Assembly: GCA_016125185.1 (NCBI GenBank)
Contig: WGMG01000006.1
Span: 1,302,001 to 1,366,000, forward strand
Length of the DNA stretch: 64,000 nt
Source: Armatimonadota bacterium
Lineage (GTDB): Bacteria; Armatimonadota; Fimbriimonadia; Fimbriimonadales; Fimbriimonadaceae
Reading direction: 5' to 3'
Both the position numbers and the translations under genes were made by a program. Under the pieces are notes generated by a model. The model was not told the DNA's origin, ran no database searches, and saw only the letters and a program-made list of their open reading frames with translations. Below, piece by piece: positions 1-64,000 of this stretch (position 1 is its first letter; each line of letters starts with the position of its first letter).

Positions 1-876
1 ATCGCAGATCACGGTGACCACGCGGTGGCCGTGGCCCAATTCTTTCGCTTTCTGAAGCGCGGCCCAGACGTTGGCCCCCGATGACGTTCCACCGAACAAT
101 CCTTCCTTCTTCGCTAATTGCCGTGTGGTCTCCATCGCGTCTTCGTCGCTGACCGGAACCGTGCCATCGCACAAATCATCGCGGAAGATGCCAGGCACAA
201 AGCCGGCTCCCATGCCTTCTAGGCGGTGGCCGCCCTTCGGCTCCTCACCCGCAATCACCTGAGACGCCATCGGTTCGACTGCGTAACATTGAACCAGTGG
301 CAGATGCTCCTTAAGGTACTCCGCGTTCCCCGAAAAACATCCGCCGGTGCCGACTCCCGCCACAAAGGCGTCCAGCCGTCCCTGCAGTCCACCCAAAATC
401 TCTTTGCCCATAATGCGGTAGGCCCGCCGATTATCGTTGTTGTTGAACTGGTCGGTAAAGAAGTAACCCGGTTCGTCGGTCAGTTCCTGCACGCGGTCAA
501 TGCACTTGGCGATCAATTCCGCCGTGATCTTGCCACCTTCACAAGGGATGATCTCGACCGTGGCACCGAACGCCCGCATCGTCCTCAGCTTGCTCTCGGC
601 GAAGGCATCGGACGAGACGAAATGCGCTTTGTAGCCCCGCGCCGCGCAAACCATCGCGAGCGAACTGCCGGTGCTGCCGCCCGTGTAGTCGACCACGGTC
701 CCGCCCGGCTCCAGCAGTCCGATCGACTCCGCGCCCATCACCATCGCGAGCGCCATGCGATCCTTCATGCTTCCCGTCGGGTTGGCGCCTTCCCACTTCA
801 CCCAAACCTCGGCGTCGTCCGGCCCAGGCAAGTGCTTGAGCTGAATCAGAGGCGTATTGCCGATGGCGTGGATCAT
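1..876 (-). CDS. PLP-dependent cysteine synthase family protein (C-terminus beyond window)
   Basis: Fold-type II PLP enzyme expected to make cysteine from an activated serine and sulfide in the cytoplasm. The 292 visible codons start at the ATG ending at 876 and read MIHAIGNTPL, the usual opening of CysK/CysM/CBS-like proteins. The PLP lysine is Lys38 in TGSMKDR, the substrate loop is TGGSTGSS, and the phosphate-binding loop is GVGTGG. The frame is still open at base 1, so the end is missing. The TGGSTG loop differs from the TSGNTG of classical CysK, so a CBS-like or O-phosphoserine-type enzyme is possible. The gene is divergent from the beta-helix gene, with only 37 bases between starts, and TAACAT lies 6 bases before the ATG. 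Confidence 0.9.
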   Translation of the reverse strand, partial: MIHAIGNTPLIQLKHLPGPDDAEVWVKWEGANPTGSMKDRMALAMVMGAESIGLLEPGGTVVDYTGGSTGSSLAMVCAARGYKAHFVSSDAFAESKLRTMRAFGATVEIIPCEGGKITAELIAKCIDRVQELTDEPGYFFTDQFNNNDNRRAYRIMGKEILGGLQGRLDAFVAGVGTGGCFSGNAEYLKEHLPLVQCYAVEPMASQVIAGEEPKGGHRLEGMGAGFVPGIFRDDLCDGTVPVSDEDAMETTRQLAKKEGLFGGTSSGANVWAALQKAKELGHGHRVVTVICD

Positions 877-882
877 GGGGCC

Positions 883-888
883 ATGTTA
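883..888 (-). promoter_or_regulatory. Candidate -10 element (TAACAT) of the cysteine synthase gene
   Basis: TAACAT on the minus strand ends 6 bases before the ATG. This spacing would put transcription start at or next to the start codon. It faces the TAAAAT of the divergent gene 14 bases away. Confidence 0.4.
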
Positions 889-902
889 CCCACGGATCAG
901 GT

Positions 903-908
903 TAAAAT
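903..908 (+). promoter_or_regulatory. Candidate -10 element (TAAAAT) of the beta-helix gene
   Basis: TAAAAT ends 5 bases before the ATG at 914, with no Shine-Dalgarno sequence between. It fits the leaderless pattern seen across this window. Confidence 0.4.
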
Positions 909-913
909 GAGCC

Positions 914-2785
914 ATGCTTGTCGCCGTTGTCTTGCTCGCCTTAGCTCCCCAAAAACTATATCTTGGCGAACGAGGGAACGACGCCAATGACGGCCTTTCG
1001 GCAAAGAAAAGCCTACGGAGCTTCGAGCGGCTGACGGAGGTCATCCATAGTCTTCGTTCGAAGGATTCTAGCGTGCCGATCGAAGTCCACCTTTCGGGCA
1101 TGCTAAGAACGACAACGCCTATCGACCTCGGACCCGACTACTCAGACGTTGACATCCTAGGCGAGGAAGGAGCCAACATCTCGGGAAGCGTCGTCCTGAC
1201 TCATGCCAAGGCGGACCAATTTAATGGACAGGAATGTTGGAGCGCTGAGGTGCCCGATGGCGTTAACCCCAAACAGCTTTTTTGGCACGGCAAGCGCCTC
1301 CCTCGTCCTCGGCTGCCCGAGACCGGGTTCTATCAGTTCGCTGGCTATCCTGAAGGTCAGGAAAACGTCGCATGGAATAGCGGTCAAACCTCAATGCGGT
1401 TCCGAGCCGGAGATATCAAAAACTGGAAGAATCTCGATCAAGTGGAGATCGTCGCCCACCACTATTGGGTCACCTCGACTCTGCCCATCAAGTCCGTTGA
1501 CGAGAAAACGAATTCTGTCGAGTTCGCAAAGAAAAGCGTTTTCAAACTCGCCGACGATTACACCGGAGCATGCGCCCCTTACGTGGTTGAAAATGTCGCC
1601 GAAGCATTCGATAAGCCGGGAGAGTGGTACTTCGACAAGCCAAGCCGCAAGGTCTATTACCTTCCCATGCCAAAGGAACGGCTGCAGGATTGGCGACCCG
1701 AAGTACCTGTCACGCCAATCCTGCTCAAAGTCCACGACAACCAAAACTTTGGACTCGACGGCGTGCACTTAACCGGAACCCAGTGGGACTACCCCGCCAG
1801 TCAATCCGGCGATGGCCAAGCGGCAGTTGGCGTGCCTGGCGCGATCCAACTCTCCAACGCCAAACAGACAACGATCAGCAACGTAAAGCTGACCAATCTT
1901 GGCACCTATGGCATTGAACTTCTAGGTGGGTGCGAAGGCGCTAACGTTATCGGTTGTCAACTGATGGACCTAGGTGGTGGCGGAATCAAGATTGGGCACA
2001 ACACGTCCGAGACGTTCGTCCAGAACTGCATCATCGACGGCGGCGGGCGAATCTTCGCACCAGCAGTTGGGATCTGGATTGGAAATAGCGGAAATAACAC
2101 CGTCACCAACTGCGACATCCATGATCTGTTCTACACAGGTGTCTCCGTCGGCTGGTCATGGGGTTACGGGCCAAGCAATGCCGTCAAGAACGTCATCGAG
2201 AACAACCATATTTGGGACATCGGGCAGAGCGAGCTCTCCGATATGGGTGGCATCTACACCCTGGGTGTCTCCCCCGGAACAATCCTGCGCCATAACCGAA
2301 TCGACAACGTACAAGCCCGCGGTTACGGCGGCTGGGGAATCTACACCGACGAAGGCAGTAGCGGGATACTGATCGAAAACAACATCGTCACCAATACCAA
2401 AACCGGCGGGTTCCACCAGCACTACGGCAAAGAAAACATTATCCGCAACAACGTCTTTGCGTTCGCAAAACAAGACGGCCAAATCATCCGAACGCGTGAA
2501 GAGGACCACATCAGCTTCACCTTCGAGCACAACGTGGTCCTCTGGAAAGGAACCGAGCTCCTTGGCGGAAACTGGAAAAACGGTCAATACGTATTTGGCC
2601 ACAACCTCCTGTGCAGAGAGGATGGACCCGTCCACTTGCCACCTGGCGACCAAGGAAGCGAAATTGTGCCATCGATGAAGCTGGGCGCAGCCTTCATGCC
2701 ACCACCGGAGTTAGCGAAAAAAGTCGGCTTCAAACACTTCGGAACCGACAACATGGGCGCTTCCAAATTCAATCTGCCGGACTAA
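914..2785 (+). CDS. Secreted right-handed parallel beta-helix protein
   Basis: 623-residue exported protein. Residues 1-13 form a short hydrophobic signal, followed by LYLGERGNDANDG, the GNDxNDG opening common at the start of secreted pectate-lyase-like beta-helix proteins. From about residue 315 to 560 there are repeated coils of the type GxxxxxIxxN (for example NVIGCQL, NCIIDGG, VIENNHI), which match the NosD/Beta_helix family. Such proteins bind or cleave polysaccharides outside the cell. No catalytic residues can be assigned from sequence alone, so substrate and activity are unknown. It is transcribed away from the cysteine synthase gene and ends 60 bases before the phosphatase gene. Confidence 0.8.
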   Translation: MLVAVVLLALAPQKLYLGERGNDANDGLSAKKSLRSFERLTEVIHSLRSKDSSVPIEVHLSGMLRTTTPIDLGPDYSDVDILGEEGANISGSVVLTHAKADQFNGQECWSAEVPDGVNPKQLFWHGKRLPRPRLPETGFYQFAGYPEGQENVAWNSGQTSMRFRAGDIKNWKNLDQVEIVAHHYWVTSTLPIKSVDEKTNSVEFAKKSVFKLADDYTGACAPYVVENVAEAFDKPGEWYFDKPSRKVYYLPMPKERLQDWRPEVPVTPILLKVHDNQNFGLDGVHLTGTQWDYPASQSGDGQAAVGVPGAIQLSNAKQTTISNVKLTNLGTYGIELLGGCEGANVIGCQLMDLGGGGIKIGHNTSETFVQNCIIDGGGRIFAPAVGIWIGNSGNNTVTNCDIHDLFYTGVSVGWSWGYGPSNAVKNVIENNHIWDIGQSELSDMGGIYTLGVSPGTILRHNRIDNVQARGYGGWGIYTDEGSSGILIENNIVTNTKTGGFHQHYGKENIIRNNVFAFAKQDGQIIRTREEDHISFTFEHNVVLWKGTELLGGNWKNGQYVFGHNLLCREDGPVHLPPGDQGSEIVPSMKLGAAFMPPPELAKKVGFKHFGTDNMGASKFNLPD

Positions 2786-2833
2786 TTGTTAAGAGACCCT
2801 TAAGGCCCCCTCCACCGCAAAAATACCGGCAGG

Positions 2834-2839
2834 TATTCT
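2834..2839 (+). promoter_or_regulatory. Candidate -10 element (TATTCT) of the PafA-like gene
   Basis: TATTCT ends 6 bases before the GTG start at 2846. It lies in the right arm of a short palindrome, AATACC-GGCA-GGTATT, that could be an operator. Confidence 0.35.
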
Positions 2840-2845
2840 GAACCT

Positions 2846-4501
2846 GTGACCACGTTCCTTGCTATGCTCGCCCTCGGCTCTGCCCAACAGGGGCAGGCGT
2901 CCCGAATCGGAATCAACCCTCCCAAACTGGTCGTCCTCTTCTCCATCGACCAATTCCGTGGCGACTACGTCGAGCGGTTTTACCCGTACTTCCTACCTTC
3001 CAAGTCGGGCGGCAAACTGGGCGGTTTCCGATATCTGATGGATACCGGCGCAGACTTTCGCAACGCGATGCACAATCACCTGCCGACTGCCACCGGCCCT
3101 GGTCACGCAACCCTCATGACCGGCTCAGAGCCGGCGTACGATGGCATTGTGGGCAACGATTGGTTCAACCGGACCACCGGTAAATCGATGTATGTGGTCT
3201 CCGACCCCGACGTCCAGACCGTTGGCGGTACCAGCGGACCGATGAGCCCTAAGAACCTCACCGTCACGACGGTCGGCGATGAACTTAAGATGGCCACCAA
3301 CGGCAAGTCTCGCGTGGTTGGGGTTGCCGTCAAAGACCGCGCCGCCATCCTGATGGCCGGGCACGCCGCCGACACCGTCATCTGGTGGGACAATGGCACC
3401 GGTAACTGGGTCACCAGCACGTGGTACGCACCCAACAAACAGTTGCCGTCCTGGGTTTCCAAGTTCGACTCTGAGCGACCGTGGGACAAGTATGCGGGCA
3501 AAGTTTGGGAGCCTCTGCTCTCCGACGACGTCTATTCGATCTCGCGCCGAGCGCCCGCCGAGAAGCCAGCCGCCAATGGCAAGCCTTTCTCGCACGCCAT
3601 GAGCACCAAGGTGGACAAGTCGCTTTGGGGACCGATGATCACCAGCCAATACGGCAACGAGCTGACCTTCGATGCCGCCACCCACGCCGTGGATAACGAG
3701 CAGTTGGGCCAGCGCGACGTCCCCGACATCCTCGTGGTCAATCTCTCGACCAATGACTACGTCGGCCACCAGTACGGGCCAAACAGCCCCGAGGTCATGG
3801 ACATCACGATCCGCACTGACCGCCTTCTCAGCGAATTCTTCAACCACCTTAACGCCAAGGTTCCGGGCGGCATGGATAACGTCGCCGTCGTCGTCACTGG
3901 CGACCACGGAGTCGTGCCTATCCCCGAGGAATCCAACGACGTCTACAAGACCGGTGTGTTCCGTGGTCTCGGCGATGAAGTGAAGGAAACCGCCCAGAAG
4001 GCGCTCACCGCCAAATTCGGCGAAGGATCGTGGCTGATGGGCGACGGTCTTTATGAACAGAACCTTTATCTGAACCGCGATTTGGCCGCCAAGAAGGGCC
4101 TTAATATGCCCGAGGTCGAACAGGTCGCCGCTGACGCCGTCGCCAGTGTGAAGGGCGTCTTCGCCGCCTACACACGAACCCAGATCATGCACAACCAGGT
4201 CCCGCAGGTTCCCTTCCTCTCGCGCATCGTCAACGGTTTCAACACCCAGTTGGGCGGCGACGTATTCATGTTAGAAGCGCCGGGAATCTACCCCGATGGT
4301 GGAACCGGAACCGGCCACGGCACGGTGTGGGACTACGACGCCCACGTCCCGATCTTTTTCCACGCGAAGGGCATCAAGCCGGGCAACTACCTCAAGCGAG
4401 TCCACACGTCGGACATTGCGCCGACCATCTGCCGCCTCCTCGGCATCGAATCGCCAACCGGAAACGTTGGCGTGCCGCTCGTCGACACTATCTCGAAGTA
4501 A
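2846..4501 (+). CDS. Alkaline phosphatase family protein, PafA/type I phosphodiesterase-like
   Basis: 551-residue exported metallo-phosphoesterase of the alkaline phosphatase superfamily, resembling PafA-type monoesterases and nucleotide pyrophosphatase/phosphodiesterases. Metal-ligand Asp35 lies in SIDQFRGD, the presumed Thr nucleophile (81 or 83) in PTATGPGHATLMTG, and further ligands in VVTGDHG and GTGHGTVWDYDAHVP. This is the usual order of two-zinc sites. The GTG start gives a short hydrophobic signal before residue 20. Release of phosphate outside the cytoplasm is the likely role, but whether it prefers monoesters or diesters cannot be read here. No Shine-Dalgarno sequence precedes the GTG; TATTCT lies 6 bases upstream. 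Confidence 0.85.
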   Translation: MTTFLAMLALGSAQQGQASRIGINPPKLVVLFSIDQFRGDYVERFYPYFLPSKSGGKLGGFRYLMDTGADFRNAMHNHLPTATGPGHATLMTGSEPAYDGIVGNDWFNRTTGKSMYVVSDPDVQTVGGTSGPMSPKNLTVTTVGDELKMATNGKSRVVGVAVKDRAAILMAGHAADTVIWWDNGTGNWVTSTWYAPNKQLPSWVSKFDSERPWDKYAGKVWEPLLSDDVYSISRRAPAEKPAANGKPFSHAMSTKVDKSLWGPMITSQYGNELTFDAATHAVDNEQLGQRDVPDILVVNLSTNDYVGHQYGPNSPEVMDITIRTDRLLSEFFNHLNAKVPGGMDNVAVVVTGDHGVVPIPEESNDVYKTGVFRGLGDEVKETAQKALTAKFGEGSWLMGDGLYEQNLYLNRDLAAKKGLNMPEVEQVAADAVASVKGVFAAYTRTQIMHNQVPQVPFLSRIVNGFNTQLGGDVFMLEAPGIYPDGGTGTGHGTVWDYDAHVPIFFHAKGIKPGNYLKRVHTSDIAPTICRLLGIESPTGNVGVPLVDTISK

Positions 4502-4508
4502 GTCGGAA

Positions 4509-4530
4509 GCCCTTGCCTTCGGGCAAGGGC
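4509..4530. terminator. Perfect 9-bp hairpin with TTCG loop between phosphatase and tautomerase genes
   Basis: GCCCTTGCC and GGCAAGGGC pair perfectly around TTCG, 8 bases after the phosphatase stop. There is no T tract, so it may act as an mRNA 3' end stabiliser or a weak terminator. Confidence 0.5.
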
Positions 4531-4534
4531 TAAG

Positions 4535-4540
4535 TACAAT
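4535..4540 (+). promoter_or_regulatory. Candidate -10 element (TACAAT) of the tautomerase gene
   Basis: TACAAT in the context GCTAAGTACAAT ends 8 bases before the ATG at 4549. There is no Shine-Dalgarno sequence between. Confidence 0.45.
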
Positions 4541-4548
4541 TAAGCGAA

Positions 4549-4944
4549 ATGCCCAACGTCCTCATCGAGGTGCGACGCCAGTACCCGCCGGAGCAGGAAA
4601 CTGCCCTCATGGCCGCCGTCCACGCCGCCCTACGGGACGCGTTCAAGATTCCGGCTCACGACCGAACCATTCGGCTCGTCACCCATGATCCACATCGCTT
4701 TGCCGTTTCTCCCGAACTGGCCAAACCAGAAGCCTACACGCTCGTGACCATCGAGGCCTTCTCCGGTCGGTCGTTGGAAGCCAAGCGAACCCTTTACCGG
4801 GAAATCGTCGGCAACCTCGAAAGGCTGGCGATTCCCAAGGACCACGTCACCATTGTTCTCCACGAGATTCCGACGGAGAACTGGGGCATCCGCGGCGGGC
4901 AAGCCGCCTCGGATGTGGAACTCGGCTTCAAGGTCGATGTTTGA
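4549..4944 (+). CDS. Tautomerase family protein
   Basis: 131-residue protein of the tautomerase superfamily. The chain begins Met-Pro, so Pro is exposed as the catalytic N-terminal base after Met removal, as in 4-oxalocrotonate tautomerase and malonate semialdehyde decarboxylase. The length and the C-terminal segment ENWGIRGGQAA fit the longer Tautomerase_2/MSAD-like group, in which two beta-alpha-beta units are fused. Substrate is unknown. It is preceded by a hairpin and by TACAAT 8 bases before the ATG, so it is likely its own transcription unit, converging on the small membrane protein gene, whose stop overlaps its end. Confidence 0.8.
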   Translation: MPNVLIEVRRQYPPEQETALMAAVHAALRDAFKIPAHDRTIRLVTHDPHRFAVSPELAKPEAYTLVTIEAFSGRSLEAKRTLYREIVGNLERLAIPKDHVTIVLHEIPTENWGIRGGQAASDVELGFKVDV

Positions 4945-5110
4945 CGAGCCGCTCCGGCTTGTCTTCCTTTAACGCCATCGACCCCGCCTGCACCTTGATC
5001 TTCGCGATCTCAGCCGAGTCGTCGCTTGAGGAGAACCGCCAGGCGATCACCCCAACAACGACCGCGGCGACCAAGCCCACGGTCCACAGCGCTACTCGCT
5101 TCCGGTCCAT
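4928..5110 (-). CDS. Small single-pass membrane protein downstream of the prepilin
   Basis: 60-residue protein starting [14 protein letters not shown], with one membrane segment (about residues 7-24) and a charged tail. The ATG overlaps the last 19 bases of the prepilin gene in another frame, so translation is probably coupled. Its 3' end overlaps the convergent tautomerase gene by 17 bases. No family is recognised. The position suggests a role with the prepilin, but this is inference only. Confidence 0.6.
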
Positions 5111-5814
5111 AGCCTTGCTTCCTTCATAGAAGTCAGCGCCCGAACCTTCACATGCCCATCGGCGAAAAGCACGCCGGTGTGCGATCCTCGAAAGCGCGGC
5201 CACAAATGGCCAAAGCTTAGGCCGTTCAGGGGCGGCGATCCTGCCCATTCCGCTGGTGGATAGATGCGGTAGTACCCAGTCTTCGGGCTCGTCGAATTCG
5301 TGCCCCAATAACTGCTTCCCATCAGCATCGCCTCCGAGGGGTAGCCGAGCGACGTCGCCGAGACCGGCACGAACTCGCCAGTTGTCTGGTCTTCTGGGCA
5401 GAAAAGCTCCTGGTTGTACCCCCAGCTCGGGCTTAGCCCAAAGAGATAGCCCCAACTGGCATCGGTCGCTTTCGTGCCGAGGAACGCCTGGCCCGCTGCA
5501 TCGCCGGGAGAGAAGAAGATATCGTATGACTTCGTATAGCGTTGCAGGAGCCATGGCCACCGCCAAAGTCCGAAGTTAGTGGGCGTCGATACCTTGTTAT
5601 AGTCGACGTAGTACAGCGGATAGTAGACGTCGTCGTTGTCGGCTAGATAAAGCTGGGTGGCGGTGCCGATCTGCCGCAGGTTGCTCACCTCACCGCTCTG
5701 TTTCGCCGCCACTTTCGCTTGGGCAAAGACGGGAAAAAGGATGGCGGCCAAAATCGCGATGATGGCAATGACGACGAGAAGTTCGATCAACGTGAAAGCG
5801 CGGGAATGTTTCAT
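5092..5814 (-). CDS. Prepilin-type protein with H-X9-DG-like C-terminus (DUF1559-like)
   Basis: 240-residue type II/IV pseudopilin. The N-terminus [13 protein letters not shown] plus a long hydrophobic helix (about residues 9-32) is a class III signal cut by prepilin peptidase before Phe7. Ala instead of Gly at -1 is common in this lineage. The C-terminus has [13 protein letters not shown], the marker of prepilin-like proteins that are numerous in Planctomycetota and Armatimonadota. These are thought to be minor pilins or secretion pseudopilins, with functions mostly unknown. The export machinery could include the PilB/PilT pair at 19.6-22.7 kb. It overlaps the next small membrane gene. Confidence 0.88.
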
Positions 5815-5824
5815 AAAGTGAAGT

Positions 5825-5849
5825 GCGGCCCGCCTTTTATGCGGGCCGC
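5825..5849. terminator. GC-rich 9-bp hairpin between PEP-CTERM and prepilin genes
   Basis: GCGGCCCGC and GCGGGCCGC pair perfectly around a 7-base loop, just after the stop of the PEP-CTERM gene and 10 bases before the prepilin ATG. There is no T run, so it is either a weak terminator or a processing barrier. Confidence 0.5.
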
Positions 5850-5856
5850 TGGTCGA

Positions 5857-6534
5857 TCAGCTCTTCTTTCGCTTTCGAGCGAAGAGGCCGATAGAGAAAA
5901 GGCCTAAAGCGGCCAGGCTGGCCGGCTCGGGTACCGGCGCATATTCGACCCGACCGCTCCAGGACCGAGGTGAAAAAGTGTCAACGTCGAAAAGCTGATC
6001 GACGCCGGGATCAAAGCCGCCTCGGTAGCCCTTCGTCAATCCGGTCGAGATCGTCGCCGTTCCATCCGAGTAGCTGTGTGCCCCCGAGGAATATCCAATG
6101 AATCCGTCAGAGGGAAAGTTGCCGTTGGAGTCTGGCCCAGTAGCCAGGAACACTGCCAGGCCGATTGTCTGACCCGCACCAACCACGAACGTATTCCCCA
6201 CATCGATCGTGGTGAAGGAACCCTGCGGGTTGGACGAGGCTACTGCGGACGTTCCCAAAAGTGTCCAGGCCGAAGCGTCGGTTTCCTGTCCCGAAAGAGC
6301 CGACGACTTGGTGTAAACCTGATACGAGTTCGACGAGCCTCCGGCGCCGCTGAGATTCAGGTCGAATCGCCCTGTCAAGAGCAGGTCGGTTGCCGAGTCG
6401 TTGGTGAAGTTGAAAAGGCTCCCCCCGTAGTAGGTTGTCGCCGAAGGAGACGCCGTTAGCCAAGTCTGGGCCGACGAAACGGCGGGAACGACGGCAAGCC
6501 CGATCATAATTAAGATTGAAGAGTTTCGCTTCAT
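5857..6534 (-). CDS. PEP-CTERM sorting domain protein
   Basis: 225-residue exported protein. The chosen start is the ATG ending at 6534 (MKRNSSILIMIGLAV), which gives a normal signal peptide; an upstream in-frame ATG would add 11 residues. The C-terminus VPEPASLAALGLFSIGLF followed by ARKRKKS is a complete PEP-CTERM signal: PEP motif, hydrophobic helix, basic tail. It should be recognised by an exosortase, which is not in this window. The middle is Ser/Gly/Thr-rich and beta-strand-like, typical of extracellular matrix or surface proteins. A hairpin follows the stop. Confidence 0.88.
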   Translation of the reverse strand: MKRNSSILIMIGLAVVPAVSSAQTWLTASPSATTYYGGSLFNFTNDSATDLLLTGRFDLNLSGAGGSSNSYQVYTKSSALSGQETDASAWTLLGTSAVASSNPQGSFTTIDVGNTFVVGAGQTIGLAVFLATGPDSNGNFPSDGFIGYSSGAHSYSDGTATISTGLTKGYRGGFDPGVDQLFDVDTFSPRSWSGRVEYAPVPEPASLAALGLFSIGLFARKRKKS

Positions 6535-6701
6535 AGTGATTCTCGCGTGAGTTCCCGCTCGGACCACGACATCTGGCGGGGCTCACTTCAAGATTGTGCC
6601 GAGTCTCAATGCCCCGAGGTCCCACAAATCCAACGATTCCTTTTCAATCTTGACTAATTTGTATAGTTTCCTTACGCCGAGGGCTACGTTAGCCCACGAG
6701 A

Positions 6702-6707
6702 TACAAT
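6702..6707 (+). promoter_or_regulatory. Candidate -10 element (TACAAT) of the GNAT gene
   Basis: TACAAT ends 10 bases before the ATG at 6718. AAGGA lies in between, so a very short leader with a Shine-Dalgarno site is also possible. Confidence 0.4.
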
Positions 6708-6717
6708 AAGGACGGCG

Positions 6718-7401
6718 ATGGCTGAAGTACCGGAAGACGTAATTTGGCGAACGATGACCGGCGTGCAAAGCCATTTTGCCATCGGTTCGGGCGGCGTCCG
6801 TCGCTATGCGGACGGATTCTCACCCATCCTCGTCTTTGCCGATGTCGCGAATCCCGACTTCGATTCCCTCATGTCTTGTTGTCAGCCTGGCGACCGATTC
6901 TACTGCGAACGATGGTCGGGCTCGCCTCCAGAAGGCTGGAGCATCGAAGCCGAGTCGACGATGTTCAAGATGATCTATGAGGGTCCAACGCCGGAACCAG
7001 TCGACGATGATGACATGGTCGAACTCGGTCCCCAGCACGCCCAGCAGGCGCTCGATCTCGCCCTCCTCACCAACCCCGGACCGTTCGGCCTTCGGACGTT
7101 GGAATTGGGTAGTTATTACGGTTACTTCGACGACGATCGCCTCATCGCTATGGCTGGAGAGCGCTTCGACGCCCCGCCGCTGCGAGAGGTCAGCGGCGTC
7201 TGCACCCACCCCAACTATGTCGGTCGGGGCTACGCCAAACGTCTCATGCATCGCGTCATGCGCGAGGAGATGGAGCGGGGCCAGATTCCCTTCCTCCATG
7301 TGCTCAGTCACAACGAAGTCGCCCATGGAATGTACCTTCGCATGGGCTTCCGCGACTCCCTCGAAACCATTGTCCGCATCGTCAAGCGTGTCTCCGCGTA
7401 A
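6718..7401 (+). CDS. GNAT family N-acetyltransferase
   Basis: 227-residue protein. The acetyl-CoA fold is clear in the second half: SGVCTHPNYVGRGYAKRLM carries the R/Q-x-x-G-x-G/A pyrophosphate loop (GRGYA), followed by FLHVLSHNEVAHGMYLRMGF, the usual last strands with the catalytic-site Tyr. The first about 110 residues are a divergent N-terminal extension, possibly a degenerate GNAT half. The acceptor substrate cannot be inferred. It lies alone between the PEP-CTERM gene (divergent) and the YncE/phosphoesterase gene, 52 bases downstream. Confidence 0.85.
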   Translation: MAEVPEDVIWRTMTGVQSHFAIGSGGVRRYADGFSPILVFADVANPDFDSLMSCCQPGDRFYCERWSGSPPEGWSIEAESTMFKMIYEGPTPEPVDDDDMVELGPQHAQQALDLALLTNPGPFGLRTLELGSYYGYFDDDRLIAMAGERFDAPPLREVSGVCTHPNYVGRGYAKRLMHRVMREEMERGQIPFLHVLSHNEVAHGMYLRMGFRDSLETIVRIVKRVSA

Positions 7402-7453
7402 AGGTTTTGTTACGACACCTCTGGCGGTACCAAAGTTCTGGTAGCCTCGGAGC

Positions 7454-9853
7454 ATGAAGTCCTGGAAGCCCATCCTCCTCGTCGGCAGCGTCGGTGCCAC
7501 CATTGCCGTCGCCGCCCTCGGTCCCAAAATCGCGATGATGGTTCCGGGCATCCACCTTCTGTTTAATGGGTGGGGTGTCACGCCAGTCGGTGAGCACACC
7601 ACCATCGGCGATATGTCGTTCAAGCTTGTGCTGTCGCCCGACGGTAAACAGGTCGTGACCACCTCCCAAGGCTTCAAAGGTGTTCACTTGACGAGTTTGG
7701 ATCTCAAAACCCACGAAGTCATCGAAGACAAAACGCTACCCAAAGTCTGGAATGGCCTTGCCTTCTCGCCGGACGGAAAGACGCTCTACGTGGGCACCGG
7801 CAATGCGGGAGGAATCAGCAGTTTCGGATACGACCAGGGCAAATTCACGTCCAGCGACGGTCACGTCGACGAAAAGGGCGCGTTCGTTGCCGGTCTGGCG
7901 GTCAAGCCGGGCGACGGAGACCTTTACGCCTGCGACGAAGCCAACGCTTGCATTTGGCAGGTCGATCCAAAATCATGGGAGATCAAGAAGAAGATTCCCG
8001 TCCTCGCCAACCCGCACTCGTGCGCTTTCGGTGCCGACCCTCGTTACCTCTATGTGAGCGAATGGGGCTCCAGTAGCGTCGGCGTGGTCGATGTCCAAAC
8101 GAGTGAAGTCGTCCGCCAAATCCACGTTGGTATCCGTCCAAATGATATGGTCGTCGCGCCCGACGGCCGCCTTTTCGTCAGTTGCGCCGGCGACAACACG
8201 GTCCACGTCATCCAGACCAAGACCCTCGAAAACGCCACCGACAAATCCACTCCAGCGACCCGCATTCCGGAAAACTCGCGCGAAATTCTCAACACCGCCA
8301 TCGAGCCTACGAGCCTCGAAGGTTCCTCACCGGTCGGAGTCTCGATCAGTCCCGACGGCAAAACGCTCTACGTCGCCAACGCACTCAACAACGATGTGAT
8401 GGTCGCCGACATCTCGGATCGAGAAGAGACCGAGATTCGCGGGTTCATCCCCACCGGCTGGTACCCAACGTCGGTCCTCGCTGCCGGTGATCAGCTTCTC
8501 GTTTCTGTCGGGAAAGGCCTCAGTTCGGTTCCCAACTATCCGCCTGCCAAAGGCTCACTCCAAGTCAAAGTCGGGGGAACATCGTTCAACTACATCGGCC
8601 AAACCCTTCAAGGACAGGTCTCGTTCATGCCTGTCCCCGACCGGTCGGCTCTCGACAAGTACACCGCCCAGGTCCGAACCAATACGCCTTTCAAGCTGGC
8701 CAACGTGATGACGACTGCCAAACCGAGCAACTCGATCGTCCCGAGCGAAGTTGGGAAAGGGTCCCCCATCAAACACGTGGTGTACGTAGTCATGGAGAAC
8801 CGAACTTACGATCAGGTCTTTGGCGACATTGCCGAAGGAAATGGTGATCCTAACCTCTGCATCTTCGGCGAGAAAATAACGCCCAATCGCCACCGTCTTG
8901 CTCGCGACTACGTGCTGATGGACAACCTGTACTGTGACGGCGAAGTGAGCGTGGACGGCCACGCCTGGTCGGACGGCGCGATCGCCAACGACGCCAACGA
9001 GCGCGATTGGACTTCCAGCTACGCCAGCCATGGCCACGTCGACGGGAGCGACGATGTCCAGCTTGCCGCTTCGAACTACATTTGGGATTCCGCCCTGCGG
9101 CATGGCCTCACCGTCAAAGCCTACGGCGAAGGCACCCCGAACTACCTCGGCGGACGAGCGCTGGCCACGAACTACCGCGGCACCTGGAAGGGCAAGCGCG
9201 ACAAAGATAAGGTGGATGGATTCATCGCCGACCTCAACCAAGGCGAGAAGGACGGCAAGTGGCCAAACTTCATGATCATGTCCCTCGGCGAAGACCACAC
9301 CACCGGCACCAAGCCCGGGACGTTCACCCCGCAAGCCGCCGTCGCCAGCAACGACCAAGCCATCGGCAAAATCGTCGAAGCCGTCTCCAAGAGCAAGTTC
9401 TGGGATTCGACCGCGCTCTTCTTCATCGAGGATGACGCTCAAAACGGCCCCGACCACATCGATGCTCACCGCACGTTCGGCCTTGTGGTCGGCCCATATG
9501 TGAAGCGACACTACGTCGATCACACGATGTACACCACTTGCTCGATGCTCCGCACCATCGAACTCCTGCTCTCCCTCCCGCCGATGACCCAGTACGATGC
9601 GGCCGCTCAGCCAATGTTCGATGTCTTTACGAAAAGTCCTAAAGCCGAACTCTACGCCCTTGCCCCGGCGCAAACCGACCTGAACGCTAAGAACACCGCT
9701 CAGTCGATCGGCGCCGCAGCATCGGCAAAGATGGACTTCAGCGAGTACGACCAGGCGCCGGAAGACGAGCTCAACCGAGTGCTGTGGGCGAATGCCAAGG
9801 GCCCCGATGTTCCTTATCCGGGAATCGTTCGACGCTACGCAGCAACCCACTGA
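7454..9853 (+). CDS. Bifunctional YncE-type beta-propeller / phosphoesterase family protein
   Basis: 799-residue protein with an N-terminal membrane anchor or signal (residues 3-33). Residues about 50-330 form a YVTN/YncE-like propeller, with repeats such as SPDGKTLYVG and SPDGKTLYVANALNNDV. Residues about 436-760 are a phosphoesterase of the phospholipase C/acid phosphatase type: HVVYVVMENRTYDQVFGD holds the first metal ligands, later VDGHAWSD, SLGEDHT and FIEDDAQNGPDHIDAHR. This domain pairing is known as a family of exported alkaline-phosphatase-like proteins with unknown physiological substrate. TAGCCT lies 6 bases before the ATG. The gene ends one base before the convergent serine hydrolase gene. 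Confidence 0.85.
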   Translation: MKSWKPILLVGSVGATIAVAALGPKIAMMVPGIHLLFNGWGVTPVGEHTTIGDMSFKLVLSPDGKQVVTTSQGFKGVHLTSLDLKTHEVIEDKTLPKVWNGLAFSPDGKTLYVGTGNAGGISSFGYDQGKFTSSDGHVDEKGAFVAGLAVKPGDGDLYACDEANACIWQVDPKSWEIKKKIPVLANPHSCAFGADPRYLYVSEWGSSSVGVVDVQTSEVVRQIHVGIRPNDMVVAPDGRLFVSCAGDNTVHVIQTKTLENATDKSTPATRIPENSREILNTAIEPTSLEGSSPVGVSISPDGKTLYVANALNNDVMVADISDREETEIRGFIPTGWYPTSVLAAGDQLLVSVGKGLSSVPNYPPAKGSLQVKVGGTSFNYIGQTLQGQVSFMPVPDRSALDKYTAQVRTNTPFKLANVMTTAKPSNSIVPSEVGKGSPIKHVVYVVMENRTYDQVFGDIAEGNGDPNLCIFGEKITPNRHRLARDYVLMDNLYCDGEVSVDGHAWSDGAIANDANERDWTSSYASHGHVDGSDDVQLAASNYIWDSALRHGLTVKAYGEGTPNYLGGRALATNYRGTWKGKRDKDKVDGFIADLNQGEKDGKWPNFMIMSLGEDHTTGTKPGTFTPQAAVASNDQAIGKIVEAVSKSKFWDSTALFFIEDDAQNGPDHIDAHRTFGLVVGPYVKRHYVDHTMYTTCSMLRTIELLLSLPPMTQYDAAAQPMFDVFTKSPKAELYALAPAQTDLNAKNTAQSIGAAASAKMDFSEYDQAPEDELNRVLWANAKGPDVPYPGIVRRYAATH

Positions 9854-9854
9854 A

Positions 9855-11270
9855 CTATCGCTTGGGATGGTAAAGGACTCGAAGAGCGATTGAGTTCGCG
9901 ATCTCGTCCGCGCGCTGGTCGCCGGAGTTCATCAGAACGACGACTGCCATTTTGCGCTTTGTAAAGACCCTCACGTTTGCCGTAAATCCGCCCGTGCCCC
10001 CTTCGTGATGGACGTAGGGGCCTCCCAGACGTGATTTTCCGACGAGCCAAAAGTAGCCCAGTTTTGGATACAAATCGCCGTTAAGAACCTGATGGCTCAT
10101 CGTCACGATTGGGTTTGAATCCTTCATATTGAACATTGCGTACTTCAACAGGTCGTTCATCGTTGATCGGACCGCCCCTGCACCCTCAATTCCATGAACG
10201 TTCCAGCGATCGGTTTCTTCACCTTTGGCGTCGTGAGGGGTTGCATACTGCCCTTCCATCTCGGTCGTCAAGGCAATTCCTGTATGCTTCATGGCCAAAG
10301 GCGACCACAGTTGCTCATTCAAAAGAGATTCGAAAGACCGATGATACGACCGAGCCAGCAGCAAGCCGCAAAGGCCTCCTCCCATGTTTGAGTAGGAGAA
10401 CCTCGAACCCGGTTTTGCCGTCAATCGGATGGTTGCGAGGTCTGAAAGGAGACCTTCCGAGGTGTAACGATCATAGGCTTCTGCTCCGGCATCGTCGGGA
10501 ATTCCTGGCGGATTGGCTGGAAGCCCAGAAGAGTGAGTGGCCAGATCGCGAAACGAAATCGGCTTTCCTTGGAATTCGAGATTGTCATATTTATCTGGAA
10601 GCAAAGTTCTGATGTCTTGGTCTAGGCTCACCCTCTTGTCTCCCACCGCTTTTGCGAGCAAATAGCCCGTCATGGTTTTTGTAATGGAACCAATTTCATA
10701 GACTGTGTTGGCAGTCGGAGCTTTGCCCGGTCGAGATTGACCATAATTCCAGACGCTCGTCTTCCCTTTCCAAATGAGGCCAATGGTAAGACCTACTGGA
10801 TGGAATTTGCTGAGATAGTCTTGAACAGACGCGTCAACATCGCGATCAATGGCTGTTCGCAAGGGATTGTCAGAACCAAGCTTAGTCAGTGGAGCGTTTG
10901 CACTTTCCCAAGGACTGATCTTTAGGGAAAAGAACCGACTTTTCGACTCGGCCCCAAGGGTCAATCCGAGGACAAAATCGGGCTTCCCTTCGCTCTTCGC
11001 AACCACTTTGTATGTTCGTTCCTCGCCAAGGTCCAGAGAGAGGACCGGTTTGCCCAGCAATCCCAAGCCATGCACCTGCGCCACCAGGCGGGGAAACACT
11101 CCATGTGGAATAGTCTCGAAAAACTCTGGAAGAGCAAGCTTGGACAATTGATCGACCTCATTGCTGTTCACCAAAGCGACAACTTTTTCGGCGAGCAGAT
11201 TTGCTTCGCGAGTGTCGGCGATACCCGACTTCGCCAGACATGCGGTGAGGGACACGAGCGACAAAACCAT
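9855..11270 (-). CDS. Beta-lactamase family serine hydrolase, probable lipoprotein
   Basis: 471 residues. The N-terminus contains LSLVSLTAC, a lipobox with Cys11, although no basic residue precedes it. Residues 20-125 look like a small NTF2/DUF3887-like domain. The rest is a class C/EstB-like penicillin-recognition fold: SITK with Ser195 and Lys198, YSN near 296, and HEGGTGG near 426 in place of KTG. Likely a periplasmic esterase, peptidase or transpeptidase-like enzyme; true beta-lactamase activity is unlikely without further evidence. It is followed upstream on the same strand by the AraC regulator gene, 54 bases away. Confidence 0.85.
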   Translation of the reverse strand: MVLSLVSLTACLAKSGIADTREANLLAEKVVALVNSNEVDQLSKLALPEFFETIPHGVFPRLVAQVHGLGLLGKPVLSLDLGEERTYKVVAKSEGKPDFVLGLTLGAESKSRFFSLKISPWESANAPLTKLGSDNPLRTAIDRDVDASVQDYLSKFHPVGLTIGLIWKGKTSVWNYGQSRPGKAPTANTVYEIGSITKTMTGYLLAKAVGDKRVSLDQDIRTLLPDKYDNLEFQGKPISFRDLATHSSGLPANPPGIPDDAGAEAYDRYTSEGLLSDLATIRLTAKPGSRFSYSNMGGGLCGLLLARSYHRSFESLLNEQLWSPLAMKHTGIALTTEMEGQYATPHDAKGEETDRWNVHGIEGAGAVRSTMNDLLKYAMFNMKDSNPIVTMSHQVLNGDLYPKLGYFWLVGKSRLGGPYVHHEGGTGGFTANVRVFTKRKMAVVVLMNSGDQRADEIANSIALRVLYHPKR

Positions 11271-11324
11271 GACAATAGGTTGCGATAGATGGACCTATGA
11301 AAGCTTGTCGAAAACTAACATTCT

Positions 11325-12137
11325 TCAGGCTAGACTCCGTCTTCGAAAATCGGAAGGCGACATTCCCAAATACTCACGGAAAACGCGCGAAAAGTGCTGC
11401 TGATCGGCAAAACCAAGATCGCATGAGATATCGCCAATCGACTCACTCCAGGGCGCCATGCGGAGCCGCCTGCATGCTTCGGATAGCCTCGTCTGCCGAA
11501 CATAAGAACCGATCGAAAGGCCATAAACCTTTCGAAAGGTTCGCATCAAATGAACCGGATGAATACCAATCTCCGACGCCAGTTGCCCAATAGAAATTGC
11601 CGAGTCCGAATGGTCGTGCAGATATTCTCTGGCCAAGGTCAACCAAGTCGGAATACGCCCACCCTCGTCCACAGTGGCTCGCGACGAAAGATCGTCGAAT
11701 AGCTCGATCATCATTCCCTCCATGATCAGCTTGGAAGCGGCGTCGCATCGCCGGTACTCCTCGTAAAGCGATCGCCCCAAGGCAGCGATTGGTCCGTCGA
11801 TAACGTCAAAGGCACGACAAAACAGCTTCGAACGCAACAAGGCTGTTCGTTCGAAAGTCGAGGCTCGAACAGAAACATAAAATCCGATTGCCTCCGACAT
11901 ATAGCGGGAGGCATGCCTCGTTTGCGGCGGCATGTAGGAAAAGGTCGACTCCCCACTCAAGACCTTACTTCCGTTGACTTCCGACTCGACTTGGCCAGAC
12001 AGCAGGAGAGCAAAGTGAGCTTCTTCATGTTCGTGAAACGCCATATCGAAGGGTTCACAATGATGAATCTGCTGAAAGAAAATACCTTCGGTGTCGACGA
12101 CGTCTCCAGAGACGAAGTTCGTCATTCGCTCATCCAT
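11325..12137 (-). CDS. AraC family transcriptional regulator with cupin sensor
   Basis: 270-residue DNA-binding regulator. Residues 25-75 have a cupin-like pattern (FHEHEEAHFALLLSG and MPPQTRHASRYM), a small-molecule sensor. Residues about 170-267 are the double helix-turn-helix of AraC: IGQLASEIGIHPVHLMRTFRK, then the second helix ending FADQQHFSRVFREYLGMSPSDFR, the family signature. TAGGAT lies 5 bases before the ATG. It stands upstream of the serine hydrolase gene on the same strand, which makes that gene a plausible target, but this is context only. Confidence 0.9.
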   Translation of the reverse strand: MDERMTNFVSGDVVDTEGIFFQQIHHCEPFDMAFHEHEEAHFALLLSGQVESEVNGSKVLSGESTFSYMPPQTRHASRYMSEAIGFYVSVRASTFERTALLRSKLFCRAFDVIDGPIAALGRSLYEEYRRCDAASKLIMEGMMIELFDDLSSRATVDEGGRIPTWLTLAREYLHDHSDSAISIGQLASEIGIHPVHLMRTFRKVYGLSIGSYVRQTRLSEACRRLRMAPWSESIGDISCDLGFADQQHFSRVFREYLGMSPSDFRRRSLA

Positions 12138-12162
12138 CGCTTATCCTAACAAGCCTTGTGCC

Positions 12163-12621
12163 TTACCAGTGCCAGCCGTCGTCGCCAAGGAGCGTCTGTA
12201 TAAAGTTCAATTGCCCGCTGTGGTACCAAAGGTGGAGGGCCATAAACCGACATCGCTCGAACCGATTGGTTTCGGAACCGTCAGACTGAATTGGCTCCAA
12301 CATCTCCGCTTCGCTATAGCCTTCGACCGTCGCCAAAATCTTCTCTGACGACTTCTTAAAGGAGTCCACAACCGCTTGCTTCGAGTTCAACTCCGGTGGA
12401 GCCGTAATCCATCCGTCCGGCCACTCGAAAAGCTCTTCACCGCGAATCGTCAAGCCAATGTGGTCATTCACCATGTTCACTTCGTGCACGATATCCGCCA
12501 CGGTGCGAGCCTTACCGCCAAATGATTTGCAGAACGCCTCTTCCGGCAGAGCCTCCAGGTCCTTCAAAAAAATCCCACACGCGCTCTTCAGAGCGTTGAA
12601 CGCAATCGGCTTGACTTCCAT
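12163..12621 (-). CDS. DinB family protein
   Basis: 152-residue four-helix-bundle protein. Conserved features of DinB/YfiT-like metal-dependent proteins are seen: a His in VADIVHEVNMVNDH (around residue 46-54) and the late HLWYHSGQLN motif (around residue 130-139), together giving a three-His metal site. Members act as thiol-dependent transferases (bacillithiol or similar) or have no known activity. It starts 5 bases after the stop of the exonuclease gene, so the two are likely co-transcribed. Confidence 0.8.
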   Translation of the reverse strand: MEVKPIAFNALKSACGIFLKDLEALPEEAFCKSFGGKARTVADIVHEVNMVNDHIGLTIRGEELFEWPDGWITAPPELNSKQAVVDSFKKSSEKILATVEGYSEAEMLEPIQSDGSETNRFERCRFMALHLWYHSGQLNFIQTLLGDDGWHW

Positions 12622-12626
12622 CTCGG

Positions 12627-13340
12627 CTAGGCTACCCCTTCGAAAGCAAATTCAACATGCAGAGACGAATGGTCCGAAAGCCCGTCGGTGCGCACGTCGT
12701 GCCGGTATCGCGCCGACCGCAAACACGAAACCAAGGAGGGCGAAATCAGGCAGTGATCCAGGCGAAATCCGTTCTTCTTATGGCTGTACCAGGTGAACTC
12801 TCGCCCCTCGGGATGAAGCCTCCGCCAGGCATCGACCCAACCGCACTCCAAGTACCCGTTGAAGTAGGTTGCCTCGTTGATGAAAGCCCCTTCGCAGTCC
12901 TCGTCCCGCGCCGTATTCAAGTCGCCGATCACAACGGCATGACCGTCCAAGTTCGCCTTGACAAAGGCGTCAATGCACTCCAAAAACTCCCGCTTGTTCC
13001 AGACCTCGCTGACGTTGGGAACGTGCACTCCCAAGACCACGACGCCATCAAACTCCGTCGCTACGCTCACCCACCGATGAAGGCTTTTTGGGAAGCGAGG
13101 ACAATCGCAGACTCGCACCGGCGATTTCGACAAAACACACACGCTGTTGTGCGGCCCGTCCGGCTCGCCCGCCACCATATGGTAGTTGAGGGGCGATAGC
13201 CGCTCTAAAAGCGCCTGCCCCGGCTTCGGACGATATTCGGTCAACACCAATACGTCCGGCTCCTCGCACAGGATGACATCCGCAATGGCGGGAATCCGCT
13301 TCCCTCCCCCTGCCCGGATATTCCACGTCGCCAACCTCAC
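12627..13340 (-). CDS. Endonuclease/exonuclease/phosphatase family protein (ExoIII-like)
   Basis: 237-residue nuclease-fold protein. Motifs in order: LATWNIRAGG, VLTEYRP (catalytic Glu), VVIGDLNTA (Asp/Asn pair), FRLDHCLIS and LSDHSSLHVEF (terminal Asp-His). These match exonuclease III/AP endonuclease and related DNases or phosphatases. The GTG start gives MRLATWN directly. The small size fits a minimal ExoIII-like enzyme. It lies between the tricorn gene (15-base gap upstream) and the DinB gene (5-base gap), so a three-gene minus-strand unit is likely. Precise substrate (AP DNA, RNA or phospholipid) is not certain. Confidence 0.85.
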   Translation of the reverse strand: MRLATWNIRAGGGKRIPAIADVILCEEPDVLVLTEYRPKPGQALLERLSPLNYHMVAGEPDGPHNSVCVLSKSPVRVCDCPRFPKSLHRWVSVATEFDGVVVLGVHVPNVSEVWNKREFLECIDAFVKANLDGHAVVIGDLNTARDEDCEGAFINEATYFNGYLECGWVDAWRRLHPEGREFTWYSHKKNGFRLDHCLISPSLVSCLRSARYRHDVRTDGLSDHSSLHVEFAFEGVA

Positions 13341-13355
13341 CGTTACAGTTTGACA

Positions 13356-16300
13356 TTAGCCACGGCTCCCTCCCGTTTTGATTGGATACGGGGGATGAAC
13401 CGGCATTTGGAATGGATGGGCCTTGAGTTCCGACATGAGGACTGAAATGGCCTTATCGAGTTGAGGGTCTCGACCCGCCATGACAGAGGCCGGATCCTCA
13501 TCGATTTCATAGTCGGGAACCGCACCCTTCCCTTCCACGATCCACTCGTTTCCAATCCACGCGCCATAGTTGGGAACGCTGATCCCTCCGCCATCGACAA
13601 GTCGATAGCCGACCGGCCCGACGGTGCCGCCAGTAGTCCGGTGGCCGATGACCGGACCAATCTTGAACCGCTTGAAACACTCGGTAAAGTAATCGGCATC
13701 GGAGAAAGCCCATTGGTTGGTGACCAGCGCCATCTTTCCGAGAGGCGCCCAACTTTCCCGGCGGTAGTTGGTACCCGTCCTGTACGCAAAGAATGCCATG
13801 GGGTGAGCGCTCAGGTCGCTGAGGATATTGCCCGAAATATTTCCGCCATCGTTGCCTCGGATATCGAAGATGATGCCCGGCTTATCGACATTTGGATAGT
13901 ATTGTTGGGCATACTGGGTCGCTCCGGGGTCAGACATGTCGCCAAGATACACGTACGACAACTGGCCACCTGAGGCTTTCTCGACATAAGCCCGACGACT
14001 CTCGATCCAGTCGCTCAATCTCAAGTCTCGATCGCTCGCAATCGGCTTCACGACCAACGTCTTAGCGCCCTCCAGAGTCGGACGACGATTGACAACGAGT
14101 TCGACGCTTCGACCAGCCATTCCCAACAGGAGCGCGGCCGGATCAAGATCGCCGCTTAAATCTTTGCCCGCGATCTTGAGTAGATAGTCGCCTTCCCTGA
14201 TGTCGGATCCAAGCGGCGATAAGGGCGAACGTGCGTCCGGATTCCATGCGCTCCCTCGATAGATGTGGGATATTTGATAGGCATGGACTGTTTCATCCCA
14301 GGTTAGGTCCGCGCCAAGTGAAGCTGGACGAGATTCCTTGCCCACGTAGTCGGGAAATGAACCCGCGAAAGAATGCCCAGTGTTCAGCTCGGAAATCATA
14401 TCGCGGATGAGTCGCGTCAGATCGTATCGACTTCCGACCATCGACAGCCGGGGCTCGTACTTGGTCCACATCGCCTTCCAATCGATCCCATGCATTTTCG
14501 GATCATAAAAGAGATCGCGCCATACTCGCCAAGTCTCCCTCAACATCTGCCGCCATTCCTTCTCAGGTTCGACGGTCACCGTCAGCCCCTGGAGATCGAC
14601 CGTCCCAGCGCCATCGGGAGCCGATTCGGCTCCCGCATCCAAAACCCGATAACTGCTCCCGCTTTGGACAAGGAGCTTCTCTCGGTTTCGAGACAAATCG
14701 AGGATCGTCGAAGAACCTGCGAGCCTTGAGGTCTTGCCGGTAGAAATTTCGCAGGATAAGACCACATTGTCTCCTTGAACCAGTAATCGATTCTTGGCGG
14801 TAAACAACGCCCAGTACGGCCCTGGCGGCATATGCAGATCGAACGTGCGAGATTCCAAACCGTCGAAATCGATTGAAGGTGGAGCGTCGTCTCCTTTCTT
14901 GCTCGTTCCAACCATTGGGTTCGGTGTTTCCTTCGAAAGGCAAACGCCCGTAACCAGCCCTGCATAGGTTTGACTCATCCGACCTGAGATGCCCGTCCAG
15001 CTCTGCGAGATCGACCGGTCCTGAATCATGAAGAGGTATTTGCCGTCGGCGGAGAATACTGGGGCAGAGGAGCCGATATTGGGATTCGAAACCCGAACCG
15101 ATTTGCCCGTTGCAACCTCGTATAAGTAGACAGTCGTAAATCGCCAACCAGCCGAAACGGCATATGCGATCCACCTACTGTCAGGGCTAAACGAGAAGTC
15201 CGCCTCTATATATCCGCCCGACCAAGGACCTTTATCATGAGCAACCTCGGTCTCCTTTCCGGTCGCGACATCGACCAGTTGAATATGTCCCGACCGATCC
15301 CCGATCAAAAGGAACTTCCCGTCTGGCGACCAAACTGGAGGTCCGTGCTCCCCTGTTAATCCCCGGGTGATTTGGCGAGCCTTCGAACCGTTATGATCTT
15401 CGATTTCGTACAACTGCTCTTCTCCAGAAGAGTCGCTGAGGTAGGCGATTTGTTTTCCGTCGGGTGACCAGGCCGGATATTTGACACGTTGGCTCGAGTC
15501 ATCCACCAATTGATGGACCTCGCCCTCCTTGACTGGCACGGTCACCAAGTGTCCACGGGGCGAGAGGACGATTCGTTCTCCGTCCGGGCTCATACCCGCC
15601 CCGGTCGATACGTCGTCCATATTGGGCTTGACCAAGGCCTGAAACGGACGGGCATGAACTCGGTCCGAGTGAAGATTGATCGTCACTGGACGCGAAGCGC
15701 CCGTCTTTGGATCGTAAAGGCCGAGGCCAGTTCCCAGTTGGAAGATAATCCGATTCCCATCGGTGGAGGGAAATCGAACTTGGTCATCCTTGAAGAAGGT
15801 CACCTGGACAGCCCTTTTCGTTGCCGGATCGAGTCGCCAAAGGTTGCGGGTACCACTTCGTTCCGAAACAAAATAGACCTCGGATCCAAACCAAATCGGC
15901 TCGGTGTCGACGCTTTTCGAGTCCGTTAGGCGGCTAAAAGTTCCCTTCGTAATATCAGCAAGCCAAACCTGATCGGCCTCGCCCCCTTCATAGCGGAACC
16001 AGTTCATCCACTCCGAACTGGAGGGCACGTACACGACGGACTTTCCGTCCGGGCTCCAAGACGCATAGGTCGCTCGTGGCACCGCAACCAATTTTGGTAG
16101 GCCGCCCGTCGAGGACACTGTAAAGAGCTGTTGGGTCATGACCTGTTCCCACTTCGGCGCCGATAGCTTCGCCCCCGAATTAAACACGATGTTCTTCCCG
16201 TCCGGCGTCCATCCTTGCACTCCGTCGGCGAACGAGTCGTCTCCACCCGAAAAGAAGGTCAATCGGCGAGGAATCCCGCCGTCGATCGGCATCATATAGA

Positions 16301-16577
16301 CGTCGCGGCCACCGTCATACTGGGCAGTGTATGCCAACTGCGAACCATCGGGCGAAAAATGGGCGTTGGTCTCAACCCCTCGGTCGCTTGTCAGCCTCCA
16401 TGCGTCCCCGCTTTTGAGTTCTGCAATCCATAAATCGCCTTCCGCGGTAAAGACGATGCGATCACCGTGGATATCTGGATGACTCAGGAAGGCGTTCGGT
16501 TGAGCGAAGCAAATTGGAAGCATGGCAAAAGCCCCCATACTCGCCAGGATTCTTCGAACCGTAGTCAGGAAGTGCAT
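13356..16577 (-). CDS. Tricorn protease-like S41 family peptidase
   Basis: 1073-residue exported protein. The ATG ending at 16577 is chosen because it gives a signal peptide (MHFLTTVRRILASMGAFAML); an upstream ATG would add 17 residues. Residues 30-620 are WD40-like/PD40 repeats (many SPDGK and SADGK turns), forming two propellers. A tricorn C1 region with ELNTGHSFAG (catalytic His) follows, then a PDZ domain (REGDYLLKIAGKDL), then the S41 core: FDIRGNDGGN and NQWAFSDADYF, in which Ser is the nucleophile. Tricorn enzymes trim peptides from other proteases; here the enzyme is exported. It is divergent from the XRE regulator. Confidence 0.92.
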   Translation of the reverse strand: MHFLTTVRRILASMGAFAMLPICFAQPNAFLSHPDIHGDRIVFTAEGDLWIAELKSGDAWRLTSDRGVETNAHFSPDGSQLAYTAQYDGGRDVYMMPIDGGIPRRLTFFSGGDDSFADGVQGWTPDGKNIVFNSGAKLSAPKWEQVMTQQLFTVSSTGGLPKLVAVPRATYASWSPDGKSVVYVPSSSEWMNWFRYEGGEADQVWLADITKGTFSRLTDSKSVDTEPIWFGSEVYFVSERSGTRNLWRLDPATKRAVQVTFFKDDQVRFPSTDGNRIIFQLGTGLGLYDPKTGASRPVTINLHSDRVHARPFQALVKPNMDDVSTGAGMSPDGERIVLSPRGHLVTVPVKEGEVHQLVDDSSQRVKYPAWSPDGKQIAYLSDSSGEEQLYEIEDHNGSKARQITRGLTGEHGPPVWSPDGKFLLIGDRSGHIQLVDVATGKETEVAHDKGPWSGGYIEADFSFSPDSRWIAYAVSAGWRFTTVYLYEVATGKSVRVSNPNIGSSAPVFSADGKYLFMIQDRSISQSWTGISGRMSQTYAGLVTGVCLSKETPNPMVGTSKKGDDAPPSIDFDGLESRTFDLHMPPGPYWALFTAKNRLLVQGDNVVLSCEISTGKTSRLAGSSTILDLSRNREKLLVQSGSSYRVLDAGAESAPDGAGTVDLQGLTVTVEPEKEWRQMLRETWRVWRDLFYDPKMHGIDWKAMWTKYEPRLSMVGSRYDLTRLIRDMISELNTGHSFAGSFPDYVGKESRPASLGADLTWDETVHAYQISHIYRGSAWNPDARSPLSPLGSDIREGDYLLKIAGKDLSGDLDPAALLLGMAGRSVELVVNRRPTLEGAKTLVVKPIASDRDLRLSDWIESRRAYVEKASGGQLSYVYLGDMSDPGATQYAQQYYPNVDKPGIIFDIRGNDGGNISGNILSDLSAHPMAFFAYRTGTNYRRESWAPLGKMALVTNQWAFSDADYFTECFKRFKIGPVIGHRTTGGTVGPVGYRLVDGGGISVPNYGAWIGNEWIVEGKGAVPDYEIDEDPASVMAGRDPQLDKAISVLMSELKAHPFQMPVHPPYPIKTGGSRG

Positions 16578-16693
16578 GATTTCATTCTGGTCGTCACCGT
16601 TCCCCAAAACGCATAACTGCCCGAGCATGCAAAGACCTGAGTGCCTATTTAAGTCTTATTAATTATGCAGATAACAGGTAAACATGGAGAGCA

Positions 16694-17419
16694 GTGACTC
16701 ATAAGGCTCGCGACTTCGCGCTCATTGGATTCAACGTTCGATGCCTTCGGATGGCCCACAACCGCACCCAGGCCCAACTCGCGGAGGAAGCTGGAGTCAA
16801 CACGTCCACCGTCCACCGTTTGGAATCTGGCCATCGCATTCATCCGCGCAACCTAGAAGAAATCTGCACCGCCTTGAGCCAAACCGTCGAGTTCGTCAGT
16901 TCGGTTCTTCCGTATGGTGCGCCGGAAACCGTTCGCTCTCTCTTCGTGCATCGCAATTCTGACCTGGATTGGTACGCCTCGGGCGATCGACGCAAACGAA
17001 TTCCAACCGATAATCATCGCCAGATTCAGCGCGATGGCGAGCGACTAAGGCTGGGAAAACTTGGGTTTGCTCGCTCATTTCAGGCCTACATGCTCGTCAT
17101 GCCGAACGGCCCCTCCATGTCCCGAATTGAGATATTCGAGCAGGTGAATGTGGCTCCTAATCCAGCCTATAAAGACTGTATCCTCGTCTGCGCGCAAGGA
17201 AGGATCATCTTTCGTGCTCAAGACCAGGCGATTGAGTTGAGCCAAGGCGACAGCATCGGCTTTTCGACCGATCAAGAAGCTACGATCGAGCCTATGGAGT
17301 CGATCGATGCAACTGGATTTCCGCCAGTCGTCATGGTCGTCACCGCAAATCGGCGGGGAACCGTCCCTCTGGAATACCAAAATCGGAAACGTGCGAGAAC
17401 CCGGCACAAAGCTTCCTAA
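16694..17419 (+). CDS. XRE family transcriptional regulator with C-terminal cupin-like domain
   Basis: 241 residues. Residues 8-62 are a lambda-repressor-type helix-turn-helix (MAHNRTQAQLAEEAGVNTST). Residues about 120-215 resemble a cupin, with GRIIFRAQDQAIELSQGDSIGF as the typical second half. The GTG start is supported by GGAGA 3 bases upstream; the nearby ATG at 16684 runs into a stop after six codons. It is divergent from the tricorn gene across an AT-rich 116-base region, so it may regulate itself and that gene. Ligand unknown. Confidence 0.85.
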   Translation: MTHKARDFALIGFNVRCLRMAHNRTQAQLAEEAGVNTSTVHRLESGHRIHPRNLEEICTALSQTVEFVSSVLPYGAPETVRSLFVHRNSDLDWYASGDRRKRIPTDNHRQIQRDGERLRLGKLGFARSFQAYMLVMPNGPSMSRIEIFEQVNVAPNPAYKDCILVCAQGRIIFRAQDQAIELSQGDSIGFSTDQEATIEPMESIDATGFPPVVMVVTANRRGTVPLEYQNRKRARTRHKAS

Positions 17420-17450
17420 AGAATCTGCTTTGTTCTGACCTCGGTGACCG

Positions 17451-17456
17451 TAAAAT
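17451..17456 (+). promoter_or_regulatory. Candidate -10 element (TAAAAT) of rarA
   Basis: TAAAAT ends 9 bases before the ATG at 17466. This supports that ATG over the in-frame GTG at 17460. Confidence 0.45.
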
Positions 17457-17465
17457 CTTGTGTAC

Positions 17466-18776
17466 ATGGCCAATCTCTTCGAATCCGACGAATTCGAGAA
17501 GGACTCGCCGCGTCCGTTGGCCGACCGCCTCCGCCCTCAATCCCTCGATGAGGTCTTGGGTCAGGATCATTTGCTCGGCCCGGGTGGACCGATTCGCCGC
17601 ATGGCCGACGTCGGTCGCTTATCGTCGATGATCCTATGGGGACCGCCAGGAACCGGCAAAACCACCATCGCCCGCCTGCTCGCCCACACCACCGGCTACC
17701 ATTACGAACAGCTCTCCGCCGTCTTTTCCGGCGTCGCCGACCTGAAAAAGGTCTTCGAAGCCGCTAAACTCCGACGTCAATCCGGGCATCAAACCCTCCT
17801 CTTCGTCGATGAGATTCACCGGTTCAACCGAGCCCAGCAGGACGGCTTCCTCCCATTCGTCGAGCAAGGCATTGTCACGCTAGTGGGCGCGACCACCGAG
17901 AACCCATCGTTCGAGCTCAACGGAGCGCTTTTGTCGCGTTGTCAGGTTTTTGTCTTACGACGCCTCGACGAAACCGCCCTCGAAGAGCTTCTGCGAAAGG
18001 CTCAAGACCACAACGAGCGAGCGTTGCCCCTCACTCCCGAAGCCCGCACCGCCCTTCTCGCTCTAGCCGATGGCGACGGACGCTACCTGCTCACCCTCGC
18101 CGAAACCCTGTTCAACATCGGTCCGTCCGAACCCTTGTCCGTCACCGAACTCAGCCAACTCCTCCAAAAACGAAGCCCTGCTTACGATAAAGATCGCGAG
18201 GAGCACTACAACCTGATCTCGGCGCTCCACAAGTCCATTCGTGGTTCCGATCCAGACGCCGCCCTCTATTGGCTAGCGCGAATGTTGGTAGGGGGCGAAG
18301 ACCCTCTCTTCATTGCCCGACGATTGATGCGAGCCGCCAGCGAAGACATCGGTGCCGCCGATCCGCTCTCGCTCCTACTTGCCAACGCCGCCAAGGACGC
18401 TTATGACTTTATGGGTTCGCCCGAGGGTGAATTGGCCCTCGCCCAACTGACGGTCCACCTCGCCTGCGCGCCGAAGTCGAACGCCGTGTACACCGCCTTC
18501 GGCGCAGCCATGCGCGCCGCCCGAGAGACCGGTTCCCTAATGCCTCCCGCCCATATCCTCAACGCCCCCACCAAGCTGATGAAAAACCTCGGGTACGGCA
18601 AGGGTTACGAATATGACCACGACGCCGAAGAAGGCTTCTCGGGTCAAAACTACTTCCCGGACGGCATGCCCAGACAGAACTTCTATCAGCCAAAAGGCGA
18701 AGGTGCGGAGGCGAAGATCAGAGAGCGACTAGAGCGGTGGGCGGCGATCCGAGTCGACAAAGCCCCAAAGGCTTAA
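17466..18776 (+). CDS. rarA: Replication-associated recombination protein A (AAA+ ATPase)
   Basis: 436-residue clamp-loader-like ATPase (RarA/MgsA/WRNIP1). RPQSLDEVLGQ, Walker A GPPGTGKT at 59-66, Walker B LLFVDEIHRF, and sensor 1 TLVGATTENPSFE are all standard. The C-terminal region, RMLVGGEDPLFIARRLMRAASEDIG onward, is the family's tetramerisation part. It acts at stalled replication forks. The start is taken at ATG 17466; a GTG 6 bases upstream would add two residues. The stop overlaps the convergent hypothetical gene by four bases. Confidence 0.95.
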   Translation: MANLFESDEFEKDSPRPLADRLRPQSLDEVLGQDHLLGPGGPIRRMADVGRLSSMILWGPPGTGKTTIARLLAHTTGYHYEQLSAVFSGVADLKKVFEAAKLRRQSGHQTLLFVDEIHRFNRAQQDGFLPFVEQGIVTLVGATTENPSFELNGALLSRCQVFVLRRLDETALEELLRKAQDHNERALPLTPEARTALLALADGDGRYLLTLAETLFNIGPSEPLSVTELSQLLQKRSPAYDKDREEHYNLISALHKSIRGSDPDAALYWLARMLVGGEDPLFIARRLMRAASEDIGAADPLSLLLANAAKDAYDFMGSPEGELALAQLTVHLACAPKSNAVYTAFGAAMRAARETGSLMPPAHILNAPTKLMKNLGYGKGYEYDHDAEEGFSGQNYFPDGMPRQNFYQPKGEGAEAKIRERLERWAAIRVDKAPKA

Positions 18777-19339
18777 GAGTCGTTAAGAAGCTTGACAAGT
18801 TTCACGCACACTTCTTCTTCTTTCGAAGTTCTAGTTGCCGAATCCTTCAGCTCGTTCAAGTAGGTGGCTGCCAACTCTACGACACCCGGATTGCTGAAGA
18901 TTTCACCTGCACGGGGAGGTCCGTATCGAGAAGGCTGGTCTTTGGTTTCTTTGGCAATCCACTTCAGAGCGACATCAGCTCGACCGAAGTCCCTTCGAAT
19001 GATCACCGTTAAGCTTCTAGCACAGGTAGGGACTTCCTGCCGCATGTAGAGAGTCAAGGCCGACATCAAAACAATTCCCGTAAATACCAGCCAGATTGCG
19101 CGCCTCACATTGTCGTTGGTCATAAAAGTCACGCCAACGAAGCAGAAGAGGCCAACTGAGTAAATTGCGACAAGCGAATTTCTAAAATGCTTCAATCGCT
19201 GATCGTAGCGCTCGATCAGTCCCAAATAGGAGCTGGCATCAGCATCGGATAGAAGTTGCTTGAGGACTGAAACTCGGAGAGATTTAAGGCCTTTTTCGAC
19301 CTCGTTTGAGATAGTGCGGTCTAACTCGTCTAGACTCAT
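18773..19339 (-). CDS. Hypothetical protein with two membrane segments
   Basis: 188-residue protein, not recognised. The start at the ATG ending at 19339 (MSLDELDRTISN) is supported by GGGGA 6 bases upstream. A charged helical N-terminal half (about 50 residues) is followed by two membrane segments (about 57-75 and 84-101), then a soluble C-terminal part. The layout resembles small 2-TM sensor or effector proteins, but no motif allows a call. It overlaps the end of rarA by 4 bases (convergent). Confidence 0.7.
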   Translation of the reverse strand: MSLDELDRTISNEVEKGLKSLRVSVLKQLLSDADASSYLGLIERYDQRLKHFRNSLVAIYSVGLFCFVGVTFMTNDNVRRAIWLVFTGIVLMSALTLYMRQEVPTCARSLTVIIRRDFGRADVALKWIAKETKDQPSRYGPPRAGEIFSNPGVVELAATYLNELKDSATRTSKEEEVCVKLVKLLNDS

Positions 19340-19395
19340 CAACGATCCCCGCCAATAAATCTGCAAACTGCTAGTCGCAGACTGCTAACTAAAAA

Positions 19396-19482
19396 TGGTG
19401 CCCAAGAAAGGACTCGAACCTTCACCCCCTTGCGAGGACTAGTACCTGAAACTAGCGCGTCTACCAATTTCGCCACCTGGGC
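19396..19482 (-). tRNA. tRNA-Leu, anticodon CAG
   Basis: 87-base cloverleaf on the minus strand. The acceptor arm GCCCAGG pairs with the 3' end; a D-arm with AAATTGGTAGAC and an anticodon arm CTAGT-TTCAGGT-ACTAG give anticodon CAG. A long variable arm (CCTCGCAAGGGGG) marks class II, and the T-arm contains GGTTCGAGTCC. The CCA end is encoded. It lies between the hypothetical gene and pilB. Confidence 0.95.
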
Positions 19483-19603
19483 AAGTGGAGTCAAAAATAT
19501 ACCCGGTCAACGACCAATTCGTGCAAAAAACCAATAGAAATTCTGCACCTGATTGCCGATCATTCCCCTAAGGGAACGTGTCCCCCGAGGTTTTTACGGT
19601 TCT

Positions 19604-21304
19604 ATGGTTCTGACAGGAGAACATTTTCTTCAAGAAGGGTTGATCTCAGAAGATCAGCTTAGTCAGGCCATCACAAAGCAGCGCGAACTTGACAACAAGG
19701 AGTCGCTCGCAAAGATTCTGGTCCAACTCGGATTCATCACCGAGCGCGACCGCGTCCGGTGTCTGGGCAAGGTATGGGGTGTCCCGTTCGCCGACGTTAG
19801 CGATGTGATTCCACGGCCCGAGGCCCTTGAACTGCTCAGCATCAAGAATGCCCGCAAATTCAAAGCCCTGCCGATCGAGCGACACGGCAACCGAATTCTG
19901 GTCGCCATGGCCAATCCGCTCGACATCTTCGCGATCGACGAGATTCGTCTGACGACCGGCCTCGACGTCGAACCGATGATCGGCATCGAAGAAGACATCG
20001 TCAACGCGCTTCAGCAGTACTACCGAAGCGAAGGCGAAGTCATCGCCGGCGTTATTCGCGACTTCGATGGTAGCGAGCTCAGCATTCAGGCTCCTGCCGA
20101 AGAGGAGGAGGAGCAGGAAGCCGACGACGCGCCGATCATCCGACTTGCCAACCTGATCATCAGCCAAGGCGTTATCGACAAAGCGTCGGACATCCACATC
20201 GAGCCACAGAAAGACGGCCTCCGCGTCCGATACCGCATCGACGGCGTGCTGATGGAAGGCATGAACCTACCCAAAAAGGTCAGCGCCGCACTCGCCAGTC
20301 GCTTTAAGATCATCGCCAACATGGACATCGCCGAGAAGCGCGTCCCCCAGGACAACCGAATCTCGATGAACGTCTCCGGTAAGGAGTTCGACTTCCGCGT
20401 TAGCACCCTACCGTGCGTCTATGGCGAAAAGATCGTCATGCGCGTCCTCGATAAAGGCAGTATCAAAGTCGGTCTCAACCGGCTTGGCCTTCTCGAAAAC
20501 AACCTGATGCTCTTGGAGGATATGTGTTCCAAAACCTACGGCATTATCCTCGTCACCGGTCCCACTGGCTCGGGTAAGTCGACGACGCTGTACTCCGTCC
20601 TCAATCACATCAACACCGGCGACAACAACATTATCACGATTGAGGACCCGGTCGAATACGAGCTTTCCGGCATCAACCAGTGCGGCGTCAACGTCCGCGC
20701 GGGCATGACATTTGCCGCTGGCCTTCGTGCCATGCTCCGCCAAGACCCGGACGTGATCATGGTTGGTGAAATGCGCGACAGCGAAACCGCCACCATCGCG
20801 ATGGAAGCCGCTCTGACCGGACACTTGGTTCTGTCCACGCTTCACACCAACGACGCGCCATCCGCCCCAACCCGACTGATGGACATGGGCGTCGAGTCGT
20901 TCCTCATCTCATCTTCGATCATTGGTATTCTCGCCCAGCGACTGATCCGCGTCACCTGCAACAGCTGTAAAGAGTCCTACCAAGTCAAAAAGCAGGACGT
21001 TTTGCGGTTCGGCTTCGAGCTTCCGCACCACCTGATGAACGACGGTTCCGACTCGATCACCCTCTACCGTGGCATCGGTTGCGATAAGTGCAAGCGAACC
21101 GGCTATAAGGGTCGAACCGGTATTCACGAGCTCATGATCGTGACCGACGAAATTCGCGACCTCATCCTGAAGGAAGAAGCCGCACACGTGCTGCGCAGCA
21201 CCGCCCAAAAGAACGGAATGCAGAGCCTTCAGGACGACGCGCTGGCCAAGGTGCTCCTTGGCGTCACCACTATCGACGAAGTCGTCCGCGTCATTTACGC
21301 ATAA
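19604..21304 (+). CDS. pilB: Type IV pilus assembly ATPase PilB (GspE/PilB family)
   Basis: About 566 residues from ATG 19604 (MVLTGEHFLQEGL); a TTG 51 bases upstream is in frame but gives a poor N-terminus. The N-terminal MshEN/T2SSE-N domain is residues 1-150. The ATPase core has Walker A GPTGSGKSTT, the Asp box region, Walker B DPDVIMVGEMRD and the His box LSTLHTNDA. A zinc-binding insert has CNSCKESYQ and GCDKCKRTGYKGRTG. It powers pilus extension at the inner membrane. pilT follows 56 bases downstream; no pilC or pilM-Q genes are adjacent. Confidence 0.93.
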   Translation: MVLTGEHFLQEGLISEDQLSQAITKQRELDNKESLAKILVQLGFITERDRVRCLGKVWGVPFADVSDVIPRPEALELLSIKNARKFKALPIERHGNRILVAMANPLDIFAIDEIRLTTGLDVEPMIGIEEDIVNALQQYYRSEGEVIAGVIRDFDGSELSIQAPAEEEEEQEADDAPIIRLANLIISQGVIDKASDIHIEPQKDGLRVRYRIDGVLMEGMNLPKKVSAALASRFKIIANMDIAEKRVPQDNRISMNVSGKEFDFRVSTLPCVYGEKIVMRVLDKGSIKVGLNRLGLLENNLMLLEDMCSKTYGIILVTGPTGSGKSTTLYSVLNHINTGDNNIITIEDPVEYELSGINQCGVNVRAGMTFAAGLRAMLRQDPDVIMVGEMRDSETATIAMEAALTGHLVLSTLHTNDAPSAPTRLMDMGVESFLISSSIIGILAQRLIRVTCNSCKESYQVKKQDVLRFGFELPHHLMNDGSDSITLYRGIGCDKCKRTGYKGRTGIHELMIVTDEIRDLILKEEAAHVLRSTAQKNGMQSLQDDALAKVLLGVTTIDEVVRVIYA

Positions 21305-21360
21305 GATTTGAATCCAAGTATGGAAATAAATAAACGATATCAGACATTGAAAGGGGAAAA

Positions 21361-22680
21361 ATGAGCGAGGAATTTAACTGGAAGCAGTTTCTGAAGACCG
21401 AGGAGAATCTTTCTCCGGCGGTTCAGGAAGGAGCGATTGTCGATCCGCGGACCGGGGTCATGATCCATCAGCCGTACGAAAAGAAGGACGGCGAGGACAA
21501 GATCAATATCCATGCGTCCCAGACCCTTGCGGACCAAGAAGTCGACCAAAACCAATTCCAAATCGACTCCGATCGCCCGTCTGGATTCAGCAAAGAAGAG
21601 CTGAAATCGGTCACTGACTATCACATCGACGATATTCTACGCATCGCCCTCGAGCGAAAGGCTTCGGACATCCACATCACCGTCGGCCTGCCGCCGATGA
21701 TCCGCTTGGATGGTGAAATCATTCCGCTTCCCTTCCATGCTCTCACGCCCCGCGATGCTCGCCGACTGATTTACGACACCCTGACCAACGACCAGTTGGA
21801 GCGATTCGAAACCAAGCATGAGCTTGACTTTGGTTACTCGGTCAAGGACCTGGCCCGTTTCCGTTTCAACGTCTATATGCAACGCGGCTCGGTCGCTGGT
21901 GCGCTTCGAACGATTCCGACCATCATTCCTCCGTTCGAAAGCCTCGGCTTGCCTCAGGTCATCCGCGAGGTTTCCAAGCGAACGTCCGGCCTTATCCTTG
22001 TCACCGGTCCTACCGGCTCCGGTAAGACGACCACGATCGCCTCGATGATCGACGACATCAACGAGAACTATCCGGCTCACATTCTCACCATCGAAGACCC
22101 GATCGAATACATCCACAAGCACAAGCGATGTATGGTCAACCAACGCGAACTGCACCACGACACCTTCTCGCTCCACGACGCGCTCCGTGCCGTGCTCCGT
22201 GAAGACCCGGACATCATCCTCGTCGGTGAGTTGCGCGACCTTGAAACGATCGAAGCGGCTTTGACTCTGGCAGAAACCGGTCACCTCGTGTTCGGCACGC
22301 TTCACACGCGAAACGCTCCCGCGAGCGTTGACCGTATCGTCGACGTTTTCCCGTCTGACCAGCAAGATCAGATTCGCGTCCTTCTTGGTAACACCTTGGA
22401 GGGTATCGTCGCCCAACAGCTTCTGCCGAAGCTCGGCGGTGGTCGTATCGCGGCCATCGAGGTCATGCTCGGTTCGCCCGCTATCAAGAACCTCATCCGC
22501 GAAGGAAAGACGCACCAGATGTACTCGATCATCGAAATGTCGGGCGCGTCCGGTATGCAGACGATGGACCGATCGCTAGCCGATCACTACCGCGCTGGCA
22601 TCGTAACGTTCGAAGAGTGCCTCATGCGAGCCATCGACAAGGACACCTTCGCACGACTCGCCAAGGGCGTCGCGGCTTAG
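21361..22680 (+). CDS. pilT: Type IV pilus twitching motility ATPase PilT
   Basis: 439-residue retraction ATPase, longer than the usual 340-370 because of an N-terminal extension of about 80 residues rich in Lys, Glu and Asp. Core motifs: IALERKASDIHITVGLPP, Walker A GPTGSGKTTT, Asp box, Walker B DPDIILVGELRDLET, His box FGTLHT, and the AIRAGK-like region near the end (IREGKTHQMYSIIEMSGASGMQTMD). A strong AAGGGGA site lies 5 bases before the ATG, so unlike many genes here it has a normal leader. It is co-oriented with pilB. The extension could regulate the hexamer. Confidence 0.93.
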   Translation: MSEEFNWKQFLKTEENLSPAVQEGAIVDPRTGVMIHQPYEKKDGEDKINIHASQTLADQEVDQNQFQIDSDRPSGFSKEELKSVTDYHIDDILRIALERKASDIHITVGLPPMIRLDGEIIPLPFHALTPRDARRLIYDTLTNDQLERFETKHELDFGYSVKDLARFRFNVYMQRGSVAGALRTIPTIIPPFESLGLPQVIREVSKRTSGLILVTGPTGSGKTTTIASMIDDINENYPAHILTIEDPIEYIHKHKRCMVNQRELHHDTFSLHDALRAVLREDPDIILVGELRDLETIEAALTLAETGHLVFGTLHTRNAPASVDRIVDVFPSDQQDQIRVLLGNTLEGIVAQQLLPKLGGGRIAAIEVMLGSPAIKNLIREGKTHQMYSIIEMSGASGMQTMDRSLADHYRAGIVTFEECLMRAIDKDTFARLAKGVAA

Positions 22681-22687
22681 CAATCAG

Positions 22688-23260
22688 CTACTTAAAGACG
22701 CTCGTACCAGGCTTAACCGGAGGAATCTGGTTGAGCCATTCGGGTATTTCATCCTCGGCATAGCTGACTGCTTCCACCGTATAGGCGCTGAACAGCGGCT
22801 CGGCATCGATGCGCACCTGTGCCCGGTTGACCAGGACAGCGTAGGCCACCGGAGTCCCTCCTGCTCGGACGATGGCGTCGCGAGTTTCGAACAAACTCTT
22901 GCCAGTTGTTAGCACATCGTCCACAATCAGGACTCGAGATCCAGTCGGAATAGTCTTTCCTCGACGCAGGGTTTTCACCCCATTCTCCGTTTCCGCGTAG
23001 ACCGCAGGCTTGCCCATCTGACGCCCGACCTCGAACGCGATGATGATGCCGCCCGTCGTGGGCCCGCAGACGTAGTCGAACTCCAAATCCTTGTAGGCTT
23101 CGGCGATCTCGGAGCAGAGCGCGCTCAGCACATCTGGTCTCTCGATCACCCGAAATTTCTCGAAATAAACCTCGCTGTGGCGTCCGCTCGCCAGGATGAA
23201 ATGCCCCCTCAGAATGGCTCCCGACTCCTCCAGGAGCCGACCAAGATCAACTTTAGTCAC
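22688..23260 (-). CDS. pyrE: Orotate phosphoribosyltransferase
   Basis: 190 residues from the GTG ending at 23260 (MTKVDLGRLLEESGAI). An upstream ATG in frame would add 32 unlikely residues that reach into the divergent gene. The PRPP-binding motif VLIVDDVLTTGKS and the catalytic loop LRRGKTIPTG match OPRTase, which makes OMP from orotate and PRPP in pyrimidine synthesis. The GPTTGGIIIAFEVG segment is the conserved pyrophosphate loop. It is convergent with pilT (7-base gap) and divergent from the symporter gene (40-base gap). Confidence 0.92.
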   Translation of the reverse strand: MTKVDLGRLLEESGAILRGHFILASGRHSEVYFEKFRVIERPDVLSALCSEIAEAYKDLEFDYVCGPTTGGIIIAFEVGRQMGKPAVYAETENGVKTLRRGKTIPTGSRVLIVDDVLTTGKSLFETRDAIVRAGGTPVAYAVLVNRAQVRIDAEPLFSAYTVEAVSYAEDEIPEWLNQIPPVKPGTSVFK

Positions 23261-23300
23261 ACTAGTATTTTGGCGGAGATTCGGGCAGAATAGCGCAAGC

Positions 23301-24554
23301 ATGGATACCGGCCACGCAGAACCGCTCGAAACCACCGCCAAAAAGAATTGGTACACGCGGGTCCCGCTCTATATCAAAATCATCATCGCGTTGGTTTTGG
23401 GAGCGATTCTCGGCCTCATCGCCCCTGGTCAAGGCTGGGATATGGAGAAACTGAAGTGGATCTCCGATCTCGTCCTGCGCATGCTTCGCACCCTGGCGAC
23501 GCCGCTGATCTTTAGCGCTGTCCTTGGCAGCATCATCGGTGCAAACATCACCGGGAAGAAGGCGGGCCGACTCATGTGGCTGCTCATTTCCAACTCGGTC
23601 GTCGCCATCGTCATCGGCCTCGTCGTTGCCAATGTGCTTCAGCCGGGTCAGCACCTGCGCGATCACATGACCCAGGGCGCGGCGAGCAACAAAGAGCCTT
23701 ACAACCTTTGGCAGCACCTCTTCGATAGCATCCCCAGCGACTTCATCACGCCGTTCCAGAAGAACGACATTATCAGCATTCTCGTCCTCGCCATCGCCTT
23801 GGGTTGTGCCATGAGAATCCTGCTCCATTCGTCAAACGAGCAGGTCTCGCGAAGCGTCCGCTCGCTGCAGAACGTCCTCAACGCCCTTTTCCAAATCGTC
23901 ATCACCGTTCTCAAGTGGGTTTTTGAACTTGTACCATTGGCTGTCTTTGCCGTCGTCGCGCGGGTCGTCGGAAGCGGTGGACTCGGCAAACTTGCCGCGA
24001 TGGGCTACTGGATCGGATCGGTCGTCACCGCTCTCGCCCTGATGATGGCGTTCTATCTCATTCGAATGATGATTTCGTCCAAGACCAAACCGTGGGACTT
24101 CCTCCGGGGCGGCTCCGACGCCTTCGCCATGGCCTTCTCGACCGCATCTTCTGCCGCCACGCTACCGGTCACCTATCGGTGTGCAACCGACAAGCTCGGA
24201 ATTCGGCCCGATAACGCGAACATGGGAATCATGGTCGGCGGCACATTCAATCACGATGGCACCGCCCTCTACGAAGCCATGGCCGCGCTCCTAATCGCCC
24301 AAGGCCTCGGCCAGCACCTCAACATCTCTCAACAGATCGTCGTGGTTCTCATGGCCATCATCGCCAGCGTCGGCGCGGCCGGAATTCCCGAAGCCGGACT
24401 CGTCACGATGATCGCCGTTTTCCACGCGGTCAACCTACCCATCGAGTACATCCCGATGCTCCTCACAGTCGACTGGTTCCTGGATCGATGCCGAACGACC
24501 ATCAATGTGATGGGCGACATGGCGTCCACGTGCATCCTCGATGCGAAAGACTAG
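23301..24554 (+). CDS. Dicarboxylate/amino acid:cation symporter (DAACS family)
   Basis: 417-residue membrane transporter from ATG 23301 (MDTGHAEPLETT). Eight or more hydrophobic segments, the Ser-rich reentrant loop AFSTASSAATLPVT, the TM7 region GGTFNHDGTALYEAMAAL (variant of the NMDGT motif) and a C-terminal VDWFLDRCRTTINVMGD (Asp/Arg substrate-contact region) identify the GltP/DctA group, which imports glutamate, aspartate or C4-dicarboxylates with H+ or Na+. The Arg in DRCRTTINV suggests acidic substrates. It overlaps the convergent protease gene by four bases. Confidence 0.93.
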   Translation: MDTGHAEPLETTAKKNWYTRVPLYIKIIIALVLGAILGLIAPGQGWDMEKLKWISDLVLRMLRTLATPLIFSAVLGSIIGANITGKKAGRLMWLLISNSVVAIVIGLVVANVLQPGQHLRDHMTQGAASNKEPYNLWQHLFDSIPSDFITPFQKNDIISILVLAIALGCAMRILLHSSNEQVSRSVRSLQNVLNALFQIVITVLKWVFELVPLAVFAVVARVVGSGGLGKLAAMGYWIGSVVTALALMMAFYLIRMMISSKTKPWDFLRGGSDAFAMAFSTASSAATLPVTYRCATDKLGIRPDNANMGIMVGGTFNHDGTALYEAMAALLIAQGLGQHLNISQQIVVVLMAIIASVGAAGIPEAGLVTMIAVFHAVNLPIEYIPMLLTVDWFLDRCRTTINVMGDMASTCILDAKD

Positions 24555-25729
24555 CCTTTCGGGTCGTTGATCAGCAAAACGCGTTCGACTTCGGCCCGAT
24601 AAAGCTCGCCTCGTCGGGACATGGCGATCTTCACCTTTGATCCTGGAGGGCCCTCAAGCTTTGCCCGCATTCGGTCGAAACCGATGTTCAACGCCTCGTC
24701 TCCGTCAACGCCGATCATAATGTCGCCCTTCTTGACGCCCGCCTTCGCGGCCGGACTGCCTTCCTGGACGTGGTACACCACGTAGCCCTTCCGGCCTTGG
24801 TCCCAAAAGACGTCCATGCCGATGCCGCCAACTTCGTCATCGCTCACCTTGCCGGTAAAGTTCTCCAGCCAAACGTAGCGTCGATCATAGTCAATGATGA
24901 TATTGAAGTTCTTCAGGAACCCGAATCCGACCGTTCCGTCCGAATCCGAAGAGCTCGAAGGCAGGTCGATCACATCCCAAATCGACGACTCCACCGGCAC
25001 ACCGAAAATGGTGAGCTTCGGCATTCGAACGTACCACGAGTCCACAACGCCTGATGCCACGCCCGCCGCCGTCATAAAGTTCGGCTTGCGCGAGATCGGC
25101 CAAATGCCGACCCGGTCTAAAACCTCTTTGTGGGTCGTTGCGTAAAACGAGTTGCCGGTGTCGAGGGCAAGGTGCATCGACTTCCCTTCCGCCGTCTTTA
25201 CCGCCAACTCGACGGCGTTGAAGCCTTGTGGAAGCATCTTCACCAAAAACGTTCGCTTATTGTCCGGCACCTTTTTCGTGATGTCGAACGATTGCGGATA
25301 GAACACAAACTTGCTCTTCTCAAAGTTGATTTCAGTGATCGTGTTCTTGATGACCGAGAAGCCCATGATGCCGTCGCAGTGGGTACCAAACGCCTCGGTG
25401 TAGCCGCTTGGCGGCGTCAAAACCGCTTTCGATGACTCATCCAGTGGCAAGTCCATCGTTCCCAATCGAAGCGACTTGATCGTCACCGTGGGAACTTCCA
25501 TCAGACCGACAAAGTCCTGCAGAGTCATCTTCCCGTCCGGCTTACCGAGATTGATGCTGTCGTCGAGAACCGTCCATCCGCCGAAGCCGGTGTCGAACAT
25601 CAGCGAGACCTTCTTCTTATTCACCTCGGCATCCACAATAAAGGCGGTATTCACCATCTTAAAGGGACACTCGCTGATTGCCTGCTTCGAGGCGTGCGCG
25701 GCCAGCAATAGGGGAAGAGCGGTCAACAT
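24551..25729 (-). CDS. Exported aspartyl protease family protein with PDZ domain
   Basis: 392 residues with a short signal (MLTALPLLLAAHA). Two retropepsin-like motifs, MFDTGFGGWTV (residues about 45-55) and LALDTGNSFYAT (about 187-198), suggest a two-lobed or duplicated aspartyl protease fold. A PDZ domain occupies the C-terminal 95 residues (EGSPAAKAGVKKGDIMIGVDG). The Asp-Thr-Gly motifs are intact, so peptidase activity is plausible. Role unknown; PDZ proteases of this type act on periplasmic proteins. TATCTT lies 9 bases before the ATG. Confidence 0.85.
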   Translation of the reverse strand: MLTALPLLLAAHASKQAISECPFKMVNTAFIVDAEVNKKKVSLMFDTGFGGWTVLDDSINLGKPDGKMTLQDFVGLMEVPTVTIKSLRLGTMDLPLDESSKAVLTPPSGYTEAFGTHCDGIMGFSVIKNTITEINFEKSKFVFYPQSFDITKKVPDNKRTFLVKMLPQGFNAVELAVKTAEGKSMHLALDTGNSFYATTHKEVLDRVGIWPISRKPNFMTAAGVASGVVDSWYVRMPKLTIFGVPVESSIWDVIDLPSSSSDSDGTVGFGFLKNFNIIIDYDRRYVWLENFTGKVSDDEVGGIGMDVFWDQGRKGYVVYHVQEGSPAAKAGVKKGDIMIGVDGDEALNIGFDRMRAKLEGPPGSKVKIAMSRRGELYRAEVERVLLINDPKG

Positions 25730-25738
25730 GATTCAATA

Positions 25739-25744
25739 AAGATA
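25739..25744 (-). promoter_or_regulatory. Candidate -10 element (TATCTT) of the aspartyl protease gene
   Basis: TATCTT on the minus strand ends 9 bases before the ATG, with no Shine-Dalgarno site between. Confidence 0.35.
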
Positions 25745-25781
25745 ACGTATGAACGCCCCAAAAGGTCCACCGTTTTCGTAC

Positions 25782-26579
25782 CTATTTTCGTCCTAGCGCC
25801 ATGTAGAGCGGCAGGGTGAGGAAGTTTCCGCCCAAGAACATTCCACAACAGCTACACGGAATATGGCCGATCAGCCATAGGAAGCTTCCCTTCCGGTGGA
25901 TGATGTCCATGATCATGTAGATGATGTTGGCAAATACCAGAATGTAGGGTCCAAAGCTCAGAACCGGGTTGGAAACCTTCATCGCAAAATCGCGCGTCGC
26001 ATCCGGGTTGTTTTCCTGCGCCGCCTTCATCAACTCGTTGATGTGCGGGAACAGTGTCGCCCAAAAATAAATGAAGAAGACGAATGTCAACGCGCTGATT
26101 CCCCAACCAATCGCCGTCCACTGCGGAGCCTTGTTGCGCAAAAACGCGATTCCTTCGTACGCAGGCTGGAAGCCTTCCATGGGCTCGCGCGGGTACGCCG
26201 CCGTTGGCGTGCTGAAATCCGGTGCTGCCGGAAGCTGGCTCAAAACGTTCTGAGCCCCGCTGTGCGACGGGTCCATGCTCAAAACTTCTTGGGCATACGA
26301 TCGCGCAAGATCGAACTGCTTCGCGTTCAACGCATGCACCGCCGCGTTGTACCGAACGCGCGTATCCGTTGGGGCCAGAGCCGCCGCGACCGAAAACGCC
26401 TCGGTGGCGTCGCTTACGTTTCCAAGTTGAGAAAGCGAGATCGCCTCGATGAGTTTCGCATCGGCGCTATTCGGGTCGGTGACCAAAACGGACCGGGAGA
26501 GTTCGAGGGCTTCAGAAAATTTCCCTGAGTTGACCAAATCCGTCGCTCGTTGAATCAGGGATCGCTGTTCTTCGCTCAT
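25782..26579 (-). CDS. TPR-repeat protein with C-terminal membrane segments
   Basis: 265 residues. Residues 1-115 contain three tetratricopeptide repeats (for example SGKFSEALELSRSVLVTDPNS and NAKQFDLARSYAQEVLSMDPSH). The C-terminal half has three hydrophobic segments (about 155-177, 208-230, 236-262), with a CSCCGMFLGGNF motif near the end. Likely a membrane-anchored scaffold with cytoplasmic TPRs; partners unknown. TAGAAT lies 9 bases before the ATG. It is divergent from the amino acid transporter operon. Confidence 0.85.
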   Translation of the reverse strand: MSEEQRSLIQRATDLVNSGKFSEALELSRSVLVTDPNSADAKLIEAISLSQLGNVSDATEAFSVAAALAPTDTRVRYNAAVHALNAKQFDLARSYAQEVLSMDPSHSGAQNVLSQLPAAPDFSTPTAAYPREPMEGFQPAYEGIAFLRNKAPQWTAIGWGISALTFVFFIYFWATLFPHINELMKAAQENNPDATRDFAMKVSNPVLSFGPYILVFANIIYMIMDIIHRKGSFLWLIGHIPCSCCGMFLGGNFLTLPLYMALGRK

Positions 26580-26588
26580 TTACAAGCG

Positions 26589-26594
26589 ATTCTA
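26589..26594 (-). promoter_or_regulatory. Candidate -10 element (TAGAAT) of the TPR gene
   Basis: TAGAAT on the minus strand ends 9 bases before the ATG ending at 26579. Confidence 0.45.
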
Positions 26595-26683
26595 CTTTGA
26601 GAACCAAGAAATTAACGCCAAATTTCTGTATACTTTCGGCACTCGGATCGTTGACACGTCGTTAACACGAACAAGGTGAACCA

Positions 26684-27970
26684 GTGAAAATCGGGGGACG
26701 AAATCTTAACCTACTCGCGCTTGGAATTCTTTTCGCAGGCGCTCTCGTCGGATGTAATGGCGGTGGCGGCACCGATAGCAACAGTTCAGGTGCTAGCGGA
26801 GGCAACACGGCCAGCAACGACAGCGGCGCGGGTGCACGAAAGATGCCCACCGCTGAAGGCTTCAAGGTCGAGGGTGATACCATCGACATCGGCGTTGCCG
26901 CGAGCATTTCGGGCGACAGCAAGCCGTGGGGCGATGACGAGCTAGCCGGATGCCAGCTCGCCGCCGACGAGGCCAATGCGGCTGGTGGAATCAACGGCAA
27001 GAAGATCAAGCTGGTTGTCGAAGACACCGCTTCCAAGCCCGACCAGGCCAAGCTGGCCGCTGAAAAGCTTCTTGGACAAAAGGTCGTCGGCATCGTCGGT
27101 GAAGTCTCGAGCGGTAACACGATTCAGATCGCCAAGTCGGCCTTCGACAAAGGCGTTCCCGTCGTCGCCGTCGGCGCGACCCGAACCGACCTCACCAACG
27201 AAGGCGCTCACGTCTTCCGCGTTTGCTACACCGACGCCTTCCAAGGCCCGGTCATGGCCACGTTCGCTTTCGATAAGCTCAAGCTGAAGAAGGTTGCCAT
27301 CATCACCGACAACTTCCTTCCCTACTCGCAGGGCCTCAGCGCCAGCTTCAAGGACAAGTTCCTTGCTCTCGGCGGCGAAGTCGTTGACGAAGAAACCTAC
27401 GAATCGGGCGGCAAGCAGGTCCCCGACTTCCAAGCGGTTCTCACCAACATTGCCAAGGCCAATCCCGACGGAATCTTTATGAGCGGCTACTTCCCCGAAG
27501 TCGGCCCGCTTGCCAAGCAGGCCCGCGCCGCTGGCATCAAGGCGACCTTTATGGGTGGCGACGGCTGGGATAGCGACACGATCCTTACCGGTGGCGGCGA
27601 CGCAATCATCGGCGGATACTTCTGCAACCACTACAACAACTTGGACCAGGCGCCCGAAGTTCAGGACTTCCTGAAGAAGTGGCGCGCCAAGCACGGCGGC
27701 AGCGATCCCTCGACCACGATGGGCGCCCTCGGTTACGACGCGATGGCCCTGACGATCGACGCTCTGAAGCGGGCTAAGAGCCTTGACTCGCGATCCTTGA
27801 TTGATGCGCTTGAGAACACCGAGAACTTCAAGGGCGTGTCCGGCACCATCACCCTCAAGGGTATGAACGGCAACCCGCCAAAGAAGGCGATCGTCGTGCA
27901 AGTCACCGCGAAGAACGGCTCGAACTGGCAGAAGTACGCCGTCAGCTACACTCCCGATCAAATCAAATAG
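26684..27970 (+). CDS. Branched-chain amino acid ABC transporter substrate-binding protein (lipoprotein)
   Basis: 428-residue periplasmic binding protein (Peripla_BP_6/LivJ type). GTG start with AAGGTG 5 bases upstream. Lipobox LVGCN with Cys24, then a Gly/Ser/Asn-rich linker to about residue 50. The binding fold follows: IDIGVAASISGDSKPWGDDELAGCQLAADEANAAGGINGK is the classic opening (ligand-contact Ser and the AxG region), and later GTITLKGMNGNPPKKAIVVQV. First gene of the four-gene transporter operon; its stop overlaps the livH start (TAGTG). The amino acid specificity is inferred from family only. Confidence 0.92.
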   Translation: MKIGGRNLNLLALGILFAGALVGCNGGGGTDSNSSGASGGNTASNDSGAGARKMPTAEGFKVEGDTIDIGVAASISGDSKPWGDDELAGCQLAADEANAAGGINGKKIKLVVEDTASKPDQAKLAAEKLLGQKVVGIVGEVSSGNTIQIAKSAFDKGVPVVAVGATRTDLTNEGAHVFRVCYTDAFQGPVMATFAFDKLKLKKVAIITDNFLPYSQGLSASFKDKFLALGGEVVDEETYESGGKQVPDFQAVLTNIAKANPDGIFMSGYFPEVGPLAKQARAAGIKATFMGGDGWDSDTILTGGGDAIIGGYFCNHYNNLDQAPEVQDFLKKWRAKHGGSDPSTTMGALGYDAMALTIDALKRAKSLDSRSLIDALENTENFKGVSGTITLKGMNGNPPKKAIVVQVTAKNGSNWQKYAVSYTPDQIK

Positions 27971-29142
27971 TGATTCATCTGGCTCACCTTCCATTGGCAG
28001 CGTTGGACTTTACAACGCTGCCACAACAGCTTGTGAATGGACTCTTTTTGGGGTCCATTTACGCGTTGATCGCCCTTGGGTACACGATGGTGTACGGCGT
28101 CCTCAAGCTCATCAACTTCGCCCATGGCGAAGTCTTCATGTTGGGCTCCTATGGTGCGTTGTTCACGTCGTGGATGCTCGGCTTTGGTCCTGGCGGTAAC
28201 GCCGCGCAAGGCTCGATCTTCACCCTCGCCCTCATGCTCCTCGGCGCCATGCTCATGAGCGGAACGGCAGGATTCATCATCGAGCGCTTTGCCTATCGAC
28301 CCATCCGAAATCACCCGCGAATCGCGTCGCTCATCACCGCTATCGGTCTCTCGCTTCTCCTCCAGTACGGCGGTCAGGCGTTCCTCCTCGATGGCAAAAA
28401 GCAGGCGATCACTTCGAAGGTCAGCCCTTACAACGATGACATCATCCTGAACCTGCGCAAGCCGAATACGGAAAAGCTCCATGAGGCTCAGGCGCTCCAG
28501 CCAGAAGTGGACGCCGCCAAAGCCGCATTCGATGCCCAGCTCCCCTTCGAAAAGAGTCAATTCGAATTGAGCCCCAAGGGCGACGCCCTCAGTACCGCTC
28601 TGGCCAACGTCAAGGAAAAGCAAAGCAATTTGATGACCGCCGCGAATGCCAGCGCCGTCTCGCTTCGCCTGCCCAAGGGCAAACTGATCATGTTGACCAC
28701 CACGATCATCCTTATGATCGCCCTGTGGTACCTGGTCATGAAGACCAAGATGGGCCGCGCCATGCGTGCCGTCTCCGTCGACTTCAATGCCTCATCGCTG
28801 ATGGGCATTAACCTTAACACGGTCATCACCTTCACGTTCATCCTCGGCTCGGTCCTGGCTGGCGCGGGCGCGATGATGTATTCCACTTTCCAATCCGCGC
28901 CCATCGACCCGTTCTCGGGCATGGCCCCAGGCGTCAAGGCGTTCGTCGCCGCGGTCTTGGGTGGCATCGGAAACATTCCTGGCGCGGTCCTCGGTGCCAT
29001 CATCATGGGCATCGCCGAGAACCTCGTCAGTTGGTCCGGCTACTCCAGCTATCGCGACGCCATCGCGTTCGTCATCCTCATCGGCGTACTGCTCTTTAGG
29101 CCCGGCGGGCTCCTCGGATCGAGCAAGGTGGAGAAGGTTTGA
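27970..29142 (+). CDS. livH: Branched-chain amino acid ABC transporter permease LivH, with inserted segment
   Basis: 390-residue inner-membrane permease. FLGSIYALIALGYTMVYGVLKLINFAHGEVFMLG and the later AVVLGGIGNIPGAVLGA-like end are typical of LivH. Family members are usually 290-310 residues; here a hydrophilic, helix-prone segment of 75-90 residues (about 145-232, rich in Lys, Glu, Ala, Gln) replaces a short loop between membrane helices, predicted on the outer face. GTG start overlaps the stop of the binding protein gene by one base; livM starts within its stop codon. The insert's role is unknown. Confidence 0.9.
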   Translation: MIHLAHLPLAALDFTTLPQQLVNGLFLGSIYALIALGYTMVYGVLKLINFAHGEVFMLGSYGALFTSWMLGFGPGGNAAQGSIFTLALMLLGAMLMSGTAGFIIERFAYRPIRNHPRIASLITAIGLSLLLQYGGQAFLLDGKKQAITSKVSPYNDDIILNLRKPNTEKLHEAQALQPEVDAAKAAFDAQLPFEKSQFELSPKGDALSTALANVKEKQSNLMTAANASAVSLRLPKGKLIMLTTTIILMIALWYLVMKTKMGRAMRAVSVDFNASSLMGINLNTVITFTFILGSVLAGAGAMMYSTFQSAPIDPFSGMAPGVKAFVAAVLGGIGNIPGAVLGAIIMGIAENLVSWSGYSSYRDAIAFVILIGVLLFRPGGLLGSSKVEKV

Positions 29143-30350
29143 AGAACTTCCAGTTCGGCAAGTGGATTGGCTTTCGCGTGGTGAGCTTCGGCGTCGCCGC
29201 GCTCCTCTGCTTCCTCCTCGACCGAATACTCCAGGGTGATAACCAGTCCTACACTCGGTTCTTGGTTTCCCTGGCGGGTATCTACGTCACGCTTGCCGTT
29301 AGTCTGAACCTCATCAACGGCATCACCGGCCAGTTCTCAATCGGTCACGCTGCCTTCTACCAAATCGGTGCCTACACCGGCGCGGTGTTAGCGGGCGGAA
29401 TGTTTGCCAAATTGGCCACCAGCCAGCCATTGCTCTGGCTCGTCCTCGCCGCCATCTTTGGGGCCATCACCGCCGGAATCTCTGGGTTCATCGTCGGCTT
29501 GCCGTCTCTTCGGCTTCGCGGCGACTACCTGGCCGTCGTTACGCTGGGCATTGGCGAGATCGTCAACATCATCGCCAAAAACCAAAAGGCGCTCGGAGAA
29601 GCCTATGGTCTGGCCGCTAACAAGATCGAGTCGGTCTTCCTGGTCAGCCTGCTCGCCGTCATCTGCATCGCCGTTTCGCGCAACCTTCTCAAGACGGCCC
29701 ACGGCCTGGCCTTCCTTGCCGTCCGCGAAGACGAAATCGCCTCGTCCGCGATGGGCGTCAATGTGACCAAGATCAAGGTCACGGCATTCGTTCTTGGGTC
29801 CGCCTTTGCCGGCGCCGCTGGTGCGCTCTACGCCCACACTAAGGGCTTCGTCAGCCCGCCCGACTTCTCGATGGACGTCTCGTTCCTCATCCTTACGATG
29901 GTCGTCCTCGGTGGAACCGGTTCGATCACCGGCTCCGTGCTCGCTGCCGTTGTGCTGTTCATCATTCCCGAGAAGATGCGCGACCTCAAGCCGGTCATGA
30001 TGGGCGCGCCGATCGGTGTCGCCATCGGCATCATCGTCGGCGTCGCGCTGCTCAAGAAGATTCAAGATAACTATCACGGTCCGGCCCTCAAGCGCTTCGG
30101 CATGAACGTGGGGTCGATAGCCATTGGCATTGTCATGGCAAAGCTCATGGCGACCCTTCTCGTCAAGATTCCCGCCCTTCAGCACATGATCAACGGTGCA
30201 TCGTTCCGAATGCCGGCTCTCGCCGTCACCCTCGTCGTTCTGATGCTCCTTCGCCCGCAAGGCGTCTTCGCCCACCATGAATTCAGTTGGAGTTGGGTTC
30301 AGAAACTATTGGGTCGAAAATCCGTCCCCGAGACTGAGGTGGCCGCGTGA
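29139..30350 (+). CDS. livM: Branched-chain amino acid ABC transporter permease LivM, extended C-terminus
   Basis: 403-residue permease. NLINGITGQFSIGHAAFYQIGAYTGA and GLPSLRLRGDYLAVVTLGIGEI are the LivM hallmark segments, and AVREDEIASSAMGVNVTKIKV is the coupling loop for the ATPase. Before the final helix (VLMLLRPQGVF) there is an extra stretch of about 95 residues (285-380) with additional hydrophobic segments not usual in LivM. The TTG start overlaps the livH stop codon (TTGA), with no better ATG nearby. The stop overlaps livG (GTGA). Confidence 0.9.
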   Translation: MKNFQFGKWIGFRVVSFGVAALLCFLLDRILQGDNQSYTRFLVSLAGIYVTLAVSLNLINGITGQFSIGHAAFYQIGAYTGAVLAGGMFAKLATSQPLLWLVLAAIFGAITAGISGFIVGLPSLRLRGDYLAVVTLGIGEIVNIIAKNQKALGEAYGLAANKIESVFLVSLLAVICIAVSRNLLKTAHGLAFLAVREDEIASSAMGVNVTKIKVTAFVLGSAFAGAAGALYAHTKGFVSPPDFSMDVSFLILTMVVLGGTGSITGSVLAAVVLFIIPEKMRDLKPVMMGAPIGVAIGIIVGVALLKKIQDNYHGPALKRFGMNVGSIAIGIVMAKLMATLLVKIPALQHMINGASFRMPALAVTLVVLMLLRPQGVFAHHEFSWSWVQKLLGRKSVPETEVAA

Positions 30351-31111
30351 GCCTTCTCACCCTCAACCAAGCTACGATCCGCTTTGGCGGACTGGTCGCC
30401 GTCAATCAGGTCTCGTTCGAACTCAATAAGGGCGACCTATTCGGCCTCATCGGTCCGAACGGCGCGGGTAAGACGACCTGTTTCAACCTGATCACCGGTG
30501 TCTACGCGCCGACCTCTGGCGTGATCACCTTCGATGGCCGCAACATCACCGGAACACCATCGAACAAGATTGCCCAACTCGGCATCTGTCGTACGTTCCA
30601 GAACATCCGCCTCTTCCAGTCGATGTCATCACTGGAAAATGTCGTCGTAGGCGGCTTTCTCCGCCATCGCACCGTCCTCGGATCGGCGCTCATGTATCTT
30701 CCCAGCGCAATTAAGGAAACCGAGCGGCTCAAGGAACAGGCAATGCAGCTCCTTGACCTCGTGGACCTCGCCGACGTGGCAAACACCCGAAGCCGAGACC
30801 TCCCGTACGGCAAACAACGTCGATTGGAGATCGCCCGCGCCCTCGCGACTCAGCCAAAACTCCTGCTCCTCGACGAGCCGGCCGCCGGCATGAACCCGCA
30901 GGAGAAGATGGAGCTTTTGCAAATGGTCAAAAAGGTCCGGGACGAGCTTGGAGTCACCGTCTTGCTCATCGAACACGACATGAAGTTCGTGATGAACCTT
31001 TGCGAGCGAATTGTGGTCCTCGACCACGGCGAGGAAATCGCGCAGGGTCCTCCATCCCAAATCCGAAATGACCCCAAAGTCATCGCCGCCTATCTGGGCG
31101 AAGCCGTCTAA
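30347..31111 (+). CDS. livG: Branched-chain amino acid ABC transporter ATP-binding protein LivG
   Basis: 254-residue ATPase. Walker [11 protein letters not shown]-loop [10 protein letters not shown] (typical of LivG), signature [16 protein letters not shown] (an SYGxQ variant, LPYGKQ), Walker [18 protein letters not shown]-loop [14 protein letters not shown] start overlaps the livM stop by four bases. It should pair with a LivF subunit, which is absent from this operon: after the stop come 118 non-coding bases and the SRAP gene. Confidence 0.94.
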
Positions 31112-31185
31112 GCGGTCGCACTTTCTGGCCTATCATATCGGCATATTTCGATTTCCCTAACGATTGTCCTGGGCGGGTGGTAACA

Positions 31186-31196
31186 CCCCCCCCCCC
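31186..31196 (+). repeat. C11 homopolymer tract
   Basis: Eleven consecutive C bases in the 118-base gap between livG and the SRAP gene, 33 bases before the SRAP start and 19 bases before its TAACAT hexamer. Such tracts vary by slippage and here would change the distance to an upstream -35 region. It could also be a sequencing or assembly error spot. Confidence 0.8.
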
Positions 31197-31215
31197 TCAT
31201 TTCAAGTCGTCCTGC

Positions 31216-31221
31216 TAACAT
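31216..31221 (+). promoter_or_regulatory. Candidate -10 element (TAACAT) of the SRAP gene
   Basis: TAACAT ends 8 bases before the ATG at 31230. The C11 tract lies where the spacer or -35 region would be. Confidence 0.45.
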
Positions 31222-31229
31222 AGATCGGG

Positions 31230-31886
31230 ATGTGCCTTCGATACCAGTACGAGTACGACCAAATGGATCGGGACGCGATCGAAGTATCGGTGGCGGCCCA
31301 GGCTGCTTTTGGATCTTCGAGTGGAGACCAGTCAGATGCCTTCCCTGCCTCGATCACGCCGATCATCATCCTGGATAATGGCAAGCGAGTGGTGGTGCCT
31401 TCCTACTTCGGGATGACGCCGCCGTGGGCTAAAGACGAGACCTTCGGAAAGAAATACGCCTATAACGGACGCGGCGAGACGATCAACGAGCGGCCGACCT
31501 TTCAAGCTCCACTTCGGGCTGGCCGCCGGTGCTTGGTTCGGGTCGTTTCGTTCATGGAGAATCTAGGAAAGAACCGATGGCTAAAGGTGTCGTGCGTCAA
31601 TCCCGACTATCAGCTTTACATTGCGGGTCTCTACGAGGAGCCTAATCGGCATCGCACAACAATCTCCCATTGCTTAGTCACAACGACACCAAATGAGCTG
31701 ATTGAGCCATATAATGACCGAATGCCCGTTCTGCTCTCCGGGCCCGGTCAGGACAAATGGCTCGACCCGAAGACCTCCGTGTTCGATGCTTTAGAACTCC
31801 TTCGCCCATGTCCAGCCGAATGGCTCGCCATCGAAGAGTTCGAAGAGGTTCGCCGTGACCAGAAGTATCTTGACTTTGGAGAATGA
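31230..31886 (+). CDS. SOS response-associated peptidase (SRAP/YedK/HMCES family) with altered active site
   Basis: 218 residues. The chain opens Met-Cys, so Cys2 can become the N-terminal nucleophile that links to abasic sites in single-stranded DNA. The NGRGETINERPTF motif with Asn79, and Glu110 in FMENLG, correspond to the conserved Asn and Glu of E. coli YedK. The HDRMP motif reads NDRMP, so the catalytic His is Asn162. LVTTTPNELIEPYNDRMPV otherwise matches the family. It may form crosslinks but resolve them differently. TAACAT is 8 bases before the ATG. It converges with the fucosidase gene, 9 bases apart. Confidence 0.85.
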   Translation: MCLRYQYEYDQMDRDAIEVSVAAQAAFGSSSGDQSDAFPASITPIIILDNGKRVVVPSYFGMTPPWAKDETFGKKYAYNGRGETINERPTFQAPLRAGRRCLVRVVSFMENLGKNRWLKVSCVNPDYQLYIAGLYEEPNRHRTTISHCLVTTTPNELIEPYNDRMPVLLSGPGQDKWLDPKTSVFDALELLRPCPAEWLAIEEFEEVRRDQKYLDFGE

Positions 31887-31895
31887 CAAAGTTAA

Positions 31896-33827
31896 CTACT
31901 CTTGCCGCCGCAAGAACGTGTCGCATAGGTTGATGGGTTGCCACGACTCCGGCACCGCCGCCGAGAGCGTCACGTCGTACGTGCCCGCTGGAAGCGCCAC
32001 CGATTGCGGTGTAGCCGCCACAAAGTCCTCCCAGCTCCCATTTCCCACAATCTTGAACGTGAGCTTTTGAGCCTTATGGCTGGCCGCGTCCGTGATCGTG
32101 CACAACAGGTCCGTTCCGCTTCGCGCCGTACAAGCGGCAAAGCCAAACTCGTATGTTCCCTCCGAATCCACTTTCACTCGCCACGTCACCTTGTCGGCCG
32201 AAGAATCCCAGAACCCGAAGTTCCGCTTGCCTCCGCGCGACTCAACCCGCACGCCTCCTTCCACGTCCGCCTTGTCCGCCGATAAGTCGAAGTCGCCTTT
32301 GGCATCGGCCTTCAGGGCAACCGGTGACGGCTTGGGCACCAAGTCCGGACGGAAGGCATTTACATCGCTACAAGTGATCTTGAAGGCGTACGCCAGTCCA
32401 TTCCGCGCTTCCGCCGGAAGCTGAATATGAAGTCCTGTCGCATCGTGAGTGAACTTCAACTCCTTCTTATCCGCCAGCGAGACCACCTTCGTCACCCTGC
32501 CTTTCACGCCATCGAACCGCGCCAACGATTGAATGGTCACCTCATCCGTCTTCGGCGCACCAAGCGTCGTCGCGTAAAGCGTATTCTTCCCGTGCGTGGC
32601 AAAACGAATGTCCTCGGCCGAGAATGGGAAGTCTTCGCTGAAGTGTCCACCTCCCACCTTCGTCGGTCCCTCGCCAAAGGTTAACCAGGGCCGAGTGCCG
32701 TAGATCGACTCCCCGTTCGCCTTCAGCCAACCACCTACCGTGTGGAGAGTCTGTACTAGGTCGTCGTCCAGGCTGCCGTCCGGCCGCTGAACCACGTTCA
32801 ACAGCAGGTTTCCGTTCTTACTGACGACGTCGATGAGAGTGTGGAGAATCCAGTCTGCCTTGCGGAACGGCCAATGCTTGTTGTAGAACCAGTCGCCAAC
32901 CGATGTATCGGTCTGCCATTCGAAAGGGTAGATTTCCGACATCGAGCCCCGCTCGCGGTCGGTCACGCAAGTGCCCGCCACGAACTCGCCGGACGTCATG
33001 TCCTTGCACAGGTACACCGCTTGCTCCACGCCTTTCGTATCCAAATGCTGGTTGTAGTGGTTGGCCACCACCTGCCGACCAATTGCCCCAAAGGGCACGC
33101 CACCATCGGAGTACAGCAGGTCGGGCTTATAGGAGGAAATCAGATCGTTGATCCGCTCCGACCATTCGTGTTGCCAAGCCGGATTGGTCGAATACCAGGC
33201 GTTGTCGTCGGCCGCAGGCAGAGGATGATAAAGCTCCTGATAGGCCGGATTCGCTCCTTCGTACGGCACGCCCGCCTTTGGCCCCGTCTTATCCGAGCCC
33301 TTCGAGCCTCGCCACCAGGTGTAGCTCGCACCCAAGTGCTCCGAAACGCCGAACTTAAGACCGTACTTCTTGGCCGCCTTCTGCCACTCGCCCACGACGT
33401 CACGATGGGGGCCGTGCTGAACCGCATTCCAGGTGTGGTACTTCGAGTTCCAGAGGTCGAAATTGTCGTGGTGGACGCCCATGCTCACGAAGTACTTCGC
33501 GCCGGTGTCCTTGTACAGCTTCATCAAGGCGTCCGGGTTCCACTTCTCGCACTTCCACTGCTCGATGATCTCGCGGTAGCCATGCTCCGAGGGGTGCCCA
33601 TACTCCTTCAGGTGGTCTTCGTACTGCCGCTCACCCTGGATGAACATGTTGCGGGCGTACCAGTCGCCGTCCATCGGCACCGACTGCGGACCCCAGTGCG
33701 CCCAGATTCCGAACTTGGCATCCCGAAACCATTCCGGGCACCGATACTTCTTGAGAGAATCCCAATCAGACGTGAACTTCTGCGTTTGATGAACCATACT
33801 GAACCCGACAAGCCATGCCAGCGACAT
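31896..33827 (-). CDS. Alpha-L-fucosidase family protein (GH29)
   Basis: 643 residues. CPEWFRDAKFGIWAHWGP is the GH29 opening; HHDNFDLWNSKYHTWN and DLLYSDGG (nucleophile Asp in the latter) are the conserved active-site strands; SKNGNLLLNV closes the barrel. About 130 C-terminal residues form a beta-rich, carbohydrate-binding-like domain. GH29 enzymes release fucose from glycans by retention. The N-terminal hydrophobic stretch suggests export. TATACT lies 7 bases before the ATG. It is next to central metabolism genes, with no other sugar genes adjacent. Confidence 0.9.
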   Translation of the reverse strand: MSLAWLVGFSMVHQTQKFTSDWDSLKKYRCPEWFRDAKFGIWAHWGPQSVPMDGDWYARNMFIQGERQYEDHLKEYGHPSEHGYREIIEQWKCEKWNPDALMKLYKDTGAKYFVSMGVHHDNFDLWNSKYHTWNAVQHGPHRDVVGEWQKAAKKYGLKFGVSEHLGASYTWWRGSKGSDKTGPKAGVPYEGANPAYQELYHPLPAADDNAWYSTNPAWQHEWSERINDLISSYKPDLLYSDGGVPFGAIGRQVVANHYNQHLDTKGVEQAVYLCKDMTSGEFVAGTCVTDRERGSMSEIYPFEWQTDTSVGDWFYNKHWPFRKADWILHTLIDVVSKNGNLLLNVVQRPDGSLDDDLVQTLHTVGGWLKANGESIYGTRPWLTFGEGPTKVGGGHFSEDFPFSAEDIRFATHGKNTLYATTLGAPKTDEVTIQSLARFDGVKGRVTKVVSLADKKELKFTHDATGLHIQLPAEARNGLAYAFKITCSDVNAFRPDLVPKPSPVALKADAKGDFDLSADKADVEGGVRVESRGGKRNFGFWDSSADKVTWRVKVDSEGTYEFGFAACTARSGTDLLCTITDAASHKAQKLTFKIVGNGSWEDFVAATPQSVALPAGTYDVTLSAAVPESWQPINLCDTFLRRQE

Positions 33828-33834
33828 GCGGGTC

Positions 33835-33840
33835 AGTATA
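33835..33840 (-). promoter_or_regulatory. Candidate -10 element (TATACT) of the GH29 gene
   Basis: TATACT on the minus strand ends 7 bases before the ATG ending at 33827, with no Shine-Dalgarno site between. Confidence 0.5.
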
Positions 33841-33863
33841 TTCCGATTGGGATACGGTTATGC

Positions 33864-34877
33864 CTAGAACCGATAGATTCGAACTGCTTCGGCCACGATC
33901 TTGTCGATCGTCGGCAGAACGTGAAGTTCTAGCGGCTTCACCCACGGCACTGGCGTGTCCATTCGCGTGACTCGGCTGGGAGGCGCATCCAGGAGGTGGA
34001 ACGCCTTCTGGCTGATCCGCGCAATGAGTTCGCCCGCAAATCCACAGGTCATCGGCGCTTCGTTCACCACAATCACTCGGCTCGTCTTCGCGATCGAATT
34101 GAAGATCGTGTCTTCGTCGAGCGGGACCAGCGACCGAATATCGATCACCTCCGCCGAGATGCCAAGCTTCTCAAGCTCGACCGCCGCGTCCAAACAGTGG
34201 TACACGTTTTGGCCATAGGAGACCAGCGTCACGTCCTTCCCTTCTCGTCGGATCGCCGCTTTGCCAAGCGGAACAATGTAGTCCTCGGTAGGAAGCTCTT
34301 CCTCGATCTCGCGCTTTCGATAAAGCTCTTTGATCTCGTAGAAAATGACCGGGTTGCCGTCGCGCAGAGCCGCCTTCAGCATTCCCTTCGCGTCGTACGG
34401 CGTCGATGGGCACACAACCTTCAGGCCCGGGGCGTTGCAGAACCACGCCTCGTTCATCTGGCTGTGGTACAGCGCGCCGCCGCCATAAGCGCCGGCTGGG
34501 CCGCGCACCACGACCGGAATATGGACTTCGCCTGCCGTTCGGTAGTGGTAAGTCGCCATCATGTTGACGATCTGATCGAAACCGCACGAGATGAAGTCGA
34601 TGAACTGCATTTCGGCCATCACCGTCATGCCGTTCAACGCCATGCCAACCGCCGATCCAACAATCGCCGCTTCCGAAATCGGCATATCGACGACTCGATC
34701 TTCGCCGTATTTGGCCTGAAGACCTTCGGTCACGCCGAACGCACCGCCCAGGCGACCAATGTCCTCGCCTTGGCAAAGCATCATCTTATTTCGGGCCATT
34801 TCCTCATCCAGCGCCTCCTTGAGGGCGGTGAGGTAGTTCTTCTTCAAAGCTGCGGGAGCTTCGGTCGTCGCGCTCAT
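33864..34877 (-). CDS. 2-oxoacid dehydrogenase E1 component, beta subunit
   Basis: 337 residues from the ATG ending at 34877 (MSATTEAPAALKKN), supported by GGAGG 6 bases upstream; an upstream in-frame start adds nine residues. Motifs of PdhB/BkdA2: ALDEEMARNKMMLCQGEDIG, EAAIVGSAVGMALNG, and the C-terminal HHxx-type region. With the alpha subunit it forms the E1 heterotetramer that decarboxylates pyruvate or branched-chain 2-oxoacids using thiamine diphosphate. Its start overlaps the alpha stop (ATGA), so translation is coupled. No E2 or E3 gene is present nearby. Confidence 0.92.
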   Translation of the reverse strand: MSATTEAPAALKKNYLTALKEALDEEMARNKMMLCQGEDIGRLGGAFGVTEGLQAKYGEDRVVDMPISEAAIVGSAVGMALNGMTVMAEMQFIDFISCGFDQIVNMMATYHYRTAGEVHIPVVVRGPAGAYGGGALYHSQMNEAWFCNAPGLKVVCPSTPYDAKGMLKAALRDGNPVIFYEIKELYRKREIEEELPTEDYIVPLGKAAIRREGKDVTLVSYGQNVYHCLDAAVELEKLGISAEVIDIRSLVPLDEDTIFNSIAKTSRVIVVNEAPMTCGFAGELIARISQKAFHLLDAPPSRVTRMDTPVPWVKPLELHVLPTIDKIVAEAVRIYRF

Positions 34878-35998
34878 GCCTGACCTCCGTTCCAGAACAC
34901 CCATTTCTCGGCTTCTTCCGCCGCTGGCATGGGCGAGTTCATCGCGAATTCGATACCTTTGTTCAGGAAGTCCACCACCTCGGGCGGGAAGTCGTCGTTG
35001 GTCGCGTCGCCCGCGTTCTTGCCTTCAGCCATATACATCGTCTTTGCGTCGCCCGTCAGGTAGCCGAGGTCGATCAACGTCTGTCGGCAAACCGCGATCG
35101 GGTCGCGTCGCCTTCCCTTCTCAATCTCTTCGCTCGGTCGATACTTCATCGCGCGGTCGTCGTCGTGGTCGCCGTGACCATATGCGCGGAACGTCTTACA
35201 CTCCACAATCGCCGGACCGTTGCCTGCGCGAGCGTATTCGACGGCTTCCATCACTTTATCGTAGACATCGAAAACATCCTGACCATCCGCGATGAGACCG
35301 GGAATGCCGTAGCCCTTTGCACGGTCAGCGACGTCGGGAGTCGGGCACTCTTGGTCAACCGGAGTTCCGTACGCCCATTGGTTGTTCTCGACAATGGTGA
35401 TGACCGGCAGTTTGTGGACGGCGGCATAGTTGACCGCTTCGTGGAAGATTCCCTGAGCCGTCGAGCCTTCGCCGTTGTACGTCAGAACCACGGCGTCTCC
35501 GCCCTGCATTCGGTCGGCGTAGGCCACACCGGCGGCAACCGGAATCGTGCCCGCCAGCATCGATGTTGAGTGAATGATTCGCTTGGACTTGCTTCCGATG
35601 TGCGACCAGTTGTCGCGGGCGCGACCGGGCGAGCCTTCCTTGCCCCAAACCTGGGCGCACACCTCTTCGATGCTCATACCCAGGCGATCCGGGTTATCGA
35701 TATCGAAACGAAAATCTTTCATGAAGAAGGCCGGCATATCGCGGTGAATCGGACTGATCCAGTCGGTGGGTTTCAATCCGAACAAAGAGCCGACCAAAAC
35801 GGCCTCTTGGTTATGCGAGGAGTAAAGCGTGCCGCGAAGGCGTCCCCGCTTCTTTTCTTTAATAAGCCTTACATCAAAATAACGAGCTAAGTAAAGTTGT
35901 TTGAAAATTTCTAAGCAATCTTCCTTCGTCAGTCGCTGACTAGGCTTTTTGACTTGCTCCGCCCTTTCAGCGGTCGCGGATCCAGACTTGGCGCTCAA
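34874..35998 (-). CDS. 2-oxoacid dehydrogenase E1 component, alpha subunit
   Basis: 374 residues from a TTG ending at 35998, chosen because GGAGA lies 7 bases before it and the protein then starts near LSAKSGSATAERAEQ. The longer in-frame reading adds 32 residues that run back through the promoter and the terminator of the upstream gene, so it is rejected. The thiamine diphosphate motif GEGSTAQGIFHEAVNYAAVHKLPVI with the NN at VENNQWAYGTP is intact. The phosphorylation-loop region is AYGHGDHDDDRAMKYR. It forms E1 with the beta subunit; pyruvate, acetoin or branched-chain substrates cannot be told apart. Confidence 0.9.
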   Translation of the reverse strand: MSAKSGSATAERAEQVKKPSQRLTKEDCLEIFKQLYLARYFDVRLIKEKKRGRLRGTLYSSHNQEAVLVGSLFGLKPTDWISPIHRDMPAFFMKDFRFDIDNPDRLGMSIEEVCAQVWGKEGSPGRARDNWSHIGSKSKRIIHSTSMLAGTIPVAAGVAYADRMQGGDAVVLTYNGEGSTAQGIFHEAVNYAAVHKLPVITIVENNQWAYGTPVDQECPTPDVADRAKGYGIPGLIADGQDVFDVYDKVMEAVEYARAGNGPAIVECKTFRAYGHGDHDDDRAMKYRPSEEIEKGRRRDPIAVCRQTLIDLGYLTGDAKTMYMAEGKNAGDATNDDFPPEVVDFLNKGIEFAMNSPMPAAEEAEKWVFWNGGQA

Positions 35999-36056
35999 CA
36001 GATTCTCCGTCTTCTGTATAACAATTATGGCTAGGTTACCCCAGCCCAAATAGACT

Positions 36057-36086
36057 AAAAAACCCGAGGGGACGAATTCCCTCGGG
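36057..36086 (-). terminator. Rho-independent terminator of the thioredoxin-fold gene
   Basis: On the minus strand CCCGAGGG pairs perfectly with CCCTCGGG around an 8-base loop and is followed by six T bases. It lies 18 bases after the thioredoxin gene stop. Confidence 0.9.
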
Positions 36087-36103
36087 CTCTTCAAAAGAAA
36101 CGA

Positions 36104-37087
36104 CTATTTCGTCGAATCGATCATCGCTTGGATCTGCGGGATGAACTGGTCGGCGGGGGTGTAGCCGAGCACGTGTCCAACCACCGAACCATCGGGTCGG
36201 ATGACGAACATATTCGGGATCGCTTCGACTCCGTATTGGTCGGCAAGAGCCGGATTCAGGTCGATGTCGATCTTGCAGAACACCAGGCCCTTGCCCAGCG
36301 CTTTGAACTCATCCGTCTGGAAGACCGTCTGATCCATCATCTTGCACGGGCCGCACCACGACGCCATGAAGTCCACGAAGATCTTCTTGTGCGTTCGCGT
36401 CGCTATCAGTTTGGCCTCATCGAGGTCATGGAACCACTTCGACGAAATCAGATCTTGATAATTGATTTCCTTGGCATCGTCCGGAGCGTTAAAGGCATAA
36501 AGCGTGTCGGCCTGGCTGCCATTCACGACCAAGTCCTTCGCGTTGATGACGGCCACGTAGTCGCCGCCCTGTTGCTTCTTCGCCGTAATCGAAGCTCGCT
36601 TGGCGATGTTGTCGCTGCCGACGTAGAACGACTGGACCTTCTTTCCAGATTTGTCGTAAAAGCCCTTGACTTCAAGGACCTGATCGCCGCCGAGGCTCTT
36701 TCGCGCGCCGTCTTCGGTCTTGAAGAGGTCCGGGGCGTCACCGAAGAAGCCGGTGAACAGAGAATATTGATCGTCCCCCAAAAGAACCTTCATATCCTCG
36801 TCCGTTTGCGGCTGCTTGTAGTAGACGCCCTGTTTCTTGTCGAAAGTCGTGATGTTCTTGCCGTCCGCAATCACCAAAGTCGAACCGGTATCGAGGCGAA
36901 GAAGATTCGGCTTCTTCATGTCGATGGTGTACGAGTTCGACGTACCGCCAACTTCCTGAACCGTCACCTTCGCGCTGATGGAGGTTTTGCCCTTGAGGGT
37001 ATCCTGCCACGCCGCGAAGCCCTTGCTGGGCGCATCGACCCCACCAAAGAATCCTGAGAAAACGCTTAATGCTAATAATGTCGTCAT
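36104..37087 (-). CDS. Exported thioredoxin family protein with N-terminal LolA-like domain
   Basis: 327 residues from the ATG ending at 37087. A signal-like N-terminus (MTTLLALSVFSGFFGG) is followed by about 190 residues that resemble LolA/DUF2092 outer-membrane lipoprotein carriers (SYTIDMKKPNLLRLDTGSTL). The last about 115 residues are a thioredoxin fold with WCGPC (KIFVDFMASWCGPCKMM) and cis-Pro region EAIPNMFVI. The combination suggests a periplasmic redox protein with a lipid- or peptide-binding partner domain. It is divergent from the glycosyltransferase gene, with 38 bases between. Confidence 0.85.
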   Translation of the reverse strand: MTTLLALSVFSGFFGGVDAPSKGFAAWQDTLKGKTSISAKVTVQEVGGTSNSYTIDMKKPNLLRLDTGSTLVIADGKNITTFDKKQGVYYKQPQTDEDMKVLLGDDQYSLFTGFFGDAPDLFKTEDGARKSLGGDQVLEVKGFYDKSGKKVQSFYVGSDNIAKRASITAKKQQGGDYVAVINAKDLVVNGSQADTLYAFNAPDDAKEINYQDLISSKWFHDLDEAKLIATRTHKKIFVDFMASWCGPCKMMDQTVFQTDEFKALGKGLVFCKIDIDLNPALADQYGVEAIPNMFVIRPDGSVVGHVLGYTPADQFIPQIQAMIDSTK

Positions 37088-37110
37088 AGCCAAGACCTAG
37101 CCTTAAACGC

Positions 37111-37116
37111 TATGAT
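37111..37116 (+). promoter_or_regulatory. Candidate -10 element (TATGAT) of the glycosyltransferase gene
   Basis: TATGAT ends 9 bases before the ATG at 37126. Confidence 0.4.
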
Positions 37117-37125
37117 ACAACCAGA

Positions 37126-38520
37126 ATGACCGCACCAAGCAAGCTGACAAAGATTTTATTGGTCGTATTTGCTTGCTTACACCTTGCGTTTGCTACCAGT
37201 TTTGCCCTCGAAACACCGTATCGGACAGGAGGATTTCTCTACAACCAGCGCGACGTAGAACACGGAGGCTATGCCCATGCTCCCGACATCGGTGCGCCCG
37301 ACGAACGGCAGCACGCCAACTACGTTCGATACCTACTGAAAGAGCATGCGTTACCGGTCCTTCACCCCGGGGCGCCGGACACCGGTGAAGAGTACGAGAG
37401 CCACCAGCCGCCGCTGTACTATGCGCTGACGGCGGGCGTCGCTACCGTTACGGGCCAGACCGACGTCGAAACGGGCAGCTTTGGGAACGTCGCTCGCATC
37501 TTCAATGCTCTTATCGGCGTCAGCGGAATCATCGGCATCTTCTTCGCCGCGCTTTGGGCCACCAAGCGAGAGGACGTCGCCATCGTTGGGACGGCGTTCG
37601 CGGCCCTGCTTCCGATGAATTGCGCCCTCAGCGGCGCGATCTCGAACGACCCGCTCCTGATCTCGATGATCTCATGGTCGTTCGCCTTATGCGCCAAAGC
37701 TCTTGGTGCCGAGGAAGATAGGGACATCAAGAAGGCGATGATCCTGGCCGCCGTGTTTGCCGGGCTCTCCTGTTTGACCAAGTCGACCGGTCTAATCTCG
37801 ATTCTCGGTCTGGTTGCCACGGCGATTTCTCTTCGCAAGCAGGTCCCCCTGGCCAAGGTTGCCGGATGGGCATCCATCGCCTTTCTCATCGCGCTTCCCG
37901 TCTGGATTCGCAACCAGATGATCTACGGCGATCCCTTAGCGCAAAAGGTGTTTAAGGAAGCGTTTACCGGTTCCGCTCAAAAACCGATGATCATCGCCAC
38001 GATCGAAGCCAGCAACGCGCCTGGCTCGCCCGAGGTTCAGTACTGGCTGAATTGGGTGGGATACTGGGCGGCTCGGAGTTATATTGGCGTCTTTGGCTAT
38101 ATGGACATCTGGATGAACGCCTCCGGCAAGGCCATTCGGGACACGGACCCCAACTGGCTGTACAAGGGCATTCTCGCCTTCATCGCCGTCGGCAAGCTCG
38201 CTTTCCTCGTCTATCTGCGAAATAAATGGAAGGAAGTCCCCAGGGCCATATGGGTCGGGTTGCTGATCGCCGTTCTCACCATTTTGCTGTTCATCGGCTT
38301 CAACATGACCTACTTCCAGGCCCAAGGGCGATACCTCTTGCCCGCCTTGGCTCCGGCCGCCATTGTGCTCGGCATCGGATGGGGCATGATCTTTCGGTCT
38401 AAACTAATCCCGGCACTCCTGGTCGTTGTTCTAGTTTTTGGCGGTACATCGGTGTACGCATTGAGTCAACTTTCGTCCGAATTTGCCGCACGCCAGTCCG
38501 GGTCGCTGTCACCTCGATAG
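37126..38520 (+). CDS. Multipass membrane glycosyltransferase, GT39/ArnT-like
   Basis: 464 residues with about ten membrane helices. The first outer loop has an acidic pair in APDERQHANYVRYL and later EYESHQPPLYYAL, the pattern of GT-C enzymes such as ArnT and PMT, in which the Asp/Glu is catalytic and lipid-phosphate sugars are donors. The C-terminal TYFQAQGRYLLPALAPAA is also typical of DUF2142/GT39-like proteins. Acceptor is unknown. It starts a plus-strand run, followed 26 bases later by the sigma factor gene. Confidence 0.8.
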   Translation: MTAPSKLTKILLVVFACLHLAFATSFALETPYRTGGFLYNQRDVEHGGYAHAPDIGAPDERQHANYVRYLLKEHALPVLHPGAPDTGEEYESHQPPLYYALTAGVATVTGQTDVETGSFGNVARIFNALIGVSGIIGIFFAALWATKREDVAIVGTAFAALLPMNCALSGAISNDPLLISMISWSFALCAKALGAEEDRDIKKAMILAAVFAGLSCLTKSTGLISILGLVATAISLRKQVPLAKVAGWASIAFLIALPVWIRNQMIYGDPLAQKVFKEAFTGSAQKPMIIATIEASNAPGSPEVQYWLNWVGYWAARSYIGVFGYMDIWMNASGKAIRDTDPNWLYKGILAFIAVGKLAFLVYLRNKWKEVPRAIWVGLLIAVLTILLFIGFNMTYFQAQGRYLLPALAPAAIVLGIGWGMIFRSKLIPALLVVVLVFGGTSVYALSQLSSEFAARQSGSLSPR

Positions 38521-38546
38521 CGCCTTGCGCGTCACACTAAGAGGAA

Positions 38547-39113
38547 GTGGTGTCGATTTATTTAGAAGGTGCCGGCAATTACGATGAGGACGCGATCCTG
38601 GTCGAGCGTTTTGTCGCGGGTGAAAAGACCGCCTTCGAAGACCTTTACCACAAGTACTACAACAAAGTTTTCTCGCTCGCCAAGGGCGTGATGATCCTCG
38701 AAGAAGAAGCGATCGACGTCACGCAAGAGGTCTTTGCCCTCGTCTACCGAAACCTCCACCGCTTCAATCGCCAAGCTAAATTTTCAACGTGGCTGTTCCG
38801 AATTACTATTAATCGAAGCATTCAGGAGTCCCGAAAGCGACGATTCAAGCACAAGCACGTTGAACTCATCGAAGCGGCCGAAAGCGTCGCCCCGGAAGCG
38901 CCGGAGCACGACGACCCACGAATTCAGGCCGCGATGGAGAAGCTCACCCCTCAAGATCGCGCCATCATCATCCTATTCTATTGGCAGGAGCAAACTCTCC
39001 AGGAGATTGCCGAGTCGATGGACATCAACCTGAACGCCGCCAAGACAAGGCTGTATCGCGCCCGTGAGCGTTTCCGAATCTTCTTCGAAAAGGAGACTGG
39101 CCATGATTCCTAG
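38547..39113 (+). CDS. RNA polymerase sigma factor, ECF subfamily
   Basis: 188 residues. Region 2 (FEDLYHKYYNKVFSLAKGVM, then VTQEVFALVYRNLHRF and STWLFRITINRSIQESRKRR) and region 4 (LTPQDRAIIILFYWQEQTLQEIAESMDINLNAAKTRLYRARERF) are complete. The start is GTG 38547, or the GTG three bases later; GAGGAA lies immediately upstream. The gene overlaps the next one by 11 bases, as sigma and anti-sigma genes often do. Target promoters are unknown. Confidence 0.93.
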   Translation: MVSIYLEGAGNYDEDAILVERFVAGEKTAFEDLYHKYYNKVFSLAKGVMILEEEAIDVTQEVFALVYRNLHRFNRQAKFSTWLFRITINRSIQESRKRRFKHKHVELIEAAESVAPEAPEHDDPRIQAAMEKLTPQDRAIIILFYWQEQTLQEIAESMDINLNAAKTRLYRARERFRIFFEKETGHDS

Positions 39114-39825
39114 AGAAATCGACGAATTGATGTGGACCATCGCGGAAGGTGGTAATTCCGAGGCCATTTCCGAATTTGGAGATCGCTATCCCAACCTTCG
39201 CGAAGAGCTTCTGAAGCGGATTCGAACTGTAAATGCCTTAAAGTCTGGTGGTCGCAGCGTGCCAAGTGGGAAGGTTCCAACCTTCAACAACACTCGCGTC
39301 CAGCCTTTCAATTGGCGAATCGTCTTTGCCACTCTCGGACTCACCATTCTCGTCATGGCCAGTTACGGCCTTTGGCGAGCGACCTCGCATCCTCAGTCGG
39401 CACCAGTCGTTCCGCCGGTGAACGTCAACGAGCCCCAGCTTCCCCAAGCAAACATCGCGATTCAACCGGGCAGCGCCGAACCTCAACCTCGACCCAAGAA
39501 CAACGCGCCGATCAACTCACCCGTTGTTCCCAATGTCGAGCCCGATGTTCCCGCTCAGCAAGCTACGAGCGTCAAGCTGGAATCAGCCACTTTGCACGCA
39601 GCGATCACACTGATCGCCGAAGCCGGTGGGATGAAAGTCACCATCGCTCCCGGAACGCCAAATCCGACGGTTAAGATCGATTTCGAGGACATGACCCCTT
39701 TGGACATGCTGAAAAAGCTCGGTCAAGACTACGCCTTCAACACGCTGATGGACGGCGACCACGCCATTCTCGTCATCCCCAAGAAGGACGAGGACGACGA
39801 ACTAATGACCAACGAAACCCGTTGA
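39103..39825 (+). CDS. Putative anti-sigma-like membrane protein with C-terminal STN-like domain
   Basis: 240 residues from ATG 39103 (MIPREIDELMWTI), with AGGAG 7 bases upstream and an 11-base overlap with the sigma gene. Residues 1-70 form a charged helical cytoplasmic part, 72-91 a membrane helix, 95-150 a Pro/Asn/Gln-rich linker, and 155-232 a beta-alpha domain like the secretin/TonB short N-terminal (STN) repeat: LHAAITLIAEAGGMKVTI, then TPLDMLKKLGQDYAFNTLMDG. It has no zinc-binding HxxxCxxC of ZAS anti-sigmas, so the anti-sigma role is inferred from position. The STN part would lie outside and could sense a secretin, pilus or surface signal. Confidence 0.75.
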   Translation: MIPREIDELMWTIAEGGNSEAISEFGDRYPNLREELLKRIRTVNALKSGGRSVPSGKVPTFNNTRVQPFNWRIVFATLGLTILVMASYGLWRATSHPQSAPVVPPVNVNEPQLPQANIAIQPGSAEPQPRPKNNAPINSPVVPNVEPDVPAQQATSVKLESATLHAAITLIAEAGGMKVTIAPGTPNPTVKIDFEDMTPLDMLKKLGQDYAFNTLMDGDHAILVIPKKDEDDELMTNETR

Positions 39826-39844
39826 CGAAAAACCCGTCGTCGGC

Positions 39845-39850
39845 TATAGT
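39845..39850 (+). promoter_or_regulatory. Candidate -10 element (TATAGT) of the zinc-ribbon membrane protein gene
   Basis: TATAGT ends 10 bases before ATG 39861. This supports that ATG over the in-frame TTG at 39822, which overlaps the upstream stop codon. Confidence 0.45.
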
Positions 39851-39860
39851 TGAAAAATTC

Positions 39861-40586
39861 ATGCGAATCCAACGGTATTCGGACGTCATCGAGAAGATCA
39901 GCGAGAAGGCGTTCTACTTTTTCGTGGGCGCCGTTTTCAGCGGCGCTTTCGGCGCATTACTCTTGCGGTACCGGGGAGACGGCATGTTTCTTGGCCTTGC
40001 CTGGGTTCTGATTCTCGCCGCCATTGGGATGCTGGCGTACGGCCTATTTGTCGCCTTCACCACGACCAAAGTGACGAGTTTTTCTATCGAGTGTCCAATC
40101 TGCACAGAAGTGAACGAGCTCACCGAGAAGCCAGAAGATGACGATATCACCTGCGTTGCCTGTAACCACCGCATTCCGATTCGCGACGGCCAGGTTCTGC
40201 CCGTCATGCAGGTCCGGTGCGGTTTCTGCAACTCACTGAACTATTACAGCGACAAAACCGACCTGCTGATCTGCGAAACCTGTAACCACGAAATTCCAAT
40301 TCACCAGGAAGAGGGCAAGCCGGTCAAGCATCTGCCGAAAGGATTTGCGGTCGTCGATGACAACATGCTTTATGAGTTGGTCCTTCTCGATGCAGGCAAA
40401 GGCGGTGAAGATGTGGTTAAGACTTTGCAGTCGATGCTAGCCCTCAACCGCAACCAGGTGAAGGACCTTTTGGAGGAGGTGCCCGTCACACTTCTGCAGG
40501 GAATCACCCGCATGAAGGCGGACATGCTGACCGCTCAATTGACCGTTCATGGGGCCAAAGCCGAGGCCCGACAGATCGACCAATAA
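39861..40586 (+). CDS. Membrane protein with zinc ribbons and an L7/L12-like C-terminal domain
   Basis: 241 residues. A short cytoplasmic helix is followed by two membrane segments (about 17-35, 45-68), then two zinc ribbons with four CxxC pairs: Cys78/81 and about 97/100, then about 120/123 and 138/141 (CPIC, CVACNHRIPI, CGFC, CETCNHEIPI). Residues 171-238 align along their length with the C-terminal domain of ribosomal protein L7/L12: VLLDAGKGG, then VKDLLEEVPVTLLQG and HGAKAEA, with the two-helix/sheet spacing kept. In L7/L12 this domain recruits translation GTPases. Function here is unknown; binding of a translation factor or of RNA polymerase-type partners at the membrane is a guess. Confidence 0.8.
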   Translation: MRIQRYSDVIEKISEKAFYFFVGAVFSGAFGALLLRYRGDGMFLGLAWVLILAAIGMLAYGLFVAFTTTKVTSFSIECPICTEVNELTEKPEDDDITCVACNHRIPIRDGQVLPVMQVRCGFCNSLNYYSDKTDLLICETCNHEIPIHQEEGKPVKHLPKGFAVVDDNMLYELVLLDAGKGGEDVVKTLQSMLALNRNQVKDLLEEVPVTLLQGITRMKADMLTAQLTVHGAKAEARQIDQ

Positions 40587-40600
40587 GTCCTGTTGCACTT

Positions 40601-40616
40601 TGGCACGGGCTTTGCT
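40601..40616 (+). promoter_or_regulatory. Possible sigma-54 promoter (TGGCAC-N4/5-TTGCT)
   Basis: TGGCACG and TTTGCT have GG at 40602-40603 and GC at 40614-40615 with exactly 10 bases between, as sigma-54 -24/-12 sites require. A TACAAT hexamer (40620-40625) just downstream offers an ordinary sigma-70 alternative. The site is upstream of hppA. Confidence 0.35.
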
Positions 40617-40625
40617 AGGTACAAT

Positions 40626-40696
40626 AGTCGCAAAGTCCGGGTCAGCGGCCAAGTGCTTCACGCACGGAAGCGTTTGATTTCAGGTGGTAAGAAACC
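40626..40696 (+). promoter_or_regulatory. Structured 5' leader of hppA
   Basis: After TACAAT there is a leader of about 65 bases with a hairpin: AAGTGCTTC (40651-40659) pairs with GAAGCGTTT (40667-40675) around ACGCACG. AGGTGG at 40682-40687 is a Shine-Dalgarno site 9 bases before the ATG. No known riboswitch class is matched. Confidence 0.35.
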
Positions 40697-43600
40697 ATGA
40701 AGTCACTTCAGCTCGCAAAAGGGCGTGCTCTTAGCACACCAACTCGTTTACGCCTATTAGGCATATTTGTTCTGGGTCTCCTCTCTTCGTTCGCGTTTGC
40801 GGGCGAAGGCGAAAATGTCCATCTACAATTCGCATCGTCCGACAACACGACGCTCATTATCGCGGCCGTGCTCGGCCTCCTTGGCATCTTCATGGCCGCA
40901 TTCCTTGGAAAAGGAATCGCGAGCGAGGATCGAGGAAGCGAAGGGATGCGCGAGGTCCAAGACGCTATCGAGTCTGGTGCGCGCGCCTATTTGAAGAAGC
41001 AGATCAACATGATGGCACCATTCATCGTCATCCTTGCGATTCTGCTGTTCCTCCTCTACAAGGGTTCCCACGGCAACTGGGCATTGGGTGTCTCGATCAC
41101 CTTCATCCTTGGTGTCGTTTCGAGCTACATGTCCGGTTTTGCAGGCATGATCATGGCCGTCAAGGGCAACGCCCGAGTGGCCGCCGCCGCATTGACCAGC
41201 AACAAGAAGGCTCTCGAAATCGCCTTCAAGTCCGGCTCGGTGGCCGGCTTGATGACGGTCGGTATCGGCCTCTTCTTCTCCTCGCTGATCCTGCGCTTCG
41301 CTCCGGCTAACGCCATCATCCTGCTCATCGGCTACGGATTCGGCGGCTCGCTCGCCGCCCTGTTCATGCGCGTTGGCGGTGGTATCTACACCAAGGCCGC
41401 CGACGTCGGCGCGGACCTGGTCGGAAAGGTCGAGCAGTCGATGCCGGAAGATTCTCCGCGCAATCCAGCCACCATCGCCGATAACGTTGGAGACAACGTC
41501 GGTGACTGCGCCGGTATGGCCGCCGACGTATTCGAGTCGTACGAAGTCATGCTCGTCGCCACCATCGTTCTTGGTGCGGCGACCGCTTCCGTCCTCGACG
41601 CTTCCGTCTGGCCCAAGCTCATCGTTTTCGCCCTCGCCGCATGCGGCATTGGCATTGTCGCCTCGATCATGGGCATCCAGTTCGTGAAGGGTAGCGACGA
41701 CGTCGAGACCGACCCGCTGAAGCCAATTCTTACTGGTTTCCGCATCACCGCTCTGCTCGCCGGTATTGGCACCGCGATCCTCGCTGCCGTTCTGCTGAAG
41801 GACGTCAACGTTCAGGAATTGGTCACCCAGCAGGCTGCAAACGTTCGTCTCACCAAGAAGATCGTCGCCATCCGCGACGACTACGCCAAGCAGAAAGGCA
41901 TCGACAAGACCGCGGTTCAGGCCAAGGACCTGTTGAGCGACGAAAAGATCAAGGCGCTTGGCTTTACTGACAAGGACGAGAATCGTCTCTCTTCGGCTCT
42001 GTTCACGACCCCGGACATGCTGAAGAACGACGCCGCCCTCGAAGGCTACCGAGAGGTTTCGGCCGACGATATCAAGAACGTTGCCTTCCCGGCGCTGAAC
42101 TATGCGGTCGAAAAACCGCAAACCGACGCCACCGCGCCATCGTCCAAGACGGAGTTCATCACCGTCGCCGACATGTTCAATCCGACCAAGGATCCTCTTG
42201 TTGCCGCCAAGCTGACGGTTCACCAATCGGCCCCAGCCCAAAACGGACAACCCGCCCGATCGGCCGACCAGGTCGTCTGGGTGAGTGGCGCGACGGTCAA
42301 GGACCTGAACGAGCAGCTCGACAAGGCCCAAAAGGCCGCCATGGCTCAGGGCGGTTCGCTCAAGATTGACGTGGACAAGGATCACATCCTCCCCATCAAG
42401 CTGTTCTACAACCAGCGCGACGACAAGTTTGCGATGGTCGCAGGCATCGGCGTTGACAAGCCGGAAATGTTCCAGACGATGTTCCCATACGCTTTCTTCC
42501 GAAAGTCGGTATCGGACATGGAGTCGATCAGCGGAAAGATCAAGGTCGATCCGAAGTCGGCTACGATGCCGGAAAGCGTTTCCTTCGATTCCGCCGCCGC
42601 AATGGTGGTGGCCAAGGCTGAGTGGTGGAGATTTGCGCTCGCCCTCATCTTTGGAATCATCATGGCGATGGGCATCGAAGCGCTCACCAACTACTACGTC
42701 GGCACCTCCAAGCGACCGACCAAGGAAGTGGCGGGCGTAGCCACCACCGGCCCGGCTCCGATGATCATTCAAGGCTTTGCCTACGGTGCCGAATCCAGCG
42801 TCTTCATGGTCATCGCCATCGTGATTGCGCTCATGGTGCCGCTCTTCCTCTTCCCTGCCGCCACCTTCGGTTCGATGGTGCTTGGCTTCTACGGAATCGC
42901 TCTGGTCGGCCTCGGCCTTCTCACAACCACTGGCTACATCCTGGCGATGGACACCTTTGGCCCGATCTCGGACAACGCCCAAGGCGTCTTCGAGATGAGC
43001 GGCGAAAGCCATAACGAGTACGGTTCGAAGTCGCTTCAGCGTCTCGACGCCGCTGGCAACACGACTAAGGCTCTCACCAAGGGCTTTGCCATCGCTACTG
43101 CGGTCGTAGCCGCGGTCGCCCTGTTCCAGTCGTACGTTGGCGCAGGTCAGCTTGAGAGCATGGGACTTCGCATCGACGTTCCCGAGATCTTCATGGGTCT
43201 CCTGATCGGTGCCGCCGCTCCGTACCTCTTCAGCTCCTTCGCAATCAACGCGGTTGGACGTTCGGCGTTCGAACTCATCCATGAGGTTCGCCGCCAGTTC
43301 AGGGAGAATCCGAAGATTCTGACCGGAACCGACAAGCCGGATTACGGCCGATGCGTCGAGATCGTCACCGCTGCCGCTCAGCGCGAACTGCTCGGCCCGG
43401 GCATCCTCGCCATCTGTCTCCCGATCGCGGTCGGCTTTGGCTTCAGCCTTCTGCCCGGCACGCCGGTTACCATCGGCGACCACGTCTACAACCTCAAGGG
43501 CGCGCAAGCTCTGGGCGGATTCCTCGCCGGTGCCATTGCTAGCGGCCAGTTGATGGCTGTCCTCCTCTCCAACTCGGGCGGTATGTGGGACAACGCCAAG

Positions 43601-43894
43601 AAGCTGATCGAAGACGGAATGTTCGGCGGAAAAGGAACGGAAGCCCACCGCGCGGCCGTCGTTTGCGACACCGTAGGCGACCCGTTCAAGGACACGGCTG
43701 GTCCGGCCCTGAACCCGCTCATCAAGGTCATGAACCTCGTTGCTCTACTCATCGTCGGCGTCGTGATCGAAAGCTCGATCAGCGTAGCGATCCGAGGAGC
43801 GGTAACCGCGGTTGCGATCGCACTGCTCGTGTTCGCATTCTGGCGAAGCAAGCAGGGTTCACTGGCCGACAAAATGCAGCACATGAACGACTAA
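40697..43894 (+). CDS. hppA: Membrane-bound proton-translocating pyrophosphatase with large inserted domain
   Basis: 1065 residues, against about 670-800 for the family. A signal-like helix precedes GEGENV. The pyrophosphate-binding segment [26 protein letters not shown] is intact at about 255-280, as are [20 protein letters not shown] and the C-terminal [19 protein letters not shown]-type motif ([22 protein letters not shown]). Lys near residue 791 in [10 protein letters not shown] indicates the K+-independent, H+-pumping type. An extra segment of about 270 residues (370-640), hydrophilic and rich in Lys, Asp and Ala, replaces an outer loop before [11 protein letters not shown]. A terminator follows. 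It couples PPi hydrolysis to proton export. Confidence 0.92.
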   Translation: [1065 protein letters not shown]

Positions 43895-43916
43895 GGGTTC
43901 CCTTACCAACCCTTCC

Positions 43917-43950
43917 AGAGCCCAGAGCCAACCGGCCCTGGGCTCTTTTT
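43917..43950 (+). terminator. Rho-independent terminator of hppA
   Basis: AGAGCCCAG pairs with CTGGGCTCT around a 12-base loop and is followed by a T run, 22 bases after the hppA stop. Confidence 0.92.
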
Positions 43951-43955
43951 CGTGG

Positions 43956-43961
43956 TATCCT
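43956..43961 (+). promoter_or_regulatory. Candidate -10 element (TATCCT) of apt
   Basis: TATCCT ends 10 bases before ATG 43972, right after the hppA terminator. Confidence 0.4.
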
Positions 43962-43971
43962 CTCGGACGAT

Positions 43972-44493
43972 ATGGCAGAGCTTCTAGCCCGTGCCCTCGT
44001 TCGAGACGTTCCCGACTTCCCGAAACCAGGCATCCTATTCAAAGACATCACGCCCATCCTCGAAGACCCTGCGGCCTTCCAAGAAGTCATCGACCTCTTG
44101 AGCAAAGACGCTATCGCCAAAGGGGCGGAAGTGATCGTCGGAATCGAGAGCCGAGGTTTCGTTTTCGGAACTCCGATCGCTCTCCAGTGCAAACTCCCGT
44201 TCGCCATGGCCCGCAAGCTTGGCAAACTTCCCTACGACCGCATCACCGAGGAGTACGCACTTGAGTACGGCACGAATACCGTGGAAATGCACGTCGATGC
44301 GATCAAGCCGGGTCAGAAAGCCTACATCGTCGATGACCTCTTGGCAACCGGTGGAACCGCCGGAGCCGCAAGCCGCTTGGTCGAAAGACTGAAGGGCGAG
44401 GTGATTGGCTTCGGTTGTCTGATCGAGCTCGGCTTCCTCGACGGTCGCAAGGCCCTGCCTGATCTCCCCATCACCGCGCTGATGGAGTACTAA
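43972..44493 (+). CDS. apt: Adenine phosphoribosyltransferase
   Basis: 173 residues from ATG 43972 (MAELLARALVRDVPDFPKPG). A longer open frame continues upstream into hppA but is excluded by the terminator and the family's normal start. FPKPGILFKDITPIL, GIESRGFVFGTPIAL and the PRPP loop AYIVDDLLATGGTAGA are all standard. It salvages adenine to AMP with PRPP. The PPi it releases would be handled by soluble or membrane pyrophosphatase, so its place after hppA is logical, although a terminator separates them. The OB-fold gene follows 2 bases after the stop. Confidence 0.95.
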   Translation: MAELLARALVRDVPDFPKPGILFKDITPILEDPAAFQEVIDLLSKDAIAKGAEVIVGIESRGFVFGTPIALQCKLPFAMARKLGKLPYDRITEEYALEYGTNTVEMHVDAIKPGQKAYIVDDLLATGGTAGAASRLVERLKGEVIGFGCLIELGFLDGRKALPDLPITALMEY

Positions 44494-44495
44494 CC

Positions 44496-44876
44496 ATGAA
44501 ACGAGTTCTCTCCCTTTCGCTCATTGCCGCCGCCGCATTCGCCCTGGCCGTCGAATCCGTCACGCCTTCCGACATCGTAAAGTCCCCGGACAAGTTCGAC
44601 AAGAAGGAAGCCACCGTGGTTGGCTTCGTCAAGAAATTCAAGGCCCGCACTTCGAAGGCTGGCAACGACTACTTCATTTTCGACCTGACCAAAGGCGGAG
44701 ACAAGATCGCCATCTACGGCCACGGCAAGCTAGAAAAGGACCTGAAGGACGGCGACAAGGTCGAAGTCAAGGGCATCTTCACCAAAGAGAAGACCGTCGG
44801 TCAATCGACCTTCAAGAACGAACTGGACTGCTCCGGCAAGCGCGGCGAAAAGCCGAACCTCAAAGTCCTAAAGTAA
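44496..44876 (+). CDS. Small exported OB-fold-like protein
   Basis: 126 residues with a signal peptide (MKRVLSLSLIAAAAFALA). The mature part alternates strands in an OB-like order: EATVVGFVKKFKARTSKAGNDYFIFDLTKGGDKIAIYG, then DGDKVEVKGIFTKEK. This resembles the OB-fold of tRNA-anti/NirD-type domains found in many exported small proteins of unknown role. It starts 2 bases after apt and ends 6 bases before miaA, so it is probably in the same unit. No function is assigned. Confidence 0.75.
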   Translation: MKRVLSLSLIAAAAFALAVESVTPSDIVKSPDKFDKKEATVVGFVKKFKARTSKAGNDYFIFDLTKGGDKIAIYGHGKLEKDLKDGDKVEVKGIFTKEKTVGQSTFKNELDCSGKRGEKPNLKVLK

Positions 44877-44882
44877 TTCCTT

Positions 44883-45770
44883 ATGTCGGCCCCGCGTCTG
44901 TTCGCAGTAATGGGGCCGACAGCCTCTGGTAAGTCTCATCTCGCCGAGGAGATTGCGAGCCTCCTCGACGCCCCCATCCTCAACGCCGACGCGTTCCAAA
45001 TCTATCGGGGTATGGATATCGGTACCGCCAAGCCTAATGATCGTGAGCGGTATCACCTGCTCGACCTCAAGAATCCCAATGAGGACTTCGGCGTTGGCGA
45101 ATTTGTAATCCTCGCTGCCGACCTCCTCCGGCATTTTTTTGATCAAGGTCGTGACGTAGTGATTTGCGGTGGAACCGGACTTTACGTTCGGGCCCTCTTG
45201 GAAGAATACAAGGATCTCATGCCGGCGCCATCTGAGGCCCTTCGCCGCGAGATTGGCTCTCTCAGTCTGGACGAAGCTCTCGAGCGCCTACAAAAGGCTG
45301 ACCCCGATGAAGCCGTTCGAATCGATGCCAAGAATGAAATTCGGGTCAAGCGAGCCCTCGAAAAACTGACCGGAGGTCAAACCCCGATTCAATTTAGCTT
45401 GCCCCCCTTTCTCACTACAAAAATCGCAATCATCCCGCCCGTGGAAATTTCACGTACAAAAATCATGCAACGGACAAAAGAAATGATTCAAAATGGCTGG
45501 GTAGCCGAAGTTAATGAATTGATTAGTCAAGGCTATGGACCAGGAGACCCAGGATTCCGGGCCCTTGGGTACGAAGCCATCGCGCAGTACGTACAAGAGG
45601 GTGGGGATGAACTGGAATTGGTCCAGAAGATCGAGTTAGATACGGTAAAGTATGCAAAACGTCAAAGGACGTGGTTGCGGGCTGAACCTAACTTGACTGT
45701 TTTTAATGAAGCCTCCGAGGCATTGGACGCCGTCGAGCGACAAGTTCGAGGAGGTTATTACGAAGGATAA
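44883..45770 (+). CDS. miaA: tRNA dimethylallyltransferase
   Basis: 295 residues. Walker-type loop [26 protein letters not shown] (substrate-binding Asp and the DSxQxY region), [13 protein letters not shown], and the later [15 protein letters not shown] match MiaA, which adds dimethylallyl to A37 of tRNAs reading UNN codons. The middle tRNA-contacting part is slightly short. hfq follows 10 bases later; the miaA-hfq order is known from many bacteria, so the genes are likely co-transcribed. Confidence 0.93.
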
Positions 45771-45780
45771 GAAAGACAAG

Positions 45781-46041
45781 ATGGGCAAGGCAATAAACCT
45801 GCAAGATATGTTTTTGAACCAGGTCCGAAAAGAAGGAGTTGGCGTTACCATTTACCTCACGAATAGTGTCCAGTTGCGTGGACATGTTCGAGGCTTCGAT
45901 GCATTTACGATCCTGTTGGATAGCTCCGGCAAACCCACCCAGCTCGTTTACAAGCATGCGGTAGCAAGCATCGTTCCCACGAAGACCGTTGGATCCTATA
46001 AGTCGCCTAGCGAAATGGATCATAACGAATCAGAAGATTGA
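45781..46041 (+). CDS. hfq: RNA chaperone Hfq
   Basis: 86 residues from ATG 45781 ([15 protein letters not shown]); an earlier in-frame ATG at 45706 would overlap miaA by 65 bases and add a non-conserved tail, so it is not used. Sm1 motif [23 protein letters not shown] and Sm2 motif [10 protein letters not shown] are canonical, with the LQDMFLN proximal-site Gln. It forms a hexameric ring that helps small RNAs pair with mRNAs. The stop overlaps the dapF start (TTGA). Confidence 0.93.
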
Positions 46042-46862
46042 ACCTGAAATTCACCAAAATGCACGGAATCGGAAACGATTTCGTGCTGATCGACACCATT
46101 CGGGACGGGGAGCCCGAGGGTGATTTGATGACTTTGGCTCAGAAACTTTGCGACCGGCGCTTCGGAATTGGAAGCGACGGGCTGATTCTCGTCGAGAACC
46201 CAGACAGCAGTCTCACCATGCGGATGTTCAATCCGGATGGATCGGAAAGCGAGATGTGTGGCAACGGCCTACGCACCTTCGCCCGGCTCTGTCACGACCG
46301 CGGTTACGGCGGAGACTCTTTTCCTGTCGCCACTGGCGCAGGAACTCTGCAAGTCACTTTCCACGACGATCAGACGGTTTCCGTGAACATGGGTCCCGCC
46401 ATCCTTTCCCCCGAAGGGATCGGCATGACTGGCGTCACCGGATCAACGTTCGTCGGCCAGGACATCGGCAAGGGGCAGTTTGGAACCGCAGTTTCGATGG
46501 GCAACCCACACCTAGTGATCCTCGTCGAGGTTATCTCCAAGATTGAACTGGAAGTCGAAGGTCCCCGGCTAGAGCGGCATGCCTTCTTCCCCAAGCGCAC
46601 CAACGTTCACTTCGTACAGATCGACTCAAGCGATGAGATTTCGATGCGAACGTGGGAACGCGGAGCGGGGCCAACCCTGGCCTGCGGAACCGGAGCCTGC
46701 GCCTCGGCAGTCGCGGCTTACCTGAACGGCAAGACCGGACGAAAGGTGAAAGTGAATCTGCCTGGAGGCAGCTTGAACGTCGATTATCAGGACGACGGAA
46801 CCGTCCTCATGCGAGGACCAGCGGAGTATAGCTTCGAGGGATCGTTAAGCGACCCGCTTTAG
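46038..46862 (+). CDS. dapF: Diaminopimelate epimerase
   Basis: 274 residues from a TTG that overlaps the hfq stop codon. Catalytic Cys pair: MCGNGLR (about residue 75) and ACGTGACAS (about 214). [12 protein letters not shown] at the start and MGNPHLVI are family signatures. It converts LL- to meso-diaminopimelate for lysine and peptidoglycan synthesis, which fits a diderm cell wall. The gene overlaps the convergent PilZ gene by 18 bases. Confidence 0.95.
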
Positions 46863-47456
46863 CGCCGAATAAAGCTTGTCGCGCGAATCGTCGAAGAAGT
46901 CCATAAACTCGATGCCGTTGCTCTTCCCTTCCACGTTTTCGTGGACGACGAGGCCAAGCGCTCGAATCTGCTCTCCGTCGATCTCACATTTGAATTCGAC
47001 CAGCGAATCCTTGGCCAGCGGCGGGTCCATGGAAATCCAAGCCCCACCCAGACTCAGATCCTTGGTTTCGCCCTGACAGACCGAGATGACGGTCGATGTC
47101 TGGACATCGGAAACGGATCGAAGGCTCACCGGCACATGCACTGCATACCGAGGATAAACTCGTCGGTCGACTTCTTTCAAATTCGTTCGGCGAATCTCGA
47201 GAACGTTGCCCGACTTCCACGGCATCGTTCCGACCGCCTCAGCCTCACCCTTCAAAACATCCACGCCTCGGTGCCAAACCAGCACAACCGGAAGCGGATA
47301 CTTCAGATCGAGAATGCGTAAATCCTTCGTAAAGAGATAGAGCGGTGCCTCGCTCGTCACAAGACAGCTGACCGCCATCGGTCGACCCTCAATCATAAAT
47401 GCCACGACGACCGTGCTATCGATCGGCAAATATTTCGAGACTTCTTGCTTAGACAC
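46845..47456 (-). CDS. PilZ domain protein (probable c-di-GMP receptor)
   Basis: 203 residues. A YcgR-like N-terminal domain (residues 1-95, with VVLVWHRGVDVLKGEA) precedes a PilZ domain that starts with RRVYPRYAVHVPV, where RRVYPR supplies the RxxxR c-di-GMP contact, and continues with DLSLGGAWIS, the D/NxSxxG motif. Both parts together match flagellar-brake or pilus-type c-di-GMP effectors. Pilus genes at 19.6 kb make control of twitching a fair guess. It converges with dapF. Confidence 0.88.
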   Translation of the reverse strand: MSKQEVSKYLPIDSTVVVAFMIEGRPMAVSCLVTSEAPLYLFTKDLRILDLKYPLPVVLVWHRGVDVLKGEAEAVGTMPWKSGNVLEIRRTNLKEVDRRVYPRYAVHVPVSLRSVSDVQTSTVISVCQGETKDLSLGGAWISMDPPLAKDSLVEFKCEIDGEQIRALGLVVHENVEGKSNGIEFMDFFDDSRDKLYSALKRVA

Positions 47457-47499
47457 GCTGTAAGTATCGGAAGCGCAAGAAAAACCCTGTAGGGAAATA

Positions 47500-47979
47500 T
47501 CAGAATTTTTCCGACTGCGCGCGCTCTAATTCTCGGCGAGTGTCCTTCTTGGCGATGGACTCCCGTTTATCGTACTGAGCCTTGCCCCTTGCCAGGGCGA
47601 TTTTCACCTTGGCTTTGCCGTTTTTGAAGTAGATCTCCAAGGGCAGAATCGAGAAACCTTTCTCTAGCGCCTTGCGCTCCAAAACCAGAATTTCTTTCTT
47701 GTGCATCAACAGCTTTCGCTCGCGGCGTCGCTCGGGCTGAAAGTTCGAACTGTACTTGTATGGCTCGATGTCCAACTGAAAGAGCCAAAGCTCTTCGTTG
47801 ACGATGCGACAATAGGCGTCAGTAAGGTTGGCGCGTCCGTTATACAGGCTTTTGACCTCGCTCCCGGACAGCACGATTCCCGCCTCTTGCTCGTCGAGGA
47901 TGTGGTAATCGAACCTAGCCTTGCGATTCTGGATCGTCTTCGGCCCCGAGGGTTCTTGCTTGGTTTTGGACTTCGCCAT
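47500..47979 (-). CDS. smpB: SsrA-binding protein SmpB
   Basis: 159 residues from the ATG ending at 47979 (MAKSKTKQEPSG). The frame is open for a further 252 bases upstream, but that part has no conservation and lies opposite the FKBP gene. HILDEQEAGIVLSGSEVKSLYNGRANLTDAY, LHKKEI-type basic helix and the C-terminal YDKRESIAKKDTRREL are canonical. It delivers tmRNA to stalled ribosomes. TACACT lies 7 bases before the ATG. No tmRNA gene is seen in this window. Confidence 0.94.
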   Translation of the reverse strand: MAKSKTKQEPSGPKTIQNRKARFDYHILDEQEAGIVLSGSEVKSLYNGRANLTDAYCRIVNEELWLFQLDIEPYKYSSNFQPERRRERKLLMHKKEILVLERKALEKGFSILPLEIYFKNGKAKVKIALARGKAQYDKRESIAKKDTRRELERAQSEKF

Positions 47980-47986
47980 CCCCGTA

Positions 47987-47992
47987 AGTGTA
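47987..47992 (-). promoter_or_regulatory. Candidate -10 element (TACACT) of smpB
   Basis: TACACT on the minus strand ends 7 bases before the ATG, with no Shine-Dalgarno site between. Confidence 0.45.
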
Positions 47993-48023
47993 CTTTGTGG
48001 GAGCAAATTGGCACGATTTTGGG

Positions 48024-48029
48024 TAATTT
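48024..48029 (+). promoter_or_regulatory. Candidate -10 element (TAATTT) of the FKBP lipoprotein gene
   Basis: TAATTT ends 8 bases before ATG 48038. It lies back to back with the smpB hexamer, 31 bases apart. Confidence 0.35.
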
Positions 48030-48037
48030 CTAATGAT

Positions 48038-48820
48038 ATGACGCGATATGCGTACCTGCTTCTCGCCGCCGCCCTGCTTGGTGGCTGCACGACCGACAAA
48101 GGAGCGAGCAACAATGCGGCTCCCGAAGCGAACAACGCTCCGGTTCCAACCTCTGCGGAATCGCTAAAAGTCGGCATCAAGGATATCGTCGAAGGCAAGG
48201 GCAAGCCGATCGCTAACGGCGACACGGCCATCGTGTTCTACATCGGCAAGCTGACGAACGGAAAGCAATTCGACGCCAACATGAATGAGGACTACACGCC
48301 CAAGTCCGACAAGGAACCTTTTGCGGTTCAGGTCGGCATGGGTCAGGTCATCAAGGGCTGGGAAGAAGGCCTGATCGGTGCAAAGGAAGGCGGCGTTCGC
48401 CAACTCCATATCCCGTGGCAGAAAGCTTATGGCGCCGAAGGTCAAGGGGCGACGATCCCGCCGAAGGCTGACCTCAACTTTACGATTAAGATTCAGACCG
48501 TCTACCACGCCGGTGAGGCGCCGCAAATCTTTGCGAACGACATCAAGGTCGGAAGCGGACCAGCCGTCACTCCGAATAGCACGGTCACCTTCACCTACGT
48601 AGGCAAGCGCCTGAACGGTCAGATTTTCGACGACCAGACGCGAAAGCCGCTGGTTCAGCCGGTTTCCAACCTCATCCCCGGATTCAAGGAAGCCATCATC
48701 GGTATGAAGCCAGGCGGACGACGACTGATCAAGTGGCCCCCGGGATCACCAAACCCAACCGGCATGATCCCCGGCAATCAACCGGTCGAGTACACCATCG
48801 ACATCATTGCCGTCAAGTAA
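48038..48820 (+). CDS. Two-domain FKBP-type peptidyl-prolyl isomerase lipoprotein
   Basis: 260 residues from ATG 48038 (MTRYAYLLLAAALLGGC), Cys17 being the lipobox Cys. A linker to about residue 45 is followed by a complete FKBP domain (VFYIGKLTNGKQFD, VIKGWEEGLIGAKEGGVRQLHIP, AYGAEGQGATIPP) and a second, more divergent one (VTFTYVGKRLNGQIFDDQ, GFKEAIIGMKPGGRRLI). It would assist folding of exported proteins. A terminator follows, then a second FKBP gene. The upstream open frame (39 residues) lies opposite smpB and is rejected. Confidence 0.9.
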   Translation: MTRYAYLLLAAALLGGCTTDKGASNNAAPEANNAPVPTSAESLKVGIKDIVEGKGKPIANGDTAIVFYIGKLTNGKQFDANMNEDYTPKSDKEPFAVQVGMGQVIKGWEEGLIGAKEGGVRQLHIPWQKAYGAEGQGATIPPKADLNFTIKIQTVYHAGEAPQIFANDIKVGSGPAVTPNSTVTFTYVGKRLNGQIFDDQTRKPLVQPVSNLIPGFKEAIIGMKPGGRRLIKWPPGSPNPTGMIPGNQPVEYTIDIIAVK

Positions 48821-48827
48821 GCCTCTC

Positions 48828-48860
48828 AAAAGCCTCGAAGCCAAACTTCGGGGCTTTTTT
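48828..48860 (+). terminator. Rho-independent terminator after the first FKBP gene
   Basis: AAAAGCCTCGAAG pairs with CTTCGGGGCTTTT around CCAAA (one G-T pair) and ends in a T run. Confidence 0.9.
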
Positions 48861-48917
48861 GTGCCTCTTGGAACTCCCAGGCGGGGTTAAATCGAAAGTG
48901 CATTAGGTGAATTCACT

Positions 48918-49340
48918 TTGAAACAGACCGTCTCTCTCCTGCTCGTCCTCGCCATGACCGCCGCCTTCGCTCAAAAAGGCAACTTTAAGAAGCTCACGAC
49001 CAAAGACCTCAAGAAGGGCTCTGGCCGCGCCGCCAAGAAAGGCGACTCCGTCACCGTTCTCTACATCGGCAAGTTCAAAGACGGAAAGGTCTTCGACTCC
49101 AACATGGACGACAAGTACAAGCAAAAGCAGGGGAGCGAGCCGTTCACCCTCACGCTAGGAGCAGGTCAAGTCATCAAGGGCTGGGACCAGGGTCTTGTTG
49201 GCGCAAAGGCAGGCATGGTCCGCGAACTGCACATTCCTTACAGCCTGGGCTACGGCGATCGGGGCGCTGGCGGCGTGATTCCGCCCAAGACGGACCTCGT
49301 CTTCGTCGTCAAGGTCCTCAAGGTCCAAGCCGGGTCCTAA
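48918..49340 (+). CDS. Exported single-domain FKBP-type peptidyl-prolyl isomerase
   Basis: 140 residues. TTG start with AGGTGA 8 bases upstream; signal peptide MKQTVSLLLVLAMTAAFAQ. One FKBP domain: VLYIGKFKDGKVFDSN, VIKGWDQGLVGAKAGMVRELHIP, GYGDRGAGGVIPPKTDLVF. It is closely related in layout to the first domain of the upstream two-domain gene, so the pair probably arose by duplication. It acts in the periplasm. It is followed 14 bases later by the convergent SDR gene. Confidence 0.92.
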   Translation: MKQTVSLLLVLAMTAAFAQKGNFKKLTTKDLKKGSGRAAKKGDSVTVLYIGKFKDGKVFDSNMDDKYKQKQGSEPFTLTLGAGQVIKGWDQGLVGAKAGMVRELHIPYSLGYGDRGAGGVIPPKTDLVFVVKVLKVQAGS

Positions 49341-49354
49341 GGCAAGTAGATCGC

Positions 49355-50095
49355 CTAGTGGAAGTAACTCGCCCCATTGATATCGATCACGACGCCGCTG
49401 AGGTAGCTAGCGGCGTCGCTGAGTAGGAAGCTGGCCGTCGCCGCGCAATCCGCCGGCGAGGCCATCCGTCCCATCGGGATCGTGGCGAGAATTTCCTTCA
49501 GCCGATTGTCCATTCCGTCTCGCGCCATCGAGGTATCGACCCAGCCTGGCGCGAGGCCGAAGAACTCGATTCCTGAATTGGCATATTCGACCGCCAGGCT
49601 CCTTGTAAGGTTGATCAGCGCGGCCTTGGAAGCCGCATAGAAGGCGGCATTCGCCTCACCCCGGAAGCCAACTCGACTAGCGACGTTCAGCACCTTCCCT
49701 TTGCCTCGCCCTTCGAAGTCCTGCAGAGCGGCGTAGATCAGTTCGGTTGGCGCTTCGAAGTTCACGCGCGTCATCTCGTTTCGGACCTTCTGCCAGGTGG
49801 CCGCATCCGAGCCAAACGGGCTCTGGATGTATACGCCGGCATTGTTCACCAATGCGTCGATGGGAGCCATCTCGCGAGCAGAGAGCCATAGTTTCTCCGT
49901 CTCTTCGGGACTGCGCAGATCGGCCTTCACCACACCCAGGCAGGCGTCTCCCAACGACTCGGCCAATACATGTGCTTCGGTCACCCCGTTCGTACAGTGC
50001 AAAATCACCTGCCAGTCATCGTGAACTAATTGTCGAGCGATCTCGGCTCCGATTCCCCGGGAGCTTCCCGTCACCAGAGCGGTCTTTCCATTCAT
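49355..50095 (-). CDS. SDR family NAD(P)-dependent oxidoreductase
   Basis: 246 residues, FabG-like. Cofactor motif TGSSRGIG (residues 9-16), NNAG (about 88-91), catalytic Ser in NVASRVG, YAASK (Tyr-x-x-x-Lys) and the PGWVDT segment after it. Substrate is unknown; classical SDRs of this size include 3-oxoacyl reductases and polyol dehydrogenases. TAAACT lies 9 bases before the ATG. It is divergent from the cytochrome/monooxygenase-like gene. Confidence 0.9.
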   Translation of the reverse strand: MNGKTALVTGSSRGIGAEIARQLVHDDWQVILHCTNGVTEAHVLAESLGDACLGVVKADLRSPEETEKLWLSAREMAPIDALVNNAGVYIQSPFGSDAATWQKVRNEMTRVNFEAPTELIYAALQDFEGRGKGKVLNVASRVGFRGEANAAFYAASKAALINLTRSLAVEYANSGIEFFGLAPGWVDTSMARDGMDNRLKEILATIPMGRMASPADCAATASFLLSDAASYLSGVVIDINGASYFH

Positions 50096-50104
50096 CTAGA
50101 CAAA

Positions 50105-50110
50105 AGTTTA
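50105..50110 (-). promoter_or_regulatory. Candidate -10 element (TAAACT) of the SDR gene
   Basis: TAAACT on the minus strand ends 9 bases before the ATG ending at 50095. Confidence 0.4.
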
Positions 50111-50144
50111 CAATCCAGACGGAAACCTTGGATACCGAGCAACG

Positions 50145-50152
50145 TATAAACT
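50145..50152 (+). promoter_or_regulatory. Candidate -10 element (TATAAACT) of the cytochrome gene
   Basis: TATAAACT, containing TAAACT, ends 6 bases before ATG 50159. It is a mirror of the SDR promoter 34 bases away. Confidence 0.45.
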
Positions 50153-50158
50153 AGCAAC

Positions 50159-51517
50159 ATGAAGTTGCCGTCCGTTTTAGTTGGGGTTCCGTGCTGTGCG
50201 ATTGTCGGCTTCGGACTCTTTGGGTTCGCCAAGAACGGCGATCAAAAGACGAAGGTCGCACCGGTTGTGCCGGTGGTCACAGTTCCCGACAAGGTTACCT
50301 ACGCCGAGAACGTCGCTCCGATCCTGGACAAGCACTGCACCAAGTGCCACCACGACGACGCCGTTGCGCCGTTCTCGCTGGTTGGTTACGACAATGCCAA
50401 GCGGCAAAGTGCAATGGTTGCCAACTCGGCCAGCGACAAACGAATGCCACCCTGGAAGGCGGTCCACGGCTACGGCGATTTCCTCGACGAGAACCGGCTG
50501 ACTGACACCGACATCGCGATCTTGAAGAAGTGGGCCGAGACGGGATCGAACCGCGGCGATGCCGCCAAGGAACCTAAGCCGCAGGTCTTCAACCCGACCT
50601 GGGAGCTCGGCACACCGGATATCGTTCTGCAGGCATCGAAGCCGTTCAAGCTAGAAGCAGAAGGCGACGACGTCTACCGCAACTTCGTCTTCGACCTCCA
50701 CAACACCGAGCCGGTGTACGTGACGGCGATGGATGTGAAGCCGGGCAACAAGCAGGTGGTTCACCACGTGATCGGCTTCCTCGATGCCAGGGGCCGTTCG
50801 GTCACGCTGGAAAAGAACAACAAGGACGGACAGGAGGGCTACACGACTTCCGGCGGTGGAATCGGCGTTCCTCCGAGCGGCGCCCTCGGCGGATGGGCAC
50901 CCGGCGTGACGGTTCGAAAGACCCCGGCGGGCACCGCGTTTGTGGTCCAACCTGGCACCAAGATCGTGATGCAGGTCCACTATCACAAGGACGGCAAGGA
51001 AGAGACCGACCAAACTAAGCTCGGCCTTTATACGACCAAAGTGAAGCCGGAGCGGCAGATGGACATCTACTGGTGCGCCCAGCACTTTTTCAAGATTCCC
51101 GTCGGTGCCGCCGACCAAGAAGTTACTTGGCAGGATACGATGCCGGCCGACGCCACCATCTACTACGTGATGCCGCATATGCACTTGCTTGGCAAGTCGA
51201 TGAAGGCAAAAGTGATCAAGGATGACGGCACCGAGGTTCCGCTCGTGTTCGTTGACCACTGGGACTTCAACTGGCAGTTGATTTACGCGCTAAAGGAGCC
51301 GCTCAAGGTGAAGAAAGGCTGGAAGCTGGCGGTCGAAGCCCACTATGACAACTCGGATGATAACCCGTACAAGACGGACCGCCCGGTGACGTGGGGCGAG
51401 CAGACGACCGATGAGATGGCGCTCCTGGTTGTGGGCTACACCGCAGAAAGGCCGATCACTATTCAGCAGATGATTCAGCAGAAGCTGAAGGACGGATTCC
51501 GCCGAGGCGGCCAGTAA
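50159..51517 (+). CDS. Cytochrome c fused to a copper type II monooxygenase-like protein
   Basis: 452 residues with an N-terminal signal or anchor. A heme c site CTKCH is at residues 60-64 in a short cytochrome domain (AENVAPILDKHC). The rest matches the peptidylglycine/dopamine monooxygenase fold: VVHHVIGF (His-His), MQVHYHKDG (His), MPHMHLLGKSM (His-x-His and nearby Met), then VEAHYDNSDDN. These can supply both copper centres. In this family heme may feed electrons to copper. The substrate is unknown. It is divergent from the SDR gene, and the dnaK terminator lies after its stop. Confidence 0.85.
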   Translation: MKLPSVLVGVPCCAIVGFGLFGFAKNGDQKTKVAPVVPVVTVPDKVTYAENVAPILDKHCTKCHHDDAVAPFSLVGYDNAKRQSAMVANSASDKRMPPWKAVHGYGDFLDENRLTDTDIAILKKWAETGSNRGDAAKEPKPQVFNPTWELGTPDIVLQASKPFKLEAEGDDVYRNFVFDLHNTEPVYVTAMDVKPGNKQVVHHVIGFLDARGRSVTLEKNNKDGQEGYTTSGGGIGVPPSGALGGWAPGVTVRKTPAGTAFVVQPGTKIVMQVHYHKDGKEETDQTKLGLYTTKVKPERQMDIYWCAQHFFKIPVGAADQEVTWQDTMPADATIYYVMPHMHLLGKSMKAKVIKDDGTEVPLVFVDHWDFNWQLIYALKEPLKVKKGWKLAVEAHYDNSDDNPYKTDRPVTWGEQTTDEMALLVVGYTAERPITIQQMIQQKLKDGFRRGGQ

Positions 51518-51518
51518 C

Positions 51519-51549
51519 AAAAAAATCCCCCCGGCATTCGCCGAGGGGA
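51519..51549 (-). terminator. Rho-independent terminator of dnaK
   Basis: On the minus strand a TCCCC-CGGC stem with one mismatch and a short loop is followed by seven T bases (51519-51525 on the plus strand are A). It lies 13 bases after the dnaK stop. Confidence 0.88.
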
Positions 51550-51562
51550 CCTCTCTCCAGTC

Positions 51563-53458
<1,896 letters not shown>

Positions 53459-53480
53459 TTACTATTATGGCATTAAACCA

Positions 53481-53501
53481 CTTGAGTCTTATACGCTCAA
53501 G
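53481..53501. promoter_or_regulatory. HAIR-like HspR operator upstream of dnaK
   Basis: CTTGAGT-N7-GCTCAAG matches 13 of 14 arm bases of the HspR-associated inverted repeat (CTTGAGT-N7-ACTCAAG) known from actinobacteria. It lies 28 bases before the dnaK ATG and would cover the promoter. No CIRCE element is present. Confidence 0.8.
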
Positions 53502-53657
53502 GAGTTTTACGTTTAGGTTACCAGAGGCGTTGCACGATGGGTACGAATCGGTGCGCTTCTTTATAAAAATGTGGACATGTTTCTTTTCCGGGCGATGGGG
53601 AATGGCCGAGATCATCACGATTCCATGCCTTAGGGAAATGAGTGTGAAACCCTTCTT

Positions 53658-53675
53658 AACGCGATGAATCGCGTT
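53658..53675. repeat. Palindrome with GATGAATC core (arm AACGCGAT)
   Basis: Perfect 8-bp inverted repeat AACGCGAT-GA-ATCGCGTT in the dnaK/glycosidase gap. It has the same core as the next palindrome, 7 bases later. Confidence 0.75.
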
Positions 53676-53682
53676 GGTGAAA

Positions 53683-53700
53683 GCGCGGATGAATCCGCGC
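53683..53700. repeat. Palindrome with GATGAATC core (arm GCGCGGAT)
   Basis: Perfect 8-bp inverted repeat GCGCGGAT-GA-ATCCGCGC. Together with the previous one it makes a REP-like pair just after the end of the glycosidase-like gene. Confidence 0.75.
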
Positions 53701-53718
53701 AGTCCAAATGGGCTCCCA

Positions 53719-55248
53719 TTACTCCCGCCACCGACCCGCCAGAATATCGTCGATCGCCTGAATCTTTGGACTCGTCTTGGTCAGATCGTCGGTCAGGCCC
53801 CACGTTCCATACTGGCCGTCGTACCCCGTCGCACCCGCCACAAAATAGTTCATCAGCCCTCCGCCCATCGACCGCCACGTTCGGTAATACTTCAGCAGAA
53901 TCTGCCGCATCCGAGGGTCGAACTGGGCTTCTTTCTTCCCCTGGATCGAGTTCGGACCGAACGTATCCGGCCCCGCCTCGTACGCCACCAATCGCAAACC
54001 GTACTTCTTCAGGTTTGTTGCGTACCAGTCGGCCTTGCAGTAGGTCGGAATCGCGTCCACGACCTTGCTCATGGCGTCCAGTACCTGGTCCTTGGTCAGG
54101 TCCTTTTCGTCGTTAGCCTTGCCCAGGTTGAAGTACGGCGCACCGGCGATGGCATAGATGTAGTCCTTCGGCGGGCCATAGTTGTGGTCGATGTAGTTCA
54201 GCCCCTGCTCTAGCCAGTTCTCCGGCCACACTACTTGCCCCGCCAGGATCGGCCGCACCGAGTCCGAGAATCGTGCGCCGTACACGTCTTTGAAGATTGC
54301 GCGAATCTGCATCAGACGTTTGGCGATGCGCCGAGCGGGCCAAGTCCAATCCTGCCCCTTACCGTCCCAACTGAGGTCCTTGGCGTCCGGCCCCTCGGCC
54401 TTGGCGTGGTCCAGGTTGTAGTGCGACTGCTCGAAGCCCCAATTCCAAACCTCGTTGCTGTTCTCCACGTACACATGCAGTTTGGGGTCCAGCCGCTTCT
54501 TGCATAGCTCGGCCAGGTTGCGCACATAGTCGTCGTCGGCGTGCTCCGGCACGCAGAACCATGGATCGGCATGCACCAGGTTCGCCAAATCGATCATCGC
54601 CTCGTACGGCACACCGCGGTCGTTGGCGTAGCTCGGGCTCTCCGGCAGGTTCCTCTGCGACCATTTCTCCTGCTTGTTGCCGTTGGTCGAGCCCCAATCC
54701 ATGAACCGCAAGGTCCCGAACCGACGAATGTGGTCGACGAAGACTTTGGTGAATTGGCCCTCGGCCGGAAGCGGACGGAGGACGTGCAGATTTCGCACGC
54801 CGCCATCGGTGTTGGTGAAGCCCAACATCAGCGAATCCTGCCCTTGCGGAGCATCGAGATCGGCTTTCCAGAGCCCGCCTTCGCGATGCAGATTCTGGAT
54901 CGTACCGCCCGAGGCCACCGCCCGGATGCTTGGATTACCTTTGCATTCAAAGCTGAGCTTGTAGGTGCCGCCGGTGTTGGCGACGCCCTTTTGCGAGGCC
55001 ATGAGGATCACGCCGAAGTCGGTCGTGGGCCAGCCTTGCGCGTCGAGGGTTTTGATCGCCACCCACGGCTTATCCGGCTGACCGAACTCGCGCGACTGCT
55101 TCATGATGTCGGCAAACGCCATCGATCGGCTCCAGTCGGCGATGCCCTCCAGATTCGCCCCCAAGAGGTCGCGGTTGGGGCTCGCCGCCGACGCCGAGGT
55201 CGGCTTCTGGCACCCCAACAAGACGGCAAAGACGACCGTGCCAAGCAT
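53719..55248 (-). CDS. Putative glycoside hydrolase-like lipoprotein (clan GH-A type)
   Basis: 509 residues from the ATG ending at 55248 (MLGTVVFAVLLGC, lipobox Cys13), preferred because TATAGT is 6 bases upstream. An in-frame ATG at 55278 would add ten residues including an Arg that would improve the signal peptide, so it remains possible. Motifs of a (beta/alpha)8 glycosidase: LRFMDWGSTNG, YVENSNEVWNWGF (Asn-Glu acid/base) and VAYEAGPDT (Glu nucleophile). The N-terminal 150 residues are a beta-rich domain. Similar proteins in Planctomycetota are called cellulose-binding or hypothetical. Substrate unknown. Confidence 0.75.
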   Translation of the reverse strand: MLGTVVFAVLLGCQKPTSASAASPNRDLLGANLEGIADWSRSMAFADIMKQSREFGQPDKPWVAIKTLDAQGWPTTDFGVILMASQKGVANTGGTYKLSFECKGNPSIRAVASGGTIQNLHREGGLWKADLDAPQGQDSLMLGFTNTDGGVRNLHVLRPLPAEGQFTKVFVDHIRRFGTLRFMDWGSTNGNKQEKWSQRNLPESPSYANDRGVPYEAMIDLANLVHADPWFCVPEHADDDYVRNLAELCKKRLDPKLHVYVENSNEVWNWGFEQSHYNLDHAKAEGPDAKDLSWDGKGQDWTWPARRIAKRLMQIRAIFKDVYGARFSDSVRPILAGQVVWPENWLEQGLNYIDHNYGPPKDYIYAIAGAPYFNLGKANDEKDLTKDQVLDAMSKVVDAIPTYCKADWYATNLKKYGLRLVAYEAGPDTFGPNSIQGKKEAQFDPRMRQILLKYYRTWRSMGGGLMNYFVAGATGYDGQYGTWGLTDDLTKTSPKIQAIDDILAGRWRE

Positions 55249-55254
55249 ATAGGA

Positions 55255-55260
55255 ACTATA
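55255..55260 (-). promoter_or_regulatory. Candidate -10 element (TATAGT) of the glycosidase-like gene
   Basis: TATAGT on the minus strand ends 6 bases before the ATG ending at 55248, which supports that start. Confidence 0.45.
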
Positions 55261-55301
55261 CAGGAATCCGGCTCGCATGAGGAATAGGGGGAGTCTAGAC
55301 C

Positions 55302-55600
55302 TTTGCTACCTCAGTAGCAAAAGGATCGTCTTCCTATGGTTTCTCTGTTCGACCCTTTAGGCTGGAGGTCTTCAAGTCTTCTACCTTGCCCCGTTGGGCA
55401 ATTAAAATTGACCCAGCATGAAATGCTGGGTAAGTTCCGGCAGAAACAAGCGAGCTGAAAGTTCGCATCAATGTTGACCATCTCCGAGATTGGCAAATGG
55501 GGATTGAGGCGAGCCTACAGCTCGCTTCATTTCCCGGCTAACTACCCAGGGTTACACCCGTGGGCTAATTTGAGCCAGCCCTTCAGGCTGGGGGTCCTCG
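55302..55600. repeat. Hairpin-rich repeat unit, copy 1 (no transposase gene)
   Basis: Begins with a stem TTTGCTAC-CTCA-GTAGCAAA (55302-55321). Then come hairpins in a fixed order: TTGCCCC/GGGCAA (55386-55401), CCCAGCAT/ATGCTGGG (55412-55430), GCGAGCT/AGTTCGC (55450-55466), GCGAGC/GCTCGC (55509-55525), an imperfect CCCAGGG stem (55544-55563) and CCAGCC/GGCTGG (55575-55591). Between the third and fourth named hairpins, about 40 bases end in GGGGATTGAGGCG. No coding region is supported in this 610-base gap. Confidence 0.85.
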
Positions 55601-55733
55601 CTGATGAGGCTTCTGACCACCCTCAACAGCGAATGCCCAAACGATCCACTTCAGCTCATCAAATTGGAGTACAAATCTGATGAGCTACGGAGGAGACCAA
55701 TGTCCGCTTTCCAGCGCACTGCGCTAATGTGAT

Positions 55734-55870
55734 CCAGCACTTCAGGCTGGAGGCCCTAAAGACTGAAGGAGTCTCCTACTTTGCCCCAACGGGGCAATTC
55801 AAATTAGCCCAGCATGAAATGCTGGGTAAGTCCCGCACCAAACCGGCGAGCTGAAAGTTCGCATCAATCC
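55734..55870. repeat. Hairpin-rich repeat unit, copy 2 (left part, upstream of transposase)
   Basis: Hairpins CCAGC/GGCTGG (55734-55750), TTGCCCC/GGGGCAA (55781-55797), CCCAGCAT/ATGCTGGG (55808-55826) and GCGAGCT/AGTTCGC (55846-55862) are in the same order as copy 1. The transposase ATG follows 26 bases after the last one, at the place where copies 1 and 3 have only a short linker. Confidence 0.85.
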
Positions 55871-55888
55871 AAATAAAATAGATGAGCC

Positions 55889-56341
55889 ATGCCGCAGTCT
55901 CTGTCCCAGATCGTCGTCCACGCCGTTTTCAGCACCAAAGATCGGACGCCTTGGCTCGACGAAGCATTGAGGCCAGCGCTCTTTGCCTATATCGCCACCG
56001 TTATCAAATCGGACGGCCACGTACCAATCATGGTCGGCGGACATGACGATCACGTTCACATTCTCTTCGGTTTGGCCCGAACGGTGCCCATTGCCGACAT
56101 GATCAAAAAGACAAAGGTCACCTCATCGGTTTGGATCAAATCAGAATTCCCGCACCGGTCGAACTTCGCATGGCAGGGTGGCTACGGAGCGTTCAGCGTT
56201 TCCTACCCGTCGATCGACGCCGCAATCGCCTATATTGCAAATCAGGACCAGCATCATCAGAAGCTTTCGTTTCCCGAAGAGTTTCGCCGTCTCATGGATG
56301 AGAATGGAATCGCCTTCGATGAGAAATACGTTTGGGATTGA
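55889..56341 (+). mobile_element. REP-associated tyrosine transposase (RAYT, IS200/IS605-like Y1)
   Basis: 150-residue HUH transposase. MPQSLSQIVVHAVFSTKDRTPWL is the typical opening, HVPIMVGGHDDHVHILFGL carries the His-x-His metal motif, and AIAYIANQDQHHQ holds the catalytic Tyr. The C-terminus EKYVWD is the usual end of this group. The gene is intact and sits inside a hairpin-rich repeat unit, with its stop codon within the shared GGGATTGAGGCG segment. Such enzymes cut single-stranded DNA at palindromes, so the surrounding hairpins are the likely substrates. Confidence 0.92.
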
Positions 56342-56605
56342 GGCGAACCTTCGGCTGGCTTCATTTCCCGGCCAACCCCTACCCAGGGTTTCACCCTGGG
56401 CTAATGTGACCCAGCCCTTCAGGCTGGAGGTCTTCAAGTCTCCTACTTTGCCCCAACGGGGCAATTCAAGTTAGCCCAGCATGAAATGCTGGGTAAGACC
56501 CAGGCAAAACCAGCGAGCTGAAAGTTCGCATCAATTTAGATCATCTCCAAGATTGGCAAACGGGGATTGAGGCGATCCTAGAGCTCGCTTCATTTCCAGG
56601 CCAAC
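56334..56605. repeat. Hairpin-rich repeat unit, copy 2 right part plus copy 3
   Basis: From the transposase stop: imperfect GCGAACC stem (about 56344-56360), CCCAGGG/CCCTGGG (56382-56400), CCAGCC/GGCTGG (56411-56427), then a new unit: TTGCCCC/GGGGCAA (56448-56464), CCCAGCAT/ATGCTGGG (56475-56493), GCGAGCT/AGTTCGC (56513-56529), a linker, GGGGATTGAGGCG and GCGATC/GCTCGC (56572-56588). The order is the same as in copy 1. The rest of the 341-base gap, to 56682, shows nothing else. Confidence 0.85.
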
Positions 56606-56682
56606 TTCGAACATGCATAGACGGAGCCTTCCTCACCTGTTCTGCCGCAGCATGTTCGTCTAACCGTGCCATCCGTGATTGC

Positions 56683-57786
56683 TCACGTTCGACACGCCAC
56701 AATCGAACCGATCGCGTCCACCATCCGCTGGTTCGTCGAGGCGTCCTTGACCGCGACGCGGACCCACTCGTCCCCCAGGCTCGGCGCCGATTTGCCAAGG
56801 TTGCGCACGAACAGCCCCTCCCGAAGAGAAGCCGCACGAAACGCCTCGGCCCGAGGCACCCGCAGGTTCAGCCAGTTGGCGCAACTGTCGTGCACCTCCA
56901 GCCCGAGACCGGCCAGCCCCGACGCCAGCTCGCCCCGCAAGCGGTGCGTCTCCTGGTACCGATCGTGGTAGTACGCCAGGTCCCGAAACGCCGCGCAAGT
57001 CGCCGCCTGGGCCGGGAGCGAGACCGCCCACGGGGGAGTCCACCGCGACAGGTCCGAGCGCAGATGCGGGTTGGTGCGGAGCATCGCCGCGCGCAGACCG
57101 CTAAGGGCGAACCGCTTGGAGAACGAGCACACGACCGACACATTGGGTGGCAGGTCGGCCACCGACAGCAGGCTCTCGCCCGGATTCCAGAACTCCATGT
57201 ACGCCTCGTCGATCAGCACCAGGGTTCGCCGCGGCACCGCCCGTAGCGCCGCCAGCAGATCGTCCCGGTCCACGGGTTGCCCGGTCGGGTTATTGGGGTT
57301 GACCAGGACCGCCAGGTCGAATGCGCCGTCCGCCAGCCTGGCCGTCCACTGCTCGAGGTCCAGCCGAAAGCCGTCGTCCGGCAACAGCGTCAGCCGCGTG
57401 ACCCGACAGCCCACCACCTGCTCGCACGCATGGGCGTACTCGCCGTAGCTGGGCTCGATGAGGAGCACATGCGACGAGGGGCGAAGCGTCCGCGAGGCGA
57501 ACAGGAACCACAGCGACGACGACCCGGCTCCGACCAAAAGCTGGTCTTCGGGCACGGCGTAGTGCGACGCGATCTCCGCGATCAGGCCTTCGGAATACGT
57601 CGGCGGCGAGGTCTGCATCGACCATTGGGCGATGTCGGCCAATGCGTCGGCCACCCGGGGCGACGGCGGAAACCAGGCGTCGAGGACGTCGGCATTGATG
57701 ATGTCGCCAAAGCGATTCGGCGAATGGAACCGAGGGTCGAGCCGCTCCCAAAATGCGCCGCCGTGATAACAGGTCTCGTCAACCAT
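56683..57786 (-). CDS. PLP-dependent aminotransferase, HisC/CobD-like
   Basis: 367 residues, fold-type I. HGGAFWERLDPRF at the start resembles the HGG opening of CobD-type threonine-phosphate decarboxylases; VNPNNPTGQPVD (PLP-contact Asn-Pro), VLIDEAYMEF and SFSKRFALSGLRAA (PLP Lys) are class I/II motifs. Whether it is an aminotransferase (histidinol-phosphate-like) or a decarboxylase cannot be decided. Its base composition looks clearly richer in GC than the genes on both sides, and it lies between the repeat island and smc, so transfer is possible. No other cobalamin or histidine genes are near. Confidence 0.75.
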   Translation of the reverse strand: MVDETCYHGGAFWERLDPRFHSPNRFGDIINADVLDAWFPPSPRVADALADIAQWSMQTSPPTYSEGLIAEIASHYAVPEDQLLVGAGSSSLWFLFASRTLRPSSHVLLIEPSYGEYAHACEQVVGCRVTRLTLLPDDGFRLDLEQWTARLADGAFDLAVLVNPNNPTGQPVDRDDLLAALRAVPRRTLVLIDEAYMEFWNPGESLLSVADLPPNVSVVCSFSKRFALSGLRAAMLRTNPHLRSDLSRWTPPWAVSLPAQAATCAAFRDLAYYHDRYQETHRLRGELASGLAGLGLEVHDSCANWLNLRVPRAEAFRAASLREGLFVRNLGKSAPSLGDEWVRVAVKDASTNQRMVDAIGSIVACRT

Positions 57787-57869
57787 GCCCTCATTGTTGA
57801 GCGATTCGTCGCGATTGAGAAGCCTGCAATGCCGAATTCAGACCCTGGGGCCGAGAAAGTTCAGACCTT

Positions 57870-60800
57870 TTACGCCACCGGCGCATCCGCTTCGTGCACG
57901 ATCACCGCTTTCGACTCCGGAAGCTTCATCGGAATCAGCGTCGAGACCCCCGCTTCCTGCATCGTCACCCCGAACAGGTTCGGCGCAATCTCGATCGTCG
58001 TCGGGTTGTGGGTGATCACCACGAACTGGATCAGCTCCGAGAACTGCTCCAGCGTTTGGGCGAACCGCTCCACGTTGCGGCCATCCAGCGGGGCGTCCAC
58101 CTCGTCCAGCACCACCAGCGGTGCCGGCTTCACCTTCAGCAGAGCGAACAAGAACGCCGAGGCGCACAGCGACCGCTCGCCACCCGAGAGGAGCTGCAGC
58201 GGTTGACGCTTTTTGCCCGGAAGCTGAACCACGATCTCGACGCCGCTTTCCAACACCTTGGCCGGATCTGTGAGCTCGATCGACGCCGTTCCGCCCCCGA
58301 ACAGAAGCGTGAACATGACCGAGAACTCGGCCCCGACCGCCTCGAACGTGGAAACGAACTTGTCGCGCGTCAGCTTGTCCAGTTCCGCGATGGAAGCCTC
58401 GACCTGCTCTATGCCCTTCATGATGTCGTCGCGCTGGAGACTCAGCGACTCCAGCCGCTCGGTCAGCCGCTCGAACGCCTCGATCGCGCCGGTGTTGACG
58501 TCGCCCATCGCCTTGATCTCGCGTCGCAACCGACCCACCACGGTTTGGGCATCCGCCGGAACCTCGTGCATGTTCTCCTGCGCCAGGGCGTCGGTCTCGC
58601 TGAGGCCGTACGCGTCCATCAGCCGCTCAGCCAAGGTGGCCCGTTTGGTCTCGGCTCGGGCTCGGGATAGTTCGTTCTGGTGGTTGGATTCGCTGAGGGC
58701 CATCACGTTCGCCCGGGCCTCCTTCAGCTCCTCCTGAATCTTCATCACGTGCTCGCCCAGCTCGCGCCGCTCTTTGGTCAGCGCCGTGAGCGACACCATC
58801 AGGGTCTGCTTCTCCTTGGCGTGGGTTTCGGCCTCGGCCCGCAGTTCCTCCACGTGCTTGCGCAGTCGGTCGCGCTCCGGTCCCAGGTTCTCCAGCCGTC
58901 GCTCGCGATGGTGCTCGGCTTCCTTGGCCGACTCCAGCCGCTTCTCGGACGCATACTGGCGAATCTGCGCTTGGCGCACCCGCTCTTGAGCTTCCCGCAA
59001 TCGAACCTCGGCCTGCTCCACGTCCGCCGACTTCGAGGCGACCGCCTTTAGGCATTCGTCCCGCACCCGCTCGAAAGCGGTGATGTCCACATCGTCGATG
59101 CCCGCCTGTGCGCCTTTCTCGATCTGCTCGATCTCGTGCTTAGCCTTGTGCAGTTGCCGCTCGGCGTCACGCAGTTCGTCTTCCAGGGCCTTCAGCAGGT
59201 GTTCGGCTTCGTCCGCCGGTTCCTTGGCCACTTGCCGCTGTTCGCGGTGGTCGGCCATCAGGGCTTCGCATTCGGCGATCTCCTTCGCCCGCTTCTGCTT
59301 GCGCTGGTCGGCTCCCGCCAGGAGCTTATCGATCTCGGCGATCTCCCGTTCGATCTCGGCGAGGTCGGCTCGGCGCTGGACGATGCCGTAGCTCTGCCGC
59401 TGAGTCTGGCCGCCGGTGACGGCGCCGCTAGAGTGGACCACTTCCCCTTCCAAGGTCACCATTCGGCTCCAACCCGACGTCTTGGCCAGCTTGAGGGCGT
59501 CGTCGATGGTCTCGACGATCACGATTCGGCCTAGCAGACTTTCGATAACCGGCTCCACTCGTCGCTCGCATCGCACCAGGTCCGAGGCTCGGTTGATCAC
59601 TCCGCGTTCGTTGAGGACTCGCCGAAGCTCCGGGCTTGGGTCGTTGCGCCGCATTAGCGAAATCGGCTGGAAAGTACATCGTCCGGCCCGGTTCTCTTTC
59701 AGCCAGTTCACCGCGTGCTTGGCGTCTTGGTCGGTGTCCACGATCAGGTCGTTGGCCGACGCGCCCAGCGCGGTTTCGATCGCCAGTGAGTACTCCTTGT
59801 CCACGTCGATGGCATCCGCTACCGATTCAAATTCACCTCGGATCAGCCCCCGGTCTCGCGCTTCCAGCACCGCTCTGGAGCCCTGCGAAAGGCCTTCGTG
59901 GGCGTCCAGCGTCGCTTCGATGCCTCGTCGGCGTCCGTCCAGGCTGGCCCGTTCGGCCAGCGAATCTCGCATCTTGGCCGACTCCCGATCTTCGTCCTTC
60001 TTGATCTGATCGACCGTCGTCTGGAGCCGCCCCAGCGCGGCGTCGTGCTCCTGCATGGCCGCATTCGCGACCTCAAAATCCTTCCTTGCCGCCTCGATAT
60101 CCTTGCCCAGTTGCGGCAGCGCCTTTTCAATTCCCGATATCTCGCGGTTGAGGAGCCGAGCCCTACCTTCCTGAGCCTCGCGCTCCGCTTCCCACTTCAT
60201 GCGCAAGCCCTTCTTTTCCCGCGCTTCCTGCAGGTCCTTTTCCGCTTGCTTCAGCCGGTCGGAGAGCTCCTTCGATTCGCTGGACGCTCCCGCCGATTCG
60301 AGCTGAATCTTCTCCAGCGCTTCAATCTCGGCCGACACTTCGGCAATAGCTGATTCCGCGTCTTTGGCCGCCTCGCCCAGGCGGTTCGAGACCGTCTTCT
60401 CGTCTTCCTTCAGGTTCTTTTCTTGGGCGATCAGCGACGAAATCTTCTCTTCCGTGATCTTGACGTTGGCTTCGGCCCGCTCCTGGAGCGTCATCTGGTC
60501 CTGATGGAGGGTACGCGTGCGCTCGACCTGCGAGTCCAGCGCTCGGATGCGCTCGTTGCTCTCCTCGGTCTCCTGCTCCAGCCTCGCCGAGTTCACCCGC
60601 TCTCGCTCGACCAACTGCCCGGATTGGGCGATCTTCTCTTCCAGCGTCTGCAGTTCGTGAACCGCGCCGCACAGGTCGCGGATCAACAAGCCGACCTCGA
60701 CCTCCCGCAGGGCCGCATCCAACTGCTTGAACCGGACGGCGACCTCCGCCTCTTCGCGAAGCGGCTCGCGCTGGGATTCCAGCTCATTGATGATGTCGTC

Positions 60801-61373
60801 CACCCGGCTAAGGCTGTCCCGCGCCGCCGCCAACCGCCGCAGGCTCTCGACCTTTCGCGCTCGGTAGCGCTGAACGCCGGCCGCTTCATCGATCCACGCT
60901 CGGCGATCCTCCGCCGACGCCGCCAGGGCCTGGTCGATTTCCTTCTGACCGACGATCGCATAACCGGCTCGGCCCAAGCCCGAGTCGGCTAGCAGTTCCA
61001 AAATGTCTTTGAGTCGGCACGACTGCCGGTTGATCGAATAGTCCGAATCTCCGCCCCTCGTCAGCCGACGGGTGATCCACACTTCCGACGCCTCGATGGG
61101 AAGCGTGCCGTCCTCGTTATCGAAGCACAGCGAAACCTCGGCGTAGCCGACCGGCTTCCGATTTTGTGAACCGCTGAAGATCACGTCTTGCGACGATGAA
61201 GCTCGGAGGTGCTTGATGCTTCCCTCGCCGAGCCCCCAAAGGATCGCGTCCACCAGATTCGACTTTCCGCAACCGTTCGGACCTACGACGGCGACGATAC
61301 CGCCGTCGAGGCTGAACTCAGTTTTTTCCGCGAAAGTCTTGAATCCAAAGATTCGAACACGCTTGAGGCGCAT
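57870..61373 (-). CDS. smc: Chromosome segregation protein SMC
   Basis: 1167 residues. N-terminal ATPase half with Walker A GPNGCGKSN (32-40); coiled coil from about 165; hinge about 505-640 (RGEFESVADAIDVDKEY, ANDLIVDTDQDAKHAV); second coiled coil; C-terminal half with signature LLSGGERSL and Walker B PLVVLDEVDAPLD. It forms the condensin ring with ScpA/ScpB, whose genes are not in this window. It is single-copy in appearance and normal in length. Coding is on the minus strand, and the gene stands 83 bases upstream of the aminotransferase gene. Confidence 0.96.
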   Translation of the reverse strand: MRLKRVRIFGFKTFAEKTEFSLDGGIVAVVGPNGCGKSNLVDAILWGLGEGSIKHLRASSSQDVIFSGSQNRKPVGYAEVSLCFDNEDGTLPIEASEVWITRRLTRGGDSDYSINRQSCRLKDILELLADSGLGRAGYAIVGQKEIDQALAASAEDRRAWIDEAAGVQRYRARKVESLRRLAAARDSLSRVDDIINELESQREPLREEAEVAVRFKQLDAALREVEVGLLIRDLCGAVHELQTLEEKIAQSGQLVERERVNSARLEQETEESNERIRALDSQVERTRTLHQDQMTLQERAEANVKITEEKISSLIAQEKNLKEDEKTVSNRLGEAAKDAESAIAEVSAEIEALEKIQLESAGASSESKELSDRLKQAEKDLQEAREKKGLRMKWEAEREAQEGRARLLNREISGIEKALPQLGKDIEAARKDFEVANAAMQEHDAALGRLQTTVDQIKKDEDRESAKMRDSLAERASLDGRRRGIEATLDAHEGLSQGSRAVLEARDRGLIRGEFESVADAIDVDKEYSLAIETALGASANDLIVDTDQDAKHAVNWLKENRAGRCTFQPISLMRRNDPSPELRRVLNERGVINRASDLVRCERRVEPVIESLLGRIVIVETIDDALKLAKTSGWSRMVTLEGEVVHSSGAVTGGQTQRQSYGIVQRRADLAEIEREIAEIDKLLAGADQRKQKRAKEIAECEALMADHREQRQVAKEPADEAEHLLKALEDELRDAERQLHKAKHEIEQIEKGAQAGIDDVDITAFERVRDECLKAVASKSADVEQAEVRLREAQERVRQAQIRQYASEKRLESAKEAEHHRERRLENLGPERDRLRKHVEELRAEAETHAKEKQTLMVSLTALTKERRELGEHVMKIQEELKEARANVMALSESNHQNELSRARAETKRATLAERLMDAYGLSETDALAQENMHEVPADAQTVVGRLRREIKAMGDVNTGAIEAFERLTERLESLSLQRDDIMKGIEQVEASIAELDKLTRDKFVSTFEAVGAEFSVMFTLLFGGGTASIELTDPAKVLESGVEIVVQLPGKKRQPLQLLSGGERSLCASAFLFALLKVKPAPLVVLDEVDAPLDGRNVERFAQTLEQFSELIQFVVITHNPTTIEIAPNLFGVTMQEAGVSTLIPMKLPESKAVIVHEADAPVA

Positions 61374-61446
61374 ATAAAATGAAGTTCTTAGAATACTATG
61401 GCGCGAACCTTGCAGGCTTAGTTTGAACCGGAAAGTTACTCACATC

Positions 61447-61944
61447 ATGACAGGACGCCTCTTACTACCGCTCTTCTTGACTCTGGGCCTCGTTGCCACG
61501 TCGTTGGCCGAAACCCCAAAGGAGGCGATTCAGAAGCGGTACGACGAGCTTTCTCAGCTTGAAAAAAAGAAGGACGCCCAGGCTCTAGAGAAGGCTTATC
61601 GCCTCAACGCGGCTAGCAACTTCATGTACGTAGATCTCTTCCAAAACACTTACGACATCGACGTGTCCGTCGCTCAATATGTGAAGCAGTTGGACCGGGT
61701 CGAGGACTACGTCCAGAACTCAAATACCATAACCGATATCCGTCGCGATGGTCTCAACTACGTCTGCACGGTCAAGACCGTGTTAGACGCTTTTCTAGAC
61801 CCCGATCACAAGCGGCACCTTCAAGGCGTGTCGATCAGCGAGGACATCTGGACCAACACGATCGCTGGATGGAAGATGCTAAAAAGCCATGTCACCAAGG
61901 AGTCAGCAAAGATGAACGGCAAGCCGATCATCTCGAAGGGATAG
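61447..61944 (+). CDS. Exported hypothetical protein (NTF2-like size)
   Basis: 165 residues from ATG 61447 (MTGRLLLPLFLTLGLVATSLAE), which gives a good signal peptide; a TTG at 61423 would add eight residues. The mature part begins with a charged helix (TPKEAIQKRYDELSQLEKKKDAQALEKAY), then VSVAQYVKQLDRVEDYVQNSNTI and a strand-rich C-terminus with WKMLKSHVTKESA. The size and layout resemble SnoaL/NTF2-like or DUF4440 proteins, but no catalytic residues are apparent. Function unknown. It is divergent from smc. Confidence 0.7.
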   Translation: MTGRLLLPLFLTLGLVATSLAETPKEAIQKRYDELSQLEKKKDAQALEKAYRLNAASNFMYVDLFQNTYDIDVSVAQYVKQLDRVEDYVQNSNTITDIRRDGLNYVCTVKTVLDAFLDPDHKRHLQGVSISEDIWTNTIAGWKMLKSHVTKESAKMNGKPIISKG

Positions 61945-61989
61945 GCCCTGCGGCACACCTGCAACCTATCGTAGACTTAAACCGAATGT

Positions 61990-61995
61990 GTATAA
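61990..61995 (+). promoter_or_regulatory. Candidate promoter -10 (TATAAT) of the PspA-like gene
   Basis: TGTGTATAAT is an extended -10 with a perfect TATAAT, 36 bases before the ATG at 62032. The leader with GGAAATTG differs from the leaderless pattern. Confidence 0.6.
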
Positions 61996-62031
61996 TCGGA
62001 AGACGAATCATTTTCCGGAAATTGAATCTCG

Positions 62032-62823
62032 ATGAAGCGCTTTATTAACTGGCTCAAAGGTCTCTTTAACCGAACCATGGACAAGCTTGAGGATCCTGAG
62101 ATGATGCTCGAGCAGGCTAAACGGGACATGCAAGTGGCCCTCCAACAGAACCAGGAGAAGGCGGTTCAGGCGATTACACAGAAGAACATGCTCGAGAACA
62201 TGCTGAACGAGCAGAAGCGAAAATCGCAGTCCCTCGAGAACCAAGCCGCGATGGCCCTGAAGCAGGACAAGCGCGATCTTGCCACGCAGTTGATGCGCGA
62301 GAAGATGAACGTCGATGCGAGCCTGACCAACCTTCAGACTAGCTACGATCAGGCCGTTCAGACCGTCGAACAGATCAAGGTCGGCATCAAGCGACAGCAG
62401 GAAGAGGTCCGCAAGAAGACCGCCGAAGCGATGCTCCTGAAGACCCAATGGAAGCAAGCTCAGGTTCAAAATTCCATCAGCAAAGCCCTCGAAGGCTTGA
62501 CCTTCGAGAACCAATTTGAAGGCTTCGGTGCGGCGCAAGACCGCATCCGCGAGAAGCAGAGCGAAGCTGCCGCCCGACAGGAACTTCACAACGAATCCTT
62601 GGCCGGCAAGATGATGCAGTTGGAAGACACCTCGCGAGACATGGAAGCCGAAGAAGAGCTTTCCAAGCTCGAAGAGCGACTTGGAATGAAGACGACCGCT
62701 GCTCCCGCTGAGACTCAGACGGTCAGCGTGACCGACGGTGGAGCCGCCGCTGGCGGAGCCACGGTGGGCGAAGCCGAAAAGGCCCTGGAAGACCTGGAAA
62801 AGCGACTGAACAGCGGAAATTAA
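62032..62823 (+). CDS. PspA/IM30 family membrane-stress protein
   Basis: 263 residues, almost entirely coiled coil. MKRFINWLKGLFNRTMDKLEDPEMMLEQAKRDM is the amphipathic membrane-binding helix and start of the PspA family, with the long helix hairpin to about residue 205. The C-terminal about 45 residues are Gly/Ala/Thr-rich and end in a short helix, which is longer than in PspA itself and resembles Vipp1-like tails. It forms helical rods that stabilise the inner membrane under stress. Expressed from its own TATAAT promoter; 36 bases before the zinc-ribbon gene. Confidence 0.9.
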   Translation: MKRFINWLKGLFNRTMDKLEDPEMMLEQAKRDMQVALQQNQEKAVQAITQKNMLENMLNEQKRKSQSLENQAAMALKQDKRDLATQLMREKMNVDASLTNLQTSYDQAVQTVEQIKVGIKRQQEEVRKKTAEAMLLKTQWKQAQVQNSISKALEGLTFENQFEGFGAAQDRIREKQSEAAARQELHNESLAGKMMQLEDTSRDMEAEEELSKLEERLGMKTTAAPAETQTVSVTDGGAAAGGATVGEAEKALEDLEKRLNSGN

Positions 62824-62859
62824 GCCGCCGTTCGTCGGGTTTGCTAGTAAGCTAATACC

Positions 62860-63579
62860 ATGGCATCAGCCGACCTCATGAAGCTGTACCAGCTTCACCT
62901 GATCGACGTTGGCATCCTCGAAGTCCGAAAGAAAGCCGCCGCTCTCGAAGCGGGCAAGAAATTCCAAAGCGAAGTCGAAGCCTTTACCGCCCAGGTGAAG
63001 GCGCTGGAAGCGGCGTACCACAAGGCGCACGGCGAGCAGAAGGACCTCGAACTTAACAATCAGCAGATCGACGACAAAGTGAAGTCGATCGACAAACTCC
63101 TCTTCGGTGGCACGGTCACCAACCCCAAGGAAGTCGACGCTTACGAGCACCAAGTCACCTCGCTCAAGAAGCAGAAGGAAGCCAACGAAGACCGGCTCTT
63201 GACGGTTTGGGATGAAGTCGCCGCGGCTGAAACCAAGCTGAAGAAAGGTCAGGCCGAACTCGGCGAGAAACAGTCGGCCTTCGACGATTGGAGGAAAAAG
63301 GCGGTCGCCGTCAAAAACCAACTCGAAACCCGGTTCAAGGAACTGACGGCCCAACGTCCCGACGCGGCCAAGGGCCTTCCTCCAAACCTCATCGCGACCT
63401 ATGACGCCATTCGCAAACAGCACGGCGGCATTGGCCTCTCAAAGGTCACCAAGCAGCAGACCTGTGAAGAATGCGGAACCAAGGTGGCCGACAAGAGTAT
63501 TGAATCCATCAAGGACGATAAGATGGTTACCTGCGAAGAATGTCACCGAATCCTCTACTGGACGGGCGGTCTGGTGTGA
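62860..63579 (+). CDS. Coiled-coil protein with C-terminal C4 zinc ribbon
   Basis: 239 residues. Residues 1-185 are a long antiparallel coiled coil (LYQLHLIDVGILEVRKKAAALEAG), followed by a four-Cys zinc ribbon: CEECG and CEECHRILYW near residues 203-230. This matches the bacterial zf-RING_7/CdsZ (HP0958-like) group, which binds RNA or works with flagellar or secretion chaperones. RNA or membrane-linked functions are possible. TAAGCT lies 6 bases before the ATG. Its stop overlaps the next gene (GTGA). Confidence 0.87.
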   Translation: MASADLMKLYQLHLIDVGILEVRKKAAALEAGKKFQSEVEAFTAQVKALEAAYHKAHGEQKDLELNNQQIDDKVKSIDKLLFGGTVTNPKEVDAYEHQVTSLKKQKEANEDRLLTVWDEVAAAETKLKKGQAELGEKQSAFDDWRKKAVAVKNQLETRFKELTAQRPDAAKGLPPNLIATYDAIRKQHGGIGLSKVTKQQTCEECGTKVADKSIESIKDDKMVTCEECHRILYWTGGLV

Positions 63580-64000
63580 GAAAGCTCTCCCTCGTTATGC
63601 TCGCTGCCGCGGCATCGCTGATGGGCGGATGCGCCAAGTTTCCCGCCAACATCACGACCGATGCCACCCGAGTCATCTTTCGCATGACGGTGCGAGGCAC
63701 TATTCGCCAGGACTACGTGTACATCATCCCGATCCGGGTGTCCACCCTCCTCAGCCCCACCGACCAGGGTCCCATTCCCGTCGTGGCGTTCCCCAATGCC
63801 AACGGCTTTGTGGATGGCCACGTGGACTACTTCGTGGTCTGGACCCCCGATACCCAACAGTACACGCTGTACAAGTTCGACGACTCTTCTCTGACGCTCT
63901 ACACCGCGATCGGCGTTCCGATCAACACGGTGGACGTCACTCCGGGCTCGTCCACCACCATCGGCTTCGAGCTGTCGCTTCAGCAGATTCTTGGCTCCGC
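63576..64000 (+). CDS. Lipoprotein of unknown function (3' end beyond window)
   Basis: 141 visible codons from GTG 63576, overlapping the upstream stop by 4 bases. The signal MRKLSLVMLAAAASLMGGC has a lipobox with Cys19. The mature part is beta-rich (VIFRMTVRGTIRQDYVYII, VDYFVVWTPDTQQYTLYKF), with no recognised family. Co-transcription with the zinc-ribbon gene is likely. The frame is still open at the end of the window. Confidence 0.75.
   Translation, partial: MRKLSLVMLAAAASLMGGCAKFPANITTDATRVIFRMTVRGTIRQDYVYIIPIRVSTLLSPTDQGPIPVVAFPNANGFVDGHVDYFVVWTPDTQQYTLYKFDDSSLTLYTAIGVPINTVDVTPGSSTTIGFELSLQQILGS

Follow-up and report, generated by a model that had tools for sequence, protein, structure and literature searches.

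A Y1 transposase gene in the window, the 64-kb stretch of DNA analysed here (from a 4.52-Mb genome in 13 contigs), is flanked by mirrored sets of three hairpins and lies in an array of three tandem units (55386-56605), the other two being short and without the gene. We consider it quite probable that the gene-bearing unit is a hairpin-ended IS200/IS605-like element, or a domesticated relative of one, and that its family includes internally deleted, MITE-like derivatives. The hairpin pattern is real and general, and its most interesting part, a link to the Rfam family Acido-Lenti-1, was outside the original observation.

The mirrored array in the window

Features of the array (H1 to H3, left hairpins; H3' to H1', right hairpins; R1, covariance model of the left end):
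55386-55591, + strand, unit 1, without a gene (repeat families, folding and R1 at both ends; R1 matches at G000:C6:1357385-1357475 (+) and 1357500-1357591 (-))
55386-55401, 55411-55431 and 55450-55466, + strand, H1, H2 and H3 in the left half of unit 1
55500-55507, + strand, foot motif GGGATTGA in the right half of unit 1
55509-55525, 55545-55565 and 55575-55591, + strand, H3', H2' and H1' in the right half of unit 1
55719-55752, + strand, extra right-end remnant, CTGCGCTAATGTGA plus CCAGC..GGCTGG (repeat family D4), immediately preceding unit 2
55781-56427, + strand, unit 2, with the gene (repeat families, folding and R1)
55781-55797, 55808-55826 and 55846-55862, + strand, H1, H2 and H3 in the left half of unit 2
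55863-55870, + strand, foot ATCAATCC in the left half of unit 2
55889-56341, + strand, intact Y1/HUH transposase gene (453 bp, 150 aa) between H3 and H3' of unit 2
56334-56341, + strand, foot motif GGGATTGA in the right half of unit 2
56343-56359, 56382-56400 and 56411-56427, + strand, decayed H3', H2' and H1' in the right half of unit 2
56448-56605, + strand, unit 3, without a gene and truncated (repeat families; a single R1 match, 1358447-1358538)
56448-56464, 56475-56493 and 56513-56529, + strand, H1, H2 and H3 of unit 3
56563-56570 and 56572-56588, + strand, foot motif GGGATTGA and H3' of unit 3

A complete unit reads as a mirror, H1-H2-H3, core, H3'-H2'-H1'. The left stems are TTGCCCC (H1), CCCAGCAT (H2) and GCGAGCT (H3), the right stems GCGAGC (H3'), CCCAGGG (H2') and CCAGCC (H1'), and the core from H3 to H3' is 42 nt long in both short units, as against 480 nt in unit 2, whose H3' has decayed (GCGAACCTTCGGCTGGC). 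Unit 3 stops after H3' (56588) and is without H2' and H1'. The first-pass annotation had described one ordered set of eight hairpins occurring three times in a feature starting at 55302. The three copies stand, as does the whole 453-bp Y1 gene inside the middle one, but the hairpins number six, their order is mirrored, the third copy is incomplete and unit 1 starts only at 55386; GGGGATTGAGGCG and GCGAGC, listed there as separate hairpins, are both part of one end.

The right half is the inverted counterpart of the left, with different stem sequences. The reversed left end reads TACCCAG-CAT-TTC-ATG-CTGGGCTAAT and the right end TACCCAG-GGT-TTC-ACC-CTGGGCTAAT; the stems differ yet stay paired (CAT/ATG versus GGT/ACC), so both stem sides have changed together, in a compensatory manner. 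Repeat family D1 has three copies at 55374, 55770 and 56437 (identity 73-93%), and D3 three at 55500, 56334 and 56563 (88-91%). The window hairpins are more stably folded than shuffled sequence (DNA z -2.1 to -4.7), and for the stretch 56535-56610 the difference from shuffled sequence was not significant.

A plain CRISPR- or terminator-type array was rejected, as every complete unit is mirror-symmetric about its core. Between units 1 and 2 (55592-55780), about 125 nt of unrelated sequence with the inverted repeat AGCTCATCAAATT / AATCTGATGAGCT is followed by the right-end remnant.

Transposase class and hairpin ends in relatives

The window protein is a Y1 transposase (Pfam Y1_Tnp, 8.7e-22) with the motifs DHVH, FAWQ, YIANQDQHH and a C-terminal WD, matched to invariant columns of the family alignment A2. 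Its AF2 model has a pLDDT of 90, and Foldseek returned ISDra2 and IS608 TnpA as the closest structures, with TnpAREP (4er8) weaker. A PDB search with the single window sequence gave no match; one was obtained by profile search, with IS200/IS605 proteins (IS608, ISDra2) as the best matches. The motif Y...Q..HH is present in 39 of the 41 proteins compared within the phylum, the window protein included (the exceptions being L057, with Tyr changed to Cys, and L065, read in the wrong frame), and in 80 of 80 matches from genome contigs, and Y---NP occurs in none of 40 relatives and none of these 80 matches. As Y---Q--HH, DH[IV]H and WQ are present, the sequence places the window protein in TnpAY1 subclass 1.2 of the scheme of Quentin et al. 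2018 (PMC6006769), not in RAYT/TnpAREP class 2, and the earlier label 'RAYT' has to be withdrawn. The GT[AG]G signature was sought at the palindrome's 5' foot: neither GTAG nor GTGG is found at the window feet, and the feet inspected read GATTGA or GATTAG plus 1-2 nt.

Paralogues of the transposase within the window genome are low-copy and 36-66% identical, and near-identical copies, a sign of recent transposition, were not found there. Among viral contigs, no relative was detected. In a single-contig genome (G007), two near-identical gene-bearing units (L056 and L057) lie 2.3 Mb apart, and the L057 copy is probably inactive because the Tyr of its Y motif reads Cys (SCIQNQ).

Genes of subclass 1.2 occur widely (Armatimonadota, Verrucomicrobiota, Planctomycetota, Acidobacteriota and others). 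Among 112 loci with both flanks, with genes from many phyla, 99 have mirrored flanks, judged by comparing the upstream 220 nt with the reverse complement of the downstream 220 nt at a threshold set to the 99th percentile of far controls. Hairpins are about sixfold denser beside the gene (3.0 per 440 nt) than 1 kb off (0.47). H2 and H3 covary in an alignment of fifteen left ends from the phylum of the window, with 88.8% of cells paired and double changes in 10 of 16 pairs, a level reached by none of 500 shuffles. R1, the covariance model of that end, recognises half-units in 26 of 101 relatives; of the 33 gene-bearing genomes, 21 have them (Fisher 4e-9, with counts that cover related species and are not independent). 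The hairpin order is thus linked to the gene in related genomes. The window genome has 39 R1 matches at E<=0.05, several of them weak, and G002, G009, G007 and G068 have 49, 34, 40 and 34. The palindromes flanking the gene are also dispersed in genomes, the window's own unit family being confined to the local array.

Several other arrangements of ends were observed. In a Calditrichota (L206, 3780-6958) and a Verrucomicrobia locus (L208, 83-2709), the gene lies within long direct-repeat arrays with periods of ~390 nt and ~370 nt, whose repeats are fragments resembling its right end. Half-unit arrays in Armatimonadetes ATM1 (L122, G068:C22:30000-32800; L123; L125) show left and right ends alternating with a 365-nt period, and single right ends directly repeated with 160-nt and 260-nt periods. 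Doublets of REPIN-like polarity (H1 facing H1, H3 on the outer side), dispersed, with gaps of 46-144 nt and no detected gene nearby, were seen at L127, L128, L130, L131, L141 and L264.

These flanks differ from what has been published for the subclass. The protein shares with TnpAY1 subclass 1.2 the motifs Y---Q--HH, DH[IV]H and WQ, a length of ~150 aa, a conserved C-terminal tail and low-copy, diverged paralogues, whereas Quentin et al. 2018 described the subclass as generally without hairpins or REPs and mainly from Cyanobacteria and Bacteroidetes (PMC6006769), and here three mirrored hairpins stand on each side. Given the mirrored flanks at 99 of 112 loci, the hairpin-free description needs amending; the absence of hairpins is a reported property of the subclass and not its sequence signature.

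The motif GGGATTGA stands before H3' whether or not the unit has the gene, and at many left ends H3 is followed by the mirror of this motif (TCAATCC or CTAATCC). The first-pass annotation had taken it in the short units for a remnant of the transposase's last codons. The better reading is that of a cis motif at the foot of the end hairpin, one that overlaps the last codons and the stop in part of the family, so that short units seem to keep 'last codons'. Of 95 genes ending in WD, 84 have GAT as their last Asp codon, against 15 of 28 controls that likewise end in Asp (p 1.6e-4), and GAT makes up ~44% of the internal Asp codons of control genes. Left and right feet match better within loci than across loci (0 of 1000 permutations), and strict mirror alignment extends to the stop codon in 24 of 99 loci only. 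In part of the family, the end of the gene therefore has a second role as a DNA signal, and Di Nocera et al. 2013 (PMC3733652) described a related overlap of repeats with the 3' end ('3'ov') among other Y1 genes.

Gene-less units and their origin

The first-pass annotation had proposed an autonomous element with deletion derivatives, a view that holds for the family, where other genomes retain gene remnants, but finds no support in the window itself, where the copies are local and without remnants. Beyond GGGATTGA, the short linkers in the window resemble the gene no better than shuffled sequence (p 0.14-0.9), and the search for short copies elsewhere in the window genome found no further member of the unit family. 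Because of these two results, local tandem duplication appears as likely as transposition for the window array. We give roughly even chances to a history in which the three copies arose purely on the spot, through tandem duplication and through recombination among the hairpin repeats, without any transposition, the short copies being one old deletion variant that was then duplicated, and this history is compatible with the element reading. All copies stand in one head-to-tail array, the two short units share one linker (repeat family D2, aligned across 148 nt at 86% identity) and units 2 and 3 have left ends of 93% identity, and one old deletion followed by tandem duplication would be the simplest local history of the short units. 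In the closest relative (L050, 74% protein identity), the linker of a short unit beside the gene is marginally like that of the window (p 0.09). An orthologous locus was sought within the genus, and the nearest aminotransferase was 48% identical, too distant for site comparison. Local duplication leaves the dispersed gene-less units of other genomes unexplained.

Remnants of the gene were found inside gene-less units at four loci. A unit from Verrucomicrobiales (L207) keeps 21 of 21 nt from the ATG, L180 keeps 47 nt of the gene's 5' end, L181 (Terracidiphilus) keeps 39 nt of its 3' end, and three gene-less units around the gene in Armatimonadetes ATM1 (L063, on the same contig as L175) keep 25 nt of the 3' end (CTTTGACG.GCG..AT..GTGGGAT). 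The same mirrored ends combined with transposase-gene fragments identify these units as internal-deletion derivatives, and the breakpoints differ among the four loci, indicating separate deletions. As in MITEs, non-coding units share both ends with the coding element, both at these four loci and in units 1 and 2 of the window.

Gene-less copies are dispersed in Terriglobus albidus (G104) and in G089, and only local in the window genome. T. albidus carries one gene-bearing unit of 641 nt and, in different places, seven gene-less units of 261-372 nt, which share boundaries at the outer foot of H1, with a mean column identity of 0.87 inside and 0.48 outside (the first 15 nt, having served to find the units, necessarily match). 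In two of its gene-less units (L331, L333), the linker holds 33-34 nt of the transposase gene in inverted orientation, coming from the later half of that gene. G089 has about nine dispersed mirrored gene-less copies at ~90% identity.

By the REPIN consensus, polarity places the foot motif outside. The main rival explanation takes the module for a dispersed repeat of the REP/REPIN kind that a domesticated, non-transposing TnpA services; the flanking of the gene would then be incidental, and 'gene-less units' would be neighbouring REPIN-type doublets (H3'H2'H1'-H1H2H3) with intervening host DNA. Single ends and H1-to-H1 doublets do dominate away from genes, where such doublets outnumber whole gene-less units 6 to 3 among nine doublets, and both count against a simple MITE model. 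In these doublets the foot motif lies outside, as in the REPIN polarity (model in PMC3116915), and the genes are low-copy and diverged within the genome, as this rival would have it. Against it stand the gene fragments inside gene-less units at four loci, the sharp outer boundary at H1, not H3, in T. albidus, and the dispersed family of G089, which consists of whole mirrored gene-less units, and we regard it as unlikely.

The REPIN/RAYT system (REPtron; Bertels and Rainey 2011, PMC3116915), in which REPINs were proposed to derive from an IS200-like ancestor, resembles the present one in a Y1 gene lying between palindromes that also occur dispersed through the genome and in gene-less inverted pairs as non-autonomous elements. 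It differs in the Y---NP motif and the GT[AG]G foot, both absent here, and the present units have three different hairpins per end and direct gene remnants inside gene-less units. TIRYT/TIRtron elements (Di Nocera et al. 2013, PMC3733652) likewise have a Y1 gene between inverted repeats, some overlapping its 3' end ('3'ov'), and repeats dispersed singly or in dimers, but they belong largely to subclass 2.1 with GGGGWSAS repeats (PMC6006769), compared with three palindromes per end and subclass 1.2 here. With IS200/IS605 (IS608, ISDra2), the window unit shares the fold, the HUH/Tyr core and a Y1/HUH TnpA accompanied by subterminal hairpins; those elements have small subterminal hairpins and near-identical copies within a genome (PMC6006769), whereas here each end has three hairpins and the copies are diverged.

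Under the preferred reading, a hairpin-ended element with gene-less derivatives, unit 2 would be a single-strand DNA element whose two ends are inverted copies of one three-hairpin module recognised by its own Y1 transposase. By analogy with IS608 and ISDra2, the transposase may recognise the hairpins on a single strand, guided by the foot motif, and the unit may be excised or copied between the outer H1 hairpins. The foot motif beside H3 (GGGATTGA on the right, TCAATCC on the left) would belong to the recognised end, which the window protein would bind and cleave, and transposition would be single-stranded; the short units would be internally deleted, MITE-like derivatives that retain both ends. 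Counting against this reading are four genomes with ends and no detected gene (G005, G021, G023 and G089) and one strain pair (G057 and G030) with no clean empty site, so that we make no claim on target or TSD; G030 has unrelated DNA in the place orthologous to a G057 gene unit, and a doublet absent from G030 is absent there together with a gene.

The Acido-Lenti-1 family and the element ends

The H2'-H1' part of the end would correspond to Rfam Acido-Lenti-1 (RF01687), which matches the window as follows:
56382-56426, + strand, match over all 46 model positions, corresponding to H2'-H1' of unit 2
55545-55590, + strand, further match
55782-55826, - strand, further match
56449-56493, - strand, further match

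All four matches fall on H1-H2 or H2'-H1' pairs. The window scores are 34, 26, 31.9 and 30.1 bits (E 1.4e-5 to 2e-3), under the gathering score of 37, and the left end of unit 1 gave no match. The likeness is close in that the 46-position model spans H2'-H1' end to end, and scores above the gathering score were obtained in many relatives, both at element ends (L049, L050, L067, L170, L171, L181) and at dispersed copies. Of the 26 matches listed for the window genome, 25 fall inside R1 half-units. The family was found in 23 of 101 relatives, 19 of them gene-bearing (Fisher 2e-8). It also occurs in every one of 20 genomes that were selected because they have the gene and that belong almost entirely to other phyla, at as many as 136 copies per genome, and in 0 of 14 control genomes. 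G005 (L308-L317) and G089 (L298-L307) have 44 and 22 Acido-Lenti-1-type matches with no subclass 1.2 gene found, as orphan repeat families.

Acido-Lenti-1 was listed by Weinberg et al. 2010 as a probable RNA of Acidobacteria and Lentisphaerae, to which their main text assigns no function (PMC2864571), and our literature search on the family found no link to a transposase. Catalogued as an sRNA of those two phyla, it appears here as part of the end of a DNA element. Since part of the ends described here matches it, Acido-Lenti-1 probably represents the terminus of such an element, a mobile one. It is very improbable that the hairpins act as RNA, be it as the Acido-Lenti-1 sRNA or as terminators or attenuators of the transposase gene: the model does fit them and the catalogue entry does call them a probable RNA, but both orientations flank the gene as an inverted pair, the copies are dispersed repeats that follow the gene across genomes, and a DNA end accounts for their position, symmetry and copy number.

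Taken together, we find it likely that subclass 1.2 comprises hairpin-ended elements of many phyla, with three inverted palindromes per end, some of which overlap the stop codon, and with gene-less derivatives, and that Acido-Lenti-1 is their DNA end and not an RNA gene. This would correct the published classification of subclass 1.2 ('no REPs'), probably explain an orphan Rfam RNA family and give a concrete origin to a class of multi-hairpin repeats in poorly studied phyla. The gene remnants are sequence evidence for a transition that has been proposed, from a Y1 element to REPIN-like repeats without the gene, and Terriglobus albidus DSM 26559, a named strain that has at least seven gene-less units in addition to its one gene unit, is suited to a direct test.
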